DNA of 64,000 nucleotides from Thiothrix subterranea. Lineage in GTDB: Bacteria; Pseudomonadota; Gammaproteobacteria; Thiotrichales; Thiotrichaceae. Of the stretch, positions 1 through 64,000 are shown in pieces (within the stretch, counting starts at the first letter, position 1; every line of letters starts with the position of its first letter). The stretch lies in assembly GCF_016772315.1 (NCBI RefSeq), contig NZ_CP053482.1, positions 2,108,001-2,172,000 on the forward strand, written 5' to 3'. Under the pieces are notes generated by a model, which saw only the letters and a program-made list of their open reading frames with translations, had not been told where the DNA came from and made no database searches. A program made the translations under genes and the position numbers.

Positions 1-345
1 GAGCTGTTCTCGCAAGCGCGTCATTTCAGCGTGTAAGCTGTCTTGCGAAGCTTGTTTATTGGCATTTTGTTGAACGTCAGGAATGACAGGGATCTGGAGG
101 TGAATCCCTTTTTTGAGTTTATTAATGTCACCGTTAATAAAAGCATCAGGATTTTTTGCCCGGATAGCCGCCATCATTTGCGGCACACTAATGGCGTAAG
201 AAGGCCGTTGCCGACTGGCAATATCCCACAAAGTGTCATTGTTTTTGACCGGCCCATAATTGGCGTCAGCGAAGGCGGGTGGCAAGCTGGTGAGTGATGC
301 TGCCAACAACAGCCCCGTGGCAACAGCAAGTATTTTATATTTCAT
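1..345 (-). CDS. FimV/HubP-like protein, N-terminal part (cut by window edge)
   Basis: The gene reads leftwards from an ATG at 343-345 and runs off the window, so only the first 115 codons are visible. A signal peptide (about residues 1-26, ending ...AFA) is followed by a FimV-type N-terminal region: NYGPVKNNDTLWDIA, a RPSYAISVPQMMAA stretch, and a NP.AFINGDINKLKKG segment ending in a basic, hydrophobic strand. In the family this periplasmic region precedes a LysM peptidoglycan-binding domain and a large acidic cytoplasmic part; FimV/HubP proteins organise the cell pole and type IV pili. The residues after about 95 (QQNANKQASQ...) look like the start of the usual linker. Family assignment is good; the full architecture cannot be seen. 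Confidence 0.75.
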   Translation of the reverse strand, partial: MKYKILAVATGLLLAASLTSLPPAFADANYGPVKNNDTLWDIASRQRPSYAISVPQMMAAIRAKNPDAFINGDINKLKKGIHLQIPVIPDVQQNANKQASQDSLHAEMTRLREQL

Positions 346-461
346 GGCAATTCCGCACAGACATCTAAGTTAATCTTTTATATAGACGATCCGCGCTCGA
401 AATGCAGCCGGATCGTCATAGCCCATATAATCATAACCCGATGTTAGCCGCTCTGCACGGT

Positions 462-1913
462 TTACCGGACGGCTTGCCCCGCCATCGGGATTTCCGGTGC
501 AGGCCGGTTTGCCCAGCGGCTTGCCAGCAGGTACTTAGGCTTTCCGACACCTTGTTGCGGGTTCAGTTCCAGCACTGTTTCACGTTCCAGTTTTTCGAGG
601 ATTTTTTCCGCAATTTTCTGGCGTTCGGGTTTACCGATCAGGGACGGTTGCAAGCCCAATGCCTTGGTGTGATGGCGAATCACATCGGTGACAGCATCGG
701 TCGCTGGGCGTACCGTGGGTTTGACATCACCGTTGAGAATCCGCGAACGCACTTCCGTGTAAATCAGCTTGAAAAAGCGTTCACGGGTCAGGTCGCGCAC
801 CTTGGCTTCCGGCGGATCTGGGCGTGACGTTTCCGGCGCATCGGCTTCAGCATGGATACGCACATTGCCTACTTCGGTCAATTCGGTGCGTTCCGGGGTG
901 ATTTGGTTCAGGTATTGATCGCGTTCGGCATTACCGAAATCCCTCGGAATGCCGTTGAAGTTTGCCTCGGCTAATTCACTGTTTGCGGCTAACCCGTCAG
1001 GATTCGCGTGGATCAGTTCACCGTGCGTATCGCGCCCCATCACTAGCAAGGCGCGTTTGTGGTCTGCCACGTAGCTGCCCACAAAGTGAAAAGCGTATTC
1101 AAACGTGCCAATAATAATGATCGAAAACAAAAACGATGCCCAAATGCCGCCAACATTAAACAAATCTTTGAGCAAGCGGATCATGGCGTAGTGTTTGTCT
1201 TCGTCGTATTCCAGCGTTTTGGCTTGGATAATCGCGGCACTCAGCGCGGAACCGACCATGTTGGCAGAACTACCGGCGGTTGCTTCTGCCGCTGCGAGTG
1301 CACCGCGTGCTTGTGCAATTTTGTCGTGTTCGTAACGTTCGCATTGTTGAACGCGCGTATCGGTACGGTATTTAGCCCGACACGCCGCCAGTTCCGCTTC
1401 GTGCCTTGCCAATTGACCGCGTGCGGCTGCCAATTGTGCGGTAGCACCCGAAGGCGCAGCCGCTTGCACGCTCAAATTCTGAATGCTGCCGAGCGTGGCT
1501 TGAAACACCGGCGAGTCTTCAGAGCGCTGGCGCACGGTGGCATCTTCACGTTCCATTGACTGCGAGACTTCTGAAAATAAGCCAAAAAATACCACAATCA
1601 CTGTCGCAACGATGGCTGCCGGGCCTTTATAGCCACTGGCGTACAAAAAAGCTTGAGCGGCAGTGATCACGGCAGTAATGCCTAAACCGAGCATGGCATT
1701 TGCCCATTGTTCGCCGCTCCAATTGGGGGGATCCATTTCCTCGCCCACGAAATATTTCACCACAAAAAAAGCCGAGGCAAGGAACGCCGCGAACGCTGCC
1801 ATCAGCAGCCAAGCTTCGGCTTTGCGCAAATCGCTCAAGATGTCGCGCAGTGATTTGGTGGCGACCAGGTGCGCTGGTCGGTCTACGTTGGTATTTGTAC
1901 TGGAATCCGTCAT
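462..1913 (-). CDS. Unrecognised multi-pass membrane protein with Ala-rich extracytoplasmic region
   Basis: I do not recognise this 483-residue protein. Hydrophobic segments lie at about 32-54, 70-91 and 96-113, with a fourth near 262-283. The stretch between segments three and four (about 120-255) is rich in Ala, Gln and Arg with heptad-like spacing and two Cys, and is probably a helical or coiled domain outside the membrane. The C-terminal 190 residues are soluble and charged. The start has a plausible ribosome site (AGGAAC upstream). It lies downstream of lexA and the 103-residue membrane protein on the same strand, with only about 110 bases between it and the latter, so all three may be co-transcribed. 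No function is proposed. Confidence 0.7.
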   Translation of the reverse strand: MTDSSTNTNVDRPAHLVATKSLRDILSDLRKAEAWLLMAAFAAFLASAFFVVKYFVGEEMDPPNWSGEQWANAMLGLGITAVITAAQAFLYASGYKGPAAIVATVIVVFFGLFSEVSQSMEREDATVRQRSEDSPVFQATLGSIQNLSVQAAAPSGATAQLAAARGQLARHEAELAACRAKYRTDTRVQQCERYEHDKIAQARGALAAAEATAGSSANMVGSALSAAIIQAKTLEYDEDKHYAMIRLLKDLFNVGGIWASFLFSIIIIGTFEYAFHFVGSYVADHKRALLVMGRDTHGELIHANPDGLAANSELAEANFNGIPRDFGNAERDQYLNQITPERTELTEVGNVRIHAEADAPETSRPDPPEAKVRDLTRERFFKLIYTEVRSRILNGDVKPTVRPATDAVTDVIRHHTKALGLQPSLIGKPERQKIAEKILEKLERETVLELNPQQGVGKPKYLLASRWANRPAPEIPMAGQAVR

Positions 1914-1936
1914 AATGAATGTTCCTGTCTTAAACT

Positions 1937-2008
1937 TTACGGAGTGATAGCGGGAATTTCGGGCGTGTTGGAAGCGGCAACTTTCATCACGCCATTTTTA
2001 TGCTGCAT
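1937..2008 (-). CDS. Possible 23-residue small ORF
   Basis: An ATG at 2006-2008 opens a 23-codon frame ending with TAA at 1937-1939, between two genes of the same strand. The peptide begins MQHKNGVMKVAASNTP. There is no strong ribosome-binding site and no match to a family I know. It could be a leader or simply chance. It is listed because the gap is otherwise empty and the operon may be SOS-controlled. Confidence 0.15.
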   Translation of the reverse strand: MQHKNGVMKVAASNTPEIPAITP

Positions 2009-2024
2009 CTTTAGTGCTCATGGT

Positions 2025-2336
2025 TTACATCCAGCCTGCCAACATCAGCAGCACGCTCAAAAACCACAATAGATGCCGGTCAGCCCGCAAGCTGTGCGCG
2101 GCTACGACGGCTCCCACTAGAGCCAAGCCGATCAGCACGTAGGGCAAATGCAACATGGCGGTTTCCATGTTAATGATCTGCTCCAAACCGGGCAGTAAGA
2201 TCAGCAAAGCCCAAACAGCCAATGCCCAAACGACCAGCAAGGCGCGAGTGATTTGCCAGACTTGCCCCCATTCCGGTTGGTTTGGTGGGGTGGATAAGGT
2301 TGCGTCAAGTGACGGTGTTTGCGTGTTGGTATTCAT
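2025..2336 (-). CDS. Small three-helix membrane protein next to lexA
   Basis: This 103-residue protein has a polar N-terminus of about 25 residues followed by three hydrophobic segments (about 30-52, 60-80 and 88-103, the last running to the C-terminus). I do not recognise the family. It starts 23 bases after the lexA stop with a good CAGGAG ribosome site, so it very likely shares the lexA transcript and would be SOS-induced. In other bacteria the gene next to lexA is often a damage-response membrane protein or a division inhibitor (dinF in E. coli, sulA in Pseudomonas). That parallel is inference from position only. Confidence 0.75.
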   Translation of the reverse strand: MNTNTQTPSLDATLSTPPNQPEWGQVWQITRALLVVWALAVWALLILLPGLEQIINMETAMLHLPYVLIGLALVGAVVAAHSLRADRHLLWFLSVLLMLAGWM

Positions 2337-2359
2337 CGGGTTACTCCTGAAGGCTTGGA

Positions 2360-2971
2360 TTAATAACTGCGGAACAAACCGACCATTTTACCCTGTACCT
2401 GTACGCTTTCGGCGGGGTAGAGCATCGGTTGCATTTGACTGTTTTCTGGGCGTAATTCGATATGTCCGTCGGGCAGGCGGTATAGGCGTTTGAGGGTGGC
2501 TTCTTCGCGCTCCACCAAGGCCACCACAATGTCGCCATCGCGAGCGTTGTCTTGTTGTTGGATGACGACGAAATCCCCATCCATAATGCCGATGTCGATC
2601 ATCGACTCGCCACGCACTTCCAGCACGTAACGCCCATTGCCACCAAACAAATCGCTGGGGTTGATTTCATCTTTGCCTGCAATCGCCTCGATCGGTTTAC
2701 CGGCAGCGATGCGTCCGGCGAGCGGGAGGCCAAGGCGTAATGGCATTTGCGGGTGACGCGCCACAGTCGTTTCTGGCAACCGATAGGCGCGTTTACCGGC
2801 TGTGGTGTGCAAGCGGCCTTCCCGAATCAGTGCTTGCACGTGTTGGTGAACGGTGCTGCGGGTGGAAATTCCGCCTGCTTGGGCGATTTCATCCAAGGTC
2901 GGCGTATAGCCATTGCGAGCGTACAGGGACTGAATAATGTCCCAAATTTGTTGTTGGCGGCGTGTGAGCAT
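2360..2971 (-). CDS. lexA: LexA SOS repressor
   Basis: A 203-residue LexA, the transcriptional repressor of the SOS response that self-cleaves when RecA is activated by single-stranded DNA. It has an N-terminal winged helix-turn-helix (MLTRRQQQIWD..., recognition helix near STRSTVHQHVQAL), the Ala-Gly cleavage site in LPLAGRIAAG, the nucleophile Ser in RGESMID and the general-base Lys in EATLKRL. The start at MLTRRQQQ was chosen because it matches the family; a frame extending 14 codons upstream would run over the LexA-box. The recognition helix differs from the E. coli one, and the upstream sites are the GTTC-N7-GTTC type rather than CTGT-N8-ACAG. It is followed closely by a small membrane protein gene. 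Confidence 0.97.
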   Translation of the reverse strand: MLTRRQQQIWDIIQSLYARNGYTPTLDEIAQAGGISTRSTVHQHVQALIREGRLHTTAGKRAYRLPETTVARHPQMPLRLGLPLAGRIAAGKPIEAIAGKDEINPSDLFGGNGRYVLEVRGESMIDIGIMDGDFVVIQQQDNARDGDIVVALVEREEATLKRLYRLPDGHIELRPENSQMQPMLYPAESVQVQGKMVGLFRSY

Positions 2972-2995
2972 GGCGCGGTTCCTGCTTAGTAAAAC

Positions 2996-3010
2996 GAACA
3001 AAACACGAAC
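2996..3010 (+). promoter_or_regulatory. Putative LexA (SOS) box, GAAC-N7-GAAC
   Basis: GAACaaaacacGAAC is a perfect direct repeat of the type bound by alphaproteobacterial LexA (GTTC-N7-GTTC in the orientation of the gene). It lies 24-39 bases upstream of the lexA ATG, where autoregulation is expected. Its function is inferred from position and motif. Confidence 0.7.
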
Positions 3011-3061
3011 CAAATATACGGTTTAGCGCCCGATTACGCCAATCAAAAATACTTGCCATGA

Positions 3062-3076
3062 ATTCGTTTTTTGTTC
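3062..3076 (+). promoter_or_regulatory. Second, degenerate LexA-type box (ATTC-N7-GTTC)
   Basis: ATTCgttttttGTTC differs by one base from the GTTC-N7-GTTC direct repeat and lies about 50 bases further upstream of lexA than the perfect box, in the opposite orientation. It may be a second operator. With a 15-base motif and one mismatch, chance is a real alternative. Confidence 0.4.
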
Positions 3077-3122
3077 GGTTTTACCGATGAGCGGCAGAAT
3101 TGATCGGAAGAAAGAGCGCTTA

Positions 3123-4133
3123 TCAGCCGTGAAGATTGATTTTGCGGAATTGTCCCGGCGTCATGCCGCTGATTTCACGAAAGGCTTCGGTAAATTGGAT
3201 TTCTGACGCAAAGCCGACGCTTAAACCCACGGCTTGCAAGGTGGTGTCGGGTTCTTCTAAGAGCATGTCTTCTGCGGCTTCGACACGGAATTCGCGCACA
3301 TAGCGTGAGAAGCCTTTGCCAAGACGGGTTTGCAGTAATTCCGCCAATTGTTGGCTGGAAAGTCCGAGGCGTTCTGCCAACGCAGTGATGGCTAAATCGG
3401 GTTGGCGGAACAGTTCTTTTTCCTGCATTAAGCCTTCGACTTCCGCCAACATTGTTTCGCAGTCCACATCCGCTAGGGTGGAAACGGTGTGGGTTTCGCG
3501 GGCAACTTCGGCGATTTCCGTGGTCAAGCGCGGGGCAATGCTGAGCGCGGCATGGATCAATAACAGCACTAACCCAATGGCACTGGCGTGTACCGTGAAA
3601 AAGACGTTTTCTGGAAGCAAAGTAATGCCGATTCCCAGTGGCAGGACAGATAAAGCGATAGCGAATGCGGCACTCAAAATCATCCCTACTGGCTGAAAGC
3701 GACGGCGTTGCTGATGCAATGCTGCATACACGCGCCGGGCTAACCACACACAATACCCAGCCCCTAAGACAAAGGCCACTGTTACCGCGACCTGAAAGGG
3801 CAGAAACGGGGCAATCAAAATCGGTAATAAATGCAGCAAGTCGCGCGGTAACTTTTCAGTAGTGGCTTGCAACAGTGGCTTACTGAACAAATAAAAAGTG
3901 GGGGCAACGCTAAACAATAAGACTTGGTAGTAAGGGCTGTGAATACTGTCTGCCCCCGTTTGTAACCCGGTAAAATGCGTTAATTGCAAACCCAGCAACG
4001 CAATCAGCACGATAATGCCCATGGCTTGTGCGGCGGCTTGCCCTTGGTAATGTTCGTGCCGGAAATGCGTGAATGCAAGCAGCGGAATGCTGAAGATGGA
4101 AAAACCAATGAGTAAGGTGCTGAGTGTCTGCAT
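3123..4133 (-). CDS. Membrane-anchored AraC-family transcriptional regulator
   Basis: A 336-residue protein with a membrane N-terminal half (about seven hydrophobic segments between residues 5 and 205) and a C-terminal AraC-type double helix-turn-helix (about 235-334; LAERLGLSSQQLAELL as the first HTH, then VGLSVGFASEIQFTEAF and the closing GMTPGQFRK signature). This layout occurs in regulators that sense a signal in the membrane and bind DNA directly. It starts 3 bases after the stop of a small lipoprotein gene on the same strand, so the two are likely one operon. The ligand is unknown. It lies just downstream of the bufferin-type operon, but a functional link is not shown. Confidence 0.85.
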   Translation of the reverse strand: MQTLSTLLIGFSIFSIPLLAFTHFRHEHYQGQAAAQAMGIIVLIALLGLQLTHFTGLQTGADSIHSPYYQVLLFSVAPTFYLFSKPLLQATTEKLPRDLLHLLPILIAPFLPFQVAVTVAFVLGAGYCVWLARRVYAALHQQRRRFQPVGMILSAAFAIALSVLPLGIGITLLPENVFFTVHASAIGLVLLLIHAALSIAPRLTTEIAEVARETHTVSTLADVDCETMLAEVEGLMQEKELFRQPDLAITALAERLGLSSQQLAELLQTRLGKGFSRYVREFRVEAAEDMLLEEPDTTLQAVGLSVGFASEIQFTEAFREISGMTPGQFRKINLHG

Positions 4134-4136
4134 GGC

Positions 4137-4355
4137 TTAACGCTTATCGTCAGGTCGACAGGCAGCATTGGCGCGGATCAGCGCATCCACTTGTTCTTTG
4201 GTCAGTTTGCCGGTGGAATTCATGGCATCTTTGGCTACGTCCTGAATGCTTTTGGTTTCAGCTTCTTTGACTGGCGCGGTGTCGGTACAGCCCGCCATGA
4301 AGCTGCTTATGAACAAAATACATGCCGATGCCGCGAGTGATAACAGTGTACGCAT
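4137..4355 (-). CDS. Small lipoprotein of unknown function
   Basis: The predicted product is 72 residues with a lipoprotein signal (MRTLLSLAASACILFISSFM followed by the lipobox AGC), giving a mature peptide of about 50 residues that is Lys/Glu/Asp-rich and ends NAACRPDDKR. The start at MRTLLSL was chosen because the signal peptide begins there. Its stop is 3 bases before the membrane AraC regulator, suggesting co-transcription and perhaps a sensing partner role. The mature segment matches no family I know. Confidence 0.7.
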   Translation of the reverse strand: MRTLLSLAASACILFISSFMAGCTDTAPVKEAETKSIQDVAKDAMNSTGKLTKEQVDALIRANAACRPDDKR

Positions 4356-4456
4356 GGTAAGAAGGCCCTCGATAAGAATATGCCACTTAGATAACACATT
4401 CTTGTCTTCAGTAAACATAGAATTTACCGATAGGGGCGTTTATTGCTGATAAGTGG

Positions 4457-5206
4457 TTATGGCGTCGAGAGATTCGCCACACCCAATAATACGTGTTGTT
4501 GTTGAAACTGGTGTAACAGGGTTAATCCGAACGCTAATAGTTGCTCAATGTTTTGGTGTTGAATTTCCACAGCAATCCGAGTGAGAGCTTTTCTGGCATT
4601 TTCCCCCTCTTGTAAGTGTTTTACCAGTTTAGCAGTAATGGCATTAAGTTCTATAAAATCAATTTTATTTTCTCTATTTCGTATTAATAATAAATGGGTG
4701 GGTTCAGGGGTGTGCGGTTGGTAAGCCGCGCTAATGCGGTGGACGGGGTATTGATAGCTTTGCAACAACATGACCGGATTCAATACCGGTGTGCCATCCA
4801 ATAAATCACCGTCCGGGTCGATGTGCTGCCAGTCGATAGTCGCGTCAGCGAGTGTCAGTGGGATTTCCACCCATTCGTAATGCGCGAGTTCTAGTAAAAA
4901 CGGCGGACGTTCACTGAGCGAAGTCGACGTGAGCCATTGCACAAATTCGGCGGGGATTTCGCGGAAATACGGCGTGGTGCAAGCGTGTTCGGCGTAAAAT
5001 TGGCGTACCAGCGCATTCCATGCGTCATCATCCAGAATGCTGCGAATCACCGGAAAGCAGTTGCTGAGGAAATCTTCCACATTATTAAACAGCAATTCCA
5101 CGTAAACACCCGCTCGTGCCGCGTCAACACCGGCAGGCGGCGGATTCGCGGCAGGGTCGCGCAAATGGGCGGCAAAGGCACGTTGGTAGGCTTCAGTAGC
5201 ATTCAT
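4457..5206 (-). CDS. bufC: DUF2063 family protein, BufC/HvfC-like partner of the MNIO enzyme
   Basis: A 249-residue protein of the DUF2063 family. The N-terminal part (YQRAFAAHLRD, then the helical segment VYVELLFNNVEDFLSNCFPV) is the putative DNA-binding-like helical domain; the C-terminal part resembles the RiPP-recognition-type domain of the MbnC/BufC/HvfC group. In characterised systems this protein pairs with the DUF692 iron oxidase to bind the precursor and install oxazolone/thioamide or thiooxazole groups on Cys. The start at MNATEAYQ overlaps the stop of the DUF692 gene by four bases (ATGA), which indicates translational coupling; longer in-frame extensions upstream would run deep into that gene. 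The symbol is by analogy. Confidence 0.85.
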   Translation of the reverse strand: MNATEAYQRAFAAHLRDPAANPPPAGVDAARAGVYVELLFNNVEDFLSNCFPVIRSILDDDAWNALVRQFYAEHACTTPYFREIPAEFVQWLTSTSLSERPPFLLELAHYEWVEIPLTLADATIDWQHIDPDGDLLDGTPVLNPVMLLQSYQYPVHRISAAYQPHTPEPTHLLLIRNRENKIDFIELNAITAKLVKHLQEGENARKALTRIAVEIQHQNIEQLLAFGLTLLHQFQQQHVLLGVANLSTP

Positions 5207-6030
5207 GCGGCGTGTTTCCGTTGCAGGCTGGCAATGTGCTGCACTTCCGGGAGCAATTCTTCCAAGGGCGGGATGTGGTAATCGCGTTCTAACAAGGTCG
5301 GGAATACGCCAAATTGCTGGTAGGTGAAATCCAGCAATGCCCACACCGGGTCGATGACTGGAGCGCCATGCGTGTCGATCAGCAGATTTTCTTCTTGTTG
5401 GTAATGCCCCGCCATGTGCAGATACACCACCCGTTCTTTGGGCAGTTTGCGCAAAAATTCGTAAGGGTCGTAAGCGTGGTTGACGCTGTTAACGTAGACG
5501 TTATTCACATCCAGATGCAACAGGCAATCGGCTTCGGTCAACACTGCGTTGATGAAGGTGGCTTCATCCATCTCATTGATGGGGGCTTGCAGGTAGAACG
5601 AAGCGTTTTCAATGCCGATTTGCTGCCCCAATACGTCTTGGGTTTGGCGAATGCGGGCAACCGTGTGCTGAATCGCTGCTTCGGTAAACGGAATCGGTAG
5701 CAAGTCGTACAACTGCCCGTGATCGGAACACCAGGATAAATGCTCGGTATACAGCGGGATACGATGTAGCTGCATGAATTGCTTGAGTTCAGTGAGCAAT
5801 TCGGTGTTGAGCGGGGTTAAACCGCCTAATGATAAGGAAAGCCCGTGGCATACAAACGGGTAACGTTCGGTGAAAGCTTGCAAGCGTTTGGCGCTAACCG
5901 GGTCAGTGCCGATCCAGTTTTCGGGGGCGATTTCAAAGAAATCAATGCAGTCGGGGACTTGTTGTTCCAGCGCAACCAGATGGTCACGCCGGAAACCTAA
6001 GCCTGCTCCGTGTAAGGCAGAGCGCTGCAT
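5203..6030 (-). CDS. bufB: DUF692 multinuclear iron oxidase (MNIO), BufB/HvfB/MbnB-like
   Basis: A 275-residue DUF692 (TIM-barrel) protein. Visible family signatures are GLGFRRDHL at the N-terminus, FFEIAPENWIG, the VCHGLSLSLGG strand, EHLSWCSDHG, IENASFYLQ, LHLDVNNVYVN, YLHMAGH and DTHGAPV, which carry the His, Glu, Asp and Asn ligands of the iron cluster. Family members are multinuclear iron-dependent oxidases that modify Cys in ribosomal peptides (methanobactin, bufferins, HvfA). The gene sits 3 bases after the Cys-rich EF-hand precursor and overlaps the DUF2063 gene, the canonical bufABC order. The reaction on this precursor is inferred from the family. Confidence 0.93.
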   Translation of the reverse strand: MQRSALHGAGLGFRRDHLVALEQQVPDCIDFFEIAPENWIGTDPVSAKRLQAFTERYPFVCHGLSLSLGGLTPLNTELLTELKQFMQLHRIPLYTEHLSWCSDHGQLYDLLPIPFTEAAIQHTVARIRQTQDVLGQQIGIENASFYLQAPINEMDEATFINAVLTEADCLLHLDVNNVYVNSVNHAYDPYEFLRKLPKERVVYLHMAGHYQQEENLLIDTHGAPVIDPVWALLDFTYQQFGVFPTLLERDYHIPPLEELLPEVQHIASLQRKHAA

Positions 6031-6033
6031 GGC

Positions 6034-6534
6034 TTAACCTTGGATGCTGATAGCCGCGAATGGCGTATTCAGGCGGAAGGTTTCATTTTGGGAGGTTTTA
6101 TCATCTTTCTTTTCTTCTTTATTGCCGCCGCAAGTGCCTTCTTTGCCGCCGCATTTGCCTTCGCCCATTTTGCTGTGTAGGGCTTTACGTTCGTCAGCAC
6201 TCAATGAACCATCTTTGTCAGCATCGGCTTCGGTAAACATTTTTTCGTGGTGAGCCATGAATTCTTCTTTGGTGACTTTGCCGTCTTTATCAGCATCGGC
6301 TGGGCAGTCCATATCGCCACCGCATTTGCCTTCACCGGCTTTCATATTCGCACCGCACATGCCTGCGCCACATTTCATTTCACCGTCTGCTTTGTTTTCA
6401 GCCAGTTGCATGTAGCCGTTAGTGAGGGTGTTAGCAGCAAACGGGTTTTCTGCACTAACCGCTCCTGCGCCCAAGGTAACGACTGCGAAGGTGGCGCCCA
6501 AAGCCAGTTTCAGGGATGTGTTTGTTTTCATCAT
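6034..6534 (-). CDS. bufA: Bufferin/HvfA-like RiPP precursor with EF-hand motifs
   Basis: A 166-residue secreted precursor. A signal peptide (about 1-28, ending AVSA) is followed by a Cys-rich segment with KCGAGMCG and AGEGKCGG, then DCP, two EF-hand-like loops (DADKDGKVTKEEF near 80-93 and DADKDGSLSADER near 104-116), then GEGKCGG and GTCGG, and a Lys/Asp-rich tail. There are six Cys in all. EGKCG motifs are the sites modified to oxazolone/thioamide in HvfA-type peptides, and the neighbouring DUF692 and DUF2063 genes are the matching enzymes. The expected role is copper binding or buffering in the periplasm, with the EF-hands adding possible calcium control. A ribosome site (TAGGAGA) precedes the ATG pair at 6534/6531. 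Confidence 0.85.
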   Translation of the reverse strand: MMKTNTSLKLALGATFAVVTLGAGAVSAENPFAANTLTNGYMQLAENKADGEMKCGAGMCGANMKAGEGKCGGDMDCPADADKDGKVTKEEFMAHHEKMFTEADADKDGSLSADERKALHSKMGEGKCGGKEGTCGGNKEEKKDDKTSQNETFRLNTPFAAISIQG

Positions 6535-6679
6535 TTCAATCTCCTAGGAATATAAAAGTTGCTTTATGCGCAGGGAAACTGCGTCTGTGGAATTGTACGC
6601 AAAAATGCTGTGGGTGGATGCAGGCAAGTCACTGTTTTGTAAAATCATCGCAAAAGGCAAGTAGAAATATGCGCAAATT

Positions 6680-6695
6680 AGACCATATCTTGTGC
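6680..6695 (+). promoter_or_regulatory. Putative NrdR box 1 upstream of nrdA
   Basis: AGACCATATCTTGTGC matches the NrdR box consensus (ACACwATATATwGTGT) at about 12 of 16 positions. It starts 32 bases before a second box, the three-turn spacing usual for NrdR repressor pairs in front of ribonucleotide reductase operons. Confidence 0.65.
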
Positions 6696-6725
6696 TTGAC
6701 CATCTCCTAAAACACATCCTATAGT
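6696..6725 (+). promoter_or_regulatory. Predicted sigma-70 promoter of the nrd operon
   Basis: TTGACC (6696-6701) and TATAGT (6720-6725) are separated by 18 bases. The -10 element lies inside the second NrdR box and the -35 element abuts the first, so NrdR binding would block RNA polymerase. The predicted start is about 35 bases upstream of the nrdA ATG. Confidence 0.65.
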
Positions 6726-6727
6726 GC
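6712..6727 (+). promoter_or_regulatory. Putative NrdR box 2 upstream of nrdA
   Basis: ACACATCCTATAGTGC matches the NrdR consensus at about 12 of 16 positions, with intact ACAC and TATAGTG flanks. It overlaps the predicted -10 element of the nrdA promoter. Confidence 0.65.
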
Positions 6728-6764
6728 TTTGCTCAAAATAAACCAATAGATCAAAGGACACCGA

Positions 6765-9700
6765 ATGCAAGCCGCCATTAACCTTGAAATGACCCCTAAA
6801 TGCAAAGTTATCCGCCGCAATGGTCAGGTGACGGACTTCGACGGCAGCAAAATTCAGGTGGCAATGACCAAAGCCTTTTTGGATGTGGAAGGCAGCAATG
6901 CGTCAGGTTCGGCACGCATTCACGACACCGTGCGTAAGTTGACCGCGCAAGTGGTTGATGCTTTGTTGCGCCGCACCCCCGATGGCGGCATGGTGCATAT
7001 CGAAGACATTCAAGATCAAGTGGAGTTGGCGTTAATGCGAGCAGGTGAACACAAAGTGGCGCGGAGTTACGTGCTGTATCGCGCGGAACGGGCGCGGTTG
7101 CGTGCTGAAAAAGATGCCAAGAGCAAGAAAAAAGGCAAAAAATCCGAAAACGTGATCCACGTAAAATCCGTATCCGGCGATTTGAAACCGTTGGATGAAG
7201 AGCGGTTACGCAAAATTATCGCGGAAGCCGTCGAGGGTTTGGAGGGAGTCAGTGCTGAACAGGTAATGACTGCCACCATGCGCAATTTGTATGACGGCAT
7301 TTCTGAAAAAGAAGTTGCCACCGCGTTGATTATCAGTACCCGCGTCATGATTGACCGCGAACCCAACTATTCGCAAGCCGCTGCACGGATGTTGATGGAT
7401 AGTTTGCGCCGCGAAGCCTTGAGTTTCCTTGAAGGCCAACACACCGAAGCCACCCAGCACGAAATGGTTGAGCTTTATGCGGAAGTCTTGAAAAAAACCA
7501 TTCAGATCGGGGTCAAGGTCGAGCGTTTGGCGGATGATTTAGGGCGTTACGATCTGGCGAAACTGGGCGCGGCGATTAAGCCAGAACGCGATTTGCAGTT
7601 CACTTACCTCGGTTTGCAAACGCTGTATGACCGCTATTTCCTGCATCATGACGGGGTGCGTTTTGAATTGCCGCAGGTGTTTTTCATGCGCGTGGCAATG
7701 GGCTTGGCCATTAACGAAGTCGAGCGTGAAGACCGTGCGATTGAGTTTTACAACTTGCTGTCCAGCTTTGATTTCATGAGCAGCACGCCGACGCTGTTTA
7801 ATTCTGGAACATTGCGTCCGCAGTTGTCGTCTTGCTACCTGACTACCGTGCCTGACCATTTGGAAGGGATTTACGATGCGATTAAAGACAATGCCTTGCT
7901 GTCGAAATACGCCGGTGGCTTGGGTAACGACTGGTCACGGGTGCGCGGCATGGGGGCGCATATCAAAGGCACGAATGGCAAATCGCAAGGTGTTGTGCCG
8001 TTTTTGAAGGTGGCGAATGATACGGCGGTTGCGGTGAATCAGTGTTTCGCGCCGGATACGCAGCTTCACACCGCCGATGGCATTAAAGCCATTCGTGACG
8101 TGAAAGCGGGCGATTTGGTGCTGGGTATCAGCGGCACTTACCGCGAAGTCAAACGCGCGATGGTTTACAACCAGCACGATGCAATGGTAGCTCTGGATGT
8201 GAAGCATTCGATTGAACCCGTGAAAGTGACCGCAGGACATCCGTTCTACGCGCTGCGGGGTGTGCCGTTGGAGCAGGCGAACGACCGTGCTGTTAATTGG
8301 TTGGCAAAAGGCAAAGTGAAGCCGGAATGGGTCGAAGCAGCGCAGTTGCAAAAAGGTGATTATGTTGCACAAGTCATCCCGACCGAAACGGTGATGGTGG
8401 ATGGTTTTGATGCTGACGATGCGCGGCTGTACGGTATTTTGCTGGGTGATGGGCATTTGTCAAAAGACGGGATGCAATGGGGCATTTCAGGCAATCCACA
8501 AAATGACTCGCATCTTGATTTCGTGCGGGAGTATTTGGCTGAACGTGGTATCCATAGTTGGGAAAATGGGCGTGGCGAAACCTATACGCAAATTCATTGG
8601 GCAAGCGGTCGTGGTGTTGTGCGCAATGCCACTAACGGGCGCATTGTCGGAGCAGGTGCTGCAACGTTGCCGTTCAGCTATGACGATATTTACAACGCGC
8701 CAGGTGAAAAGCGGATTTCACGCCAATTCAGTCATTTACCCCGTCCACAAACCTTAGCATTGATTCAAGGTTTGCTGGAAACTGATGGCGGCGTGAGTCG
8801 CGGCAAGGAAATTTACTTCACCAATACCTCGCGTCAACTGGCGGAAGGTTTGCGTTATCAGTGCTTGCGTTTGGGAGTACCGACGGCTGGGCAATACCGT
8901 GAACGTGACAATGCCCATACAGGGACACGTTCTGACGGTACACAAATCGAATTTAACGGTATTACTAAAGCGTTTGATATTCGTATTCCTGCTGTGCCAG
9001 AAATCGCTGCACTGGTTGCTTGCCAGCCTATCGACAAGCGTAACTGGCTGACTTACAACGGTTGCGTCTTCAGCCGTGTACGGAGTGTGGAGACTGTTCC
9101 AACCCTGCCATTTGTGTTCGATTTGATTGTGGAAGGCGATGAGTCTTACATGACGACGGCGGCACTGGCGCACAATGGCGGCAAGCGGAAGGGCGCAGTC
9201 TGTGCCTATCTCGAAACTTGGCATATCGACATCGAAGACTTCCTCGAACTGCGCAAAAACACGGGCGACGAACGTCGCCGTACCCACGATATGAATACCG
9301 CCAACTGGATTCCTGACCTGTTCATGAAGCGTGTGGCAGCAGAAGCGGAATGGACGCTGTTTTCCCCCGATGATGCGCCCGATTTGCACGATTTAACCGG
9401 CAAAGCGTTTGAAGCGCGTTATGCCGAATACGAGGCCAAAGCAGCACGCGGCGAAATGAAATTATTCCGAAAACTGCCTGCACTGCAATTGTGGCGCAAA
9501 ATGTTGGGGATGATCTTTGAAACCGGGCATCCGTGGATTACCTTCAAAGACCCGTGCAATGTGCGCTATACCAATCAGCACATGGGTGTGGTGCATTCCA
9601 GCAATCTTTGTACTGAAATTACCTTGCACACCAATGACAGTGAAATTGCGGTATGCAATTTAGGATCGGTCAATCTGACCGCTCACGTCAACGACGGCAA

Positions 9701-10730
9701 GCTGGATGTAGCAAAACTGGAACGCACCGTGACCACCGCGATGCGGATGCTGGATAACGTCATCGACTACAATTACTACAGTGTGCCGCAAGCGCGAAAA
9801 TCCAACCTGCGCCACCGTCCGGTCGGCATGGGCATCATGGGTTTCCAAGACGCGCTGTACAAAATGAACCTCGCTTACGCCACGACCGAAGCGGTGGAGT
9901 TTGCCGATCAAAGTATGGAAGCGGTGTCGTATTTCGCGATTCGTGCGTCCAGCAACTTGGCGGCAGAACGCGGTAAATACCCAAGCTACAACGGTTCGTT
10001 GTGGAGCAAAGGCATCCTGCCCATCGACTCGCTGGAATTGTTGGGCGAAGAACGCGGTGAATACTTCGTGGTCGATCACACCCAAACGTTGGATTGGGAT
10101 GCATTGCGCAATCAGGTCAAAGCGCAGGGAATGCGCAATTCCAATGTGATGGCGATTGCTCCGACGGCGACGATTTCCAACATTTGCGGCGTGTCGCAGT
10201 CCATCGAGCCGACTTACCAGAACCTGTTCGTCAAATCCAATTTGTCGGGCGAATTCACCGTCATCAACCCGTATCTGGTACAGGATTTGAAAGCACTCGG
10301 CATGTGGGATGAGGTGATGATCAACGACCTCAAATACTTCGACGGTTCGTTACAACCGCTGGATCGTGTGCCGGACGCGCTCAAAGCCAAATACGCTACC
10401 GCGTTTGAAATCGACGCACGTTGGTTGGTCGAAGCCGCCAGCCGCCGCCAGAAATGGATTGATCAGGGGCAATCACTCAACCTGTACATGAAAGAGCCGA
10501 ATGGCACGAAGCTGGATAATCTCTATAAACTGGCGTGGGTGCGTGGGTTGAAGACCACGTATTACTTGCGCACTTTGGGGGCAACGGGCGCGGAAAAGAC
10601 CAGCTCGGATGATTCTTCGGCTGCGAATAGCGTGGCGGGGATTAAGCGGGCGGCGAATTTGGTATCGGTGGGGTCGGAAGCACCGAAGGCGTGTTCGTTG
10701 CTTGATCCAGAGTGTGAGGCTTGTCAGTAA
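6765..10730 (+). CDS. nrdA: Class I ribonucleotide reductase large subunit with embedded intein
   Basis: The 1321-residue precursor reduces ribonucleoside diphosphates to deoxy forms once the intein is removed; the remaining host protein is about 943 residues, like Pseudomonas-type NrdA. Two ATP-cone regulatory domains occupy about residues 10-120 and 128-225. Active-site features are LSSCYLTT (first redox Cys), SSNLCTEIT (thiyl-radical Cys), AVCNLGSVNL (second redox Cys), TTYYLRTLG (Tyr pair) and a C-terminal ECEACQ thioredoxin-interacting pair. Residues 427-804 are the intein, inserted between NQ and GGKRKG. The start has an AAAGGA site 7 bases upstream, and NrdR boxes lie in the promoter. 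An R-M cassette follows before nrdB. Confidence 0.96.
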   Translation: MQAAINLEMTPKCKVIRRNGQVTDFDGSKIQVAMTKAFLDVEGSNASGSARIHDTVRKLTAQVVDALLRRTPDGGMVHIEDIQDQVELALMRAGEHKVARSYVLYRAERARLRAEKDAKSKKKGKKSENVIHVKSVSGDLKPLDEERLRKIIAEAVEGLEGVSAEQVMTATMRNLYDGISEKEVATALIISTRVMIDREPNYSQAAARMLMDSLRREALSFLEGQHTEATQHEMVELYAEVLKKTIQIGVKVERLADDLGRYDLAKLGAAIKPERDLQFTYLGLQTLYDRYFLHHDGVRFELPQVFFMRVAMGLAINEVEREDRAIEFYNLLSSFDFMSSTPTLFNSGTLRPQLSSCYLTTVPDHLEGIYDAIKDNALLSKYAGGLGNDWSRVRGMGAHIKGTNGKSQGVVPFLKVANDTAVAVNQCFAPDTQLHTADGIKAIRDVKAGDLVLGISGTYREVKRAMVYNQHDAMVALDVKHSIEPVKVTAGHPFYALRGVPLEQANDRAVNWLAKGKVKPEWVEAAQLQKGDYVAQVIPTETVMVDGFDADDARLYGILLGDGHLSKDGMQWGISGNPQNDSHLDFVREYLAERGIHSWENGRGETYTQIHWASGRGVVRNATNGRIVGAGAATLPFSYDDIYNAPGEKRISRQFSHLPRPQTLALIQGLLETDGGVSRGKEIYFTNTSRQLAEGLRYQCLRLGVPTAGQYRERDNAHTGTRSDGTQIEFNGITKAFDIRIPAVPEIAALVACQPIDKRNWLTYNGCVFSRVRSVETVPTLPFVFDLIVEGDESYMTTAALAHNGGKRKGAVCAYLETWHIDIEDFLELRKNTGDERRRTHDMNTANWIPDLFMKRVAAEAEWTLFSPDDAPDLHDLTGKAFEARYAEYEAKAARGEMKLFRKLPALQLWRKMLGMIFETGHPWITFKDPCNVRYTNQHMGVVHSSNLCTEITLHTNDSEIAVCNLGSVNLTAHVNDGKLDVAKLERTVTTAMRMLDNVIDYNYYSVPQARKSNLRHRPVGMGIMGFQDALYKMNLAYATTEAVEFADQSMEAVSYFAIRASSNLAAERGKYPSYNGSLWSKGILPIDSLELLGEERGEYFVVDHTQTLDWDALRNQVKAQGMRNSNVMAIAPTATISNICGVSQSIEPTYQNLFVKSNLSGEFTVINPYLVQDLKALGMWDEVMINDLKYFDGSLQPLDRVPDALKAKYATAFEIDARWLVEAASRRQKWIDQGQSLNLYMKEPNGTKLDNLYKLAWVRGLKTTYYLRTLGATGAEKTSSDDSSAANSVAGIKRAANLVSVGSEAPKACSLLDPECEACQ
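8043..9176 (+). other. Intein with LAGLIDADG homing endonuclease, inside NrdA
   Basis: A 378-residue in-frame insertion (NrdA residues 427-804) with intein motifs: block A starts with Cys (CFAPDTQLHTADG), block B VTAGHPF has the Thr-x-x-His pair (T489, H492), LAGLIDADG dodecapeptides are LYGILLGDGHLS (D562) and LIQGLLETDGGVS (D674), block F/G includes PFVFDLIVEGDESYMT and ends TAALAHN with the penultimate His and terminal Asn. The flanking host residues VAVNQ/GGKRKG join into the normal NrdA sequence. The +1 residue after the Asn is Gly, not the Cys/Ser/Thr needed by the standard class 1 mechanism. Both endonuclease acidic residues are present, so homing activity is plausible. Confidence 0.92.
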
Positions 10731-10735
10731 GTCAT

Positions 10736-11383
10736 ATGAAACACTTAACTTTTGACCGCAACGAACACCTCTACACCAGTACCGCGTTCGCTGAACTGGT
10801 CAAAGATGCGGTCAGGTTTTTCAACGGAACTCCCGTGCACACACTCCCGCCTCCTGAAACCTTTGGGGGAACGGGCGTGTATGCCATCTATTACACCGGG
10901 CAGCATCCGGCGTATCAGAAATATGCAGAGTTGAATCGTCTTGCCTACAACTTCCCTATTTACGTGGGCAAAGCCGTTCCCAAAGGTTGGCGGCAGGCGC
11001 GATTGTCAGATGATGTGTTGAACCAGTCGAAGGAATTGCACACCCGCTTACGTGAACATGCCCGCAGTATCGGCGCGGCAAGCAGTCTGGCAGTTGAAGA
11101 TTTCATGTGCCGTTTCGTCATCTTTGAAGGTGAAGCTTCGGATATGATTAGCACGATTGAAGCGGCACTGATCAAACTCAATATGCCGCTGTGGAATACG
11201 GTAGTGGATGGTTTCGGCAATCATGACCCCGGCAAAGGCCGTTACGAACAGGCTAAATCTGATTGGGATGTCATCCATCCGGGGCGTGCTTGGGCGGAAA
11301 AGTGCAAAGGGGTGCATTCCTCCGCAGCCACCATTTTTGCACGGGTTAATGTTCATCTGAATCAGTTGGGTAGCCAGTCATGA
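10736..11383 (+). CDS. Eco29kI-family GIY-YIG restriction endonuclease
   Basis: A 215-residue protein matching Eco29kI (214 residues), a type II enzyme with a GIY-YIG fold that cuts CCGCGG. Catalytic features are GVYAIYY and IYVGKA (the two Tyr and the Lys), the Arg/His in RLREHARSI, the Glu in STIEAALI and the Asn in PLWNTVVDG; the DPGKGRYEQAKSDWDVIHPG block is also shared. The start at MKHLTFDRNEHLY matches Eco29kI's N-terminus; an upstream in-frame TTG overlaps nrdA. It begins 5 bases after the nrdA stop and overlaps the methyltransferase by four bases (ATGA), the same R-then-M order as Eco29kI. Its exact target is inferred. Confidence 0.93.
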   Translation: MKHLTFDRNEHLYTSTAFAELVKDAVRFFNGTPVHTLPPPETFGGTGVYAIYYTGQHPAYQKYAELNRLAYNFPIYVGKAVPKGWRQARLSDDVLNQSKELHTRLREHARSIGAASSLAVEDFMCRFVIFEGEASDMISTIEAALIKLNMPLWNTVVDGFGNHDPGKGRYEQAKSDWDVIHPGRAWAEKCKGVHSSAATIFARVNVHLNQLGSQS

Positions 11384-12567
11384 AAACGCTGGAACTGTTC
11401 TCCGGTGCAGGCGGATTGGCAAAAGGATTGGAGCTTGCTGGTTTTCATCACGTCAAATTGGTGGAATTCAATAAACACGCTTGCGCCACCCTGCAAGCTA
11501 ATTTCGGTGCGGAAAAAGTCTTCGTAGGGGATATTCGTGATTTCAGCTACGACGGCTTGAAGGGTGTGGACATCGTAGCAGGTGGCCCGCCCTGTCAGCC
11601 GTTTTCCTTGGGTGGCAAGCATCAGGCGGATCAGGATCATCGCGATATGTTCCCCTATGCCATCAACGCCATTCGCGAGCTGCAACCCAAAGCGTTCATT
11701 TTTGAAAACGTAAAAGGCTTATTGCGCTCATCCTTCGCTGATTACTTTGAATACATTGTGCTACGCCTGACCTTTCCCGACTATAAACCCAAATTCGGAT
11801 TGGATTGGCAGTTACACCTGCAATTACTCAGAAAGCTCAAGTACGAAACCCATCAAGGGCTGAAATACAAGGTGGCTTATCAGCTTGTCAATGCGGCGGA
11901 TTACGGTGTGCCGCAAAGCCGTGAACGGGTGTTCATGGTCGGTATCCGTGATGATCTGGAGGTGGAATGGGTATTTCCTGCTCCAACACATTCCGATAGT
12001 CGCTTGTTGTGGGACAAATTTGTGACAGGCGAATACTGGGAAAAATACGGTTTGGCGCATGAGCAGCGTGAACAGCCGAATGCAGCAATCCAAAAGCAAG
12101 TAAATGCGCTCAAAACCCGTTATGGTTTGTTCCCGCCTGTGCTGAAACCTTGGCAAACCGTGCGTGATGCGTTGGGACATTTGCCAGACCCGCGCTCTGA
12201 TCATGCTATTCCTGATCACATTTTCCGTGATGGCGCACGGGTGTATCCGGGGCATACTGGCAGTGATCATGACTTGCCTGCCAAAACCTTGAAAGCGGGT
12301 GGGCATGGCGTACCGGGTGGCGAAAATATGCTGCGTTACCGTGATGGCTCGGTGCGCTATTTCACTGTGCATGAAGCCAAGTTGCTGCAAACCTTCCCGG
12401 CAGATTTTTATATCGAAGGCGCGTGGGGCGAAGCAATGCGGCAGATCGGGAATGCCGTGCCAGTGCATTTGTCCCAAACACTCGGTAAGGCTTTGCGCAC
12501 AACATTGCAGCAAGCCAAACCAGCGTTTGAACAAACAATGCCGTTGGCTTTTGCGGTAGGTGCATGA
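11380..12567 (+). CDS. DNA (cytosine-5) methyltransferase, M.Eco29kI-like
   Basis: A 395-residue m5C methyltransferase protecting the host from the adjacent endonuclease. Motifs run in standard order: I (LELFSGAGGLAKGLELAG), IV with the catalytic Cys (GGPPCQPFS), VI (FIFENVKGL), VIII (PQSRERVFMVG), a target-recognition region of about 100 residues, IX (RYFTVHEAKLLQTFP) and X (IGNAVPVHL). The gene overlaps the endonuclease upstream and the second methyltransferase downstream by four bases each, so the three are translationally coupled. The likely target is CCGCGG by homology. Confidence 0.95.
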   Translation: MKTLELFSGAGGLAKGLELAGFHHVKLVEFNKHACATLQANFGAEKVFVGDIRDFSYDGLKGVDIVAGGPPCQPFSLGGKHQADQDHRDMFPYAINAIRELQPKAFIFENVKGLLRSSFADYFEYIVLRLTFPDYKPKFGLDWQLHLQLLRKLKYETHQGLKYKVAYQLVNAADYGVPQSRERVFMVGIRDDLEVEWVFPAPTHSDSRLLWDKFVTGEYWEKYGLAHEQREQPNAAIQKQVNALKTRYGLFPPVLKPWQTVRDALGHLPDPRSDHAIPDHIFRDGARVYPGHTGSDHDLPAKTLKAGGHGVPGGENMLRYRDGSVRYFTVHEAKLLQTFPADFYIEGAWGEAMRQIGNAVPVHLSQTLGKALRTTLQQAKPAFEQTMPLAFAVGA

Positions 12568-13643
12568 TCGCTATGAGTGTTTTATTTTGCAATCACGAAA
12601 CCAGACCCTACACTGGTATTGTACTTGAACGCATCAAGCACTTGCCACCCGGCGGAAAAATGGGTGATTTACCCCCGCATTTGCAACATGAAAGTTTTGT
12701 GCGCACGGGTGCAAAGAAAACAGGCGGCCCCAACATGCGCCTGCTGCGTTTGGAACACGACAAACCCGCATTGACAGTAACAGCGTACATTTTCAATAAG
12801 TTTGTCCACCCAACAGAAGATCGTTATTTGACCCCACGCGAAGCCGCCACCTTGCAGGATTTCCCAGTAGACTACGTTTTTATGGGAACACAAGGGCAAA
12901 TCCATCAGCAAATCGGCAATGCTGTTCCGGTCAAATTGGGTAAAGCGATTGCAGGGGAAGTGGCTAATTACTTTGTGAAGCAAGGGCAAACGGGGCAGAT
13001 TAACATCGCCTCCTATTTTTGCGGGGCAGGTGGTTTAGACTTGGGATTTGAACAGGCTAGTCATGCGCTTGTTCAATTTAAGACCTGCTTTTCGACGGAT
13101 ATAGAAGAGCCTGTAGAAAAAACAATTTGTAAAAACAGACCAGAATGGAATTTTCAGCGTGCCGACATTCGGGAGCTTGAACCGGAACAGGTGCGACTAT
13201 CCATCGGCAGTAATCCCGATGTCATTATTGGCGGCCCACCTTGCCAGCCTTTTAGCGTCGCAGGCAAGCAGAAAGCGACCCATGACCCGTTAGGTATTTT
13301 ATACCGCGATTACATCCGCCATATTGCCTACCTCAAACCTCGGATGGTGGTAATGGAAAATGTCTATGGTCTTGCGCAAGTCAAGAGTGCCAACATGATT
13401 GAAGAAATCTACCAATCATTTGCGGACATCGGTTACGACGTGACCCACAGCGAGTTGATGGCGGCTGATTACGGCACACCTCAAAAACGGCGAAGGCTAT
13501 TTTTTGTGGCGGCGCAAAATTTGGCAGGTTTCCATTTTCCAGAGCCGACACACAGTGAATATGCCAATCTTTTAGGACTACCACGTTACGTGGGAGCGGG
13601 AGAAATACTCGCAACCTTACCACCTGCCAGCTTCAAACCTTAG
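12564..13643 (+). CDS. Circularly permuted DNA (cytosine-5) methyltransferase
   Basis: A 359-residue m5C methyltransferase with permuted motif order. The N-terminal part (about 1-140) has what normally lies at the end: a target-recognition-like stretch (FVRTGAKKTGGPNMRLLRL, then TVTAYIFNKFVHP), motif IX (RYLTPREAATLQDFP) and motif X (IGNAVPVKLG). Motifs I (IASYFCGAGGLDLGFE), IV with the catalytic Cys (GGPPCQPFSVAGK), VI (MVVMENVYGL) and VIII (PQKRRRLFFV) follow. The C-terminus stops at ATLPPASFKP, just where a normal enzyme would enter the segment that begins this protein. M.BssHII is a known permuted example. A fusion of two gene remnants is possible, but all motifs appear once and complete. 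An alternative ATG lies at 12573. Confidence 0.85.
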   Translation: MIAMSVLFCNHETRPYTGIVLERIKHLPPGGKMGDLPPHLQHESFVRTGAKKTGGPNMRLLRLEHDKPALTVTAYIFNKFVHPTEDRYLTPREAATLQDFPVDYVFMGTQGQIHQQIGNAVPVKLGKAIAGEVANYFVKQGQTGQINIASYFCGAGGLDLGFEQASHALVQFKTCFSTDIEEPVEKTICKNRPEWNFQRADIRELEPEQVRLSIGSNPDVIIGGPPCQPFSVAGKQKATHDPLGILYRDYIRHIAYLKPRMVVMENVYGLAQVKSANMIEEIYQSFADIGYDVTHSELMAADYGTPQKRRRLFFVAAQNLAGFHFPEPTHSEYANLLGLPRYVGAGEILATLPPASFKP

Positions 13644-13678
13644 TTTAGTTGGCATTCAGCATTTAGGAGAGTAAAATC

Positions 13679-14959
13679 ATGACGCTTAATTGGGATAACC
13701 CACTTGCCGCACCCGTGCCGCGCACGAACGGCTATCAACCGGCTTTTAGTTTTGACGAAGTGTTTGTTGAAGAACCTACTGTGGAGGTAGATGAAAGTGA
13801 GCTCAGTGCAAAAACCCAAGTTGCAGTTAAATCGCCAACGGAGTCGGCGACGCTTGCAACGGCGGTAACAGAGGCGGCTTCTCACAGAACTGTAGAAGCC
13901 GCTCCAACGGTCAGCGCTACCCGCCAGCCGTCTGCACCAGAGACTTTCAAACCTCAACAGCCGATCAGTAGCGCTGACAAGCGCGTGATCAATGGCAGTG
14001 GCGACATCAACCAACTTGCGCCGTTCAAATACCCGTGGGCATGGGATTTTTTCCTCAACGCCAACAAAAATCACTGGACACCGCTCGACATCAATATGGC
14101 GCAGGATGTGCATGACTACCATCACAACCTCAGCCCCGCCGAACGTCACGTTTATGAAAACGTGCTGGCTTACTTGACCACTTCCGACATTCTGGCGATG
14201 CGCAATATTGGCTTGGCAGTCATGGAAAAAATGACCGCGCCGGAATTGCAAATCTACCAAGCCCGCCAAGTGTACGAAGAAGCCCTGCATACCTGGACAT
14301 ACCAGCATTGCATCGAAACCATCGGCTTGGATCAGGTGGAAATCTATAACCGTTACCGCGTCGTGCCGGAAATCAATGCCAAAATTCAACTGGCGAACCG
14401 GCGCTTAAACGATGCGCTGCGCCATGACATTGACCTGAAGAATCGCGACGATCTGCACAATTTTGTAATGTCGTATACCTTCTTTTCAGGGATTTTTGAA
14501 GGCTGCTGGTTCTACAACGGTTTCTCACCGATTTTTGCGCTGCAACGTCGGGGCATGATGAAAGGTACGGGTGAGCAATTTCAATACATTATGCGCGATG
14601 AAGTAATGCACGCTTCGTTTGGTATTCGCGTGGTGCGCCAAATCATGCAGGAAGAAAACGTGACACTCGACCCGCAAGCGGTGCGCGATATGTGGGATGA
14701 GGCGGAAGCAGCAGAAATCAACTATTCCAAGTACATCCTGCCGACGCCGATTTTGGGTTATAGCCAGCAAGACCATCACGAACAGTTCCGTTTTATTGCG
14801 AACCGTCGGGCGCGTCAGTTGGGCATGGCAGAACCGTTCCCCGGTGCGCAAAATGCCCTGCCTTGGTTGGACGAGCAGTCCAATATGCGTAAGGAAAAGA
14901 ACTTCTTTGAAACGCGCGTGACGGAATACCAAACGGGCGGGGCGCTGAAGTGGGATTAA
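13679..14959 (+). CDS. nrdB: Class Ia ribonucleotide reductase small (radical) subunit
   Basis: A 426-residue R2 subunit that houses the diiron/tyrosyl radical for NrdA. Metal ligands are visible: Asp170 (TTSDILAM), Glu201 and His204 (EEALHTWTY), the Glu in FEGCWFYNGF, and Glu/His in RDEVMHASFG. The radical Tyr is Tyr208, four residues after His204, as in class Ia enzymes. The first roughly 110 residues are a low-complexity extension rich in Ala, Thr, Ser and Val before the conserved core starts near NQLAPFKYPWAW. The gene lies 35 bases after the permuted methyltransferase with an AGGAGAG site, and a terminator follows. It presumably shares the nrdA transcript through the R-M cassette. Confidence 0.96.
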   Translation: MTLNWDNPLAAPVPRTNGYQPAFSFDEVFVEEPTVEVDESELSAKTQVAVKSPTESATLATAVTEAASHRTVEAAPTVSATRQPSAPETFKPQQPISSADKRVINGSGDINQLAPFKYPWAWDFFLNANKNHWTPLDINMAQDVHDYHHNLSPAERHVYENVLAYLTTSDILAMRNIGLAVMEKMTAPELQIYQARQVYEEALHTWTYQHCIETIGLDQVEIYNRYRVVPEINAKIQLANRRLNDALRHDIDLKNRDDLHNFVMSYTFFSGIFEGCWFYNGFSPIFALQRRGMMKGTGEQFQYIMRDEVMHASFGIRVVRQIMQEENVTLDPQAVRDMWDEAEAAEINYSKYILPTPILGYSQQDHHEQFRFIANRRARQLGMAEPFPGAQNALPWLDEQSNMRKEKNFFETRVTEYQTGGALKWD

Positions 14960-14979
14960 GTTTGCGCTTGCCCTGAAAC

Positions 14980-15010
14980 AAAAAAAGCCCGAATTAACCG
15001 GGCTTTTTTT
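14980..15010 (+). terminator. Rho-independent terminator after nrdB
   Basis: An A-tract plus GCCCG stem (14980-14991) pairs with CGGGC plus a T-tract (14999-15010) around a 7-base loop. It is symmetric, so it could also stop transcripts from the minus-strand gene ending at 15092. Confidence 0.9.
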
Positions 15011-15091
15011 GCGCATAAACGAAAGCAAGAGCACCATCCCGAAGAATGATGCCCTTGCTAGGACTGTGAGCAGGTATTCCCGCCCTAAGTA

Positions 15092-15547
15092 TTATTTCGC
15101 AGCAGCAGGTGCAGCAACTGGCGCTTGTGGTGCAGCCATTGGCATAGCAGGAGCCATTACAGGAGCGCCGTAGCCAGCTTTGGAAGAGTTGCCAGTACCG
15201 TAAGCGTTGCTGTTGCCATCACCGTAGCCGTAACCATTGCCAGCGCCGTACCAGTCGCCGTTGCCTTTGCCGTTAGCAGCCATGTCGGTATCCAGATTAG
15301 TGCGGCCTTTGCCTTTGAAAGTGATGCTGAAATCAACTTCACCGTCAGCGTCGCCTTTACCACGACCCCAGCCGTTTGCATCGCCGTTGCCTTTGCTGTA
15401 GCCAGTGCCGTTACCAGCAGTAGAAGCAGTGCCGTTACCAGCCGTGTTGCCAGTTGCAGAACCGTTGTCGAAGCCGTCAAAGAATTCAGCAGAAGCAGCG
15501 CCAGACAGAGCGATCAGAGCAGAGAAAAGAATAGCTTGTAATTTCAT
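15092..15547 (-). CDS. Sulfur-globule-like secreted Gly/Asn-rich protein
   Basis: A 151-residue protein with a clear signal peptide (MKLQAILFSALIALSGAASA) and a mature part dominated by Gly, Asn, Ala, Asp and Tyr in short irregular repeats (GNGTG, GKGNGD, GYGYGDGN). One less repetitive block (DGEVDFSITFKGKGR) sits near residues 70-84, and the C-terminus is Ala/Pro-rich (APVMAPAMPMAAP). This composition resembles the structural proteins coating periplasmic sulfur globules in sulfur-oxidising bacteria. The start was placed at the signal peptide, with AGGAAAC upstream. Naming is by composition and context, so a different structural surface protein is possible. Confidence 0.65.
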   Translation of the reverse strand: MKLQAILFSALIALSGAASAEFFDGFDNGSATGNTAGNGTASTAGNGTGYSKGNGDANGWGRGKGDADGEVDFSITFKGKGRTNLDTDMAANGKGNGDWYGAGNGYGYGDGNSNAYGTGNSSKAGYGAPVMAPAMPMAAPQAPVAAPAAAK

Positions 15548-15703
15548 GAGTGTGTTTCCTAGCAAATTTGTGTGTAAGTTCAATATGAGAGTATTATAAT
15601 ATTAGAGTTTTCTAATGTAAAGTGATTTTTTACGGTTTGGAGAACTTTTTGCAAATCGTCTGACAAACGGGTGCAATGCTGCGAAAATGCTAAGCTTTAT
15701 GCC

Positions 15704-16327
15704 ATGAGTGATGTTATGTCTGAGACATTATTGCGCTTGCGTGCTGAGTTAATCGCCGCTGGGCAGTTTTTTCATGCTAGGGGTTGGGTTCCGGCGACTA
15801 GCAGCAATTTCTCTGCCCGCTTGGGTGCTGACGAGATGCTCATTACCAGTTCCGGTCAGCATAAAGGGCGGCTGGATGAGCACGGGTTTTTGCGAGCAGA
15901 TTTGCAAGGCAATGCTTTAGATGCGGGCAAACGCCCTTCTGCGGAAACGGGTTTGCATACGGTGATGTACCGGCGCGATCCGGCGATTGTTTGTGTGTTG
16001 CATACGCATTCGGTGAATGCCACCGTGCTGTCGATGCGGCTGGATGAGGTGGTATTCGAGGGCTACGAAGTGCAAAAAGCCTTTCCTAATGTTGAAACGC
16101 ATGAAAGTCGTGTCGTTATCCCCGTGTTCCCGAATAGCCAAGATATTCCCGCGTTGGTGGCCGTCGTGGATGCTTATTTGGATGCAAACCCGCAGACCGT
16201 CGGCTATTTGATTCGCGGGCATGGCTTGTATACGTGGGGCGCGACAGTGGCGGATACCCAGCGGCATATTGAGGCGTTAGAGTTTTTGTTTGAATGTGTT
16301 TATCGGCAACTGCTATTAGACAGGTAA
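15704..16327 (+). CDS. mtnB: Methylthioribulose-1-phosphate dehydratase
   Basis: A 207-residue class II aldolase-fold enzyme of methionine salvage that dehydrates 5-methylthioribulose-1-phosphate. Family marks are SSNFSARLG, ITSSGQHKGRL, the Glu in SAETGLHT, the zinc pair LHTHS and the third His in RGHGLYTWG. The start at MSDVMSETLL was chosen because homologues begin close to it; an earlier in-frame ATG has no support. It is four bases ahead of mtnD, forming the operon mtnB-mtnD-mtnC. Confidence 0.95.
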   Translation: MSDVMSETLLRLRAELIAAGQFFHARGWVPATSSNFSARLGADEMLITSSGQHKGRLDEHGFLRADLQGNALDAGKRPSAETGLHTVMYRRDPAIVCVLHTHSVNATVLSMRLDEVVFEGYEVQKAFPNVETHESRVVIPVFPNSQDIPALVAVVDAYLDANPQTVGYLIRGHGLYTWGATVADTQRHIEALEFLFECVYRQLLLDR

Positions 16328-16331
16328 CACC

Positions 16332-16874
16332 ATGAGTGAATTGAAGATTTACGCGGACAACAATCCGCACCAAGCAGACACCTATACCGATTACGCGACC
16401 ATCAGCGCCTTATTGCAGGTGCAAGGCGTGCGTTTTGAGCGTTGGGAAGCCAATGCACCGTTGTCGGATACGGCAACGCAAGAAGAAGTGATTGCGGCGT
16501 ATCGTGCGGATATTGAGCGTTTAATGGCTGAAAACGGCTTTCAAAGCGTGGATGTCGTCAGTTTAACGCCCGATCACCCCGACAAGGCGCTATTTCGCCA
16601 GAAATTTTTGAACGAACACACCCATACCGAATACGAAGTGCGTTTTTTTGTGGATGGTCAGGGTTTGTTTTACCTGCATCTGGGCGATAAGGTATACACG
16701 GTATTGTGCGAAAAGGGCGATTTGATCAGCGTGCCAGCGGGGGCAACGCATTGGTTTGATATGGGAGCAAATCCACGTTTCAAGGCGATTCGCTTGTTCA
16801 CCAATACCGACGGCTGGGTGGCGAATTTTACCGGCAGTGAGATTGCGGCACTGTTTCCGCGCTTGGAGAACTGA
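16332..16874 (+). CDS. mtnD: Acireductone dioxygenase (ARD)
   Basis: A 180-residue cupin enzyme that oxidises acireductone, giving the keto acid precursor of methionine (iron form) or an off-pathway product (nickel form). The metal ligands are the His pair and Glu in EHTHTEYEVRFF and the later His in AGATHWFDMG. It lies between mtnB and mtnC, and its TGA overlaps the mtnC ATG by one base. Confidence 0.96.
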   Translation: MSELKIYADNNPHQADTYTDYATISALLQVQGVRFERWEANAPLSDTATQEEVIAAYRADIERLMAENGFQSVDVVSLTPDHPDKALFRQKFLNEHTHTEYEVRFFVDGQGLFYLHLGDKVYTVLCEKGDLISVPAGATHWFDMGANPRFKAIRLFTNTDGWVANFTGSEIAALFPRLEN

Positions 16875-17566
16875 TGAGCATTAAAGGCATACTTACCGAC
16901 ATTGAAGGCACGACCACCAGTCTGTCATTCGTGAAAGACGTGTTATTTCCTTACGCCGACCAGCAAATGGAAGTGTTTGTGGTGAAGCATCGTCAAGACC
17001 CGCAAGTCGCCAAACTCATAGATGACGTGCGACTGGAAACCGGCAATGCGGTGTTGTCGTTGGCGGGGGCGATTGCGCAATTGCGGCAGTGGATTGCGGA
17101 CGATAAAAAGATTACCCCGCTAAAAGCGATTCAGGGTTTGATGTGGGAAGAAGGCTACCGCAACGGCGATTTCACCGGGCATGTGTATGAGGATGCGGTG
17201 CGTCATTTATTGCACTGGCATGAGCTTGGTCTGAAATTGTATGTCTATTCGTCGGGTTCGGTGTATGCGCAGAAGCTGTTGTTCGGTTATTCTGATGCAG
17301 GTGATTTAACCCCGCTGTTCAGTGGCTATTTCGATACGGCGGTAGGGCATAAGCGCGAGGCTAACTCGTATCAGACGATTGTGGAAGCGCTTGATTTGTC
17401 GGCAAGCGAGATCCTGTTCCTGTCGGATATTGCGGAAGAATTGGATGCTGCCGCGCAAGTGGGTTTAAAAACGTGCTGTCTGGTTCGCGAAAATCAGCCA
17501 ACGGCTACCTTGCAGCACCCTTGCGTAAAAAACTTTGATGAGCTGGATGTGATGAGCATCACGTAA
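16874..17566 (+). CDS. mtnC: Enolase-phosphatase E1
   Basis: A 230-residue HAD-superfamily enzyme that enolises and dephosphorylates diketo-methylthiopentyl phosphate to acireductone, the substrate of the upstream MtnD. The usual first HAD motif is ILTDIEGTTTSLSF, in which the second Asp is replaced by Glu as is normal for this family. Later motifs are LYVYSSGSV (Ser, motif II), the Lys in GHKREANSY and ILFLSDIAEELDAA (motif IV). It closes the mtnBDC operon. Confidence 0.96.
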   Translation: MSIKGILTDIEGTTTSLSFVKDVLFPYADQQMEVFVVKHRQDPQVAKLIDDVRLETGNAVLSLAGAIAQLRQWIADDKKITPLKAIQGLMWEEGYRNGDFTGHVYEDAVRHLLHWHELGLKLYVYSSGSVYAQKLLFGYSDAGDLTPLFSGYFDTAVGHKREANSYQTIVEALDLSASEILFLSDIAEELDAAAQVGLKTCCLVRENQPTATLQHPCVKNFDELDVMSIT

Positions 17567-17631
17567 TCAGGCTGCATAATATGACTATTATTTAAGACAA
17601 TCATTTTATTTTACTGACGGGCATATCCCCC

Positions 17632-19011
17632 ATGAATATTTTTCCGATTATCCTCGCAGCGGGTCAAGGCACTCGGATGCGTTCCGCGTTGCCCAAAGTC
17701 CTTCACCCTATCGCAGGCAAACCCATGCTGCAACACGTCGTGGATGCTTGTGCGGTATTGCAAAACCGTTGTGTGGCTTGCCACATGGCGATTGTGTATG
17801 GGCATGGCGGCGAATTGGTGCGCGAACGCATTCAAGGCGAAAACCTCAACTGGGCGCTGCAATCGCTGCAAAAAGGCACGGGTCATGCGGTCAGCCAAGC
17901 CATCCATTTGGTGGACAATGACGACGTGGTATTGATTGCGTATGGCGATGTACCACTGATTCGTTCCACGACGTTACAAGCGTTGGCGCAAGGCTTGGGC
18001 GATGCAGCGTTATGCATTTTGACCACGCAACTCGCTGATCCGAAAGGCTACGGGCGTATTGTGCGCAATGCTGACGGTTTGGTGCAGGCGATTGTCGAAG
18101 AAAAAGATGCAACTGATGCGCAGCGCCAGATTGGCGAAGTGAATACCGGCTTTATTGCCGCACGCGGTGCAGATATGAAGCGTTGGTTGCAGCAACTGAC
18201 CCCGCAAAATGCACAAGGCGAATATTACCTCACCGATTGCGTCAGCTTGGCGGTAGCCGAAGGCGGTAGCATTAATACGGTAATGTGTGCTGATCCGGTC
18301 GAGGTCGAAGGCGCGAATAACCGCGTGCAATTGGCACGTTTGGAACGCGCTTGCCAACAACGTCAGGTGGAAAAGTTGATGCTGGAAGGCGTGACCGTTG
18401 CTGATCCCGCCCGTTTGGACATTCGCGGCACGGTCGAAACCGGGCAAGATGTCTTTTTGGATGTGAATGTGGTGTTGATCGGCAAGGTCAAGTTCGGCAA
18501 TAACGTCACGGTGGAAGCCGGTTGCGTGATTCAGGATGCTGAAATTGGTGACAATACACACATCAAAGCGCATTCGGTGATTGAATCAGCCGTCATTGCG
18601 GAAAATTGCGACATTGGCCCGTTTGCGCGGTTGCGCCCCGGCACAGTTCTTGCTGCAAAAGCCAAGATCGGCAATTTCGTCGAAACCAAAAAAGCCATCA
18701 TCGGCAAAGGCAGCAAGGTGAACCACCTGAGCTACATCGGCGATACCGAGATGGGTGACAACGTGAATATTGGGGCAGGCACGATTACCTGCAATTACGA
18801 CGGTGCCAATAAACACAAAACCGTGATCGGTAACGATGTGTTTGTCGGTTCTTGCACCCAATTGGTTGCGCCGGTCAGTGTTGGCGACGGTGCTACCATT
18901 GGCGCAGGTTCAACCATTACTAAAGATGCTCCGGCAGGTGAACTCACCTTGTCCCGCGCCAAACAAATGACCTTGAAAGGCTGGCAGCGTCCAGTGAAGG
19001 AGAAAAAATAA
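17632..19011 (+). CDS. glmU: UDP-GlcNAc pyrophosphorylase / GlcN-1-P acetyltransferase
   Basis: A 459-residue bifunctional enzyme making UDP-N-acetylglucosamine for peptidoglycan and LPS. The N-terminal uridyltransferase has [12 protein letters not shown] and the Asp in IAYGDVPLI; the C-terminal half (from about 255) is a left-handed beta helix of hexapeptide repeats with [10 protein letters not shown] carrying the acetyltransferase residues. Its stop overlaps the glmS start (TAATG), coupling the two hexosamine genes. Confidence 0.98.
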
Positions 19012-20849
19012 TGTGTGGTATTGTCGGCGCAGTTGCGCAACGTCCGGTGGTGGAAATTTTATTGGAAGGCTTACGCCGTCTGGAATATCGCGGTTATGAC
19101 TCCGCAGGGGTCGCAGTCATTCGTGACATGGGGGATTTGGTGCGTAGCCGTGCTGTGGGCAAAGTGGCGGCGCTGATGGAACGCCTTGAAGGCGAACCGA
19201 TTGACGGCAAATTAGGCATTGCGCACACCCGTTGGGCGACGCATGGCGTGCCTGCCGAACGCAATGCGCACCCGCATTTCAGCGGTGAATGGGTCGGTTT
19301 GGTGCATAACGGCATTATCGAAAACCATGTCGAACTGCGCAAACGCTTGCAGGATGACGGCTACCGTTTTGATTCGGATACCGATACTGAGGTCATTGCG
19401 CATTTGATCGACATCTTCCGCCGTCAGGGTGTGAGTATGTTGGATGCGGTGATGGCGGCGCGTTGTGAATTGCATGGCGCGTATGCAATGGCGGTGATTT
19501 CGCCCGATGAGCCGGATACGCTGATCGTGGCACGTCAAGGCAGCCCGCTGGTGCTGGGCTTGGGGATTGGTGAAAATTTCATTGGTTCAGACATTCAAGC
19601 ACTGTTACCCGTAACTAGCCGCTTTATTTATTTGGAAAATGGCGATGTGGCGCGAATTACGCGCAAGAAGATCGACATTTTTGACCTGAATGGCGAGCGC
19701 GTGGAGCGTCCGGTACGCGAGTCGAATGCGTCGATGTGTTCGGCGGAATTGGGCGACTACCGCCATTTCATGCTGAAGGAAATCTTCGAGCAGCCGCAAT
19801 CGGTGACGGGGACATTGGAAAACCGGTTGGCAGGTGATCACGTTTTGCCTGCATTGTTAGGTGTGCCGGATGCGTTGGAACGTTTGGCGCAAGTGGATGA
19901 AATTCAAATCATTGCGTGTGGTACGAGTTTCCACTCAGGCTTGGTGGGGCGTTATTGGATTGAGGCGAATACCGATATTCCATGTAACGTGGAAGTTGCC
20001 AGCGAATACCGTTACCGCCGTCAGCCGCCGCGCAAAAACATGCTATTCGTGACAATTTCACAGTCGGGCGAAACCGCTGATACCTTGGCTGCATTGGAAA
20101 AGATCAAGGAAAATAACGGTGCATTGGCAACGTTGACCATTTGCAACGTGGCAGAAAGTTCCTTGACGCGCGAATCCGATATGTCATTGATGACAATGGC
20201 GGGGCCGGAAATCGGCGTGGCTTCGACCAAAGCGTTTACGACGCAATTGGTGGCGTTGCAATTGCTAATGGTATTGCTGATGCAGGCCAAGGGTGCGGAT
20301 AAAGCGAAAGTCGCGCAAATGGTGGCGGATTTACGCAAATTGCCTGCGCTGATCGAGCAAGCGTTGGATTTGAACCCGAAAATCGAAACGCTGGCAGAAC
20401 GTTTCATCGAGAAAAATCACGCGCTGTTCTTAGGGCGTGGCGAACTCTACCCGATTGCGATGGAAGGGGCGCTCAAGCTCAAGGAAATTTCCTATATCCA
20501 CGCCGAAGCCTATCCTGCCGGTGAACTCAAGCATGGGCCACTTGCGTTGGTCGACAGCGAGATGCCGATTGTCACGGTAGCGCCTAACACTGCCTTGTTG
20601 GAGAAACTAAAGTCCAACTTGGAAGAAGTGCGTTCGCGCGGTGGTGAGTTGTATGTATTTGCCGACCGCGAGGCGCATATTGTGGCAGCGGATAATTTGC
20701 ATGTGTTGGAAATGCCACACGTCCCTGAAATGCTGGCACCGATTGTGTACACGATTCCGTTGCAATTGTTGTCCTACCACGTTGCCGTGTTGAAAGGCAC
20801 GGATGTGGACAAGCCGCGCAATTTGGCGAAATCCGTGACCGTCGAATAG
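19011..20849 (+). CDS. glmS: Glutamine-fructose-6-phosphate aminotransferase
   Basis: A 612-residue enzyme forming glucosamine-6-phosphate, the first committed step of amino-sugar synthesis. Cys2 ([10 protein letters not shown]) is the glutaminase nucleophile, with RWATHG and HNGIIEN following; two SIS sugar-isomerase domains include CGTSFHSG, ISQSGETADT and the second-domain block GRGELYPIAMEGALKLKE. The C-terminus ends NLAKSVTVE as in homologues. No glmS ribozyme is seen, as expected for this group. A terminator lies about 90 bases downstream. Confidence 0.98.
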   Translation: MCGIVGAVAQRPVVEILLEGLRRLEYRGYDSAGVAVIRDMGDLVRSRAVGKVAALMERLEGEPIDGKLGIAHTRWATHGVPAERNAHPHFSGEWVGLVHNGIIENHVELRKRLQDDGYRFDSDTDTEVIAHLIDIFRRQGVSMLDAVMAARCELHGAYAMAVISPDEPDTLIVARQGSPLVLGLGIGENFIGSDIQALLPVTSRFIYLENGDVARITRKKIDIFDLNGERVERPVRESNASMCSAELGDYRHFMLKEIFEQPQSVTGTLENRLAGDHVLPALLGVPDALERLAQVDEIQIIACGTSFHSGLVGRYWIEANTDIPCNVEVASEYRYRRQPPRKNMLFVTISQSGETADTLAALEKIKENNGALATLTICNVAESSLTRESDMSLMTMAGPEIGVASTKAFTTQLVALQLLMVLLMQAKGADKAKVAQMVADLRKLPALIEQALDLNPKIETLAERFIEKNHALFLGRGELYPIAMEGALKLKEISYIHAEAYPAGELKHGPLALVDSEMPIVTVAPNTALLEKLKSNLEEVRSRGGELYVFADREAHIVAADNLHVLEMPHVPEMLAPIVYTIPLQLLSYHVAVLKGTDVDKPRNLAKSVTVE

Positions 20850-20940
20850 TATTGAAGAATCCTATGGTAAAGAGGGTTCAGTATTGAATCCCTTCACTGT
20901 CAGTTTTGTGGTAATTTTAGTACACTCTTATATTCTAATG

Positions 20941-20970
20941 AACCAGCGGCATGATCGCTGGTTTCTTTTT
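20941..20970 (+). terminator. Rho-independent terminator after glmS
   Basis: AACCAGCG (20941-20948) pairs with CGCTGGTT (20956-20963) around a 7-base loop, followed by TCTTTTT. Confidence 0.8.
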
Positions 20971-21009
20971 AGGTAATGTGTATGAATTTAGGTGGAGGTA
21001 TACACCACA

Positions 21010-22773
21010 ATGGGTAGCTGGCTAGTGTCGCTGTTAAGCGACTGGAAAGACCGTTTCACGCCATACAAAGACTGGATCGGCGAGTTAAAGAATCCGGCGG
21101 TATTGAAAGCCGATGCCATGGCGGGTTTGACCGTGGCACTGGTATTGATTCCGCAGTCAATGGCATACGCGCAATTAGCAGGTTTGCCGCCTTATATTGG
21201 CTTGTATGCTTCCTTTTTGCCGGTCATGGTGGCGGCGATTTTTGGTTCTTCACGGCAGTTGGGAACGGGGCCGGTGGCGGTGGTGTCGTTGATGTCGGCG
21301 GCGGCGATGCAACCCTATGCGGCTTTAGGGCCGGAAACGATGATTGCTTACTCGGCGATGTTGGCGTTGATGATCGGTGTTTTCCAGATGTCGCTGGGCT
21401 TATTGCGCTTAGGGGTATTGGTCGACTTCTTGTCACATCCGGTGGTGGTCGGGTTTACCAATGCGGGGGCGTTGATCATTGCTACCTCGCAGTTGCCGAA
21501 GATTTTTGGGCTGAATGTGAAAGCCGATCAGTTTGAACATGCGTATGAGTTTTGGTGGGCAACCGTAACGTCATTGACTGACACCAAGATGACGACGTTG
21601 ATGATTGGCGTGTTTGCGTTGACGACGCTGATGGTTTTGAAAAAATACGCACCACGCTTGCCAGGGGTGCTAATTACGGTAGTGATTACCACGGTGCTGT
21701 CGTGGGCTGTGGATTATGAGGGCATGGGCGGTAGTGTGATTGGAATTATCCCGCAAGGTTTGCCAACGTTTTCCATGCCGAATGTCAGTCTGGATTTCAA
21801 AACCTTGAGTTCCATGATGATGACGGCGGTTGTGATTGGTTTGATCGGTTTCGTTGAAGCTATTTCGATTGCTAAAGCAATGGCTTCCCAAACCCGTCAG
21901 CGTTTGTCAGCGAATCAGGAACTGGTCGGGCAAGGCTTGTCGAATATCGTGTCGGGTTTTTCCAGCGGCTATGCGGTTTCGGGTTCGTTCTCGCGTTCGG
22001 CGGTGAACTTTGCTTCTGGCGCACTGACGGGATTCTCCTCGGTGGTTACGGGTTTGCTGGTGGCGCTGACATTGTTGTTTTTGACCCCGTTGTTGTATCA
22101 CTTGCCTCAAGCGACCTTGGCGGCGGTGATTATTATGGCGGTGGTTAATTTGATTAAAGTTGCGCCGATTAAGCACGCTTGGAAAGTCGAGCCGCACGAT
22201 GGCGTGGTCGCCGTGGTGACGTTTATTGCGACTTTGGCATTTGCACCGCATTTGGATAAAGGTATTTTGTTAGGCGTGGTGTTGTCATTGGGCTTGTTCT
22301 TGTACCGCACCATGAGTCCAAATTTAGTGGAGGTGGCGCGTCATGAGGATGGTTCAATGCGTGATGCAGCGGCTCATGGTTTGAAAACCAGTGATACCGT
22401 AGCAGTTTACCGTTTTGACGGGGATTTGTATTTTGCGAATACCGGTTATTTGGAAGGCAAATTGCTGAACAATGTGGCGAAAAAACCAGGGTTGAAAGTA
22501 TTGATTCTGGACATGGAATCCATTGACCAAGTGGATTCTACCGGGGAAGAGATGCTCGAAAAATTGGCGGATCGCTTGAAATTTGCGGGTATCGAGTTCT
22601 ACATTGCGCGGACAAAATTGCGGGTATACGAGGCATTCCAGCGTTCTGGGTTGGCGAAGCACATTGGGGAAGAGCGCTTCTTCCGTGAGCGTAAGTATGC
22701 CATTGATTATGCGAAAGAACAGTTCGGCGATGCCATCGACATTGAGCCGTTTAAGCACTATATGCCAGCGTAA
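21010..22773 (+). CDS. SulP-family anion transporter with STAS domain
   Basis: A 587-residue SLC26/SulP protein moving sulfate, bicarbonate or a related anion. The N-terminal membrane domain (about 10-12 helices) has the signature AGLTVALVLIPQSMAYAQLAG and GTGPVAVVSLM; the cytosolic STAS domain occupies about 440-550 with QVDSTGEEML. The ATG at 21010 was preferred over an in-frame GTG at 20992 because GGAGG lies about 11 bases upstream of it. The gene is flanked by terminators on both sides, so it is monocistronic. Sulfate or bicarbonate uptake would both fit an autotrophic sulfur oxidiser; the substrate cannot be told from sequence. Confidence 0.93.
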   Translation: MGSWLVSLLSDWKDRFTPYKDWIGELKNPAVLKADAMAGLTVALVLIPQSMAYAQLAGLPPYIGLYASFLPVMVAAIFGSSRQLGTGPVAVVSLMSAAAMQPYAALGPETMIAYSAMLALMIGVFQMSLGLLRLGVLVDFLSHPVVVGFTNAGALIIATSQLPKIFGLNVKADQFEHAYEFWWATVTSLTDTKMTTLMIGVFALTTLMVLKKYAPRLPGVLITVVITTVLSWAVDYEGMGGSVIGIIPQGLPTFSMPNVSLDFKTLSSMMMTAVVIGLIGFVEAISIAKAMASQTRQRLSANQELVGQGLSNIVSGFSSGYAVSGSFSRSAVNFASGALTGFSSVVTGLLVALTLLFLTPLLYHLPQATLAAVIIMAVVNLIKVAPIKHAWKVEPHDGVVAVVTFIATLAFAPHLDKGILLGVVLSLGLFLYRTMSPNLVEVARHEDGSMRDAAAHGLKTSDTVAVYRFDGDLYFANTGYLEGKLLNNVAKKPGLKVLILDMESIDQVDSTGEEMLEKLADRLKFAGIEFYIARTKLRVYEAFQRSGLAKHIGEERFFRERKYAIDYAKEQFGDAIDIEPFKHYMPA

Positions 22774-22788
22774 CAAGACTGTATCGCA

Positions 22789-22825
22789 GCATAAAAAAGG
22801 CCACCTAATGTGGCCTTTTTTATGC
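22789..22825 (+). terminator. Bidirectional terminator between convergent genes
   Basis: GCATAAAAAAGGCCAC (22789-22804) pairs perfectly with GTGGCCTTTTTTATGC (22810-22825) around CTAAT. The A- and T-tracts let it serve both the SulP gene and the minus-strand gene that ends at 22827. Confidence 0.93.
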
Positions 22826-22826
22826 G

Positions 22827-23177
22827 TTAATCCAAGGCAATGGTGACGGTTTTATCAACATTGGCTTCGACTTTGAAAATGGCTTCTTTGATGATTTTTT
22901 CCTGCGTGACGGTAGCCCGGTAACGCCCGGCAGGTAAATACACCGTTCCGCTGTGGCGCTGTGCCAGCTCCGCGACGGGTGTGGGCGGTGATTTGTTATC
23001 ATCAAGCTTGAAGACCGACCAAGAAACCGGCAGCAGGATGGATTGATTGTTAGCGGTTGCGACCAAGGTCACGCGATTAGCAGAGGCTGAGCCTGCGATC
23101 ACCATGAGGATAGCTCCGACAGTGATAGCGCTAAGGGTTGTTATGCTTGGGTAAGCAATACGTGAGTGCGAAGACAT
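22827..23177 (-). CDS. Secreted protein of unknown function
   Basis: A 116-residue protein with a long N-terminal hydrophobic segment (about 12-34, VGAILMVIAGSASA) consistent with a signal peptide, then a mature beta-rich part of about 82 residues: VTLVATANNQSILLPVSW, SGTVYLPAGRYRATVT and a C-terminus ending TVTIALD. The GRYRATVT-type strand is reminiscent of carbohydrate-binding or Ig-like periplasmic domains that describe additive values, but I cannot assign a family. A GGAAG site lies upstream of the ATG. It ends two bases after the bidirectional terminator. Confidence 0.7.
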   Translation of the reverse strand: MSSHSRIAYPSITTLSAITVGAILMVIAGSASANRVTLVATANNQSILLPVSWSVFKLDDNKSPPTPVAELAQRHSGTVYLPAGRYRATVTQEKIIKEAIFKVEANVDKTVTIALD

Positions 23178-23341
23178 ATGACACTTCCTAGGAAATAAGC
23201 GGTTGAGTTGTTGCTATAAAATGCTACTTTAGGGTATAAAAAATTACCACTAACAGTAGTGTAATGCAATTTTTAGGCAGTTGCACTAGGGTTTCACAGC
23301 GTTTAACCCAGTATTTTCACTAGGTGAGCGGCTTTGATAAA

Positions 23342-23839
23342 TCAGGTTCGCGTCCATTCGCCGGATTTTCCACCGGATTTTAGGAGCAGGCGGATGCTTT
23401 CCATGCACATACCTTTATCAATGGCTTTGCACATATCGTAGATGGTGAGCAGGGTAATATTCACGGCAGTTAAGGCTTCCATCTCAACACCGGTTTGCCC
23501 GCGTGTTTCGACGCTGACCTGACAGTGGACAGAAGCTGTTTCAAGGTGCGGGGTTAATGCAATGTCAACTTTGGTCAAGGCCAATGGGTGACACAGCGGA
23601 ATCAAATCGGCTGTTTTTTTGGCTGCCATAATGCCTGCGATGCGGGCGATGCCGAGTACATCGCCTTTTTTGTGGTCGCCTTGCAGGATTTTTTCCAAAG
23701 TACGGGGCTGCATGGTAATGCGCCCCTCGGCAATGGCGATGCGGTGAGTGAGATTTTTTTCACCGACATCAACCATGTGCGCTTGGCCTTGGGCGTTGAA
23801 ATGCGTGAGCTGCTGCTCATTCATGGCATCGCTCGGCAT
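23342..23839 (-). CDS. moaC: Cyclic pyranopterin monophosphate synthase (molybdenum cofactor)
   Basis: A 165-residue MoaC, which with MoaA converts GTP to cyclic pyranopterin monophosphate. Family motifs are NMVDVGEK-like [52 protein letters not shown] and the C-terminal [13 protein letters not shown]. Its start overlaps the ctpA stop (TAATG), so the two are coupled although their functions differ. No other moa genes are in the window. Confidence 0.97.
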
Positions 23840-25275
23840 TACATGACCTTGCCTTTGTCAGCTTCTACCGTCGTGGCTTCAGGCTTGAGGCGGGTTTGCA
23901 CCAAATCCATGCCTTTTAGGATATTCAAGGCTTCAAAGAGTTGATAGTCATCTTCAGCCAGCGGTGATTTCGCTTTATCGGCTTCAATGGCTTTATCGGT
24001 TTTCTCGTCAGCTTTTTCGTCGGTTTTCGCTGGTGCTGATTCGCTTGCTTTTTCAGCAGGTTTGCTCTCGGTTTTGTCTGTGCCGTTGGGGTTGCTGAGG
24101 TGTTTGCTCAAATTGGCTTCGGATACCGGATCAAGTGTGTCGTCGGTTTCTTCTTCGCCTTTGACTTTCAGGGCTTTGAGTTCAATGTCAGGCATAATGC
24201 CTTCCGCTTGAATGGAACGCCCGGATGGGGTGAAATAGCGTGCGGTGGTGAGTTTTACCGCTGTTTTTTCATCCAATTGCAGCACGGTTTGCACGGAACC
24301 TTTCCCAAAGGTTTTTTGCCCGACAATCAACGCGCGTTTGTGATCTTTCAGCGCACCCGCCACAATTTCGGAAGCGGAAGCAGAGCCTTGGTTAACCAGC
24401 ACCACGATTGGGGCGTTATCAATGGCGTCGCCTTTGTTGGCGCTGTATTCCATTTTGGCATCTTCCACGCGCCCTTCGGTGTAAACAATTTTACCGGATT
24501 CCAAAAAGGCATCGGATACGCCCACGGCTGCATTCAAAACGCCACCGGGGTTATTGCGCAGGTCAAGTACTAAGCCGCGTAGCTTATCTTTGTTTTCCTT
24601 TTTGAGGGTTTCGATACCTTCTAATAAAGATTCCGTGGTTTTGGCTTGGAAGCTGGTGATGCGCACATAACCATAACCCGGTTCTAACAGGCGTTGCTTG
24701 ACGCTTTTAACCTGAATAATGTCGCGCTTCAGGCTCACTTTGAACGGTTTGTCTTTGCCTTCACGCACGATCATGAGGTCAATATTGCTACCCGGTTTGC
24801 CGCGCATCAGTTTGACAGCATCGTTGAGCGTCATGCCTTTCACGGGGGTTTCATCGAGACGAATGATTAAGTCGCCTGCTTGCAAACCGGCTTTTTGCGC
24901 GGGAGTATCGTCAATCGGGGAGATTACTTTGACGAAGCCGTCTTCCATGCCGACTTCGATACCCAAACCACCGAATTCACCGCTAGTGCCGACTTGCAGT
25001 TCCTTGAATTCTTCTTCATCCAGATAAGCGGAGTGCGGATCAAGGTTGCTAAGCATCCCGCGAATCGCGTTGGTCATCAGGTCTTTGTCTTTGACCTCTT
25101 CAACATAATTTTCCTTGATGCGGGTGTAGACCTCGGAAAATTGTTGCAGCTCATCCAACGGCGGGGAGTTTTCAATGGTTTGCCGGAAGGCGAACACATT
25201 GAGGCTGATGCTGGTAGTGACACCAATCAAAACGCCAGCCATAGTGCCAGCCAGAACGCGGTAACGTGTATGCAT
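23839..25275 (-). CDS. ctpA: Carboxy-terminal processing protease (S41 family)
   Basis: A 478-residue periplasmic serine protease. An N-terminal hydrophobic segment (about 9-30) exports or anchors it; a PDZ domain spans about 95-175 ([24 protein letters not shown]); the S41 catalytic Ser is in [15 protein letters not shown] and the Lys in [12 protein letters not shown]. The C-terminal tail (about 385-450) is a Lys/Glu/Ala-rich low-complexity linker. In the family it cleaves the C-terminal ends of envelope proteins. An EnvC-like activator lies upstream on the same strand, and the EnvC-CtpA neighbourhood is common in proteobacteria. Confidence 0.95.
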
Positions 25276-25462
25276 AATCGTATCTCTCCAATGTTTTGGC
25301 TGCTTACATCCTTGTCAGCAGAGTTGTTTTGTGGTGGCGTTTACAGTTTGCAAAACTGCCACAGTTTACCACCGTGTGGCGAAAATGCACTTTAGTTGTT
25401 GTAAAAATGATGCATTTATAATGGCTTTATTGCGTGTGGAGGTGAAGTGCTCAATACACGTG

Positions 25463-26704
25463 TCAGCGACACCAACGCGCCGGATTTTGTGGGGTAGTGC
25501 CGCTCCTGATTTCAAAATACAGGGCATCTTGGCTTTGTCCACTGGAATTGCCGACAGCAGCAATGGTTTCATTGGCGTTAACCGTCGCCCCTTCCTTTTT
25601 GTATACTGCTCGGTTGTACCCGTAAAGGCTCATGTAATTATTGTCGTGTTCGATGATAATTAAGTGTCCGTAACCATCCATCCAGCCGGAAAAAGCCACC
25701 CGACCTTTGGCAATCGCTTTAACTTTGCTGCCACCGGGAGCGGCTAGTACTACACCACGCCAGCGTTGTTTCTCATTACGTGCCGAACCGTAGCTGTGGA
25801 TGATGCGCCCATTAACCGGCCATGGCAATTGCCCCCGCAAACTGGAGAATGCTTTGCCGGAAGTACTGCGGCTGCTGGTTGGCGCACTGTTTACTGGCTG
25901 TGCTTTTTTCTCATTGGTGGCGGTCGTTTTTTTGGTAGTGGTTTTTTCTTGAGGCGCTTCGGCTTTGGCGGATGGGGTTTCCTGTGCCTTTTGGTCGGCT
26001 TCGGCTTTGCGTGCAGCTAAACGGTCAACGACGCTTTGTAGACCGGCTTCTTCGGTTTTGAGTTTGCCCAGCTTTTTTTCAGAGGCGCGAATATCGCTTT
26101 TGATCGTACCCAGTGCAACTGAACGCGCTTTGAGCGTGCTTTCAATATCCACTTTTTGTTGTAGCAGGGTTTTGTTGAGTTGCTGAAGCTCGGTGTTGTC
26201 TTTCTCAATCGTGGTACGTACTGCATCACTTTCTTTTAGGATTTTTTGGATGCCTTGAATCCGTGCAACCCGGTTGTCGTTCAAGTATTCAAAGTAACGG
26301 ATGGTACGGCTGATGTCAGACGGCTCGTCTTGACGCAACAATAGGCGCAAATGCGATTGTTCCCCAGCGGTATACAGGGCTTGTAATTGTTGAGCCAGCC
26401 CGTTTTTCTGGGCGGCAAGCTCCGCATCCAATTTCTGTTGTTTGCGGACAGATTCTTCTAATTTGACGAGGGCGGCTTCGATCTTTTTTTCAGTTTGATA
26501 ATACTTGTCAGAAATGTCGCCCAGTTTTTTTTCAAGCTGCGTCACTTCGCCCTGCAATTCGCGGGATTCGCCTTTCTGCGTTTGCAGACTATTGGAGAGT
26601 TGGCGAATATCACGTTGTAGCTGCTGCTGTTTTTGGGTGTCAGCAATACTTATGCCACTCCACGAAAGTAGCAATAAAGCGAGTAGAGGTAAGTAAGATT
26701 TCAC
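25463..26704 (-). CDS. envC: EnvC-like murein hydrolase activator (degenerate M23 peptidase)
   Basis: A 413-residue periplasmic protein: signal peptide (1-22), a long coiled coil (about 23-235), a basic, Lys/Thr-rich linker, and a C-terminal LytM/M23 domain (about 290-413). The zinc ligands are lost: the usual His-x-His region reads SLYGYN, the last His-containing strand reads LYFEIR instead of LHFEIR, and the first site is not HxxxD. Such domains do not cut peptidoglycan but activate cell-division amidases. The gene precedes ctpA by about 190 bases. Confidence 0.9.
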   Translation of the reverse strand: MKSYLPLLALLLLSWSGISIADTQKQQQLQRDIRQLSNSLQTQKGESRELQGEVTQLEKKLGDISDKYYQTEKKIEAALVKLEESVRKQQKLDAELAAQKNGLAQQLQALYTAGEQSHLRLLLRQDEPSDISRTIRYFEYLNDNRVARIQGIQKILKESDAVRTTIEKDNTELQQLNKTLLQQKVDIESTLKARSVALGTIKSDIRASEKKLGKLKTEEAGLQSVVDRLAARKAEADQKAQETPSAKAEAPQEKTTTKKTTATNEKKAQPVNSAPTSSRSTSGKAFSSLRGQLPWPVNGRIIHSYGSARNEKQRWRGVVLAAPGGSKVKAIAKGRVAFSGWMDGYGHLIIIEHDNNYMSLYGYNRAVYKKEGATVNANETIAAVGNSSGQSQDALYFEIRSGTTPQNPARWCR

Positions 26705-26779
26705 CGTTTGTCAGGGTTCTGAATGCCTATAGTAATAAGGAGTCTACCATAAGAAATGGATGACACGGAATGTAATAGG

Positions 26780-26811
26780 GTATATTATTGTATTTGTCTA
26801 TACTAATATAC
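26780..26811. promoter_or_regulatory. Candidate operator palindrome upstream of the ArsR-type regulator
   Basis: GTATATTA (26780-26787) and TAATATAC (26804-26811) form an 8-bp inverted repeat with a 16-base spacer, about 40 bases before the regulator ATG. AT-rich palindromes of this kind are typical ArsR-family operators. Autoregulation is inferred. Confidence 0.5.
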
Positions 26812-26849
26812 TTAGTTACTTAAAAATACCATTTTCGATGAGGAAATCT

Positions 26850-27194
26850 ATGGGTAGCATTGCTCTCGGCAGTAAGTGTGACTTCACGATTGAAGATATG
26901 TTGGTCAAGGAAGAAGACATTGACCGTGCTTCCCGTTCATTAAAAGCGATTTCGCATCCCTTGCGTCTGAAAATTTTGTGCGTACTGGGGGATAAAGAAG
27001 TCAGCGTGCAAGATATTGTGGATAATGTCGGCACATCACAAAGCAATATTTCCCAGCATCTCGCTATTTTGCGTGATAAAGGAATTCTTGCTTCACGTAA
27101 AGATGCTAATCGTGTTTATTATCGGGTGGGTGATTATCGCACACTGCGCTTGATCAGCATGATGCAGGAAGTTTTTTGCAGTGCCCCACACTGA
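26850..27194 (+). CDS. ArsR-family regulator, likely sulfide/persulfide- or redox-responsive
   Basis: A 114-residue ArsR/SmtB-type winged helix repressor. The DNA-binding segment is SVQDIVDNVGTSQSNISQHLAILRDKGIL, followed by the beta-wing VYYRVGDY. It lacks the usual metal-binding CVC motif. A Cys in the second helix (KILCVLG) and one near the C-terminus (VFCSAPH) resemble the Cys pair of the BigR/SqrR persulfide sensors. The start at MGSIALGS was chosen because GAGGAAATCT immediately precedes it. A rhodanese gene and a glutaredoxin gene follow on the same strand, supporting a sulfur-stress role. The ligand is inferred. Confidence 0.85.
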   Translation: MGSIALGSKCDFTIEDMLVKEEDIDRASRSLKAISHPLRLKILCVLGDKEVSVQDIVDNVGTSQSNISQHLAILRDKGILASRKDANRVYYRVGDYRTLRLISMMQEVFCSAPH

Positions 27195-27293
27195 ATATCT
27201 ACCTGCCTATTACCAAAAAATCTGTGTTTAGGGGTTTACCTGGTTCTTGGTGATGTATATCTTTAGCCACTGTTCGTTGCTGAAGGGTCTAAT

Positions 27294-27719
27294 GTGGAAG
27301 AATATATTGTTTTCGCCCGTAATCACCCCGTATTGCTGATGGGATTGGTTGCTATCATTGGCATGATCGTCTGGACAGAGTTCAGTCGCCTCACTCGTAA
27401 ATACAAACAAGTTAACACGACTCAGGCGGTGCAAATCCTGAATCAGGATGGTTCAGTGGTCATTGACGTCCGCGAAGATGGCGAAGTAAACGCCGGAAAA
27501 ATCAAAGGTGCGAAACACATTCCACTGGGGCAATTGAAAAAACGCTTGGTTGAGCTGGAACAGGCTAAAAATAAACCTGTTTTGGTGTATTGTCGCAGCG
27601 GTAGCCGTTCTGCGCACGCTTGCAGTGTCATGACCAAAGAAGGTTTTGCGAACGTCAGTAATCTGGCGGGTGGCATCATGGCATGGGAGTCCGCCAATCT
27701 TCCGGTTACTAAACGATGA
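27294..27719 (+). CDS. Membrane-anchored rhodanese-like sulfurtransferase
   Basis: A 141-residue protein with one N-terminal hydrophobic segment (about 8-26) and a rhodanese domain (about 40-138). The catalytic loop is VYCRSGSRSAHA with the persulfide-forming Cys. It starts at a GTG and overlaps the glutaredoxin start by four bases. Rhodaneses move sulfane sulfur from persulfides; the anchor would hold it at the cytoplasmic membrane. The preceding ArsR-like regulator and following glutaredoxin suggest a persulfide-handling operon. Confidence 0.93.
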   Translation: MEEYIVFARNHPVLLMGLVAIIGMIVWTEFSRLTRKYKQVNTTQAVQILNQDGSVVIDVREDGEVNAGKIKGAKHIPLGQLKKRLVELEQAKNKPVLVYCRSGSRSAHACSVMTKEGFANVSNLAGGIMAWESANLPVTKR

Positions 27720-27979
27720 ACCAACGCCCGGTACGCATGTACGCCACGCTATTTTGCCCCTATTGTTTACGCGCGCGGATGTTGCTCAAACGCAAGGGCA
27801 TTCAGTACGAAGAAATCAGTGTCGGCAGCGATGCAACGCTGTGGGCAGAGATGGAACGTCTCAGTCAACGTGACACGGTGCCACAAATATTCATCGGTGA
27901 TTTATCCATCGGTGGCTATGATGACATGGCGGCGTTAGACCGTGCTGGCAAGCTTGATGCCTTGCTGTTTGAACCTTAA
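27716..27979 (+). CDS. grxC: Glutaredoxin 3
   Basis: An 87-residue dithiol glutaredoxin with the CPYC active site (ATLFCPYCLRARMLL), the cis-Pro in DTVPQIFIG and the glutathione-binding IGGYDDMAAL. It reduces protein disulfides and glutathionylated thiols. It overlaps the rhodanese gene and is 20 bases ahead of secB; grxC-secB-gpsA is a conserved gammaproteobacterial order. Confidence 0.97.
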   Translation: MNQRPVRMYATLFCPYCLRARMLLKRKGIQYEEISVGSDATLWAEMERLSQRDTVPQIFIGDLSIGGYDDMAALDRAGKLDALLFEP

Positions 27980-27999
27980 ATCCATTAGAGGGGTATGCT

Positions 28000-28455
28000 A
28001 TGAGCGACGCTCAACCACAAGAACAACAATTTATTATTCAGCGTATTTATATCAAGGATGTTTCGTTTGAAGCGCCCAACTCACCGGCTATTTTCACCCA
28101 AGAGTGGAATCCCAACACCAATCTGGACTTGAATACCAAGGTTAATACCTTGGCTAATGATAATTACGAAGTGGAGTTGTTCATTACCATTACCGTCAAA
28201 AGTGATGACAAAACCGCCTTTTTGGTGGAAGTCAAACAGGCTGGGGTGTTCTTTATCCAAGGTTACGCGCAAGAGCAACTGAATCATTTACTGGCGGCTT
28301 ATTGTCCTAACATTCTGTTCCCGTATGCGCGGGAAGTGATTGCGGGGATGGTTTCTAAAGGCAGCTTCCCAGAACTGCACTTATCCCCGATCAATTTTGA
28401 TGCCTTGTACGCTCGCCGTTTGCAGGAAGAGCAAGCGAAAGCTGGCGCGGCATGA
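28000..28455 (+). CDS. secB: Protein-export chaperone SecB
   Basis: A 151-residue SecB, which holds precursors unfolded and hands them to SecA. Typical blocks are FIIQRIYIKDVSFEAPNSP, the acidic EVELFITITVKSDD, AYCPNILFPYAREVI and FPELHLSPINFDALY. The stop overlaps the gpsA start (ATGA). Confidence 0.98.
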   Translation: MSDAQPQEQQFIIQRIYIKDVSFEAPNSPAIFTQEWNPNTNLDLNTKVNTLANDNYEVELFITITVKSDDKTAFLVEVKQAGVFFIQGYAQEQLNHLLAAYCPNILFPYAREVIAGMVSKGSFPELHLSPINFDALYARRLQEEQAKAGAA

Positions 28456-29459
28456 GTGAACGCATCCAGTCCATCGCGGTTTACGGCGCAGGCTCGTGGG
28501 GAACCGCGTTAGCGTTGCAATTGGCGCGTAATGGGCTGGATGTGTTGTTGTGGGATATTAACCCTGAGCACGTTGCCAATTTGAATCGGCAACGTGAAAA
28601 CGCGCATTACCTGCCGGGTATTGCTTTTCCTGACAAACTCCAGTGTTCCGCTGATTTGCCAACGGTGGCAGCGTTTGCGGATTACCATTTGGTCGTCGTT
28701 CCAAGCCATGTTTTCCGTGAAATGTTGCGGAAATTGGCTCCCTTATTGAACGCTGCTGATGCGGTTCTGTGGGCGACCAAAGGGTTGGAGCTGGAAACCG
28801 GCAAGTTGCTGCATCAGGTATTGGAAGAGGAATTGCCGCAATGTCGCGCTTATGGTGTGGTGTCTGGCCCCACCTTTGCGGCTGAAGTGGCACGTGGTCT
28901 GCCCACAGCTATGACCGTGGCAGCCAACCAGCCTGCTTTAGCACAAGCCGTTGCTGCGGCGTTTAGTGCAGCGAATTACCGCGCTTACATCAGTAACGAT
29001 GTGTTAGGCGTGGAATTGGGCGGGGCGGTAAAAAATGTCTTGGCAATTGCGGCAGGCATTTCCGACGGTTTGGGTTTCGGTGCGAATGCGCGGGTGGCGA
29101 TTGTCACACGCGGCTTGGCGGAAATCATGCGTTTGGGCGCAAAGCTCGGCGCACAACCTGAAACCTTGATGGGCTTAGCTGGTGTCGGCGATTTGGTGCT
29201 GACTTGCACCGATAACCAATCGCGCAACCGGCGCTTAGGCTTGGCACTCGGTCAAGGCAAAAGCCGGGATGCGGCGCTTGCGGAAATCGGTCAGGCGGTA
29301 GAAGGGGCGAAATCAGCGCTTTCCATTGGTAAATTAGCCGAACGTGCCGGGGTGGAAATGCCGATTTGCCAGCAAGTTTACCGCATTCTTTACGAACATT
29401 TACCGCCCAAACAGGCGGTCAACGAACTGCTTTCGCGTGATTTGAAAGCGGAATTCTGA
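28452..29459 (+). CDS. gpsA: Glycerol-3-phosphate dehydrogenase [NAD(P)+]
   Basis: A 335-residue enzyme converting dihydroxyacetone phosphate to sn-glycerol-3-phosphate for phospholipids. The nucleotide-binding motif is VYGAGSWGTALA; the substrate Lys sits in ELGGAVKNVLAIAAG and the C-terminal helical part has GVGDLVLTCT and SRNRRLG. It is coupled to secB by an ATGA overlap. Confidence 0.97.
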   Translation: MSERIQSIAVYGAGSWGTALALQLARNGLDVLLWDINPEHVANLNRQRENAHYLPGIAFPDKLQCSADLPTVAAFADYHLVVVPSHVFREMLRKLAPLLNAADAVLWATKGLELETGKLLHQVLEEELPQCRAYGVVSGPTFAAEVARGLPTAMTVAANQPALAQAVAAAFSAANYRAYISNDVLGVELGGAVKNVLAIAAGISDGLGFGANARVAIVTRGLAEIMRLGAKLGAQPETLMGLAGVGDLVLTCTDNQSRNRRLGLALGQGKSRDAALAEIGQAVEGAKSALSIGKLAERAGVEMPICQQVYRILYEHLPPKQAVNELLSRDLKAEF

Positions 29460-29495
29460 GCGTTTAATTTACGTTTATTTATTGGGAGTTCGCCC

Positions 29496-30455
29496 ATGAA
29501 CACCATTCCCGCCTACGCTATCGGCATCGTGATGGATCCGATCAGCAGCATTACCATTAAAAAAGACAGTACCTTCGCGATGATGCTGGAAGCCCAGCGC
29601 CGAGGTTGCCCTTTATTCCATATTCTGCAAGGCGACTTGTTTATGGATGATGGTGTGGTGTTTGCCAAAATGAACCCGGTGACGGTTAAAGACGATCCCA
29701 GTGCTTGGTTTACGTTCGGTGAAGCGCTGGTAAAACCGCTGCATGAATTGCCGGTGGTGTTAATGCGCAAAGATCCGCCGTTTGACATGGAATACATTTA
29801 CAGCACGTATTTGCTGGAATTGGTGCAAAAACGCGGCACGCTGGTGGTGAATCGCCCAGAAAGTATTCGCAGTGCCAATGAAAAATTGTTTGCCGCGTGG
29901 TTTCCTGACTATTGCCCACCGACTCGCGTGACCCGCGATATGGCACGTATCCGCGAATTTTTGGCGCAACAGCAACACATTGTGGTGAAACCCTTGGATG
30001 GCATGGGCGGTTCAATGATTTTCCAGATTAAGCAAGGCGATCCGAACAGCAATGTGATTCTGGAAGCGATTACCGCGCACGGCACGCGCACGGTGATGGC
30101 ACAGCGCTTTTTGCCGGAATACAAACAGGGCGATAAGCGCATTTTGCTGATCGACGGTGAGCCGTTCCCTCATGCACTGGCACGAATTCCGGCGGAAGGC
30201 GAGGGGCGGGCGAATTTGGCGGCGGGCGGTACGGGCGTGGGTGTGGATTTGACGGAACGCGAATTTACGATTTGCGCCGGTATTGCGCCGGTATTGCGGG
30301 AGATGGGTTTGCTGTTTGTAGGGCTGGATGTGATCGGCGATTACGTGACTGAGATTAATGTCACTAGCCCGACCTGCATTCGCGAATTGGATACGATTTA
30401 TGCGGCTAATATTGCCAGCCTGCTATGGGATGCGGTTGAGTGCAGGCTGGCGTAG
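29496..30455 (+). CDS. gshB: Glutathione synthetase
   Basis: A 319-residue ATP-grasp enzyme that adds Gly to gamma-glutamylcysteine. Recognisable blocks are RKDPPFDMEYIYSTYLLE, the Lys in IVVKPLDGMGG, RILLIDGEPF and the metal-binding EINVTSPTC at the C-terminus. It lies downstream of gpsA and near glutaredoxin, consistent with thiol metabolism. The start has GGGAG upstream. Confidence 0.97.
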   Translation: MNTIPAYAIGIVMDPISSITIKKDSTFAMMLEAQRRGCPLFHILQGDLFMDDGVVFAKMNPVTVKDDPSAWFTFGEALVKPLHELPVVLMRKDPPFDMEYIYSTYLLELVQKRGTLVVNRPESIRSANEKLFAAWFPDYCPPTRVTRDMARIREFLAQQQHIVVKPLDGMGGSMIFQIKQGDPNSNVILEAITAHGTRTVMAQRFLPEYKQGDKRILLIDGEPFPHALARIPAEGEGRANLAAGGTGVGVDLTEREFTICAGIAPVLREMGLLFVGLDVIGDYVTEINVTSPTCIRELDTIYAANIASLLWDAVECRLA

Positions 30456-30465
30456 CCGTTTTAGA

Positions 30466-30711
30466 TCAATCGGATACTTTTTTCAGCATATCGAATAGCT
30501 CGTCTTTGAGATGCAAGCGCCGCAGTTTCAGGGTTTCGACAAATTCATCCGCATGAACTTCGATCCCTTGTTCAATGCGGTGTAGTTGGTCATCGACCTC
30601 GTGATACTCGTCGAACAGGCGAGCAAAATGGCGATCTTCCATTTTTAGCTGGTGAATTTGCTCTTTGTACTCAGGGAATTCCGTTGCGAGGTTATGAGAT
30701 TCTCCAAACAT
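30466..30711 (-). CDS. YdcH-like (DUF465) small coiled-coil protein
   Basis: An 81-residue protein rich in charged residues and predicted to form two helices (EYKEQIHQLKMEDRHFARLF and a second with VETLKLRRLHLKDEL). It fits the DUF465/YdcH family of unknown function. It is convergent with gshB, separated by 10 bases, with no obvious terminator between. Confidence 0.85.
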   Translation of the reverse strand: MFGESHNLATEFPEYKEQIHQLKMEDRHFARLFDEYHEVDDQLHRIEQGIEVHADEFVETLKLRRLHLKDELFDMLKKVSD

Positions 30712-30836
30712 TCGTTACCTTCCTTTATTTATTAACGTGCCAGTTCAGGCTACCACAGTGTGTGCGGGTGTGGCGTGAGTTAAATCAAGTTCCTCGCTGT
30801 GTTAGCATCCGTATTATTTAGTAACAGGAGTCAAGC

Positions 30837-31256
30837 GTGAAAGCCAGAGTCAAATGGTTGGATAATATGAGTTTCGTTGGCGAGTCCGGCAGTGGGCATT
30901 CAGTGGTGATGGACGGTGCGCCCGAATTCGGTGGGCGTAACCTCGGAATGCGCCCGATGGAAATGCTATTGCTGGGCTTGGGCGGTTGTTCGTCTTTCGA
31001 CGTGGTGCTGATTCTGCAAAAATCCAAACAGCAGGTGGTGGATTGTGAAGTGCTGATGGAAGCCGAACGTGCCGACAAAGATCCCAAAGTTTTCACCCGT
31101 ATCCACCTGCATTTTGTGGTCAGCGGACGCAACCTTGCTGCTGATAAAGTTGAGCGTGCGGTGAAATTATCGGCTGAAAAATATTGCTCCGCATCCATTA
31201 TGCTGGGTAAAACCGCTGAGATTACCCACGATTTTGAAGTCCTTGAGGCATTGTGA
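30837..31256 (+). CDS. OsmC-family peroxidase/thiol protein
   Basis: A 139-residue OsmC/YhfA-type protein with two conserved Cys, in GLGGCSSFDVVLIL and AEKYCSASIMLG, and the RPMEMLLLGLG helix. Family members reduce organic hydroperoxides with Cys, though the YhfA branch has no fixed activity. It starts at a GTG with AGGAG about 9 bases upstream. Confidence 0.9.
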   Translation: MKARVKWLDNMSFVGESGSGHSVVMDGAPEFGGRNLGMRPMEMLLLGLGGCSSFDVVLILQKSKQQVVDCEVLMEAERADKDPKVFTRIHLHFVVSGRNLAADKVERAVKLSAEKYCSASIMLGKTAEITHDFEVLEAL

Positions 31257-31309
31257 AGCATTTATTTCACTTGCACGCGGGGGCATAGTTTTGCATAGTT
31301 CACTCCCAT

Positions 31310-31340
31310 GCCAGTTGTCGGTCAACTGGCTGATTTTTTT
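31310..31340 (+). terminator. Rho-independent terminator after the osmC-like gene
   Basis: GCCAGTTG (31310-31317) pairs with CAACTGGC (31323-31330) around a 5-base loop and is followed by TGATTTTTTT. Confidence 0.85.
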
Positions 31341-31371
31341 ATGCTACGCCTGATAAAGAGGATGATCAGAA

Positions 31372-32190
31372 TTGGTTGAGCGTCATCAAAAGCAGATTCG
31401 CCTGCACGGGTTTAATAACCTGACTAAAACCTTAAGTTTTAACATTTACGACATCTGCTACGCAAGGAGTCCGGCTCACCGTGAAGAATACCTCGCGTAC
31501 ATTGATGAAGAATACAATGCTGACCGTTTGACCAAAATCCTTACGGATGTGGCAGACATTATCGGCGCTAATATTTTGAACGTGGCACGCCAAGATTATG
31601 ATCCACAAGGCGCAAGCGTCACCATTCTGGTCTCGGAAGAGCCTGTGTTGTCGGAAGAAAAGATCACCGCGTCCGCTTCCGCTCGCCCCGGCCCTTACCC
31701 GGAAGACGTGGTGGCACATTTGGATAAAAGCCATTTGACGGTACACACTTACCCGGAAAGTCACCCCGATAATGGCATCAGTACGTTCCGTGCGGACATT
31801 GATGTATCCACCTGTGGGCGCATCTCGCCGTTGAAAGCATTGAATTACTTAATACACAGTTTAGAGTCCGATATTGTCATTATGGACTATCGGGTGCGTG
31901 GTTTTACCCGTGATGTGAAGGGTAAAAAGCACTTCATCGACCATAAGATCAACTCTATCCAAAACTTCTTGTCACCCGAAACAAAACGTAATTATTCCAT
32001 GCTAGACGTTAATGTTTATCAAGAGAATATCTTTCATACCAAAATGATGTTGAAAGAATTTGATCTGGATAACTACTTGTTTGGTTTGGGTAAAAATGAT
32101 TATTTTGAAAAAGACATCAAGCAGATTGAAACGCAATTACGCAAGGAAATGAAAGAGATTTTCTACGGCAGAAACACCGGCAGTTTGTGA
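31372..32190 (+). CDS. speD: S-adenosylmethionine decarboxylase proenzyme (E. coli type)
   Basis: A 272-residue pyruvoyl enzyme that supplies decarboxylated SAM for spermidine. It self-cleaves at the Lys-Ser in [13 protein letters not shown], turning the Ser into pyruvoyl; other family blocks are [20 protein letters not shown] and [20 protein letters not shown]. The frame opens with TTG at 31372; an upstream ATG at 31362 is out of frame and stops at once, so the TTG (with AGAGGA 10 bases before) is the likely start. The stop codon overlaps a CRP-type palindrome. No speE is adjacent. Confidence 0.95.
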
Positions 32191-32201
32191 TTGCTATCAC
32201 A
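32186..32201. promoter_or_regulatory. Perfect CRP/Vfr-type palindrome
   Basis: TGTGA-TTGCTA-TCACA is an exact TGTGAN6TCACA site and includes the speD stop codon. The nearest downstream coding start is about 285 bases away, so it may control a transcript that begins inside the gap. Factor binding is inferred. Confidence 0.55.
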
Positions 32202-32276
32202 GAAATTGCGTCGCAAACGTGTTAGTAATGACCGCTGATTCGCTTGATGATTAGTTGATTTTTATTATCATTTGAG

Positions 32277-32308
32277 GCCAATATGTTGTAATTCAGCAAC
32301 ATATTGGC
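32277..32308. promoter_or_regulatory. Perfect 12-bp inverted repeat in the gap before the NlpC/P60 gene
   Basis: GCCAATATGTTG (32277-32288) and CAACATATTGGC (32297-32308) are perfect reverse complements around an 8-base loop (TAATTCAG). There is no T-run on either strand, so a terminator is unlikely; a regulator site or an RNA stem is possible. The rest of 32191-32485 shows no ORF that I can support. Confidence 0.5.
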
Positions 32309-32485
32309 AAGTTCCGAACAATTGAAACATTCAATAGTAGATATGAGCTAATATTGCTCACCATGGTTGTCTCTGGTGTATAGACTCTGCTAACGTTCAC
32401 TTCGTGGGGTTTTATAGTGTGTGAAAACGCCACAAAAAATTATTGTTCTATACGAAAGAACGCAAGAAAGGTTATACAAGAGATT

Positions 32486-33076
32486 ATGAGTAGTGTTAGT
32501 GTAAAGTCATTGACCCTGTTGAGTCTGGGGGCAGTGGCGTTGTTACTGGCTGGCTGTAATTCTGAAACTGTTAAAACTGCGGAAGCAGAACAAGCCAAGG
32601 TATACACCGCGCAATTTGCCCATTCTGAAAATACTTCGGCAAGTGTGACCAGAATACCTGTTCAAGCCTCACGTGATACCACTTTGTTGGATCGGGTAGT
32701 CTGGAACGCTGAAAAGCAAAAAGGCAAGATGTATCGCTACGGCGGCGAAAGCCCTAAAACGGGTTTTGATTGCAGTGGTTTGACGCAGTTTGCATTTGAG
32801 CAAGGCGCTGGGGTTTCCCTGCCACGTACCGCTGCCGATCAATACGCATCATCGGTCAAAATTGCGAAGCATGAAGCCAGCAAAGGCGACTTGGTTTTCT
32901 TCAAAACCAGTGGTAAGCGCATCAGTCATGTCGGTATTTATTTGGGGGATGATAAGTTTGTCCATGCACCGCGTACCGGTAAAGCCATCACCACCGACAA
33001 GCTGCAAGGCTATTGGGCTAATAAGCTGGTGGGCTTCGGACGTGTTCCGGGTGCTTGCAAACCTGCTTATTCCTAA
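32486..33076 (+). CDS. NlpC/P60-family lipoprotein (cell-wall endopeptidase)
   Basis: A 196-residue envelope lipoprotein. The signal peptide (SVKSLTLLSLGAVALLLAGC) ends at the lipid Cys; an NlpC/P60 cysteine-peptidase domain covers about 75-190. The catalytic Cys is in GFDCSGLTQFAF, the His in ISHVGIYLG and the third residue in KFVHAPRTGK. It probably cuts peptide stems of peptidoglycan. The start was placed at the ATG giving a clean signal peptide, though an in-frame GTG 23 codons earlier exists. Confidence 0.93.
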   Translation: MSSVSVKSLTLLSLGAVALLLAGCNSETVKTAEAEQAKVYTAQFAHSENTSASVTRIPVQASRDTTLLDRVVWNAEKQKGKMYRYGGESPKTGFDCSGLTQFAFEQGAGVSLPRTAADQYASSVKIAKHEASKGDLVFFKTSGKRISHVGIYLGDDKFVHAPRTGKAITTDKLQGYWANKLVGFGRVPGACKPAYS

Positions 33077-33087
33077 CGTGTTCCTCC

Positions 33088-33117
33088 AAAAAGGCCGCCA
33101 TTAACTGCGGCCTTTTT
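33088..33117. terminator. Terminator between the NlpC/P60 and hydrolase genes
   Basis: AAAAAGGCCGC (33088-33098) pairs with GCGGCCTTTTT (33107-33117) around an 8-base loop. The symmetric A/T tracts serve both convergent genes. Confidence 0.9.
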
Positions 33118-33134
33118 CATTTGAGTGGGTGTCA

Positions 33135-34361
33135 TTACGGCAAGCTGTTGAGCCAGTTAGCGACCACGGCTGTGAGCGCATCACCCTTGTCTTTGTAATA
33201 ATGATCAGCATCGGGTAACACCATTTGTTTGGAATGGGTATTGCCTGCTTTCTGCATCAGGGCCTGACGTTCTGGGGCAAGGCTGAGTACTTGCGGAAAG
33301 TCTTTTTCACCGTATATGTCCAGTACCGGTACAGATAATTTATCCAGCGGGAAAGGGTGTAGCAGTTCCTGTTCATAATCGGTCGCCCCCATGCCTAGCC
33401 CCACGTAAGCAGCAAGGTCACGCCCGCCCGTCGTGTCTACCCAATTCATCGCCATGTGTGCGCCACAACTGTGAGCAGCCAGCACAATTTTGGTAATGCC
33501 CTGTTGTTTCAAAAAAGCGACACCGGCGTTAATGCGTTTGTCTGCATTGGCAAACAGTGGCACGTAATCATAATACTTGGCTTCTTTTTCCAGAACCGGC
33601 ATTTGCAAGGACAGGGTTGTCCAGCCTTTTGCCACCAAACCTACCCGTAAAGGGTGCGCAACATCTTCCCAGTCAGGGTGATAGCCGCGCCCGTGCAAAA
33701 TAATAACCGCCCCACGCGGCTGTTCCGCTGATGTAAGAATACCCATGAAATTTTGCGCGCCGTCATTCAGGCTAATGACTTCGCCTTCCATGATCGTGTC
33801 GCTGATTTCGCTCGCAAGGCGTTGCTCGCGGGCGTAATCAGGGGTGGCGTTAGCATCCGGTGCCGGTTTGGTTGCAGCCGGTGGGGTTACATCATTTTTT
33901 TTTTCTTCCAAGGCATTTGGCTCGGAAGGGGTGGGAACAGGCGCCGGGGGAGCGGCAGGCATTGGAACAGCCTGCGGTGGCGGCGGCATCATTGGCGGTG
34001 CGACCGGTTGCGCCAGTGGTGCAGGCGCTACAACTGCTGGTAGGGGTTCAGTCAGTGGTGCAGGCGCTACAACTGCCGGGGCGGGTTGCGCCAGTGGCAC
34101 AGGGGCTACAGCCGCTGGTGCAGGTTCAGCCATTGGCACAGGTGCTATCGCAGGTGCTGGCTGTGCACCGGGCAATGCCGCATCCGCAGTAGGCGCAACA
34201 CTTGGCATGGTCACTGGCATGGTTTCGCTTGCCACCGCTTCAGGTGTTGGGGTGTTGGCTGCTTCTGGAGCAGGGCTGGCAATATTCACAGCAGGGCGCA
34301 TGACCATTAAGGCCAACACCACAACGGAGGCAAGCGTGTAAACGGCTGCGGCAACTTTCAT
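33135..34361 (-). CDS. DUF3530-type alpha/beta hydrolase with Pro-rich linker
   Basis: A 408-residue protein: an N-terminal membrane anchor or signal (about 5-22), a long Ala/Pro-rich linker (about 25-175) with repeated VVAPAPLAQP-like units, and a C-terminal alpha/beta-hydrolase domain (about 185-408). The nucleophile Ser is in AAHSCGAHM, the oxyanion strand in AVIILHGRGYHP, and the His in DADHYYKD. The fold suits an esterase or lipase-like activity in the periplasm. The start at MKVAAAV was chosen for the hydrophobic N-terminus; in-frame starts occur earlier. The substrate is unknown. Confidence 0.8.
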   Translation of the reverse strand: MKVAAAVYTLASVVVLALMVMRPAVNIASPAPEAANTPTPEAVASETMPVTMPSVAPTADAALPGAQPAPAIAPVPMAEPAPAAVAPVPLAQPAPAVVAPAPLTEPLPAVVAPAPLAQPVAPPMMPPPPQAVPMPAAPPAPVPTPSEPNALEEKKNDVTPPAATKPAPDANATPDYAREQRLASEISDTIMEGEVISLNDGAQNFMGILTSAEQPRGAVIILHGRGYHPDWEDVAHPLRVGLVAKGWTTLSLQMPVLEKEAKYYDYVPLFANADKRINAGVAFLKQQGITKIVLAAHSCGAHMAMNWVDTTGGRDLAAYVGLGMGATDYEQELLHPFPLDKLSVPVLDIYGEKDFPQVLSLAPERQALMQKAGNTHSKQMVLPDADHYYKDKGDALTAVVANWLNSLP

Positions 34362-34501
34362 GTTCCTCATCTCCTCGACGGGTTCGTGTTTGGTTAAATC
34401 GAATGAAACATTCAAAATATACGATTGGAAGTGGGTGGTAATTTCACTTAGAGTATAATGCTCCAAGAAGTTTAATCAACCATGCAACCGAGGAGTCCAC
34501 T

Positions 34502-34921
34502 ATGGAACTGAAGGGAAGTAAGACAGAACAGCATCTGAAAGATGCCTTTGCTGGTGAATCACAGGCCAACCGCCGTTATTTGTACTTCGCAGCCAAAGCC
34601 GACGTGGAAGGCTACAACGACGTTGCGACTGTATTCCGCTCCACTGCGGAAGGTGAAACCGGTCACGCGCACGGTCACTTGGAATACTTGGAAGCCTCTG
34701 GCGACCCAGCAACAGGTCTGCCCATCGGCCCGACGGCTGCTAACCTGAAAGCTTCTATCGCTGGCGAAACCCACGAGTACACTGACATGTACCCTGGTAT
34801 GGCAAAAGACGCACGTGAAGAAGGTTTCGACGAAATCGCGGATTGGTTCGAGACACTGGCAAAAGCGGAGCGTTCCCACGCTAACCGTTTCCAGAAAGCA
34901 CTGGATAATCTGGACGCTTAA
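34502..34921 (+). CDS. Rubrerythrin (no rubredoxin domain)
   Basis: A 139-residue ferritin-like diiron protein. The first ligand pair is in [14 protein letters not shown], then the Glu/His of [16 protein letters not shown]; the second half-repeat has IAGETHEY and [12 protein letters not shown]. It lacks the C-terminal CxxC rubredoxin domain of classic rubrerythrins. It reduces peroxide in the cytoplasm, with an unknown electron donor. It is followed by a CCG iron-sulfur protein and DUF3501, a set that recurs in proteobacteria and presumably works with it. TATAAT is found at 34454-34459. Confidence 0.95.
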
Positions 34922-34930
34922 TTAAGATTA

Positions 34931-35028
34931 CCCCTCACCCTAACCCTCTCCCTCAAGGGGAGAGGGGCTAAGAGAGCATCTTTCTTGCTCCCCTCGCCCC
35001 TTGAGGGAGAGGGGCTGGGGGTGAGGGG
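34931..35028. repeat. Imperfect hairpin repeat of the CCCCTCACCCTAACCCTCTCCC type
   Basis: The left arm (from CCCCTCACCCTAACCCTC at 34931) and right arm (ending GGGGGTGAGGGG at 35028) are inverted copies, with an inner pair CAAGGGGAGAGGGGC / GCCCCTTGAGGGAGAGGGG. It sits between rubrerythrin and the iron-sulfur gene of what is otherwise one operon. This is a common MITE-like dispersed repeat in gammaproteobacteria; it would fold strongly in RNA. Confidence 0.8.
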
Positions 35029-35051
35029 TTCTTCACCGGAGAACAACAATC

Positions 35052-36395
35052 ATGGCAACCCCGACCCGCGAAGGCAGCCTACAAGCCCCCACCCGTCACG
35101 CGCTGGACTGGAAAAACCCCGAATTTTATAACGAAGATGCTGTCCTGCACGAAATGGAGCGCGTTTTCGATCTTTGTCACGGTTGCCGCCGTTGCGTCAG
35201 CCTGTGCAATTCCTTCCCCACCTTATTCGATTTGGTGGATGAGTCCTCCACAATGGAAGTGGATGGCGTTGATAAAAAAGATTATTGGAAGGTCGTGGAT
35301 CATTGCTATCTGTGCGACCTGTGTTACATGACCAAATGCCCCTATATTCCGCCGCATGAGTGGAATATCGACTTCCCGCACCTGATGCTGCGTGCCAAAG
35401 CGGTGAAGTTTAAGAAGGGTGAAACCAAATTCCGCGATAAAGTGCTGAGTTCCACTGATATGGTCGGCAAGCTGGCGGGCATTCCGGTGGTTGCGGGTGT
35501 GGTCAATAAAATGAATCAAAGCCCCGCATTCCGCAAACAACTGGATAAAGTGCTGGGTGTGCATCCGAATGCGAAAATCCCGTCGTATCACAGCGATAAA
35601 GGGCGTGACCGTGTAGCACGTTACAAAAATTTAGATGAATCCAAGGCTGTGGCGGCAGGGCGTACTACCGGCAAAGTGGCGATTTTTGCAACTTGCTACG
35701 GCAATTACAACGAGCCGCACATCGTCGATGATTTGCGTAAGGTGTTTGAAATCAACGGTATTCCAGTGACGTTGCTGGATAAAGAACAATGCTGTGGAAT
35801 GCCGAAGCTGGAACTGGGTGATCTGGAATCAGTAGCGGCGGCGAAAGAAGCCAATATTCCAGCGATGATGAAACTCATCAACGAAGGCTGGGATATTGTC
35901 GGCCCCGTGCCATCGTGTGTGTTGATGTTCAAGCAGGAATTGCCGCTGATGTTCCCCGATGATGCGGATGTGCAAACGGTGAAAGGGCGTATTTTCGACC
36001 CGTTCGAGTACCTGATGCTGCGTCACAAGGAAGGCAAGTTGAATACCGATTTCAAAAAGCCATTGGGTAAAGTCAGTTACCACACGGCTTGCCATTTGCG
36101 GGTGCAAAACATCGGCTACAAAACCCGCGAATTGCTGGAACTCGTGCCGGATACCAAGTTGGAATTGCTGGAACGCTGTTCCGGGCATGACGGTACGTAT
36201 GCGGTGAAAAGCGAATTTCACGATATTTCCATAAAAATTTGCCGTCCGCTGTTCGGTAAGGTGAATCAGGCTAAGCCGGATTATTACGGTAGCGATTGCC
36301 CGATGGCAGGGCATCAAATCGAGAGTGGGTTGGAAGAGGGTATGCCTCCGCCAACCCACCCGCTGACCATGTTACGCATTGCTTACGGTTTGTAA
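35052..36395 (+). CDS. CCG-domain (4Fe-4S) protein, heterodisulfide-reductase-related
   Basis: A 447-residue protein. Two ferredoxin-type motifs sit near the N-terminus (CHGCRRCVSLC at about 43-53 and CYLCDLCYMTKCP at about 86-98). Two CCG-type Cys domains follow: ATCYGN...EQCCGMPKLE and HTACHL...ERCSGHDG, as in glycolate oxidase GlpC-like and heterodisulfide reductase subunits. It could pass electrons between a donor and rubrerythrin or another partner. It is encoded between rubrerythrin and DUF3501. The donor is unknown. Confidence 0.9.
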   Translation: MATPTREGSLQAPTRHALDWKNPEFYNEDAVLHEMERVFDLCHGCRRCVSLCNSFPTLFDLVDESSTMEVDGVDKKDYWKVVDHCYLCDLCYMTKCPYIPPHEWNIDFPHLMLRAKAVKFKKGETKFRDKVLSSTDMVGKLAGIPVVAGVVNKMNQSPAFRKQLDKVLGVHPNAKIPSYHSDKGRDRVARYKNLDESKAVAAGRTTGKVAIFATCYGNYNEPHIVDDLRKVFEINGIPVTLLDKEQCCGMPKLELGDLESVAAAKEANIPAMMKLINEGWDIVGPVPSCVLMFKQELPLMFPDDADVQTVKGRIFDPFEYLMLRHKEGKLNTDFKKPLGKVSYHTACHLRVQNIGYKTRELLELVPDTKLELLERCSGHDGTYAVKSEFHDISIKICRPLFGKVNQAKPDYYGSDCPMAGHQIESGLEEGMPPPTHPLTMLRIAYGL

Positions 36396-36406
36396 GGAGA
36401 GTGATG

Positions 36407-36988
36407 ATGGAAAAGTTGACCCGTACAGACTTGCTGAGTCTGGAACAGTATTCAATCGAGCGCAAAGCCTTCCGCGAGAAGGTGATGGCGCACAAAGCTG
36501 ACCGCAAAATACACATTGGCCCGAATGCGACGCTGTATTTTGAAGACCGCCTGACCATGCAATACCAGATTCAGGAAATGCTGCGGATCGAGAAAATTTT
36601 CGAGTCCGCTGGCATTAATGAGGAGCTGGAATCGTATAACCCGTTGATTCCCAATGGCTCGAATTGGAAAGCGACTTTCATGGTGGAGTTTTCCGATGTG
36701 GAAGAGCGCAAGGTGCAACTGGGGCGGCTGATTGGAATCGAACGGCATACGTGGGTGCAGGTGGCGGGTTTCGACAAGGTTTACGCGATTGCCAATGAGG
36801 ATTTGGAGCGCGAAACCGAGGAGAAAACCTCGGCAGTGCATTTTACGCGCTTTGAGTTGACCCCGATTATGGTGGCTTCGGTGAAGGAAGGTGCAGCGAT
36901 TCAGATAGGGATTGAGCACCCGAATTATGCGTATAGCGTGACTTTGGCTGAAGCGTCGCGTGCGTCACTCGCAGCAGATTTGGGTTAA
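36407..36988 (+). CDS. DUF3501 family protein
   Basis: A 193-residue protein of the DUF3501 family, whose function is unknown but which nearly always lies next to a CCG iron-sulfur protein and rubrerythrin. Blocks such as RKIHIGPNATLYFEDRLTM and FMVEFSDVEERKVQL are typical. It is preceded by AAGGAGAG, 12 bases after the iron-sulfur gene. The second ATG (36407) was chosen for its better spacing; 36404 is also possible. Confidence 0.88.
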   Translation: MEKLTRTDLLSLEQYSIERKAFREKVMAHKADRKIHIGPNATLYFEDRLTMQYQIQEMLRIEKIFESAGINEELESYNPLIPNGSNWKATFMVEFSDVEERKVQLGRLIGIERHTWVQVAGFDKVYAIANEDLERETEEKTSAVHFTRFELTPIMVASVKEGAAIQIGIEHPNYAYSVTLAEASRASLAADLG

Positions 36989-38769
36989 ACCTTAACCAGC
37001 ATCATCCTCACGGTTAACCACCTTGAGGATGATTTGACACAACCGTTGCCAGTCCGACGGTTTGTGTAAAAAGCTGTTCATCCCCGCCGCTAGGCATTGT
37101 TGCCTAACTTCAGCACTCGTGTGCGCGGTCAAGGCAATGACGGGAATGTTGGGGTTGGGGGAATGTTGGCGTATCCATTGCAACACGTCAAAGCCGTTCA
37201 TGTCGGGCAGGTTAATATCGAGTAATACCACATCAAATGCGTGCTGTTGCAAGTACAGCAATGCACTTTGCCCGTCTGCGGCGACTTCCACTTTGCCGCC
37301 CTGAGCACTCAATAGCTCATAACCCAGCAAACGGTTCATAAATTCGTCATCGACCAATAAAATGCGGATGCCCTGCGGCAGTTGGCACAGGGGTTGATGC
37401 GCTGCTGAGGCTTCGGTATGGGCGATGTAAAACGGCAATGTGAAGAAAAAATGGCTGCCTTGACCCACGGTGCTTTCAACCGCTAATGTTCCGCCCAAAC
37501 AGGTGACAAGGCGGCTGCTAATTGCCAGCCCTAAGCCGATGCCGTCCTGTGAAAGGTTGGAGGTGGGTTTGGCTTGGGTAAATTCATCAAAAATCGTCGA
37601 TAATTTTTCAGCGGCAATGCCAATCCCAGTATCACGCACTGAAAAAGACAGGCGCAATTGCTGGGGTTTGGGTGTCGCATGACGTTGCACCGTGCAAGTA
37701 ATAGAGCCTTCGAGTGTGTAACGCAGTGCATTTTGCAATAAATTGGTCAGGATTTGCGTTAAGCGTAAGCGGTCGCCCAGTAACGTTTCCGTGATGGCAT
37801 TATGCCCGACAAATACCAACGACAAGCCTTTTTTCTGTGCCTGATTAAGCGTTAAATCATGCACTTGACGCATCACAATGCTCAGTTGAAAGGGTTCTTG
37901 CTGTAGTTCCAGACTATTGCTTTCAATTTTGGCGATGTCTAACACATTGCCCATTAAGCGCGACATGTGTTGGGAGGTTTGCTCCAGTTGCGTGACGTAT
38001 TCCGCTTGCTTGGGGGTGAGCGCGGTGAGGCGTAACAGCGTGCCTAAGCTGGTGATGGCGTTGAGCGGGGTGCGCAATTCATGGTTAATGGTTGCCAGAA
38101 AACTGCTTTTGGCTTGATTCGCGGCGGCGGTATGCTGCATGGCTTCACGCAATAACCTGACTTTTTCCATTTGGACAACGGATAGCAACAGCAAAAAAAT
38201 CAGGTGTCCTATTGGCATCGCAGTGACGTAAAACGCTTGTACATTCCAGTGTGTCACATTGAAAATCAGTACTAATCCACTGGGTGAGACCAAAAATAGC
38301 ACGAGGAAGAAAATACCAAAAAAGTAACGTGCAATGCGGTTGCCGGTACGTAAGGCGGCGATACTGGTGCTGAACAGTGCCAGCGTGGCAATAAATGCCA
38401 TGCTATTGGCAATCAGTGTGCCGCTAGGAATCCAGCCAGTGACTAGGATCAACGGCAAACACGTCAAGATAATCCCGCTTAACAGCCGGTGATGGCGCGG
38501 TGTGTGTTGTTTGGTTTGCAGCAATTGTTGGGTGAATAGGCAAGCGGACATACTGGCAAGGTACAGGGGTGTGATGAAAAAATGCGAGCCAGTGTCGTGC
38601 AGGAATTTAATGCCCTCAAATACTGGGTTGGAAAGGTGTGTAACCATCGCCATGGCGAGGATATGCGCGACCAGTGACAAATAGCTAGTGCATTGCCAAA
38701 TTCAGAAATTAGGGTTTTAAGTCACCTGATTTAGGTAGATGCTATGGGCAACACACGAAAGGTTAGCCC

Positions 38770-39213
38770 ATGCAAAAGAAATACATTGTCCGCTTAAGCG
38801 ATGAAGAGCGTCAGCTCCTTGAAGAAACCATCAAGAAACTCCGTGGCAGTGGACAAAGAGTCCGCCGTGCACAGATTTTGCTGAAAGCTGATGTAGAAGG
38901 AGCCAACTGGACAGACCGTCAGATAGCTGAAGCCTTCAACTGCCGGACAAAGACCGTTGAAAATATTCGCCAACAGTTGGTGCAGCACGGTTTTCAGCAG
39001 GCATTGGACGGCAAGCGACGTGAACACCCACCCATCCCAACAATACTGGATGGCGAACAAGAGGCGAAGATTATCGCGTTGCGCTTAGGTTCGCCGCCAG
39101 CGGGTTATGCCAACTGGTCATTGCGCCTGCTCACCCGCCACGTGATTGAATTGGCGATCGTGGAGTCGGTTAGCCACGAAACCCTACGGAAGATGCTAAA
39201 AAAAACGGTATGA
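38770..39213 (+). CDS. IS630 transposase, upstream frame (HTH part)
   Basis: A 147-residue frame containing the helix-turn-helix region (WTDRQIAEAFNCRTKTVENIRQQL) of an IS630-type transposase. It ends ...MLKKTV just after a run of eight A. A -1 slip on that run would continue as LKKNGMTSRKLQ into the downstream frame, giving a 378-residue transposase. The A8 run suggests programmed frameshifting, known in this family. Confidence 0.88.
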   Translation: MQKKYIVRLSDEERQLLEETIKKLRGSGQRVRRAQILLKADVEGANWTDRQIAEAFNCRTKTVENIRQQLVQHGFQQALDGKRREHPPIPTILDGEQEAKIIALRLGSPPAGYANWSLRLLTRHVIELAIVESVSHETLRKMLKKTV

Positions 39214-39905
39214 CCTCGCGCAAGCTCCAATATTGGGTTATCCCACCGGACAGTGATGCCGAGTTTGTGGCTAATATGGAGGAAGTGCTTGAAACCTATG
39301 CGAAACCCTATGATGCCCAGCATCCGGTGATTTGCATGGATGAGCAACCCGTGCAGCTCACCAAAGAAACCCGTCAACCGATTGCAGCGACCCAAATCCA
39401 TCCCCGTCGGGTGGATTACGAATACGAACGGGCGGGTACAGCCAGCATCTTTATGTTCACCGAACCGCTATCGGGTTGGCGCGAAGCCCATGCCCGACCA
39501 CGCCGGACGAAAGTGGACTGGGCGATTGAAGTTGCCGAGCTGCTGGAAGGGCGTTACGCGGAGTGTGACAAAATCACCTTGGTTAGCGACAACCTTAACA
39601 CCCACACCAAGGGTGCATTTTATGAAGCCTTTGAACCGGAACGGGCGCGGGCATTGGTACGTCGGATTGAGTTCTGCCATACCCCTAAACATGGCAGTTG
39701 GCTCAACATCGCTGAAAATGAATTGAGTTCCATGACGCGCCAGTGTGTATCAGGTCGCCGTATTGGCGATATTGAAACCTTACAGAAAGAAATTGCAGCA
39801 TGGTCTACCGACGTGAATAGCCAGCAGCGTGGGGTGGATTGGCAGATGAACATCAGCGATGCACGCTGTAAACTCAAATCCATTTATCCCAAATCTAAGG
39901 AATGA
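39210..39905 (+). CDS. IS630 transposase, downstream frame (DDE catalytic part)
   Basis: A 231-residue frame with the DDE core: VICMDEQPVQLTKE (first Asp), KITLVSDNLNTHTK (second Asp) and SWLNIAENELSSM (Glu), separated as in IS630/Tc1 transposases. It starts with ATGA overlapping the upstream frame and lies in the -1 frame, so it is probably expressed as a fusion through the A8 slip rather than alone. Confidence 0.88.
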   Translation: MTSRKLQYWVIPPDSDAEFVANMEEVLETYAKPYDAQHPVICMDEQPVQLTKETRQPIAATQIHPRRVDYEYERAGTASIFMFTEPLSGWREAHARPRRTKVDWAIEVAELLEGRYAECDKITLVSDNLNTHTKGAFYEAFEPERARALVRRIEFCHTPKHGSWLNIAENELSSMTRQCVSGRRIGDIETLQKEIAAWSTDVNSQQRGVDWQMNISDARCKLKSIYPKSKE

Positions 39906-40540
39906 CGATGCACTAGGTTCACGCAGCGCGAAAAACAAAAACAAGTTGTAAGCCGCCAACGCCAACATCGCCCCGTAAATAGTGGCATAGAGGCGATAGC
40001 TTTGTTTGCTGCGCTCCAACATCGCATCCGCTGTCACCAATTCCACCGGCAAGCGAAACGCGGAATCGCCATTGGTTGCTCGCACGTAGATTTGCAAAGG
40101 CATGGCTTGGGGGAGTGCCAGCGACCAGGCAGGGCGGCGGTAGTCGGTCACGGGGGCGGCGTATTGTGCGGTTACTTCCTGCCCTTCGGACAGCAGATAG
40201 AAGTCGTATGCATCCTCCAGTAATGCATCAGATAAGGCGTACCATTTTAAGCTGGATTGGTTGACCAGATTAAAACGTACCCAGTATGCGGAATGGGTTC
40301 TGCCGAAGCTGGGGGCATTCTGGGTGGTGTGCGCAATAAACTGTTCGTTAAACGCCGCTGATGTAATCTGTTGCAGGGTTAGTTGCCGTGATGGGTCTTC
40401 CAAAACTGCCATAAAGGGCGCGGCGGAAACCGTGTCTTGGCTATCCGTGAGGATTAATGTTGAGGTGTCAGCCGCCACTACATGGCTGAGAAAAAACAGC
40501 AACAAGCCCGCCAACCAAGACAATGGCGTGGCGTGTTTCA

Positions 40541-41509
40541 TCAATGGCTACGGTTAATCGCAAACCACGCGAGTGATTCCAGCGCCTGTCGATAGTCACT
40601 ATCTGGCAGGCATTGCAGGCTGGCAATCGCACTTTCCGTTTCACCCTTGGCGCGTTCCAGCGTGTAATCAATCGCCTTGGTGTTGGTAATCGCCTGCATA
40701 ATGGCATCAATTTGATCCAACCCACCTTGCTCAATCGCACTGCGGAGGATGGTAGCCGTCGCCGCATCGCTGCGCTGTATCGCAATAATCAGCGGCAACG
40801 TCGGCTTGCCTTCGGCTAAATCATCGCCCACATTTTTGCCCATTTCATCGGCATCAGCGGTGTAATCCAGCACGTCATCGACCAATTGGAACGCTGTGCC
40901 CAAGTGCATTCCGTATTTCGCCATCGCTTGTTCGTGTTCCGCACTCAAGCCCGTCAGCACTGCGCCCAACTGACACGCTGCTTCAAACAGTTTCGCGGTT
41001 TTGGAGTGAATCACTTCCATGTAACGTTCTTCGGACGTATCGGGATCGTGGCAGTTGAGCAATTGCAAGACTTCGCCTTCCGCAATCACGTTGGTGGTGG
41101 TGGATAAGATTTCCATCACCCGCATACTGCCCACATCCACCATCATTTCAAACGAGCGTGAATACAGGAAATCGCCCACCAACACAGCGGCTTGATTGCC
41201 CCACACATTGTTGGCGGTTTCCTTGCCACGGCGCATGTCGGATTCATCCACCACGTCGTCATGCAGCAGCGTCGCGGTGTGGATAAATTCCACAATCGCG
41301 GCAATATCGACATGCCGTTCCCCCTGATACCCACAGGCGCGAGCGACCAGTAACGCCAGCAATGGGCGCAAGCGTTTACCCCCACTGCCGATAATGTAAT
41401 GGCTGAGTTGGTTGATAAGCACGACATCGGAATGCAGGCGACGCTGAATGAGAGCATTGACTGCCTGCATGTCGGTATCGGCAAGTTGGCGAATTGTATT
41501 GAAATCCAT
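40541..41509 (-). CDS. ispB: Octaprenyl diphosphate synthase
   Basis: A 322-residue trans-prenyltransferase making the ubiquinone side chain. The two aspartate-rich motifs are LLHDDVVDESDMRRG and LVDDVLDYTADADE; GGKRLRPLLALLVARA and the Lys-containing IHSKTAKLFEAA follow the family. It reads away from the divergently placed rplU, a conserved ispB/rplU arrangement. Confidence 0.97.
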   Translation of the reverse strand: MDFNTIRQLADTDMQAVNALIQRRLHSDVVLINQLSHYIIGSGGKRLRPLLALLVARACGYQGERHVDIAAIVEFIHTATLLHDDVVDESDMRRGKETANNVWGNQAAVLVGDFLYSRSFEMMVDVGSMRVMEILSTTTNVIAEGEVLQLLNCHDPDTSEERYMEVIHSKTAKLFEAACQLGAVLTGLSAEHEQAMAKYGMHLGTAFQLVDDVLDYTADADEMGKNVGDDLAEGKPTLPLIIAIQRSDAATATILRSAIEQGGLDQIDAIMQAITNTKAIDYTLERAKGETESAIASLQCLPDSDYRQALESLAWFAINRSH

Positions 41510-41604
41510 GATTATGCAGGCTGCGGTAAAGCACCGAATGCTAGGAAGCCCCCCCCGTTATGTCAAGCGATACGCGCAACTCCTTGAAATATTTTATTTC
41601 CCGT

Positions 41605-41633
41605 TTGACCTGAAGGTGCGTAAACGGTATAAT
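41605..41633 (+). promoter_or_regulatory. Strong sigma-70 promoter for rplU-rpmA
   Basis: TTGACC (41605-41610) and a perfect TATAAT (41628-41633) are spaced by exactly 17 bases, about 40 bases upstream of the rplU ATG. Confidence 0.85.
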
Positions 41634-41674
41634 CCTGCGGCTCTTTAACAGGACATTTTTTGGAGAATCGAATC

Positions 41675-41989
41675 ATGTATGCGGTCATCGTAACCGGCGG
41701 TAAACAGTACCGCGTCGCTTTAGGCGACAGCATCTTTGTTGAAAAACTGGATGCAGTAGAAGGCGCAGACATTGATTTCGATAATGTCCTGATGGTCGGG
41801 GAAGGTGATACCGTGCAAATCGGTGCACCTTACGTTGCAGGCGCGAAAGTAACTGCAAACGTTGTGGCCCAGACTCGCGGCGTCAAAGTGCGGATCATGA
41901 AATTCCGCCGCCGTAAGCACCATCAGAAATGTACTGGTCACCGCCAGTACCTGACACAAATCGAAATCACTGGCATTTCAGCAGCGTAA
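41675..41989 (+). CDS. rplU: 50S ribosomal protein L21
   Basis: A 104-residue L21, typical length, with [14 protein letters not shown] and [17 protein letters not shown] near the C-terminus. The start at [10 protein letters not shown] follows the family; an in-frame ATG five codons earlier (41660) is not used in homologues. GGAGA is upstream. It is followed by rpmA and obgE. Confidence 0.98.
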
Positions 41990-42001
41990 GGGGAGACAGC
42001 A

Positions 42002-42274
42002 ATGGCACATAAGAAAGCAGGCGGTAGTACCCGCAACGGTCGCGACTCAGAATCGAAACGCCTTGGCGTTAAGCGCTTTGGTGGTCAATTCGTTCTGGCC
42101 GGTAACATTCTGGTTCGCCAGCGTGGTACACGCTTCCACGCTGGTGACAACGTAGGTCTTGGTAAAGACCATACCTTGTTCGCCAAGGCAGACGGCATCG
42201 TGGTTTTCAAGCAAAAAGGCGCTGAAAACCGTAAGTTTGTAAGCATTCAACCTGTTGAAGGTTGCTCAGCTTAA
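42002..42274 (+). CDS. rpmA: 50S ribosomal protein L27
   Basis: A 90-residue L27 ([16 protein letters not shown]), with the conserved [10 protein letters not shown] and HALFA-like [11 protein letters not shown] block. GGGGAGA lies just upstream of the ATG. Confidence 0.98.
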
Positions 42275-42289
42275 AAACTTCCGTCTTAG

Positions 42290-43390
<1,101 letters not shown>

Positions 43391-43394
43391 ATTC

Positions 43395-44501
43395 ATGCCC
43401 AAGACCCAGCGTTGGGTCGTCAAGATTGGCAGCGCCCTGCTCACCCGTGATGGTGAAGGCTTGGATCGCGAAGCACTGGCAGATTGGGCGGGGCAAATGG
43501 CTCGCCTGCATCAGTCCGGTGTGGAGATCGTGTTGGTGTCTTCGGGGGCGGTCGCGGAAGGCATGAGTCGCATGGGTTGGAAAACCAAGCCCAAAGCCTT
43601 GTTTGAAAAGCAGGCGGCGGCAGCGATTGGGCAAATGAGCCTGATTCATGCCTACGAAATGGTTTTCCAGCAACACGGTTTCCACGCCGCGCAAGTGTTG
43701 CTCACCCATGATGACCTCGCCAATCGCCGCCGTTACCTTAATGCGCGTAGCACCCTGACCACTTTGATTGACCTCAAGGTGATTCCGGTGATCAATGAGA
43801 ATGACACGGTGGCGTTTGAGGAAATTCGCCTCGGTGATAACGACACGTTGGGCGCAATGGTCGCGAATCTGGTGGAGGCGGATGTGTTGGTGATTCTCAC
43901 CGATCAATCCGGCTTGTTTGACAAAGACCCGCGTAAGTTTGCGGATGCGCAGATGATTGTTGAGGGGCGTGCCAATAACCCCGATTACGTGGAATTTGCG
44001 GGCGGGGCGGGCACGCTGATTGGCAGCGGCGGAATGCGTACCAAGGTTATTGCTGCGCAACGGGCAGCGCGTTCGGGCTGTGCGACGGTGATTGCTTCTG
44101 GGCGTGAACCGCTGGTGTTGGAGCGTTTACGCACAGGTGAGTTGTTAGGCACGCTGTTATTGCCGGATGCTGCACCGATTGCAGCACGCAAACAGTGGAT
44201 TGCGGGGCAATTGGCAGCCAAAGGCACGTTATGGCTTGATGCTGGCGCAGCAGAAGCCGTTCTCAAAACGGGAAAAAGCTTGTTGCCCGTGGGGGTAACA
44301 CGGGTCGAAGGCGTGTTTGACCGGGGTGAGGTGGTGAGTTGTGTCACTGATGACGGGCGCTTGATTGCCAAGGGATTGGTGAATTATTCGAGTGAAGAAG
44401 CGAACCGGATTAAACGTCAGCCGAGCAAATCCATTGAGCAAGTACTAGGCTATGTGGATGCGCTGGAGCTGATCCACCGTGATAATTTGGTCTTGTTATA
44501 G
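43395..44501 (+). CDS. proB: Glutamate 5-kinase
   Basis: A 368-residue kinase of proline synthesis, with the amino-acid kinase domain ([39 protein letters not shown]) and a C-terminal PUA domain (about 275-365). The start at MPKTQRWVV gives the E. coli-like length; an in-frame ATG at 43371 overlaps obgE. obgE-proB is a common gammaproteobacterial neighbourhood; proA is not adjacent. Confidence 0.96.
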
Positions 44502-44589
44502 TGAAAAGCTTGCTTTAGTCGGATTTTATTGTGGTGTGCGTGGTCGGTGGGATATGTTCTGGCAGCGTGGTATACAAAGGGAGTTAATG

Positions 44590-44970
44590 ATGGATAGCGA
44601 GCGTTACAATATTCAAGTGTCGGTGGAGTCTCATTTCATCGAAAAAGAATCGAACCCAGAACAGTCGCGTTACGTGTTTGCGTACACCGTGACGATGGTG
44701 AATCAAGGCAGTATTCCTGCCAAATTGTTGACCCGGCACTGGGTGATTTCGGATGCCGAAGGCCGTACTCAAGAAGTGCGCGGTGAGGGTGTTGTCGGCG
44801 AGCAACCTTACTTGCAACCGGGCGAGGGGTTTCGTTACACCAGCGGCACCATTTTGGATACGCCACTGGGTGTGATGCAGGGTGCTTATCAAATGGTAGC
44901 CGATGATGGTGAACATTTTGACGCAGTTATTGCCCCGTTTCGTTTAGTGGATCCGCGCGTTTTGCATTAA
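44590..44970 (+). CDS. apaG: ApaG (Co2+/Mg2+ efflux-associated, DUF525)
   Basis: A 126-residue single-domain ApaG with the beta-sandwich blocks YVFAYTVTMVNQG, KLLTRHWVISD and GVVGEQPYLQPGEGFRYTSG. The role is uncertain in general; in E. coli it is linked to cobalt sensitivity. The start at MDSERYNI (GGGAG six bases upstream) follows homologue length. Confidence 0.95.
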   Translation: MDSERYNIQVSVESHFIEKESNPEQSRYVFAYTVTMVNQGSIPAKLLTRHWVISDAEGRTQEVRGEGVVGEQPYLQPGEGFRYTSGTILDTPLGVMQGAYQMVADDGEHFDAVIAPFRLVDPRVLH

Positions 44971-44996
44971 ATCTTCTCGATATTACCACTCGTCAC

Positions 44997-45028
44997 ACCC
45001 CGCTAGACACGCCTGAAAACAGCGGGGT
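44997..45028 (+). terminator. Hairpin after apaG, weak terminator candidate
   Basis: ACCCCGCT (44997-45004) and AGCGGGGT (45021-45028) form an 8-bp GC-rich stem with a 16-base loop, but no T-run follows. It could pause or terminate transcription weakly. Confidence 0.35.
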
Positions 45029-45080
45029 ATAGTGAAATAGATTTCTCCTATAGTGTCTATAAAAACAAAAAGTGGTAACA

Positions 45081-45926
45081 ATGAAAACCCCAAGCAAATC
45101 AAACCAAGTCAGTGGTCTGGTTGTGCTGTCTGTACTATGCGGTGCAGCGGTACACAGTGAGTCGGCTGAGGCGGCTGTTTACACTTACGTCGATAAAGAT
45201 GGCACACGTTGGCTAACCAATACGCCCAAAAAAGGCAATAAATATAAATTAGTTGCCAAATACGGTGCGCCACAAAAAAAATCACCTAAATCATCGGCTT
45301 TGCCAAAAGTTGCCAATTACTCGGCTAATACGCCAGTGCCGGTTAGCATGGGAAGTTCCAGAGGGCATTGTGGGGCGCAAAACGCTGCGCAATTAGAACG
45401 TAAAATGTTGCCCCATCTGGATTCTATCCGCACTCATGCGCGTGCTTACGGTGTGGATGAAAATCTGGTGATTGCGCTGATGAAGCAAGAATCCTGCTTT
45501 AATCCCGGTGCGCGTTCACGGGTGGGGGCAATGGGTTTAATGCAATTGATGCCCGGCACGGCGGATATGATGGGCGTCGCTAACGCTTGGGACCCGCATC
45601 AGAATATCCAAGGTGGCGTGAAATATTTGGCTGAACAGTTGCGCACCTTCAACGGAAATGTGGCGTTGGCATTAGCGGCTTATAATGCAGGCCCCGGAGC
45701 GGTGCATAAGCACAAAGGCATTCCGCCGTATAAAGAAACGCAGAATTATGTGGCGAAAATCATGCGTGATTACCGGGGGGCGCAGGCATACCCGGTTCAG
45801 CAAGCGCAGGCAGCCCCACAAGCGGTGGGTTATCAGCGTAATGCGCGTGTACCGTCAGGTATTTCGCGTGGGCAAGGTTGGGCGAAACCGGTGCAAGATT
45901 TCACGGTTTTCAGAGGTTTATCCTAA
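45081..45926 (+). CDS. Lytic transglycosylase (SLT domain) with DUF4124 N-terminus
   Basis: A 281-residue exported protein. A signal peptide (about 1-32) is followed by a DUF4124 strand ([17 protein letters not shown]) and an SLT domain (about 105-225): the catalytic Glu in [20 protein letters not shown], then AYNAGPGAV. It cleaves the glycan chain of peptidoglycan with 1,6-anhydro products. The tail is Gln/Ala-rich. The start at MKTPSKS was chosen over the in-frame GTG three codons earlier. Confidence 0.93.
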
Positions 45927-46036
45927 CGCGGTAAGCGTGCGGCTTCTTTTTGCATCGCAGTAGGCTGCACAGACTGGCAACAATGAAACGTGAAGTGTAT
46001 GCTTTGACGTTTGATTTTGACCTGTGGAGATGAGCG

Positions 46037-46957
46037 ATGTCGATGTCTGACCGCGATGGCCTGATCTGGCTGGACGGCGAAATGGTGCCTTGGCGCGAAG
46101 CCAAAACCCACGTCTTAACCCATACCCTGCACTATGGCATGGGCGTTTTTGAAGGCGTGCGAGCGTATAAGACTGACCAAGGCACGGCAATTTTCCGCTT
46201 GCAAGATCACACCAATCGCCTGTTTAATTCCGCAAAAATCATGCGGATGCCGATGCCTTACAGCAAAGAGCAACTCAACGACGCGCAACGTGCCGCCGTG
46301 CGTGACAATAATCTGGATTCCGCCTACATCCGCCCCATGTGTTTCTACGGGTCGGAAGGCATGGGCTTACGTGCCGATAATCTGGAAACCCACGCAATGG
46401 TGGCGGCGTGGACATGGGGTTCTTACCTCGGCGCGGAAAACATGGAAAAAGGTATCCGCATCAAGACCTCTTCCTTCAACCGCCATCACGTCAATGTCAC
46501 CATGTGCAAGGCGAAAGCCAACGGTAACTACATGAATTCCATGCTGGCGTTGCGTGAAGCCTTGGATGACGGTTATGACGAAGCCTTGTTGCTGGACGTG
46601 GACGGTTTTGTGTCTGAAGGCAGCGCGGAAAACTTCTTTTTGATCAAAGAAGGTGTCCTGTACACCCCTGAACTGACGGCGGCATTGGATGGCATTACCC
46701 GTAAAACCGTGATCACACTGGCGCAGGATCTGGGCTTTGAAGTCCGCGAAAAGCGCATTACCCGTGACGAAGTGTATGTAGCAGATGAAGCGTTCTTCAC
46801 TGGGACAGCAGCGGAAGTTACCCCGATTCGTGAACTGGATCGTCGCGCGATTGGTTCAGGCACACGCGGCCCGATTACCGCGCAATTGCAATCCTTGTAC
46901 TTGGATATTGTGCACGGTCGTTCTGACAAATACCGCGACTGGCTGACCCTTGTTTAA
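46037..46957 (+). CDS. ilvE: Branched-chain-amino-acid aminotransferase
   Basis: A 306-residue fold-type IV PLP enzyme. The N-terminal THTLHYGMGVFEGVRAY, the PLP Lys in MCKAKANGNYMNS, EGSAENFFLI and GTAAEVTPIRELDRR match IlvE. It transfers amino groups to the 2-oxo acids of Val, Leu and Ile. An upstream GTGGAGATGAGC provides the ribosome site. Confidence 0.97.
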   Translation: MSMSDRDGLIWLDGEMVPWREAKTHVLTHTLHYGMGVFEGVRAYKTDQGTAIFRLQDHTNRLFNSAKIMRMPMPYSKEQLNDAQRAAVRDNNLDSAYIRPMCFYGSEGMGLRADNLETHAMVAAWTWGSYLGAENMEKGIRIKTSSFNRHHVNVTMCKAKANGNYMNSMLALREALDDGYDEALLLDVDGFVSEGSAENFFLIKEGVLYTPELTAALDGITRKTVITLAQDLGFEVREKRITRDEVYVADEAFFTGTAAEVTPIRELDRRAIGSGTRGPITAQLQSLYLDIVHGRSDKYRDWLTLV

Positions 46958-46977
46958 CCGATTGCGTTGGAGGTTGT

Positions 46978-47184
46978 ATGTCTGCACCGAGCATTGCTGA
47001 TTACAAACGTTTGAATGACACCCGCGAAGTGGTGGTGAAGCGTCAGGATTTACCCTTGAGTTGCCCCACCGATGCTACCGCGCTGTGGTGTTCGCACCCG
47101 CGTGTGTCATTGGCGATTGATGCTAGTGCGGATAAAACGGCGCGTTGCCCGTATTGCAGCACGCTTTACCGTTTGATCGACTAA
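46978..47184 (+). CDS. Small CHCC zinc-finger protein (NDUFS6-like)
   Basis: A 68-residue protein of the zf-CHCC family with ligands in PLSCPTDATALWCSHPRV and ARCPYCSTLYRL. The domain occurs in a mitochondrial complex I subunit; the bacterial role is not settled. It follows ilvE by 20 bases with a GGAGG site and ends 5 bases before waaF, an arrangement also typical of related bacteria. Confidence 0.92.
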   Translation: MSAPSIADYKRLNDTREVVVKRQDLPLSCPTDATALWCSHPRVSLAIDASADKTARCPYCSTLYRLID

Positions 47185-47189
47185 ACGCA

Positions 47190-48176
47190 ATGGCGTTTTC
47201 CCCCCAACGTTGCCTGATCGTCGGCCCTTCGTGGGTCGGCGATATGGTGATGGCACAAAGCCTGTTCATGGCACTTAAACAGCGTTTCCCCGATTTGCAA
47301 ATTGATGTGCTTGCACCCGCGTGGAGCAAGCCGATTTTGGCGGCAATGCCCGAAGTCCGCGCGGCCATTGAAATGCCGTTGCAGCATGGCGAATTGGCAT
47401 TGGGCAAGCGTTACCAATTGGGCAAACGTTTGCGGGCGAATGCGTATGATTGGGCAATTGTGTTGCCGCGTTCGCTGAAAGCCGCACTCGTGCCGTTTTG
47501 GGCAAATATTCCGGTGCGCACGGGGTTTAAGGGGGAAATGCGTTACGGCTTGCTGAACGATATTCGTCCGCTGGACAAAGCCGTGCTGACCATGACGGTG
47601 CAGCGCTTTGTGGCGTTGGGGTTGCCGAAGGATGCCTCGTTGCCGCCGGAAATTCAGCCGCCGCGATTGGTGGTGGAAGGAACCTCCTCTTCATCTCCAA
47701 CTTCTTCCACGCTTGCTCTCTGCCCCGGCGCAGAATACGGCGCTGCCAAACGCTGGCCTGCCGACTATTACGCCGAAGTCGCCCAGCATTACATCGCCCA
47801 AGGCGGTCAAGTGATCCTACTCGGTTCCGCCAAAGATGCCACCGTCACCGCGCAAATCGCCGCCGCTGTAAATTCCCCCGCTTGCCAAGACCTTGCAGGC
47901 AAAACCAGTATTCAGGAAGTGTTGGTATTACTCGCGCAAGCTGATCAGGTGGTCAGCAATGACTCTGGCTTGATGCACGTCGCTGCCGCACTCGGCACAC
48001 CCGTGATTGCGGTGTATGGCTCTTCTGACCCCACCTATACCCCGCCGTTGAGTGACAAAGCGCAAATTCTCTACCTTGGCTTGCCTTGTAGCCCATGCTT
48101 CAAACGCGAATGCCCGCTGGGGCATCTGGATTGCCTGAAAAAGATTACCCCGCAACAGGTCATTTCCTTGCTATAA
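47190..48176 (+). CDS. waaF: ADP-heptose:LPS heptosyltransferase II
   Basis: A 328-residue GT9 glycosyltransferase adding the second heptose to the LPS inner core. Recognisable segments are IVGPSWVGDMVMAQSLF, AWSKPILAAMPEV, the nucleotide-binding ALCPGAEYGAAKRWP and SNDSGLMHVAAALGTPVIAVYG. A short Ser-rich insert (SSSSPTSS) lies near residue 175. The start at MAFSPQRC follows the family; an in-frame start 15 codons earlier overlaps the zinc-finger gene. Confidence 0.95.
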   Translation: MAFSPQRCLIVGPSWVGDMVMAQSLFMALKQRFPDLQIDVLAPAWSKPILAAMPEVRAAIEMPLQHGELALGKRYQLGKRLRANAYDWAIVLPRSLKAALVPFWANIPVRTGFKGEMRYGLLNDIRPLDKAVLTMTVQRFVALGLPKDASLPPEIQPPRLVVEGTSSSSPTSSTLALCPGAEYGAAKRWPADYYAEVAQHYIAQGGQVILLGSAKDATVTAQIAAAVNSPACQDLAGKTSIQEVLVLLAQADQVVSNDSGLMHVAAALGTPVIAVYGSSDPTYTPPLSDKAQILYLGLPCSPCFKRECPLGHLDCLKKITPQQVISLL

Positions 48177-48258
48177 CATCCTTGCTATAAATCAAAAAAA
48201 GCTCGCTGCCGCCGTGTTATGCTGCTTTGCACAAATTAATGCTTTGAGGACTGGCGTA

Positions 48259-50130
48259 ATGGATGTTGAACAACTTGCAATCCGTGATTATCTGGCGAAA
48301 TGCCCCCCGTTAACTGAACTTCCTATCGCCGAGCTGGAAGTGCTTGCGCAAGCCATTGTGATTCAGCGTGTGCCTCAAGGTGATGATGTATTGACCATCG
48401 GCGCAGACAATACTGTCGCGTTCCTAATCCGCGCTGGGGCTGTGGATGTATTGCTGGAAAGCGGCGATTGGTACGGGCGTTTCGGCGATGGCGATTGGGT
48501 CGGCTACCGTTCGGTGATGCGCGGCGGCAAGGTCAGCATGACGGTGCGGGCGATTGAAGACACCTTGCTGTATGCTGTGCCGGGTGAGTTGTTTTTGTCC
48601 TTACTGGAACGCTTTGAGCGGGTACGTCACTATTTTGCCGAGCGCAAGCCCGAACGTTTACGCAATGCACTTCAGGAAATCCGTGGCAGTGACGGCTTAG
48701 CACTGGTTGCCATGCATGTGCGCGATTTGATGAAGTTGCCGATGTTGGTGGGTAAGAGCGATAGTATTCAGCAAGTTGCCCAGCAAATGAACGAATTTGA
48801 TACCCAAACCGTGATGGTGACGGGCGATGACGGCGGTTTATGCGGCATCGTCACTGACGTGGATTTCCGCAAGCGCGTGGTGGCAGAAGGGCGCAGCGTG
48901 AATGCGCCGATTGCGGACATTATGACCTTGAACCCGCTGACGTTGACTCCTCGTGATCAGGCTTCCGAAGCCTTATTGCTGATGTCACGGCGTAATATTC
49001 GCCACTTGCCGGTGGTGGATAATGGCGATGTAGTCGGCGTCGTCTCTGCCAGCGATTTATTGCGCACCCAAAGCAATAGCGCCGTGTATTTGGTCGGGGA
49101 TATTTTCGCTGCCAAAGATGTGGCACGCTTGGCAGAACTCAGCAAAAACTTGCCGCAAATGTTAGTGAGCTTGGTGAAACAAAGCCTGCCTGCCAACGAT
49201 ATTGGGCAGTCCGTCACCGCTGTTGGGCAAGCGATTGCGCGGCGTTTATTGGTGATGGCAGAAGAAAAATTCGGCGCACCACCCGTGCCGTATGCCTTCA
49301 TTGTAGCGGGTTCGATGGCGCGGCGTGAACAGACTGCGCATTCTGATCAAGATAATGGCATGATTGTGTCGGATGACTACAACGAAGCGCAACACGGCGA
49401 GTATTTCCGGCAGATAGCGAAATACGTGAGCGACGGTTTGGATGCGTGCGGCTACATTTACTGCCCCGGTAATGTGATGGCGACCAATGACCAGTGGCGG
49501 CAACCGTTGGCGGTGTGGCGTGGCTATTTTGAGACATGGATCAATAAGCCAGAACCGATGGCGTTGATGTATGCCAGCATTTTCTTCGACCTGCGCTGCT
49601 TGCACGGGGATGCCAGTTTGCTAACCCGTTTGCAGGAAGAAATCCTCAGCAAAACCAAAGCCAGCACCCTGTTCCAAGCGTTTATGGCAGGCAATGCCTT
49701 GAGCCACAAACCGCCGATTGGTTTCTTCCGTGGTTTCGTGCTCGATAAAGACAGTAAAGATAGCAGTGCCGAAAAAGGCATGGACATGAAGAAGCGCGGC
49801 GTTGTACCTGTGATCGACATGGCACGCTTGTATAGTTTGGCGGCGGGGCTTACGCCGATCAATACCTGGGAACGGTTGGAAGCGATTGCGGAAGCGGGGA
49901 CGATCACCCGTTCTACCGTGGAAGATGTGCGCGATGCCTTCGAGTTCATCAGCATGGTGCGCTTGCAGCATCAAGCCAAGCAAATCGAAAATGGGCAAAA
50001 ACCCAATAATCACATGCCGCCCGAAGAGTTGTCGGCGTTGGAGCGTCGCCATTTGAAAGATGCGTTTGAGGTGATTTCTACCATGCAAGACAGCATGGCG
50101 ACCCGCTATCAGGCGGATAAGTTTAGATAA
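48259..50130 (+). CDS. cNMP-binding/CBS/DUF294 putative nucleotidyltransferase
   Basis: A 623-residue protein: cyclic-nucleotide-binding-like domain (about 15-135), CBS pair (about 155-275, with VTDVDFRKRVV and RNIRHLPVVDNGDVVGVVSA), DUF294 nucleotidyltransferase-like domain (about 320-460, AGSMARREQTAHSDQDNGMI) and the DUF294 C-terminal domain. Such proteins occur beside symporter-type sensor kinases and DnaQ-like exonucleases in acetate/carbon-control clusters, and those partners are encoded at 58-64 kb here. A transferase activity on a protein partner is suspected in the family, not shown here. The start at MDVEQLAI was preferred over one 15 codons upstream. Confidence 0.9.
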   Translation: MDVEQLAIRDYLAKCPPLTELPIAELEVLAQAIVIQRVPQGDDVLTIGADNTVAFLIRAGAVDVLLESGDWYGRFGDGDWVGYRSVMRGGKVSMTVRAIEDTLLYAVPGELFLSLLERFERVRHYFAERKPERLRNALQEIRGSDGLALVAMHVRDLMKLPMLVGKSDSIQQVAQQMNEFDTQTVMVTGDDGGLCGIVTDVDFRKRVVAEGRSVNAPIADIMTLNPLTLTPRDQASEALLLMSRRNIRHLPVVDNGDVVGVVSASDLLRTQSNSAVYLVGDIFAAKDVARLAELSKNLPQMLVSLVKQSLPANDIGQSVTAVGQAIARRLLVMAEEKFGAPPVPYAFIVAGSMARREQTAHSDQDNGMIVSDDYNEAQHGEYFRQIAKYVSDGLDACGYIYCPGNVMATNDQWRQPLAVWRGYFETWINKPEPMALMYASIFFDLRCLHGDASLLTRLQEEILSKTKASTLFQAFMAGNALSHKPPIGFFRGFVLDKDSKDSSAEKGMDMKKRGVVPVIDMARLYSLAAGLTPINTWERLEAIAEAGTITRSTVEDVRDAFEFISMVRLQHQAKQIENGQKPNNHMPPEELSALERRHLKDAFEVISTMQDSMATRYQADKFR

Positions 50131-50163
50131 ATACGAAGAAACCGCTGGAGGAGAGCCGCTGGT

Positions 50164-51576
50164 GTGTTACATGCCCACCTGACTGAGTTTGCTTGCCCTG
50201 CGCTGACGGTGGCAGGCAACGACACGATTCGCACGGTGGCTGCCCGCATGACGCAGGTGGCAAGCCGTGCTGCGCTGGTGTTGGACGCATCTGGCAACTT
50301 GCAAGGCGTGGTCACGGATATGGATTTGCGCACACGGGCGTTGGCTGCCGGGCTTGATCCGGCAACCCCGGTGGGCGAGATCATGACGCATCAACCGTTG
50401 GTGGTGGCGGCTTCGGAAACCGCATCTGATGCGCTGCTGCTGATGGCGCGGCGCAATATCCGCCATATTCTGGTGCGGCTGGCGGATGGCAGCTTTGGGA
50501 TTGTGTCGGCGTTCGACCTGTTGCGGCAATACGATTACAACGCAGCTTGGCTGATTGGCGACATCCACGTCGCTGCGGATGTGGCAACCTTGTCACGCCT
50601 CAGCCAGCATTTGCCGCCTGCCTTGGTGCGCATGGTGCAAAACGGCACGCCTGCCCGCGATATTGCACATTCTCTCAGTCTGGTCGGGCAGGAAATCGTG
50701 CATCGCCTGCTGACTCTCGCGGAAAACCGTTTTGGCGCACCGCCCATTCCCTACGCTTTTATCGTTGCCGGTTCGATGGGGCGGCATGAGCAAACCATCC
50801 ACACCGATCAAGATAACGCGATGATTCTGGATGATAGTTTCGTGGCGGAACTGCACGACGGCTATTTCCAGCAAGTGGCGCACTTTGTCAGTGACGGGCT
50901 GGCGGCGTGTGGGTATGTGTATTGCCCTGGCAATATCATGGCAAGCAATCCGCAATGGCGGCAACCGCTGCATGTTTGGCGCGAGTATTTCCGCCAGTGG
51001 ATTGATACCCCCGAACCGCAAGCTTTGGTGAATGCCACTATCTTTTTCGACCTGCGCTGCACCTATGGGGATGATGGTCTGTGGCTGAGGTTGCGTGATG
51101 ATTTGTTGGGGCGTACTCGTGCCAGCAGCCTGTTTCAACGCTTGCTGGTAGACAATGCGCAAACGTTTCAGCCGCCGCTGAACTTTTGGGGTGGGCTTGT
51201 CAGTGAGCGCAATACGGTGGGCGAAAAAATCATCGACTTGAAAAAACGCGGGGTTGTGCCAGTGATTGATTTGGCGCGGGTGTATGCACTGGCACACGGT
51301 TTGCCGCCCGTGAATACGGTGGAACGTTTGCAAGCCTTGGCAGAGGCGGGGGCGTTGAACCGTGCTGATGTGGGGGAATTGTTGGAAGCGTTGGAAGTGA
51401 TTAGTCGCTTGCGTTTGCAGCATCAGGCACGGCAGGTGCTCGCGGGGGTGAAGCCAGATAATGCGTTACCACTGGCGAGTTTGTCGGCGTTGGAGCGTAA
51501 TCATTTGAAGGGTGCTTGTAAGGTGGTGGCGCGGTTGCAGCAGGGAATGTTTCGGGCGTATCGGAGTGGGGGGTGA
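50164..51576 (+). CDS. CBS/DUF294 putative nucleotidyltransferase, cNMP-less paralogue
   Basis: A 470-residue close paralogue of the preceding gene, beginning directly at the CBS pair (about 1-125) and continuing with the DUF294 domains (AGSMGRHEQTIHTDQDNAMI). The whole N-terminal cNMP-like domain of the first copy is absent. It uses a GTG start with GGAGGAG upstream, 33 bases after its paralogue. The intact motifs argue against a decayed copy: a second enzyme with a different input is more likely. Aligned segments differ at many positions, so the duplication is not recent. Confidence 0.88.
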   Translation: MLHAHLTEFACPALTVAGNDTIRTVAARMTQVASRAALVLDASGNLQGVVTDMDLRTRALAAGLDPATPVGEIMTHQPLVVAASETASDALLLMARRNIRHILVRLADGSFGIVSAFDLLRQYDYNAAWLIGDIHVAADVATLSRLSQHLPPALVRMVQNGTPARDIAHSLSLVGQEIVHRLLTLAENRFGAPPIPYAFIVAGSMGRHEQTIHTDQDNAMILDDSFVAELHDGYFQQVAHFVSDGLAACGYVYCPGNIMASNPQWRQPLHVWREYFRQWIDTPEPQALVNATIFFDLRCTYGDDGLWLRLRDDLLGRTRASSLFQRLLVDNAQTFQPPLNFWGGLVSERNTVGEKIIDLKKRGVVPVIDLARVYALAHGLPPVNTVERLQALAEAGALNRADVGELLEALEVISRLRLQHQARQVLAGVKPDNALPLASLSALERNHLKGACKVVARLQQGMFRAYRSGG

Positions 51577-51603
51577 TTGTTGATAGATTTGGTAGTGTAT
51601 CTG

Positions 51604-51708
51604 TCTTGAACTGGGATTTTTAGGATTCGTGGGATTTTAGGATTAAGAGAAGATGTCTGTGGGTGTCCATCCTGCTAATCCTTATATCTTGAAAATCCTA
51701 GTTCAAGA
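51604..51708. repeat. Inverted-repeat element of the ATCCT/AGGATT type
   Basis: TCTTGAACTGGGATTTTTAG (from 51604) and AAAATCCTAGTTCAAGA (to 51708) are inverted arms, with inner TTAGGATT and AATCC copies and a central ATCCTGCTAATCC. It resembles dispersed repeats of the form ATCCTGTTAATCCTTAAATCC known from many genomes. It lies in the gap between the DUF294 paralogue and the DUF4143 gene. Confidence 0.75.
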
Positions 51709-51711
51709 TGA

Positions 51712-51768
51712 AAAATGGAGTCGCTAACGCCCAAAAATATTGTAAAATGGCGTTACGAACTCCATTTT
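51712..51768. repeat. Inverted repeat at the 5' side of the DUF4143 gene
   Basis: AAAATGGAGTCGCTAACGCC (51712-51731) and GGCGTTACGAACTCCATTTT (51749-51768) are inverted copies with three mismatches around a 17-base loop. The 3' arm ends 12 bases before the predicted ATG at 51781, so the hairpin would lie in the 5' untranslated region or mark an element edge. Confidence 0.75.
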
Positions 51769-51780
51769 ACGGTGATACGG

Positions 51781-52947
51781 ATGTACAACCGACTGTTTAC
51801 CCCGCCCAACAACAAGAGTTTTTTCCTGTTCGGGCCACGCGGCACGGGCAAAACCACTTGGCTGAAAACGCATTTTAAGGATGCTATCTATCTGGATTTC
51901 CTGCGCCCAGCGTTATACCAACGCCTGCTGGGGTCGGAAAACCGGCTGGAGGAATACATTCCGTCCGATTACAGCGGTTGGGTGGTGTTGGATGAAGTGC
52001 AGAAAATTCCCAATCTGTTGGATGAAGTCCACCGCTTGATTGAGGAACGTAAGGATCTGTACTTTGTGCTGACGGGTTCGAGCGCCCGCAAATTGCGCCG
52101 CAGCAATGTCAATCTGCTGGCGGGGCGAGCTTTGCAATACCACTTTTTCCCGCTGACCGTGCAGGAAGTGGGCAATGATTTCGTGCTGGAGCGAGCCTTG
52201 CGCTACGGGATGCTGCCCTCGGTATTCAGCGAAGAAAATCCTAAACACTACTTGCAAGCCTATCTCCAAACCTATTTGGAACAGGAGGTGCAGCAAGAAG
52301 GCTTGACCCGCAATATCGGCGCATTCAGCCGCTTTCTGGAGATTGCCAGCTTTTCCCAAGGCGAATCGCTGAACATCACCGAAGTGGCTCGCGAAGCCAA
52401 TATCAACCGTAAGGTGGCGGAAAACTATTTCACCATCCTCGAAGATTTGCTGATTGCCTACCGCCTGCCGGTCTTCAGCAAACGTGCCAAACGCAAGCTG
52501 ACCCAGCACCGCAAGTTTTACCTGTTCGACACCGGCATTTACTACCAGGTGCGCCCCAAAGGGGTGTTGGATAGCCCGGAAGAACTGGAAGGGGTGTGTT
52601 TGGAATCGTTGGTGTTGCAGGAAATTCGCGCCATGAATGCCTACCGTGACTGGGGTTATGACTTGTCGTTTTGGCGCACGGCGACGGGGATTGAGGTGGA
52701 TATTATCTGTTACGGTGAAAACGGGTTTTATGCGCTTGAGATTAAGCGTACCCGGCAGGTTTCCAGCAAACACTTGAGCGGGCTGAAAAGTTTCCGTGAG
52801 GATTATCCGCAAGTTACGCCGTATCTGCTCTATGGCGGTGATGACGTGTTGGAGGTGGACGGGATTAAGGTGATTCCGGTTGTTACGTTTTTGAAGGGGA
52901 TAGCGCAATACCTGATGCCGGAAAATATAACCAAGACGGATTTGTAG
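51781..52947 (+). CDS. DUF4143-family AAA ATPase with PD-(D/E)XK-like C-terminus
   Basis: A 388-residue protein with Walker A (FLFGPRGTGKTTWL), Walker B (WVVLDEVQKIP) and sensor VLTGSSARKL at the N-terminus, then a winged-helix segment (NITEVAREANINRKVAENYF), and a C-terminal DUF4143 domain whose EVDII... ALEIKRTR resembles a nuclease-like Asp/Glu-x-Lys core. The family is widespread and sporadic, with an unsettled role. The start at MYNRLFTPP was chosen because the family begins there; an in-frame ATG 22 codons earlier lies inside the upstream inverted repeat. Repeats flank it on both sides. Confidence 0.88.
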   Translation: MYNRLFTPPNNKSFFLFGPRGTGKTTWLKTHFKDAIYLDFLRPALYQRLLGSENRLEEYIPSDYSGWVVLDEVQKIPNLLDEVHRLIEERKDLYFVLTGSSARKLRRSNVNLLAGRALQYHFFPLTVQEVGNDFVLERALRYGMLPSVFSEENPKHYLQAYLQTYLEQEVQQEGLTRNIGAFSRFLEIASFSQGESLNITEVAREANINRKVAENYFTILEDLLIAYRLPVFSKRAKRKLTQHRKFYLFDTGIYYQVRPKGVLDSPEELEGVCLESLVLQEIRAMNAYRDWGYDLSFWRTATGIEVDIICYGENGFYALEIKRTRQVSSKHLSGLKSFREDYPQVTPYLLYGGDDVLEVDGIKVIPVVTFLKGIAQYLMPENITKTDL

Positions 52948-52950
52948 GAA

Positions 52951-52971
52951 TAATCGGAAAAAATCCGATTA
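52951..52971. terminator. Short hairpin after the DUF4143 gene
   Basis: TAATCGGA (52951-52958) and TCCGATTA (52964-52971) pair perfectly around a 5-base A loop; no clear T-run follows. A weak terminator is possible. Confidence 0.4.
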
Positions 52972-53017
52972 CCCTCACAAATCTGGCTATACGCTCCGCC
53001 TGATCAAGAGAATGTTG

Positions 53018-53071
53018 CCTTCGACTCCACTCAGGCAACGGCACGTCCGCTGGCTGAGCGGAGTCGAAGCC
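53018..53071. repeat. REP-like inverted repeat (CTTCGACTCC...GGAGTCGAAG)
   Basis: CTTCGACTCC near 53019 and GGAGTCGAAG near 53060 are inverted arms, with inner CTCAGGCAAC and GCTGGCTGAG. It lies between convergent genes (DUF4143 and the TIR protein). This palindrome class is found dispersed in many bacterial genomes. Confidence 0.7.
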
Positions 53072-53083
53072 AGGTTCAGGCAA

Positions 53084-56000
53084 TCACTCCAGTTCCTTCA
53101 ATCGCCTTCTCATATCATCCGGCCAATCTTGCTGGGAAGCGTTCAACAAGCCTGCTTTTTCCAGTGGCTCCAATACCAGCAGTGCCGCTTTGACGTGTTT
53201 TCGCGCTTCCTCCTTATCGCCTTTTTCAAGCGCAATAGTCATCAGCTTTTGATGTGAAATCACCAAATCCGCCTGCCAACCGGCATTGCTGGGGTCGTTG
53301 TCCGCCAGCGTTTGGCGGATGTTCATGCTTTTCTCAAACACGGCTTTGGCGTCGTCGAGCTTGCCCTGCGCTTTGAGGATGTCGCCGATCCTCTCAAGGC
53401 TGACGGAGAGGTCGCGTTGCCATCCGGCATTGCTGGGGTCGTTGTCCGCCAGCGTTTGGGCAATAGCCAAATCTTTCTCAAACACGGCTTTGGCGTCGTC
53501 GAGCTTGCCCTGCGCTTTGAGGATGTCGCCGATCCTCTCAAGGCTGACGGAGAGGTCGCGTTGCCATCCGGCATTGCTGGGGTCGTTGTCCGCCAGCGTT
53601 TGGCGGATGTTCATGCTTTTCTCAAACACGGCTTTGGCGTCGTCGAGCTTGCCCTGCGCGGTGAGGATGTCGCCGATCTTGTTAAGGCTGACGGAGAGGT
53701 CGCGTTGCCATCCGGCATTGCTGGGGTCGTTGTCCGCTAGCGTTTGGGCAATGTCACGGCTTTTCTCAAACACGGCTTTGGCGTCGTCGAGCTTGCCCTG
53801 CGCGGTGAGGATGTCGCCGATCTTGATAAGGCTGACGGAGAGGCCGCGTTGCCATCCGGCATTGCTGGGGTCGTTGTCCGCCAGCGTTTGGCGGATGTTC
53901 ATGCTTTTCTCAAACACGGCTTTGGCGTCGTCGAGCTTGCCCTGCGCTGTGAGGATGTCGCCGATCTTTTCTAGGCTGACGGAGAGGTCGCGTTGCCATC
54001 CGGCATTGCTGGGGTCGTTGTCCGCCAGCGTTTGGAAAATGTTCTGGCTTTTCTCAAACACGGCTTTGGCGTCGTCGAGCTTGCCCTGCGCTGTGAGGAT
54101 GTCGCCGATCTTTTCTAGGCTGACGGAGAGGTCGCGTTGCCATTCGGTATTGCTGGGGTCGTTGTCCGCGAGGGTTTGGAAAATGTTCTGGCTTTTCTCA
54201 AACACGGCTTTGGCGTCGTCGAGCTTGCCCTGCGCGGTGAGGATGTTGCCGATCTTGTTAAGGCTGACGGAGAGGTCGCGTTGCCAGTCGGTATTGCTGG
54301 AGTCGTTGTCGGCACGTTGCTGGAAGGATTGGCTGGCTTCGCGGTACAGCTTTTCGGCTTCCGGTAGCTTGCCTTGGGCTGCCAGTGTGTCGGCTTGCTG
54401 ATAAAGACCAACAGCGCGTTGGCGTTCCAGATCATCGCCTTGGACGCTATCGCCGAGGTTGTTGTAATAAGCCGTTACCCGTGACTGGATGTCCTGCATG
54501 ATGTCGAGCCGCCCGATGGGTTTGAGCTTGTCGCGCAGGTCGAAGTTGATGAAGCTGATCAGAGTGTTGGCTTCGTTGAGGGCTTGGGCGGTTTGTTGCT
54601 GTTCGTGTTCGGCGCGTTGTTCGGCAGCCCGCGCACTGATGGCTTGCCACACCGCAATGGCGGCAACCACGCTCAGGGTGGCGATGAATCCGATCAGGCG
54701 GTTGCGTTGCCCCTTACGCCGCCGCTCTTCGGCTTGATGGCTGTGCTGGATGTAGGCGCGTTCGTCCGCGCTCAAGCCGGAGCGGTTGGCAAACAGCCAT
54801 TCCCGCGCCCTTTCCAGCGCAATGCCCTGCAACAGCCCCTTGTCTTTGTGCGTGTCGGGCAGGTGTTGCCACTCGCGCAGGCTGTGTTCGAGTTGTTGCT
54901 TGCCGAGCAGGAAGTCGTGTTCTTCGCGCAGCCAGCCGTTGAGCAGTTGCCAGTGGCGCAACAGGGCTTCGTGCGCCACTTCCACCCGCTTGATGCCGTT
55001 GGCACTGCGTTGTACCAGCAGGCGGGCGTTGGTGAGTTTGTCCAGTAGCGGGTGGGCAGTGGCAGGCAGGGCTTCCCAATCCGCCGCTTGGCGCACGTAG
55101 TCGCCCGCGTCATTGACCCGCACCAGATGCGGGATGAAGGCATCACGCAAGGCTTGCTGTGCTGCCTCATTCAAACGGTCGGGCTGAATGGCAGCACTGG
55201 CTTTGTGCTGCACGGCATTTTCCAGCGGGTTGAGGTGCTCAGAACCGAGGCGGTGGTATTCGTCCAGCGTCAGGTCGCCATCCGCGCCAAAGCGTTCGTA
55301 CAGTTCGCGTAAGGCAAACGCCAGCAGCGGCAATGCGTCAGCGGTCGCCGCATCGCGGGTGGCAGCAGTCACCAAACCGTCTTCGACCGTCAACCCCACC
55401 ACCCCCGCCGGGCCACGGATCAGGTCGCTAACCCGCTCCAGCGGCAAGGGGTCAAGTGCGAACAGGCTGGTTTCTAGTGCGCCCGTTTCACTCACGTGGG
55501 CTTGCAAAGCTGCCAGATAGTCGCTGCGCATTGCCATTAGGGTCAGCAGCGGCAGTTTTGCCTGTTGCGCCGCCAGCAAAAGCTGAAACAGAGCTTGGGT
55601 TTGTGGCGGTTCTGCGGTGGTGAACAATTCTTCGGCTTGGTCAATGCTCAGTAGCAGCGTGGCATCCCATTGAGCATTCGGGGTGCGCAATTGCTCAAGG
55701 TAATCACGCAGGGCAGGCAATGCCTGTTCACCCTGCAATTGGGCGTAAAGCTCGGCGGCGTGTTGCGGTGTGCCGTTAGCGGTTGCCAGCACTTGCGCCA
55801 GTTTGCGCAGCGGTTCGCGTTCCGGGCGCAAGGCTTCCAGTACCAGCCAGTGGCGGGTATCGCGGCGCAAACGCGGCAATAACCCGGCTTTCAGCAATGA
55901 GGATTTGCCCGCACCGGAAGCCGCCAGCATCAGCAACACACTGGCATTGCCGAGGGTGCGGTGCTGGTTGAGACGTTCGCGCAACTGGTTGGTTTCGTGG

Positions 56001-56491
56001 TCACGCCCGAAAAATACCGGCGCATCTTCGGCCTCAAACGCCAGCATACCGGGGTACGGCGGGCGGGTTTTGTCCCAGTCAAAGCGTTGCTGAAGGGTGA
56101 GGGTCAGTTCGGTAAGCTGGGCGTGCAAGCGTTGCAGCGCATCATCACGGTGTTTTGTCAGGTCAAGGTGCTGGAGATCTGCCGCCACCGTGGTCTGCAA
56201 ACCGGATTGGATGCGCAGCGGGAAAATGGTTTTGCCCAATGCCCGCGCCTGCATGAATTCAAACCCGCACCACTGCGAAGCCAGCCAATGCTCACTCAGC
56301 AGGCAAATGAGCGCGTGGGAACGCTGGATTTCACGGTACAGCACTTTTTCCCACTCGCTGCCCGCCGCAATGCCATGCCGTGCGTCAGAATCGAGGAACA
56401 GCGATTCAAAGCCGTGGCTTTTCAGCCAATGCATGAGCTGTACGGCTTCCAGCTTGTCTTTGCTGGAATGGCTGATGAAGATTTTTGCCAC
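53084..56491 (-). CDS. TIR-STAND ATPase with transmembrane helix and TPR repeats
   Basis: A 1135-residue protein. A TIR domain (about 1-130) has KIFISHSSKD and the candidate NADase Glu78 in SQWCGFEFM. A STAND/NACHT-type ATPase (about 155-500) has VFFGRDHETNQLR, Walker A LAASGAGKSSLLKAG and Walker B LLLSIDQAEELF. A single hydrophobic segment (about 598-618) is followed by about eight 48-residue TPR-like units, seven nearly identical (LADNDPSNAGWQRDLSVSL..). Such TIR-STAND proteins are immune receptors in bacteria, in which repeats sense a phage or damage signal and TIR depletes NAD. The GTG at 56491 was chosen; a TTG two codons earlier is possible. Confidence 0.92.
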   Translation of the reverse strand: MAKIFISHSSKDKLEAVQLMHWLKSHGFESLFLDSDARHGIAAGSEWEKVLYREIQRSHALICLLSEHWLASQWCGFEFMQARALGKTIFPLRIQSGLQTTVAADLQHLDLTKHRDDALQRLHAQLTELTLTLQQRFDWDKTRPPYPGMLAFEAEDAPVFFGRDHETNQLRERLNQHRTLGNASVLLMLAASGAGKSSLLKAGLLPRLRRDTRHWLVLEALRPEREPLRKLAQVLATANGTPQHAAELYAQLQGEQALPALRDYLEQLRTPNAQWDATLLLSIDQAEELFTTAEPPQTQALFQLLLAAQQAKLPLLTLMAMRSDYLAALQAHVSETGALETSLFALDPLPLERVSDLIRGPAGVVGLTVEDGLVTAATRDAATADALPLLAFALRELYERFGADGDLTLDEYHRLGSEHLNPLENAVQHKASAAIQPDRLNEAAQQALRDAFIPHLVRVNDAGDYVRQAADWEALPATAHPLLDKLTNARLLVQRSANGIKRVEVAHEALLRHWQLLNGWLREEHDFLLGKQQLEHSLREWQHLPDTHKDKGLLQGIALERAREWLFANRSGLSADERAYIQHSHQAEERRRKGQRNRLIGFIATLSVVAAIAVWQAISARAAEQRAEHEQQQTAQALNEANTLISFINFDLRDKLKPIGRLDIMQDIQSRVTAYYNNLGDSVQGDDLERQRAVGLYQQADTLAAQGKLPEAEKLYREASQSFQQRADNDSSNTDWQRDLSVSLNKIGNILTAQGKLDDAKAVFEKSQNIFQTLADNDPSNTEWQRDLSVSLEKIGDILTAQGKLDDAKAVFEKSQNIFQTLADNDPSNAGWQRDLSVSLEKIGDILTAQGKLDDAKAVFEKSMNIRQTLADNDPSNAGWQRGLSVSLIKIGDILTAQGKLDDAKAVFEKSRDIAQTLADNDPSNAGWQRDLSVSLNKIGDILTAQGKLDDAKAVFEKSMNIRQTLADNDPSNAGWQRDLSVSLERIGDILKAQGKLDDAKAVFEKDLAIAQTLADNDPSNAGWQRDLSVSLERIGDILKAQGKLDDAKAVFEKSMNIRQTLADNDPSNAGWQADLVISHQKLMTIALEKGDKEEARKHVKAALLVLEPLEKAGLLNASQQDWPDDMRRRLKELE
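53306..54313. repeat. Seven near-identical 144-bp tandem repeats in the TIR-STAND gene
   Basis: Seven consecutive 144-bp units encode 48-residue TPR-like repeats, with only a few variable codons per unit, clustered at the ends of the unit (SQNIFQT, SMNIRQT, SRDIAQT, DLAIAQT). A degenerate eighth unit follows toward the C-terminus. The strong DNA identity indicates recent expansion or gene conversion and predicts copy-number variation between strains. Confidence 0.93.
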
Positions 56492-56610
56492 AAGCAAGCT
56501 CTTGTGTGGTTGGGGGATGGCTTTTTTATAGCCGTAACGGGCTGTGAAGTCCAGTAAGTTGCTAGAATCCGCTACACTGACAAGACAGTCATCTGACGGA
56601 AAGAAACAGC

Positions 56611-58299
56611 ATGAAAATCCCCTACGGCGAAAGCAATTTCAAAAAAGTCATCACGGGTGGTTATGTCTACATCGACAAGACTGACTACATTGCCAAACTC
56701 GAAACAACGGGCAGCTATCATTTCCTGTTGCGCCCGCGCCGCTTTGGGAAAAGCCTTTTTGTGTCAACGCTGTGGCACTATTACGATGTCGCGCACCAGC
56801 ATGAATTTGAAGCACTATTTGGCAAGCTCCACATTGGGCAATACCCCACACCACTGAAAAACAGCTACCAAGTGCTGTTCATGGATTTCAGTGGGATTGA
56901 TACCGATGGTGGTCACGATGCCATTTTGCAGCGTTTCACCAGCAAGGTGGAAATGCATTTGCAAACTTACCTGCGCCGTTATGCTTACCCGGATAGCTAC
57001 ATTCAGGCACTGCGTGAAAAGGTTTCTCCTGCGGATAAGATGCAGCAATTCACGGAGCTGCTTGGGGAGCAAAAAATCCTGCTGCTGATCGACGAATACG
57101 ACCATTTCGCCAACACCCTGCTGGCGGAAGACCTCTCATTATTCCAAAGCATCATGGGTAAGGGTGGTTTCGTGCGCAGCTTCTACGAAGTGCTGAAAAG
57201 TGCCACCATGACGGGGGTGCTGGACAGGCTGTTCGTCACCGGGGTGACACCGTTGATGTTGGATAGCCTCACCAGCGGTTTCAATATTGCGGAAAACCTG
57301 TCCATTCACGCCGGTTTCAATGCGGCGATGGGCTTCACCCACGTAGAAACGCAAGGTCTACTGCAACCATTAGCCGATCAATGTGGTTTGGAAACGGATA
57401 CCTTGATGGCGGATGTTACGGATTGGTACAACGGCTACCGTTTCCATGCTGATGCCAAGGAAACGGTATTCAATTCAGACATGGTGCTGTATTTCGCCAA
57501 GCATTTTGATCGCGACAACTGCAACTACCCCAAACGGATGCTGGATGAGAATATTGCCTCCGATTATCGCAAAATCATGGCGCTGTTCCAGATTGGCAAT
57601 CGCGAAGCCAACTACCAAGTGCTGGATGATCTGATCAATATTGGCGACGTATTAGCAGTACAGCAACGCAAGTTTGAACTGGATAAACACTTCGACCGCA
57701 ACGATTTCATCAGCTTGCTGGCATACATGGGCTTTGTCACGATCAGTGGCGAAACCATGACCCAGACCCGTTTTGCTATTCCCAACCACGTCATCCGTGA
57801 ACTGTATTTCCAGTATTTCAAGGTGGAATTGGAACAGCGCAACCAACTAACGCTACCCAACCAAACGCTGGCGGCTGCCATTGAAACGCTGGCGTTGCAA
57901 GGGGATTTGCAACCGTTGGCAGTGGAAATGCAACGGGTGTTGCAAGGGCTTTCCAACCGAGATTTGATCAAGTTAGATGAAAAGCACATTAAAACCCTGC
58001 TATTAACGCTGCTTTACCAATTTCCGATTTATTTCATCCATAGCGAACGCGAAATGGACAAGAAGTACCCCGACGTATTGTTACTGGAACGTAGCCCGTT
58101 TGCCGTCAAACACCAGCATTTGATTGAGCTGAAATACGCTAAGAAGGGTGACGGTGCAGCAGGTTGGGAGGCCAAAAAGCAGGAGGGTATTGCACAGGTG
58201 CAAGGTTATCTGCAATTGCCTACGATTGCCGCTTTGCCCAAGCTCAGCGCGTGGTTGATGTTGACCGATAGTGAGAAAGTTGAAGTAATCAGGTTTTGA
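56611..58299 (+). CDS. AAA-ATPase-like / PD-(D/E)XK nuclease family protein
   Basis: A 562-residue protein of the AAA-ATPase-like (DUF1703, PDDEXK_9) family. The N-terminal domain begins MKIPYGESNFKKVITGGYVYIDKT and has an unusual P-loop (LLRPRRFGKSLF) and Walker B (ILLLIDEYDHFAN); the C-terminal nuclease-like domain carries the acidic residue in YPDVLLLE and ELKYAKKG. Members are widespread and sporadic; the function is unknown. It is next to the TIR-STAND gene on the other strand and ends 24 bases before a conserved signalling cluster. Confidence 0.88.
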   Translation: MKIPYGESNFKKVITGGYVYIDKTDYIAKLETTGSYHFLLRPRRFGKSLFVSTLWHYYDVAHQHEFEALFGKLHIGQYPTPLKNSYQVLFMDFSGIDTDGGHDAILQRFTSKVEMHLQTYLRRYAYPDSYIQALREKVSPADKMQQFTELLGEQKILLLIDEYDHFANTLLAEDLSLFQSIMGKGGFVRSFYEVLKSATMTGVLDRLFVTGVTPLMLDSLTSGFNIAENLSIHAGFNAAMGFTHVETQGLLQPLADQCGLETDTLMADVTDWYNGYRFHADAKETVFNSDMVLYFAKHFDRDNCNYPKRMLDENIASDYRKIMALFQIGNREANYQVLDDLINIGDVLAVQQRKFELDKHFDRNDFISLLAYMGFVTISGETMTQTRFAIPNHVIRELYFQYFKVELEQRNQLTLPNQTLAAAIETLALQGDLQPLAVEMQRVLQGLSNRDLIKLDEKHIKTLLLTLLYQFPIYFIHSEREMDKKYPDVLLLERSPFAVKHQHLIELKYAKKGDGAAGWEAKKQEGIAQVQGYLQLPTIAALPKLSAWLMLTDSEKVEVIRF

Positions 58300-58323
58300 A
58301 CTGTTCGTTAAGGAGAAACTTCC

Positions 58324-58521
58324 ATGCTAAAAGGCATCAAACCCCAACGCCTATTCGCCCTCTTCATGGCAGGCGTTGCCCTATTCAATTTTCCGCTACT
58401 AGCGTTATGGGATCACGACGTGCAAGTCTGGGGTATCCCCCTTTTCCCACTAGGATTATTCAGCGTATGGCTGATCCTAATCGCTGCCCTCGCATGGATT
58501 ATGGAAACCGGTGAGGATTAA
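58324..58521 (+). CDS. Small two-helix membrane protein (DUF3311-like) of a sodium symporter unit
   Basis: A 65-residue protein with two hydrophobic segments (about 10-28, ALFMAGVALFNFPLLAL, and 38-58, PLFPLGLFSVWLILIAALAW). It is like the DUF3311 small subunits encoded next to sodium/solute symporters, and the following gene starts with such a symporter three bases downstream. AAGGAG is upstream. The role as a subunit is inferred from position. Confidence 0.8.
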   Translation: MLKGIKPQRLFALFMAGVALFNFPLLALWDHDVQVWGIPLFPLGLFSVWLILIAALAWIMETGED

Positions 58522-58524
58522 TTC

Positions 58525-61176
58525 ATGCTAACCCCCATCTTAGTCATCGGTGTCACATTCGCCTATTTACTGACCCTCTTCGCCGTGGCCTATCTCGGCG
58601 ATAAACGCGCCGAAGCGGGGCGTTCGATCATTGCCAGCCCGTGGGTGTATGCGCTGTCGATGGCGGTGTATTGCACGGCGTGGACATATTTTGGCAGTGT
58701 GGGGCGAGCCGCGAGTGCGGGGGTGTGGTTTCTGCCGATTTATTTGGGGCCGATGTTGGCGATGATCTTGGCGTGGGTGGTGGTGCGTAAAATGATTCGC
58801 ATCGCGAAAACCTACCGGATTACCTCGATTGCAGACTTTGTGGCGAGTCGTTACGGCAAAAGCCCGTTGCTGGCAGGTTTGGTGACGTTGATTACGGTGG
58901 TGGGCATTGTGCCGTACATCGCGCTGCAATTGAAGGCGATTGCCAGCGGCTATGCGGTGTTGACCTTGCCGTTGGGCGAAACATTGCACGCTCCGGCGCA
59001 GTGGTGGGAAGACAGTACCTTGTACCTAGCGTTGGCGTTGGCGGGTTTCATTATCCTGTTTGGGACGCGCCATTTGGATAGCAGCGAACGCCACGAGGGT
59101 ATGGTGGCGGCGATTGCGTTTGAGTCGGTGGTGAAATTGCTGGCATTTTTGCTGGTGGGGCTATTTGTCACTTACGGCATGTTTAATGGCATGGGCGATA
59201 TTTTTAGTCAAGCCTTGGCAAACGCTGACCTGAAGCCGTTGTTGGCGTTGGATCAGGGTAAGCCGTTTGCGTATTCGCAGTGGTTTGCGTTGACGTTGCT
59301 GGCGATGTTGTCGGTGGTGTTTTTGCCGCGCCAATTTCAGGTGATGGTGGTGGAAAATGTGGATGAACGCCATTTGCGCCGTGCGGTGTGGGTGTTTCCG
59401 CTGTATTTATTGCTGATCAATCTGTTTGTGTTGCCGATTGCATTGGGCGGCTTGCTGTACTTTGGGGTGGGGACGGTGAACCCGGAAACGTTTGTGCTTT
59501 CCTTGCCGTTGTCACAGGGGGTTGGTTGGCTGGCGTTGGTGGCGTTTGTCGGTGGCGTGTCGGCGGCAACGGGCATGGTGATTGTGGAAGCCATCGCGGT
59601 ATCGACGATGGTGTGCAATGACTTGGTAATGCCGTTGTTATTGCGCACGCGGCGTTTTGGGGAACGTTCCGGCGGGGATTTGACGGGGTTGATTTTGGGC
59701 ATCCGCCGTGTGGCGATTATTCTGATTTTGTTGCTGGGGTATTTGTATTTTCATCTGGCGGGCGAAGCCTATGCGCTGGTGAGTATCGGGCTGATTAGCT
59801 TTGCGGCGGTGGCGCAGTTTGCTCCGGCAGTGTTGGGCGGAATGTATTGGAAAGGCGGGACGCGCAATGGCGCATTGGCGGGTTTATTGCTGGGTTTTGT
59901 GTTGTGGGTGTATACCTTAATGTTGCCCTCCTTAGCCAAATCCGGTTGGGTATCGACGGACTTTTTGCAGCAAGGGCCGTGGGGCATTGCGTGGCTGAAA
60001 CCGGAAGCGTTTTTGGGGCTGAGTGGCTTGGATTACCTGACGCATTCGCTGTTTTGGAGCTTGTTTGCGAACGTGACGGCGTATGTGTGGGTATCGTTGT
60101 GGCAACGTCCAGCGGCGCGTGAAGCCAGCCAAGCCTTGCTGTTTGTGGATGTGTTTCATCGTACCAACACCACGCATCCGGTGTTTTGGCAGGGGCAGGC
60201 GAAAGTCACTGATTTATTGCATTTGATGGGGCGTTTTTTGGGCGAAACCCGTGCGGAACAATTATTCACCCAGTATGCGCAACAAGTGGGTGTGCATGAC
60301 ATAGGGCAAATACCCGCTGATGCGAAGCTGGTACACTTCGTGGAGACGCAGTTAACCGGCGCGATTGGCAGCGCGTCGGCACGGGTGATGGTGGCTTCGG
60401 TGGTGGAAGAGGAGGCGCTGGAGTTGGATGATGTGATGCGGATTTTGGAGGAAGCTTCCGAGTTGCGGATCGCGCTCGAAAAGCTCAAAAGTCTGGATCA
60501 TTTGAAGGATGATTTTATGTCATCCGTTACCCATGAATTGCGCACCCCGCTGACTTCGATCCGTGCGCTTTCCGAGATGATGCAGGATGACCCGGAAATG
60601 GAAGTGGAGCAACGCCAGCAATTCCTTGGGATTGTGGTGGCGGAAACCGAACGCCTCAGCCGCTTGGTGAATCAAGTGCTGGATATGGCGAAGATTGAAG
60701 CAGGTCATGCCGAATGGCACAACAGCGATGTGGACATGCGTGACGTGGTGCAACAAGCGGTGAATAGCGTGGCGGGGACGTGCCGCGAACGCCAGATTGC
60801 CTTGTATACCGAATTGCCAGCGAGTGTTGCGCTGTTGCGGGCGGATGCGGATCGTTTGGTGCAAGTGGTGCTGAATCTGCTGTCGAATGCGCTGAAATTT
60901 GTGCCGGTGTCGCAGGGTGAAATTGTGGTGCGTTTGCTAGATGCACCTGCGGGTGTCACGGTGACGGTGGCGGATAATGGGGTTGGCATTGCCCCGGATA
61001 AACACGCACTGGTGTTTGAAAAATTTAGGCAAGTGGATAATGAAGCGGGTTCGGTGCAAGGCACGGGGCTGGGTTTGCCGATTAGCCGCCAGATTGTGGA
61101 GCATTTTGGTGGGCGCATGTGGCTGGAGTCGGAGGAAGGCAAAGGCGCGTGTTTCGGCTTTTTCTTGCCGAGGTAA
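58525..61176 (+). CDS. Sodium/solute symporter-histidine kinase fusion (CrbS/CbrA-like)
   Basis: An 883-residue sensor kinase. The N-terminal roughly 530 residues are a sodium:solute symporter domain of about 13 helices (AGRSIIASPWVYALSMAVYCTAWTYFG), followed by a linker and cytoplasmic sensor part and then the kinase: H-box MSSVTHELRTPLTSIRAL, N-box NLLSNALKF, G1 VADNGVGIAPDK and G2 GTGLGLPISRQ. In relatives (CrbS, CbrA) the symporter part reads out acetate or carbon/nitrogen state and the kinase controls central metabolism. It is coupled to a single-domain response regulator and a kinase-exonuclease gene. The ligand is unknown. Confidence 0.93.
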   Translation: MLTPILVIGVTFAYLLTLFAVAYLGDKRAEAGRSIIASPWVYALSMAVYCTAWTYFGSVGRAASAGVWFLPIYLGPMLAMILAWVVVRKMIRIAKTYRITSIADFVASRYGKSPLLAGLVTLITVVGIVPYIALQLKAIASGYAVLTLPLGETLHAPAQWWEDSTLYLALALAGFIILFGTRHLDSSERHEGMVAAIAFESVVKLLAFLLVGLFVTYGMFNGMGDIFSQALANADLKPLLALDQGKPFAYSQWFALTLLAMLSVVFLPRQFQVMVVENVDERHLRRAVWVFPLYLLLINLFVLPIALGGLLYFGVGTVNPETFVLSLPLSQGVGWLALVAFVGGVSAATGMVIVEAIAVSTMVCNDLVMPLLLRTRRFGERSGGDLTGLILGIRRVAIILILLLGYLYFHLAGEAYALVSIGLISFAAVAQFAPAVLGGMYWKGGTRNGALAGLLLGFVLWVYTLMLPSLAKSGWVSTDFLQQGPWGIAWLKPEAFLGLSGLDYLTHSLFWSLFANVTAYVWVSLWQRPAAREASQALLFVDVFHRTNTTHPVFWQGQAKVTDLLHLMGRFLGETRAEQLFTQYAQQVGVHDIGQIPADAKLVHFVETQLTGAIGSASARVMVASVVEEEALELDDVMRILEEASELRIALEKLKSLDHLKDDFMSSVTHELRTPLTSIRALSEMMQDDPEMEVEQRQQFLGIVVAETERLSRLVNQVLDMAKIEAGHAEWHNSDVDMRDVVQQAVNSVAGTCRERQIALYTELPASVALLRADADRLVQVVLNLLSNALKFVPVSQGEIVVRLLDAPAGVTVTVADNGVGIAPDKHALVFEKFRQVDNEAGSVQGTGLGLPISRQIVEHFGGRMWLESEEGKGACFGFFLPR

Positions 61177-61198
61177 AGACTGGAGAGAGGAGCATAAC

Positions 61199-61573
61199 AT
61201 GACAAAAACCGTACTGATTGCGGACGATGAGCCGAATATTTTGATTTCGCTCGAATATTTGATGAAGCGCGAAGGCTATCGCGTGGTCGTTGCGCACGAT
61301 GGGCAGGAGGCGTGTGAGTTGATTGAGCGCGAACACCCCGATCTGGTGTTGCTGGATGTGATGATGCCGAAAAAAACCGGCTTTGATGTTTGCCATGAAA
61401 TCCGTGCCAATGAGACGTTTAAGGCGATGCCGATTGTGTTGCTGACCGCGAAAGGGCGCGATACCGATGTCGCTAAAGGTCTGGCGATGGGGGCGAATGA
61501 TTACATGACCAAACCGTTTTCCACCAAGGAATTGGCGCAAAAAGTGCGTGACTTGTTGGGGGCGCAAGCATGA
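61199..61573 (+). CDS. Single-domain response regulator
   Basis: A 124-residue receiver without an output domain. The phospho-acceptor Asp is in DLVLLDVMMPKKTG, the acidic pair in IADDEPN, and the conserved Lys in YMTKPFST. It presumably takes phosphate from the symporter-kinase just upstream. Its stop overlaps the start of the kinase-exonuclease gene (ATGA). The lack of DNA-binding domain means the output must go through another protein, possibly its fused neighbour. The start at MTKTVLIADDEP follows the family. Confidence 0.95.
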   Translation: MTKTVLIADDEPNILISLEYLMKREGYRVVVAHDGQEACELIEREHPDLVLLDVMMPKKTGFDVCHEIRANETFKAMPIVLLTAKGRDTDVAKGLAMGANDYMTKPFSTKELAQKVRDLLGAQA

Positions 61574-63747
61574 GGCGTTTTGATAAACGGGTTGCGCTCG
61601 GCATTGCGCTGATTGGGTTGATTTGCTTGCTGTGGTTGGGGGCAACGGGCGGTTTGATCTGGTCAACCTTGGATGACGCGGGGCGCACCATTCTCAAAAA
61701 TACGCTGGGCGAGCGCATTATGCTGCTGCTGTTGATGTGGGCAGTGTCGTTGATTGCGGTGGGTTCGGCATTACGTTTCTTGGTGTCGTATTTTATGACG
61801 GCTCCGGCACGCTTGGCGGAAGAGGCGCAGGTATTGCTGGGAACGGATGTGAAGCGTCAGCTTGTGCCGACGGGCAGTATTGAAAACCGGCGCTTGGCGG
61901 ATTTGTTTAACCAATTGGTGCAACAGCGCGAAGCCTTGCGCGATGAAATGGATGCGCGGGTGCAAGAGGCGGCACGCAATACCGAACAGGAAAAAAACCG
62001 TCTGGCGGCGTTGATGTCGGAACTGACTAAAAGCGTGGTGGTGTGCAATCTGGATGGGCGGATTTTACTGTACAACAATCGAGCGCGGATGCAGTTTAGG
62101 GCGTTGTCGCAAGCGCCCGGTGTGGCGGGTGGCGGCGAATTGATTGGCTTGGGGCGGTCGGTTTACGGCGTGTTTGACCGCAAATTGGTGATGCACGCGC
62201 TGGAAAATATCCAGCACCGTTTGCAACGCGGTGCATCTGCACCTTCCGCGCAGTTTATTACCACGACGCAAACGGGGCAGTTATTGCGGGCGCAAATGGC
62301 TCCGGTACGTTCGGTGCAAACAGTGGCGGGTGAGCCGGTACAAATGACGGGTTTTGTGCTAATGCTCGATAATATTACCCGCGAATTTGAGGCGCAATCT
62401 CGCCAAGATCATATTTTGCATACACTGACGGAACGTAGCCGTGCCGCGCTGGGTAATATGCAGGCGGCGCTGGATATTCTGGAATACCCCGATGTAGAGC
62501 CAGACATGCGCGAGCGCTTGCTGACGGTATTGCGCGAGGAAACCGAAGGCTTGGGAACGCGCTTGCGTGAACTCAAGTCGTCGGCGTTGGATAGCACGGT
62601 GTTGCGCTGGCCGCTGGAAGACATGCTGGGCGCGGATTTGGTGGCAGCCGCGATTCGCCGTATCGAAGCCTTGGGTGGGTTGTCTGTAGTGGCGACCGAG
62701 ATTGATGATTCTTTGTGGCTGAAGGTGGAAAGTTTTTCGTTGTTGCAAGCCTTGTCGTATTTGGCGGAACGTTTGCGCCAAGAATGCGTGATTAATACGG
62801 TGCAATTGCGCTTGAGCATGGGAACGGGTCGAGCGCAATTGGATTTGTGCTGGACACCGAGTGCCGCGAAGTTGACCGATAAAGTCGTGCCGGGGTGGGA
62901 ACATGATCCGATGCGTTCGGGGGGCGAAGATACCTCGCTGACGATTCAGGATGTGGTGGAACGCCACGGCGGGGCGTTCTGGTTTGAACGCGAAGCGGAG
63001 ACGGGTACGGTATTTTTCCGCTTCTTATTGCCGTTGGCAGCGCCGCAGGAACAGTTGGAAACCAGCAGCGTGGTGCGCAATGAAAGCCGCCCGGAATACT
63101 ACGACTTCGACTTGTTCCAAGCCTCGGCGCAATCGCGTTCCTTGGAAGACAGTAAGTTGAGCGAATTGTCGTTCACGGTATTTGATACCGAAACCACGGG
63201 GCTAGACCCAGCGAATGGCGATGAAATCATTCAGATTGCGGCAGTGCGCATTGTGAATGGCAAGCTGTTGCGCCATGAAAACTTTGATCAATTGGTTGAC
63301 CCGAAGCGCAATATTCCAGCGATTACGATTCCGATTCATGGGATTACGCCGGAAATGGTGCGCGGGCAGCCAACGATTGACAAGGTGTTACCGGCGTTTC
63401 ATCAGTTTGCGCAAGACACGGTGTTGGTGGCACACAATGCGGCGTTTGATATGCGCTGTTTGCAGGTGAAGGAAAAAGTCACGGGGATGGTGTTTGATCA
63501 TCCGGTGATGGATACCTTGCTGTTGTCGGCGGTGGTGCATCCGAATCAGGAATCACATCGCTTGGAGGCGATTACCGAGCGCTTTAATATCAATATTTTG
63601 GGGCGGCATACCGCGCTGGGGGATGCGATGGCAACGGCGGAAGTGTTTATGCGCTTGATTCCATTGCTGGCTGAAATGGGGATTTATACGCTGGGGCAGG
63701 CGCGGGAAGCGGCGCAGAAGACGTATTATGCGCGGTTGAAATATTAG
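61570..63747 (+). CDS. Sensor-kinase-like protein fused to a DnaQ-type 3'-5' exonuclease
   Basis: A 725-residue protein. Two transmembrane helices (about 8-30 and 47-72) precede a HAMP-like linker, a PAS-like region (about 145-275), a HisKA-like segment and a degenerate ATPase part (about 280-500). The expected H-box lacks a His (TERSRAALGNMQAAL). The C-terminal roughly 190 residues form a DEDDh exonuclease: FTVFDTETTGLDP (Asp, Glu), AHNAAFDMRCL (Asp) and GRHTALGDAMATAE (His, Asp). The exonuclease motifs are intact. Similar fusions are known next to symporter-type kinases; the reason for joining is unknown. The start overlaps the regulator gene by four bases. Confidence 0.9.
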   Translation: MRRFDKRVALGIALIGLICLLWLGATGGLIWSTLDDAGRTILKNTLGERIMLLLLMWAVSLIAVGSALRFLVSYFMTAPARLAEEAQVLLGTDVKRQLVPTGSIENRRLADLFNQLVQQREALRDEMDARVQEAARNTEQEKNRLAALMSELTKSVVVCNLDGRILLYNNRARMQFRALSQAPGVAGGGELIGLGRSVYGVFDRKLVMHALENIQHRLQRGASAPSAQFITTTQTGQLLRAQMAPVRSVQTVAGEPVQMTGFVLMLDNITREFEAQSRQDHILHTLTERSRAALGNMQAALDILEYPDVEPDMRERLLTVLREETEGLGTRLRELKSSALDSTVLRWPLEDMLGADLVAAAIRRIEALGGLSVVATEIDDSLWLKVESFSLLQALSYLAERLRQECVINTVQLRLSMGTGRAQLDLCWTPSAAKLTDKVVPGWEHDPMRSGGEDTSLTIQDVVERHGGAFWFEREAETGTVFFRFLLPLAAPQEQLETSSVVRNESRPEYYDFDLFQASAQSRSLEDSKLSELSFTVFDTETTGLDPANGDEIIQIAAVRIVNGKLLRHENFDQLVDPKRNIPAITIPIHGITPEMVRGQPTIDKVLPAFHQFAQDTVLVAHNAAFDMRCLQVKEKVTGMVFDHPVMDTLLLSAVVHPNQESHRLEAITERFNINILGRHTALGDAMATAEVFMRLIPLLAEMGIYTLGQAREAAQKTYYARLKY

Positions 63748-63811
63748 GGTTGACCTTGGCTTGGATTCAGCTTAGCTTATCTGATTAATCAAATTTTAGA
63801 GCGAAACCAAG

Positions 63812-64000
63812 ATGGCACGTATTACGGTTGAAGATTGCCTACAGCATGTTGATAACAATTTTGCACTGGTATTGAAGGCGGCAAAACGCGCCCGTGACAT
63901 TTCCCACGGTGCACAACCGCTGGTGGCAGATGAAGGCGATAAGCCGACTGTCATTGCCCTGCGCGAAATTGCGGAAGGCTTGCTGGTGCAGAAACCGGTG
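63812..64000 (+). CDS. rpoZ: RNA polymerase omega subunit, N-terminal part (cut by window edge)
   Basis: The first 63 codons of Rpo[29 protein letters not shown], then [21 protein letters not shown], match the family. The rest lies beyond the window. It is separated from the kinase-exonuclease gene by 64 bases and is probably a separate unit. Confidence 0.96.

Follow-up and report, generated by a model that had tools for sequence, protein, structure and literature searches.

Textbook protein splicing requires a Cys, Ser or Thr immediately after the intein, at the +1 position. This locus of Thiothrix subterranea raises the question of how an intein could leave its host enzyme when that residue is Gly. 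The window analyzed here is a stretch of 64,000 nucleotides (contig NZ_CP053482.1, positions 2,108,001 to 2,172,000), and nrdA, its intein and nrdB all lie on its forward strand. An open reading frame at 6765-10730 encodes a 1321 aa precursor that matches the NCBIfam model PRK07207.1 with 1663 bits (cut-off 965), identifying it as nrdA, the gene for the alpha subunit of class I ribonucleotide reductase (RNR). The frame is interrupted in-frame by 378 codons at exactly 8043-9176, which separate an N-extein (6765-8042) ending in AVAVNQ from a C-extein (9177-10730). A preliminary description of this locus held that the intein begins with Cys, ends with His-Asn and is followed by a host Gly, and the codons confirm this. 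Cys1, the proposed thioester nucleophile, is at 8043-8045, the penultimate His377 and terminal Asn378 are at 9171-9176, and Gly+1 (9177-9179) and Gly+2 (9180-9182) form the loop 2 Gly-Gly of NrdA. The gene for the small subunit partner, nrdB, is at 13679-14959 (PF00268, E=8.9e-65). The interval between nrdA and nrdB (10736-13643) encodes a restriction enzyme of the Eco29kI type (PF09517, E=4.6e-72) together with two C5 cytosine methyltransferases. The second methyltransferase (12564-13643) seems to be circularly permuted: its residues 147-321 align with the first half of the Pfam profile.

The junctions were fixed with an uninterrupted NrdA from the same genus (L030, genome G003), which reads DTAVAVNQGGKRRGAVCAY and AVAVNQGGKRRGAVCAY around the site and contains VNQGGKRRG. 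Because this intein-free protein is continuous at Gln/Gly, the host sequence rejoins exactly there, as had been proposed from the flanks VAVNQ/GGKRKG. Alignment to human RRM1 (3hnc) places the insertion point between Gln288, the -1 residue of the N-extein, and Gly289, in RNR loop 2. Passages of PMC3267527 describe loop 2 as coupling effector and substrate and its Gln (Q288 in yeast, Q203 in T. maritima) as pointing towards the substrate. In the human and P. aeruginosa sequences aligned here, this Gln likewise precedes Gly-Gly. Therefore, any intein at this point must cope with Gly at +1.

Gly+1 is fixed throughout an entire lineage of inteins that share one insertion site in NrdA. With a profile of the intein only (A1), which requires no host letters, the N-junction VNQ/Cys was read in 79 of 79 unique NrdA sequences and the C-junction Asn/Gly-Gly in 77 of 77, the window included in both counts. 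The penultimate residue was His throughout the readable NrdA C-junctions with a single Ser exception. A separate reading that required the final Asn gave Gly+1 and Gly+2 in 76 of 76. Profile A1 was built from 12 of the 13 inteins of the related-genome search (L006, with ambiguous residues, was left out). Among the 102 loci read, L116 had no match, L058 lacked an N end, and L104, L111, L112 and L174 lacked a C end. The sole host other than NrdA with a readable C end was the DnaE of L058, with Ser at +1. Residue conservation within the intein was counted in a set of 61 inteins chosen by a search requiring VNQ, Cys1, final Asn and GGKR, so that counts of VNQ, Cys, Asn and Gly in this set are circular. 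Alignment A2 contains the window intein and 59 others (60 of the 61; L062, with X, is out) and alignment A3 the window intein and 29 of 48 usable loci. The preliminary description, which suggested looking at homologues with the same insertion point, had named a different junction or a sequencing error as what would overturn it. Neither was found; the intein-free NrdA and the 77 agreeing junctions rule out both a shifted junction and a sequencing error.

This lineage is found in Thiothrix, other proteobacteria and Chlamydiota. Searches with the intein alone gave matches in 13 of 40 related genomes, its own included. The intein was in NrdA of nine of 369 class-sampled genomes, again counting its own, and a tenth match there was a DnaE intein. 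The same junction with Thr (GGTR, an NrdJ-like form) was absent from these 369 genomes. Among 398 genomes sampled from the phylum of the window, its own genome alone matched. Fifty-seven loci matched in the GTDB contig collection, some of them from the same genomes as other samples, and 22 of 232 genomes matched in the phylum of genome G769, a record titled Chlamydiae; of these, 20 were fetched and all 20 carried the intein at the NrdA site. The Gly+1 NrdA inteins of this phylum (L155-L174) include shortened forms such as L173.

Plasmids gave no match to the window intein. Seventeen phage records matched, all below 60% identity, and the eight listed of the 17 were 24-32% identical. In viral contigs the pattern His-Asn-Gly-Gly-Lys-Arg was found in 18 contigs, eight of which are RNR genes with an intein at the loop 2 site; because the pattern itself demanded Gly+1, this set shows spread and not invariance. 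The N side is truncated in three of these eight inteins; the other five are complete and share 30-60% identity with the window intein. In L129, one of the viral Gly+1 inteins, position 63 is Ser and nothing aligns with the block F Asp. Scanning the viral contigs with the intein profile gave one distant match, in another host protein (L116). Four matches to GGTR in viral contigs were rejected, all lying in a stop-rich frame. In a tree of 30 rows (18 of the 61 family members, five of the eight viral inteins and seven inteins with Cys or Ser at +1), a grouping of the Gly+1 inteins with support of 82/27 and long branches gives a faint hint that they could share a single origin.

We examined whether the insert has the anatomy of an intein. 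The window intein matches Pfam LAGLIDADG_3 (E=2.2e-11), and Hint and intein Pfam models, Hint_2 and PT-HINT among them, match it only below their curated cut-offs. No PDB chain was found by phmmer at E <= 0.001. An AlphaFold2 model (pLDDT 88.9, pTM 0.88) used with Foldseek had as best matches the PI-SceI mini-precursor (1ef0, E=1.9e-19) and TliVMA (7qsu, E=2.5e-19). We take the conserved blocks to be A, B (TAGH), F (VFDLIVEG) and G (ALAHN). Block B is Thr63-Ala-Gly-His66 (8229-8240), and block F includes Asp360 (9120-9122) and Glu367 (9141-9143), which we take to be F:4 and F:13 in intein block numbering. Thr63, His66 and Asp360 are invariant in the 61 aligned inteins. The homing endonuclease region, with approximate limits of 8427-8975 that were also used as the split for selection analysis, contains two LAGLIDADG-type motifs, LLGDG (8439-8453) with Asp136 and LLETDG (8772-8789) with Asp248. 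Both catalytic acids are present in the window copy, in agreement with the earlier impression of intact motifs, and both are present in 53 of 61 family members. The insert is an intein with a LAGLIDADG endonuclease, for which DNA cleavage at the empty nrdA site is predicted from the motifs, with indirect support from the independent acquisition in G007 described below.

Comparison of inteins and their hosts points to mobility. The intein of genome G007 is 49% identical to that of the window and the exteins differ by a dN of only 0.038; since the inteins diverge while the exteins are nearly alike, the intein arrived independently at the same site in G007. In the tree this intein groups with L099, from a metagenome-assembled genome titled Gammaproteobacteria, apart from the Thiothrix rows (96/91). 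The intein at the G007 locus, L011, is the one also present at L108 (T. fructosivorans). Genomes G009 and G012 carry inteins of 315 aa (L016, L017) whose splicing domain is near that of G000 (dS 0.14-0.22, versus 0.32-0.40 for the exteins) and whose endonuclease remnant is far from it (dN 0.31-0.32). This mosaic structure suggests recombination or domain replacement. From the motifs and one independent acquisition we infer that the endonuclease spreads the intein between nrdA genes.

Because failure to restore NrdA should be lethal where NrdA is the only reductase, a point made in the preliminary description along with the suggestion to look for nrdJ or nrdD, we searched for other reductases. 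In its own genome the NrdD model gave no match, and all matches to the NrdJ model fell on this NrdA; both models give matches in control genomes. Searches with the NrdD, NrdJ and NrdA models rule out a hidden second reductase there, and the premise that NrdA is essential in this genome holds within reach of the models used. No NrdD, NrdJ or second NrdA was found in 11 of 19 intein genomes (G000, G008, G009, G011, G012, G013, G017, G019, G080, G120 and G174), where G080, G120 and G174 were scanned with the NrdJ and NrdD models only and the NrdJ model also matches NrdA. One further weak, stop-ridden reductase fragment is present in G120. The other eight have another reductase or a second NrdA: NrdD in G001, G004 and G006, an NrdD in two pieces below cut-off in G007, NrdJ in G113 and G159, an NrdJ-like gene just below cut-off in G380, and a second NrdA in G020. 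Searches for class I and II enzymes found no second alpha subunit of either class in five of eight further genomes (G769-G773), four of which belong to the G769 phylum. In G113 and G159, NrdJ is itself interrupted by Cys+1 inteins at TNP/C...HN/C (L143, L144), and the NrdA of both has the Gly+1 intein.

Traces of selection were sought in the intein itself. In eight of the 61 inteins one or both endonuclease motifs are without their Asp, yet the splicing residues are kept; at least two groups of these eight are close relatives. The two 315-aa inteins of G009 and G012 share the same endonuclease deletion, and their splicing domains differ by 24 synonymous and 7 nonsynonymous changes (dN/dS 0.08). 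This departs from neutrality with P ~4e-10, or 2.5e-5 when the expected nonsynonymous share of changes is lowered to 60% (site numbers back-calculated). The residual endonuclease region, with 9 synonymous and 4 nonsynonymous differences, also looks constrained, so constraint in this pair is not confined to the splicing domain. The selection table covered 10 of the 13 genomes of the related-genome set, and the pairs listed involve G000, G009 or G012. Among those without G007, splicing-domain dN/dS was 0.03-0.11 where computable (some are saturated), and it was 0.02-0.06 for the flanking exteins; pairs with G007 gave 0.22-0.27, near saturation. Selection shows that the processing residues matter, a pattern that both splicing and precise cleavage fit. 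Taken with the invariance of the junction, the conserved splicing residues and the 11 of 19 genomes with no other reductase found, it is very likely that the window intein splices and does so without a branch at +1.

We compared the Gly+1 family with known systems. It shares with class 1 LAGLIDADG inteins (PI-SceI/Sce VMA, TliVMA) the fold, Cys1, the block B Thr and His, the block F Asp, the His-Asn end and in-frame insertion in an important enzyme. By the features that define class 1, Cys1, the block B TxxH and the terminal Asn (77/77) are present, but no Cys, Ser or Thr is found at +1. A further difference is in block F, where position 367 is His in six of seven comparison inteins with Cys or Ser at +1, but in only two of the 61 Gly+1 inteins, which mostly have Glu, and in none of five viral ones; with a comparison set that is small and partly related, this contrast is a lead only. 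The intein of L011/L108 is the only member with Ser in place of the penultimate His and is also one of the two of 61 with His367, a possible compensating pair. Class 3 (WCT) inteins also depart from the class 1 route, and PMC5050341 describes them as having no nucleophile at position 1 and using a block F Cys instead. Unlike these, the Gly+1 family has an invariant Cys1 (79/79) and Asp at F:4 (61/61), which rules out a class 3 route by way of a block F Cys. Second-site NrdA inteins (V/CFPAGT...VVHN/CNLG; L139, L140, L141 and L142 in G005, G015, G017 and G020) occur in the same host protein and the same bacterial family, but they have a canonical Cys+1 and are 19-22% identical to the window intein. 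In G017 and G020 both inteins lie within one NrdA frame.

There is also a likeness in residues to type A bacterial intein-like (BIL) domains, which share the His-Asn end (one Gly+1 family member ends in Ser-Asn) and a non-nucleophilic +1 residue. BIL domains are not known to carry an endonuclease or to lie in conserved essential enzymes; they occur in other kinds of protein. By contrast, the Gly+1 intein is mobile, matches LAGLIDADG_3, and sits at one site in the conserved enzyme NrdA, where precise ligation seems to be required. The annotated relatives of the window intein are inteins and homing endonucleases; the likeness to BIL domains is drawn from the residues and from published description. 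The proposal for type A BIL splicing, as outlined in passages of PMC4031507, involves a Cys1 thioester, Asn cyclization and attack by the free amino group, with no nucleophile at +1. The residues needed for this route are all invariant in the Gly+1 family.

Because the +1 nucleophile is absent, the branched intermediate of the second standard step is impossible in the usual way. We propose instead that Cys1 would attack the Gln-Cys bond to form a thioester, and that Asn378, helped by His377, would then cyclize to free the C-extein with an N-terminal Gly-Gly. The residues of these two steps are observed. By analogy with type A BIL domains, from which such chemistry is mainly known so far, the two NrdA halves would remain docked while the unhindered amine of Gly attacks the Cys1 thioester. 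This would restore the native Gln288-Gly289 bond without calling on any C-extein side chain as nucleophile. The amine of Gly is well suited to such an attack, as sortase acceptors illustrate. An AlphaFold2 model of a 1001-residue precursor that included both exteins was of low quality (pTM 0.46), so it carries no information about extein docking. At a probability of roughly 70%, our preferred reading is that the window intein is functional and mobile, belongs to a lineage specialised for RNR loop 2, and most likely splices without a branched intermediate. The preliminary description had left a choice between a non-standard splicing route and cleavage only, lethal if NrdA is the sole reductase. 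Splicing without a +1 nucleophile is the option that the evidence favours and the premise of a sole reductase stands within the models used, but that account missed the type A BIL precedent and the fixation of Gly+1 across the lineage.

Other readings start from the same residues. Apart from Cys1, no Cys is conserved in 95% or more of the 61 inteins. It is conceivable, if unlikely, that an intein side chain substitutes for +1 much as in class 3 inteins: Thr371 or Ser368 would accept the acyl group of Cys1, and only then would Asn cyclize. Thr371 is present in 61 of 61 inteins and Ser368 in 60 of 61, and Ala is at 371 in all six Cys+1 comparison inteins (two groups, of four and two rows). However, Thr371 is also in the Ser+1 DnaE intein L058, the viral Gly+1 intein L134 aligns Ile there, and the Cys that class 3 inteins have at F:4 is replaced by Asp in all 61 aligned inteins; by reasoning, the final step would still require the Gly amine. 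A distant nucleophile in the C-extein, Cys+9, is very improbable as the branch point. This Cys is found in 61 of 61 sequences, but intein-free NrdA has it too (L030; 5im3), so it reflects host conservation. Among the viral sequences, the 22 host residues read downstream of the intein contain no Cys in L120, L123 and L132, and in L132 no Ser or Thr either.

A different kind of explanation, which we think quite improbable, is cleavage at both ends without ligation, the two NrdA fragments then acting together as a two-chain enzyme. Phage Aeh1 is described in PMC3267527 and PMC2988022 as having an active NrdA of two polypeptides, and reviews including PMC4031507 state that BIL products are mainly cleaved rather than spliced. 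Here, though, the break would sit inside loop 2, adjoining the substrate-facing Gln, and the NrdA of G017 and G020 carries a canonical Cys+1 intein as well. Cleavage at the C-terminus alone would not need Cys1, yet Cys1 is conserved in 79 of 79 sequences, with precise double cleavage still compatible. A mis-assigned junction, a sequence error or a dead intein has a negligible probability, since nothing was found in its favour and the junction evidence and purifying selection stand against it. For the preferred reading, splicing without a branch, an essential enzyme should need efficient ligation, and a yield higher than that of BIL domains has no explanation here. A more far-reaching form of it, to which we give about even odds, is that RNR loop 2 hosts an old and widespread lineage that splices efficiently and obligatorily without a C-extein nucleophile, through Asn cyclization followed by sortase-like attack of the Gly-Gly amine on the Cys1 thioester. 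Such a mechanism would give true mobile inteins a fourth natural way to splice, and losing the block F His may have helped to tune it.

No account of an RNR intein with Gly+1 turned up in the openly licensed papers searched; subscription papers and InBase are outside this scope and an earlier notice there is possible. Among the papers searched, Thiothrix together with intein led to one Desulfonema paper, which reports GyrB and DnaE inteins. An earlier report of nrdA inteins in ocean metagenomes is cited in a passage of PMC3653736.

If the preferred reading holds, true inteins can do without the branched intermediate, and a natural lineage lives without a +1 nucleophile in an enzyme for which many of its hosts seem to have no substitute. 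It would link inteins to BIL domains and would provide inteins that join their exteins at Gly-Gly with no Cys, Ser or Thr scar. With dozens of natural sequences available, including the 315-aa endonuclease-reduced forms, the question is directly testable.
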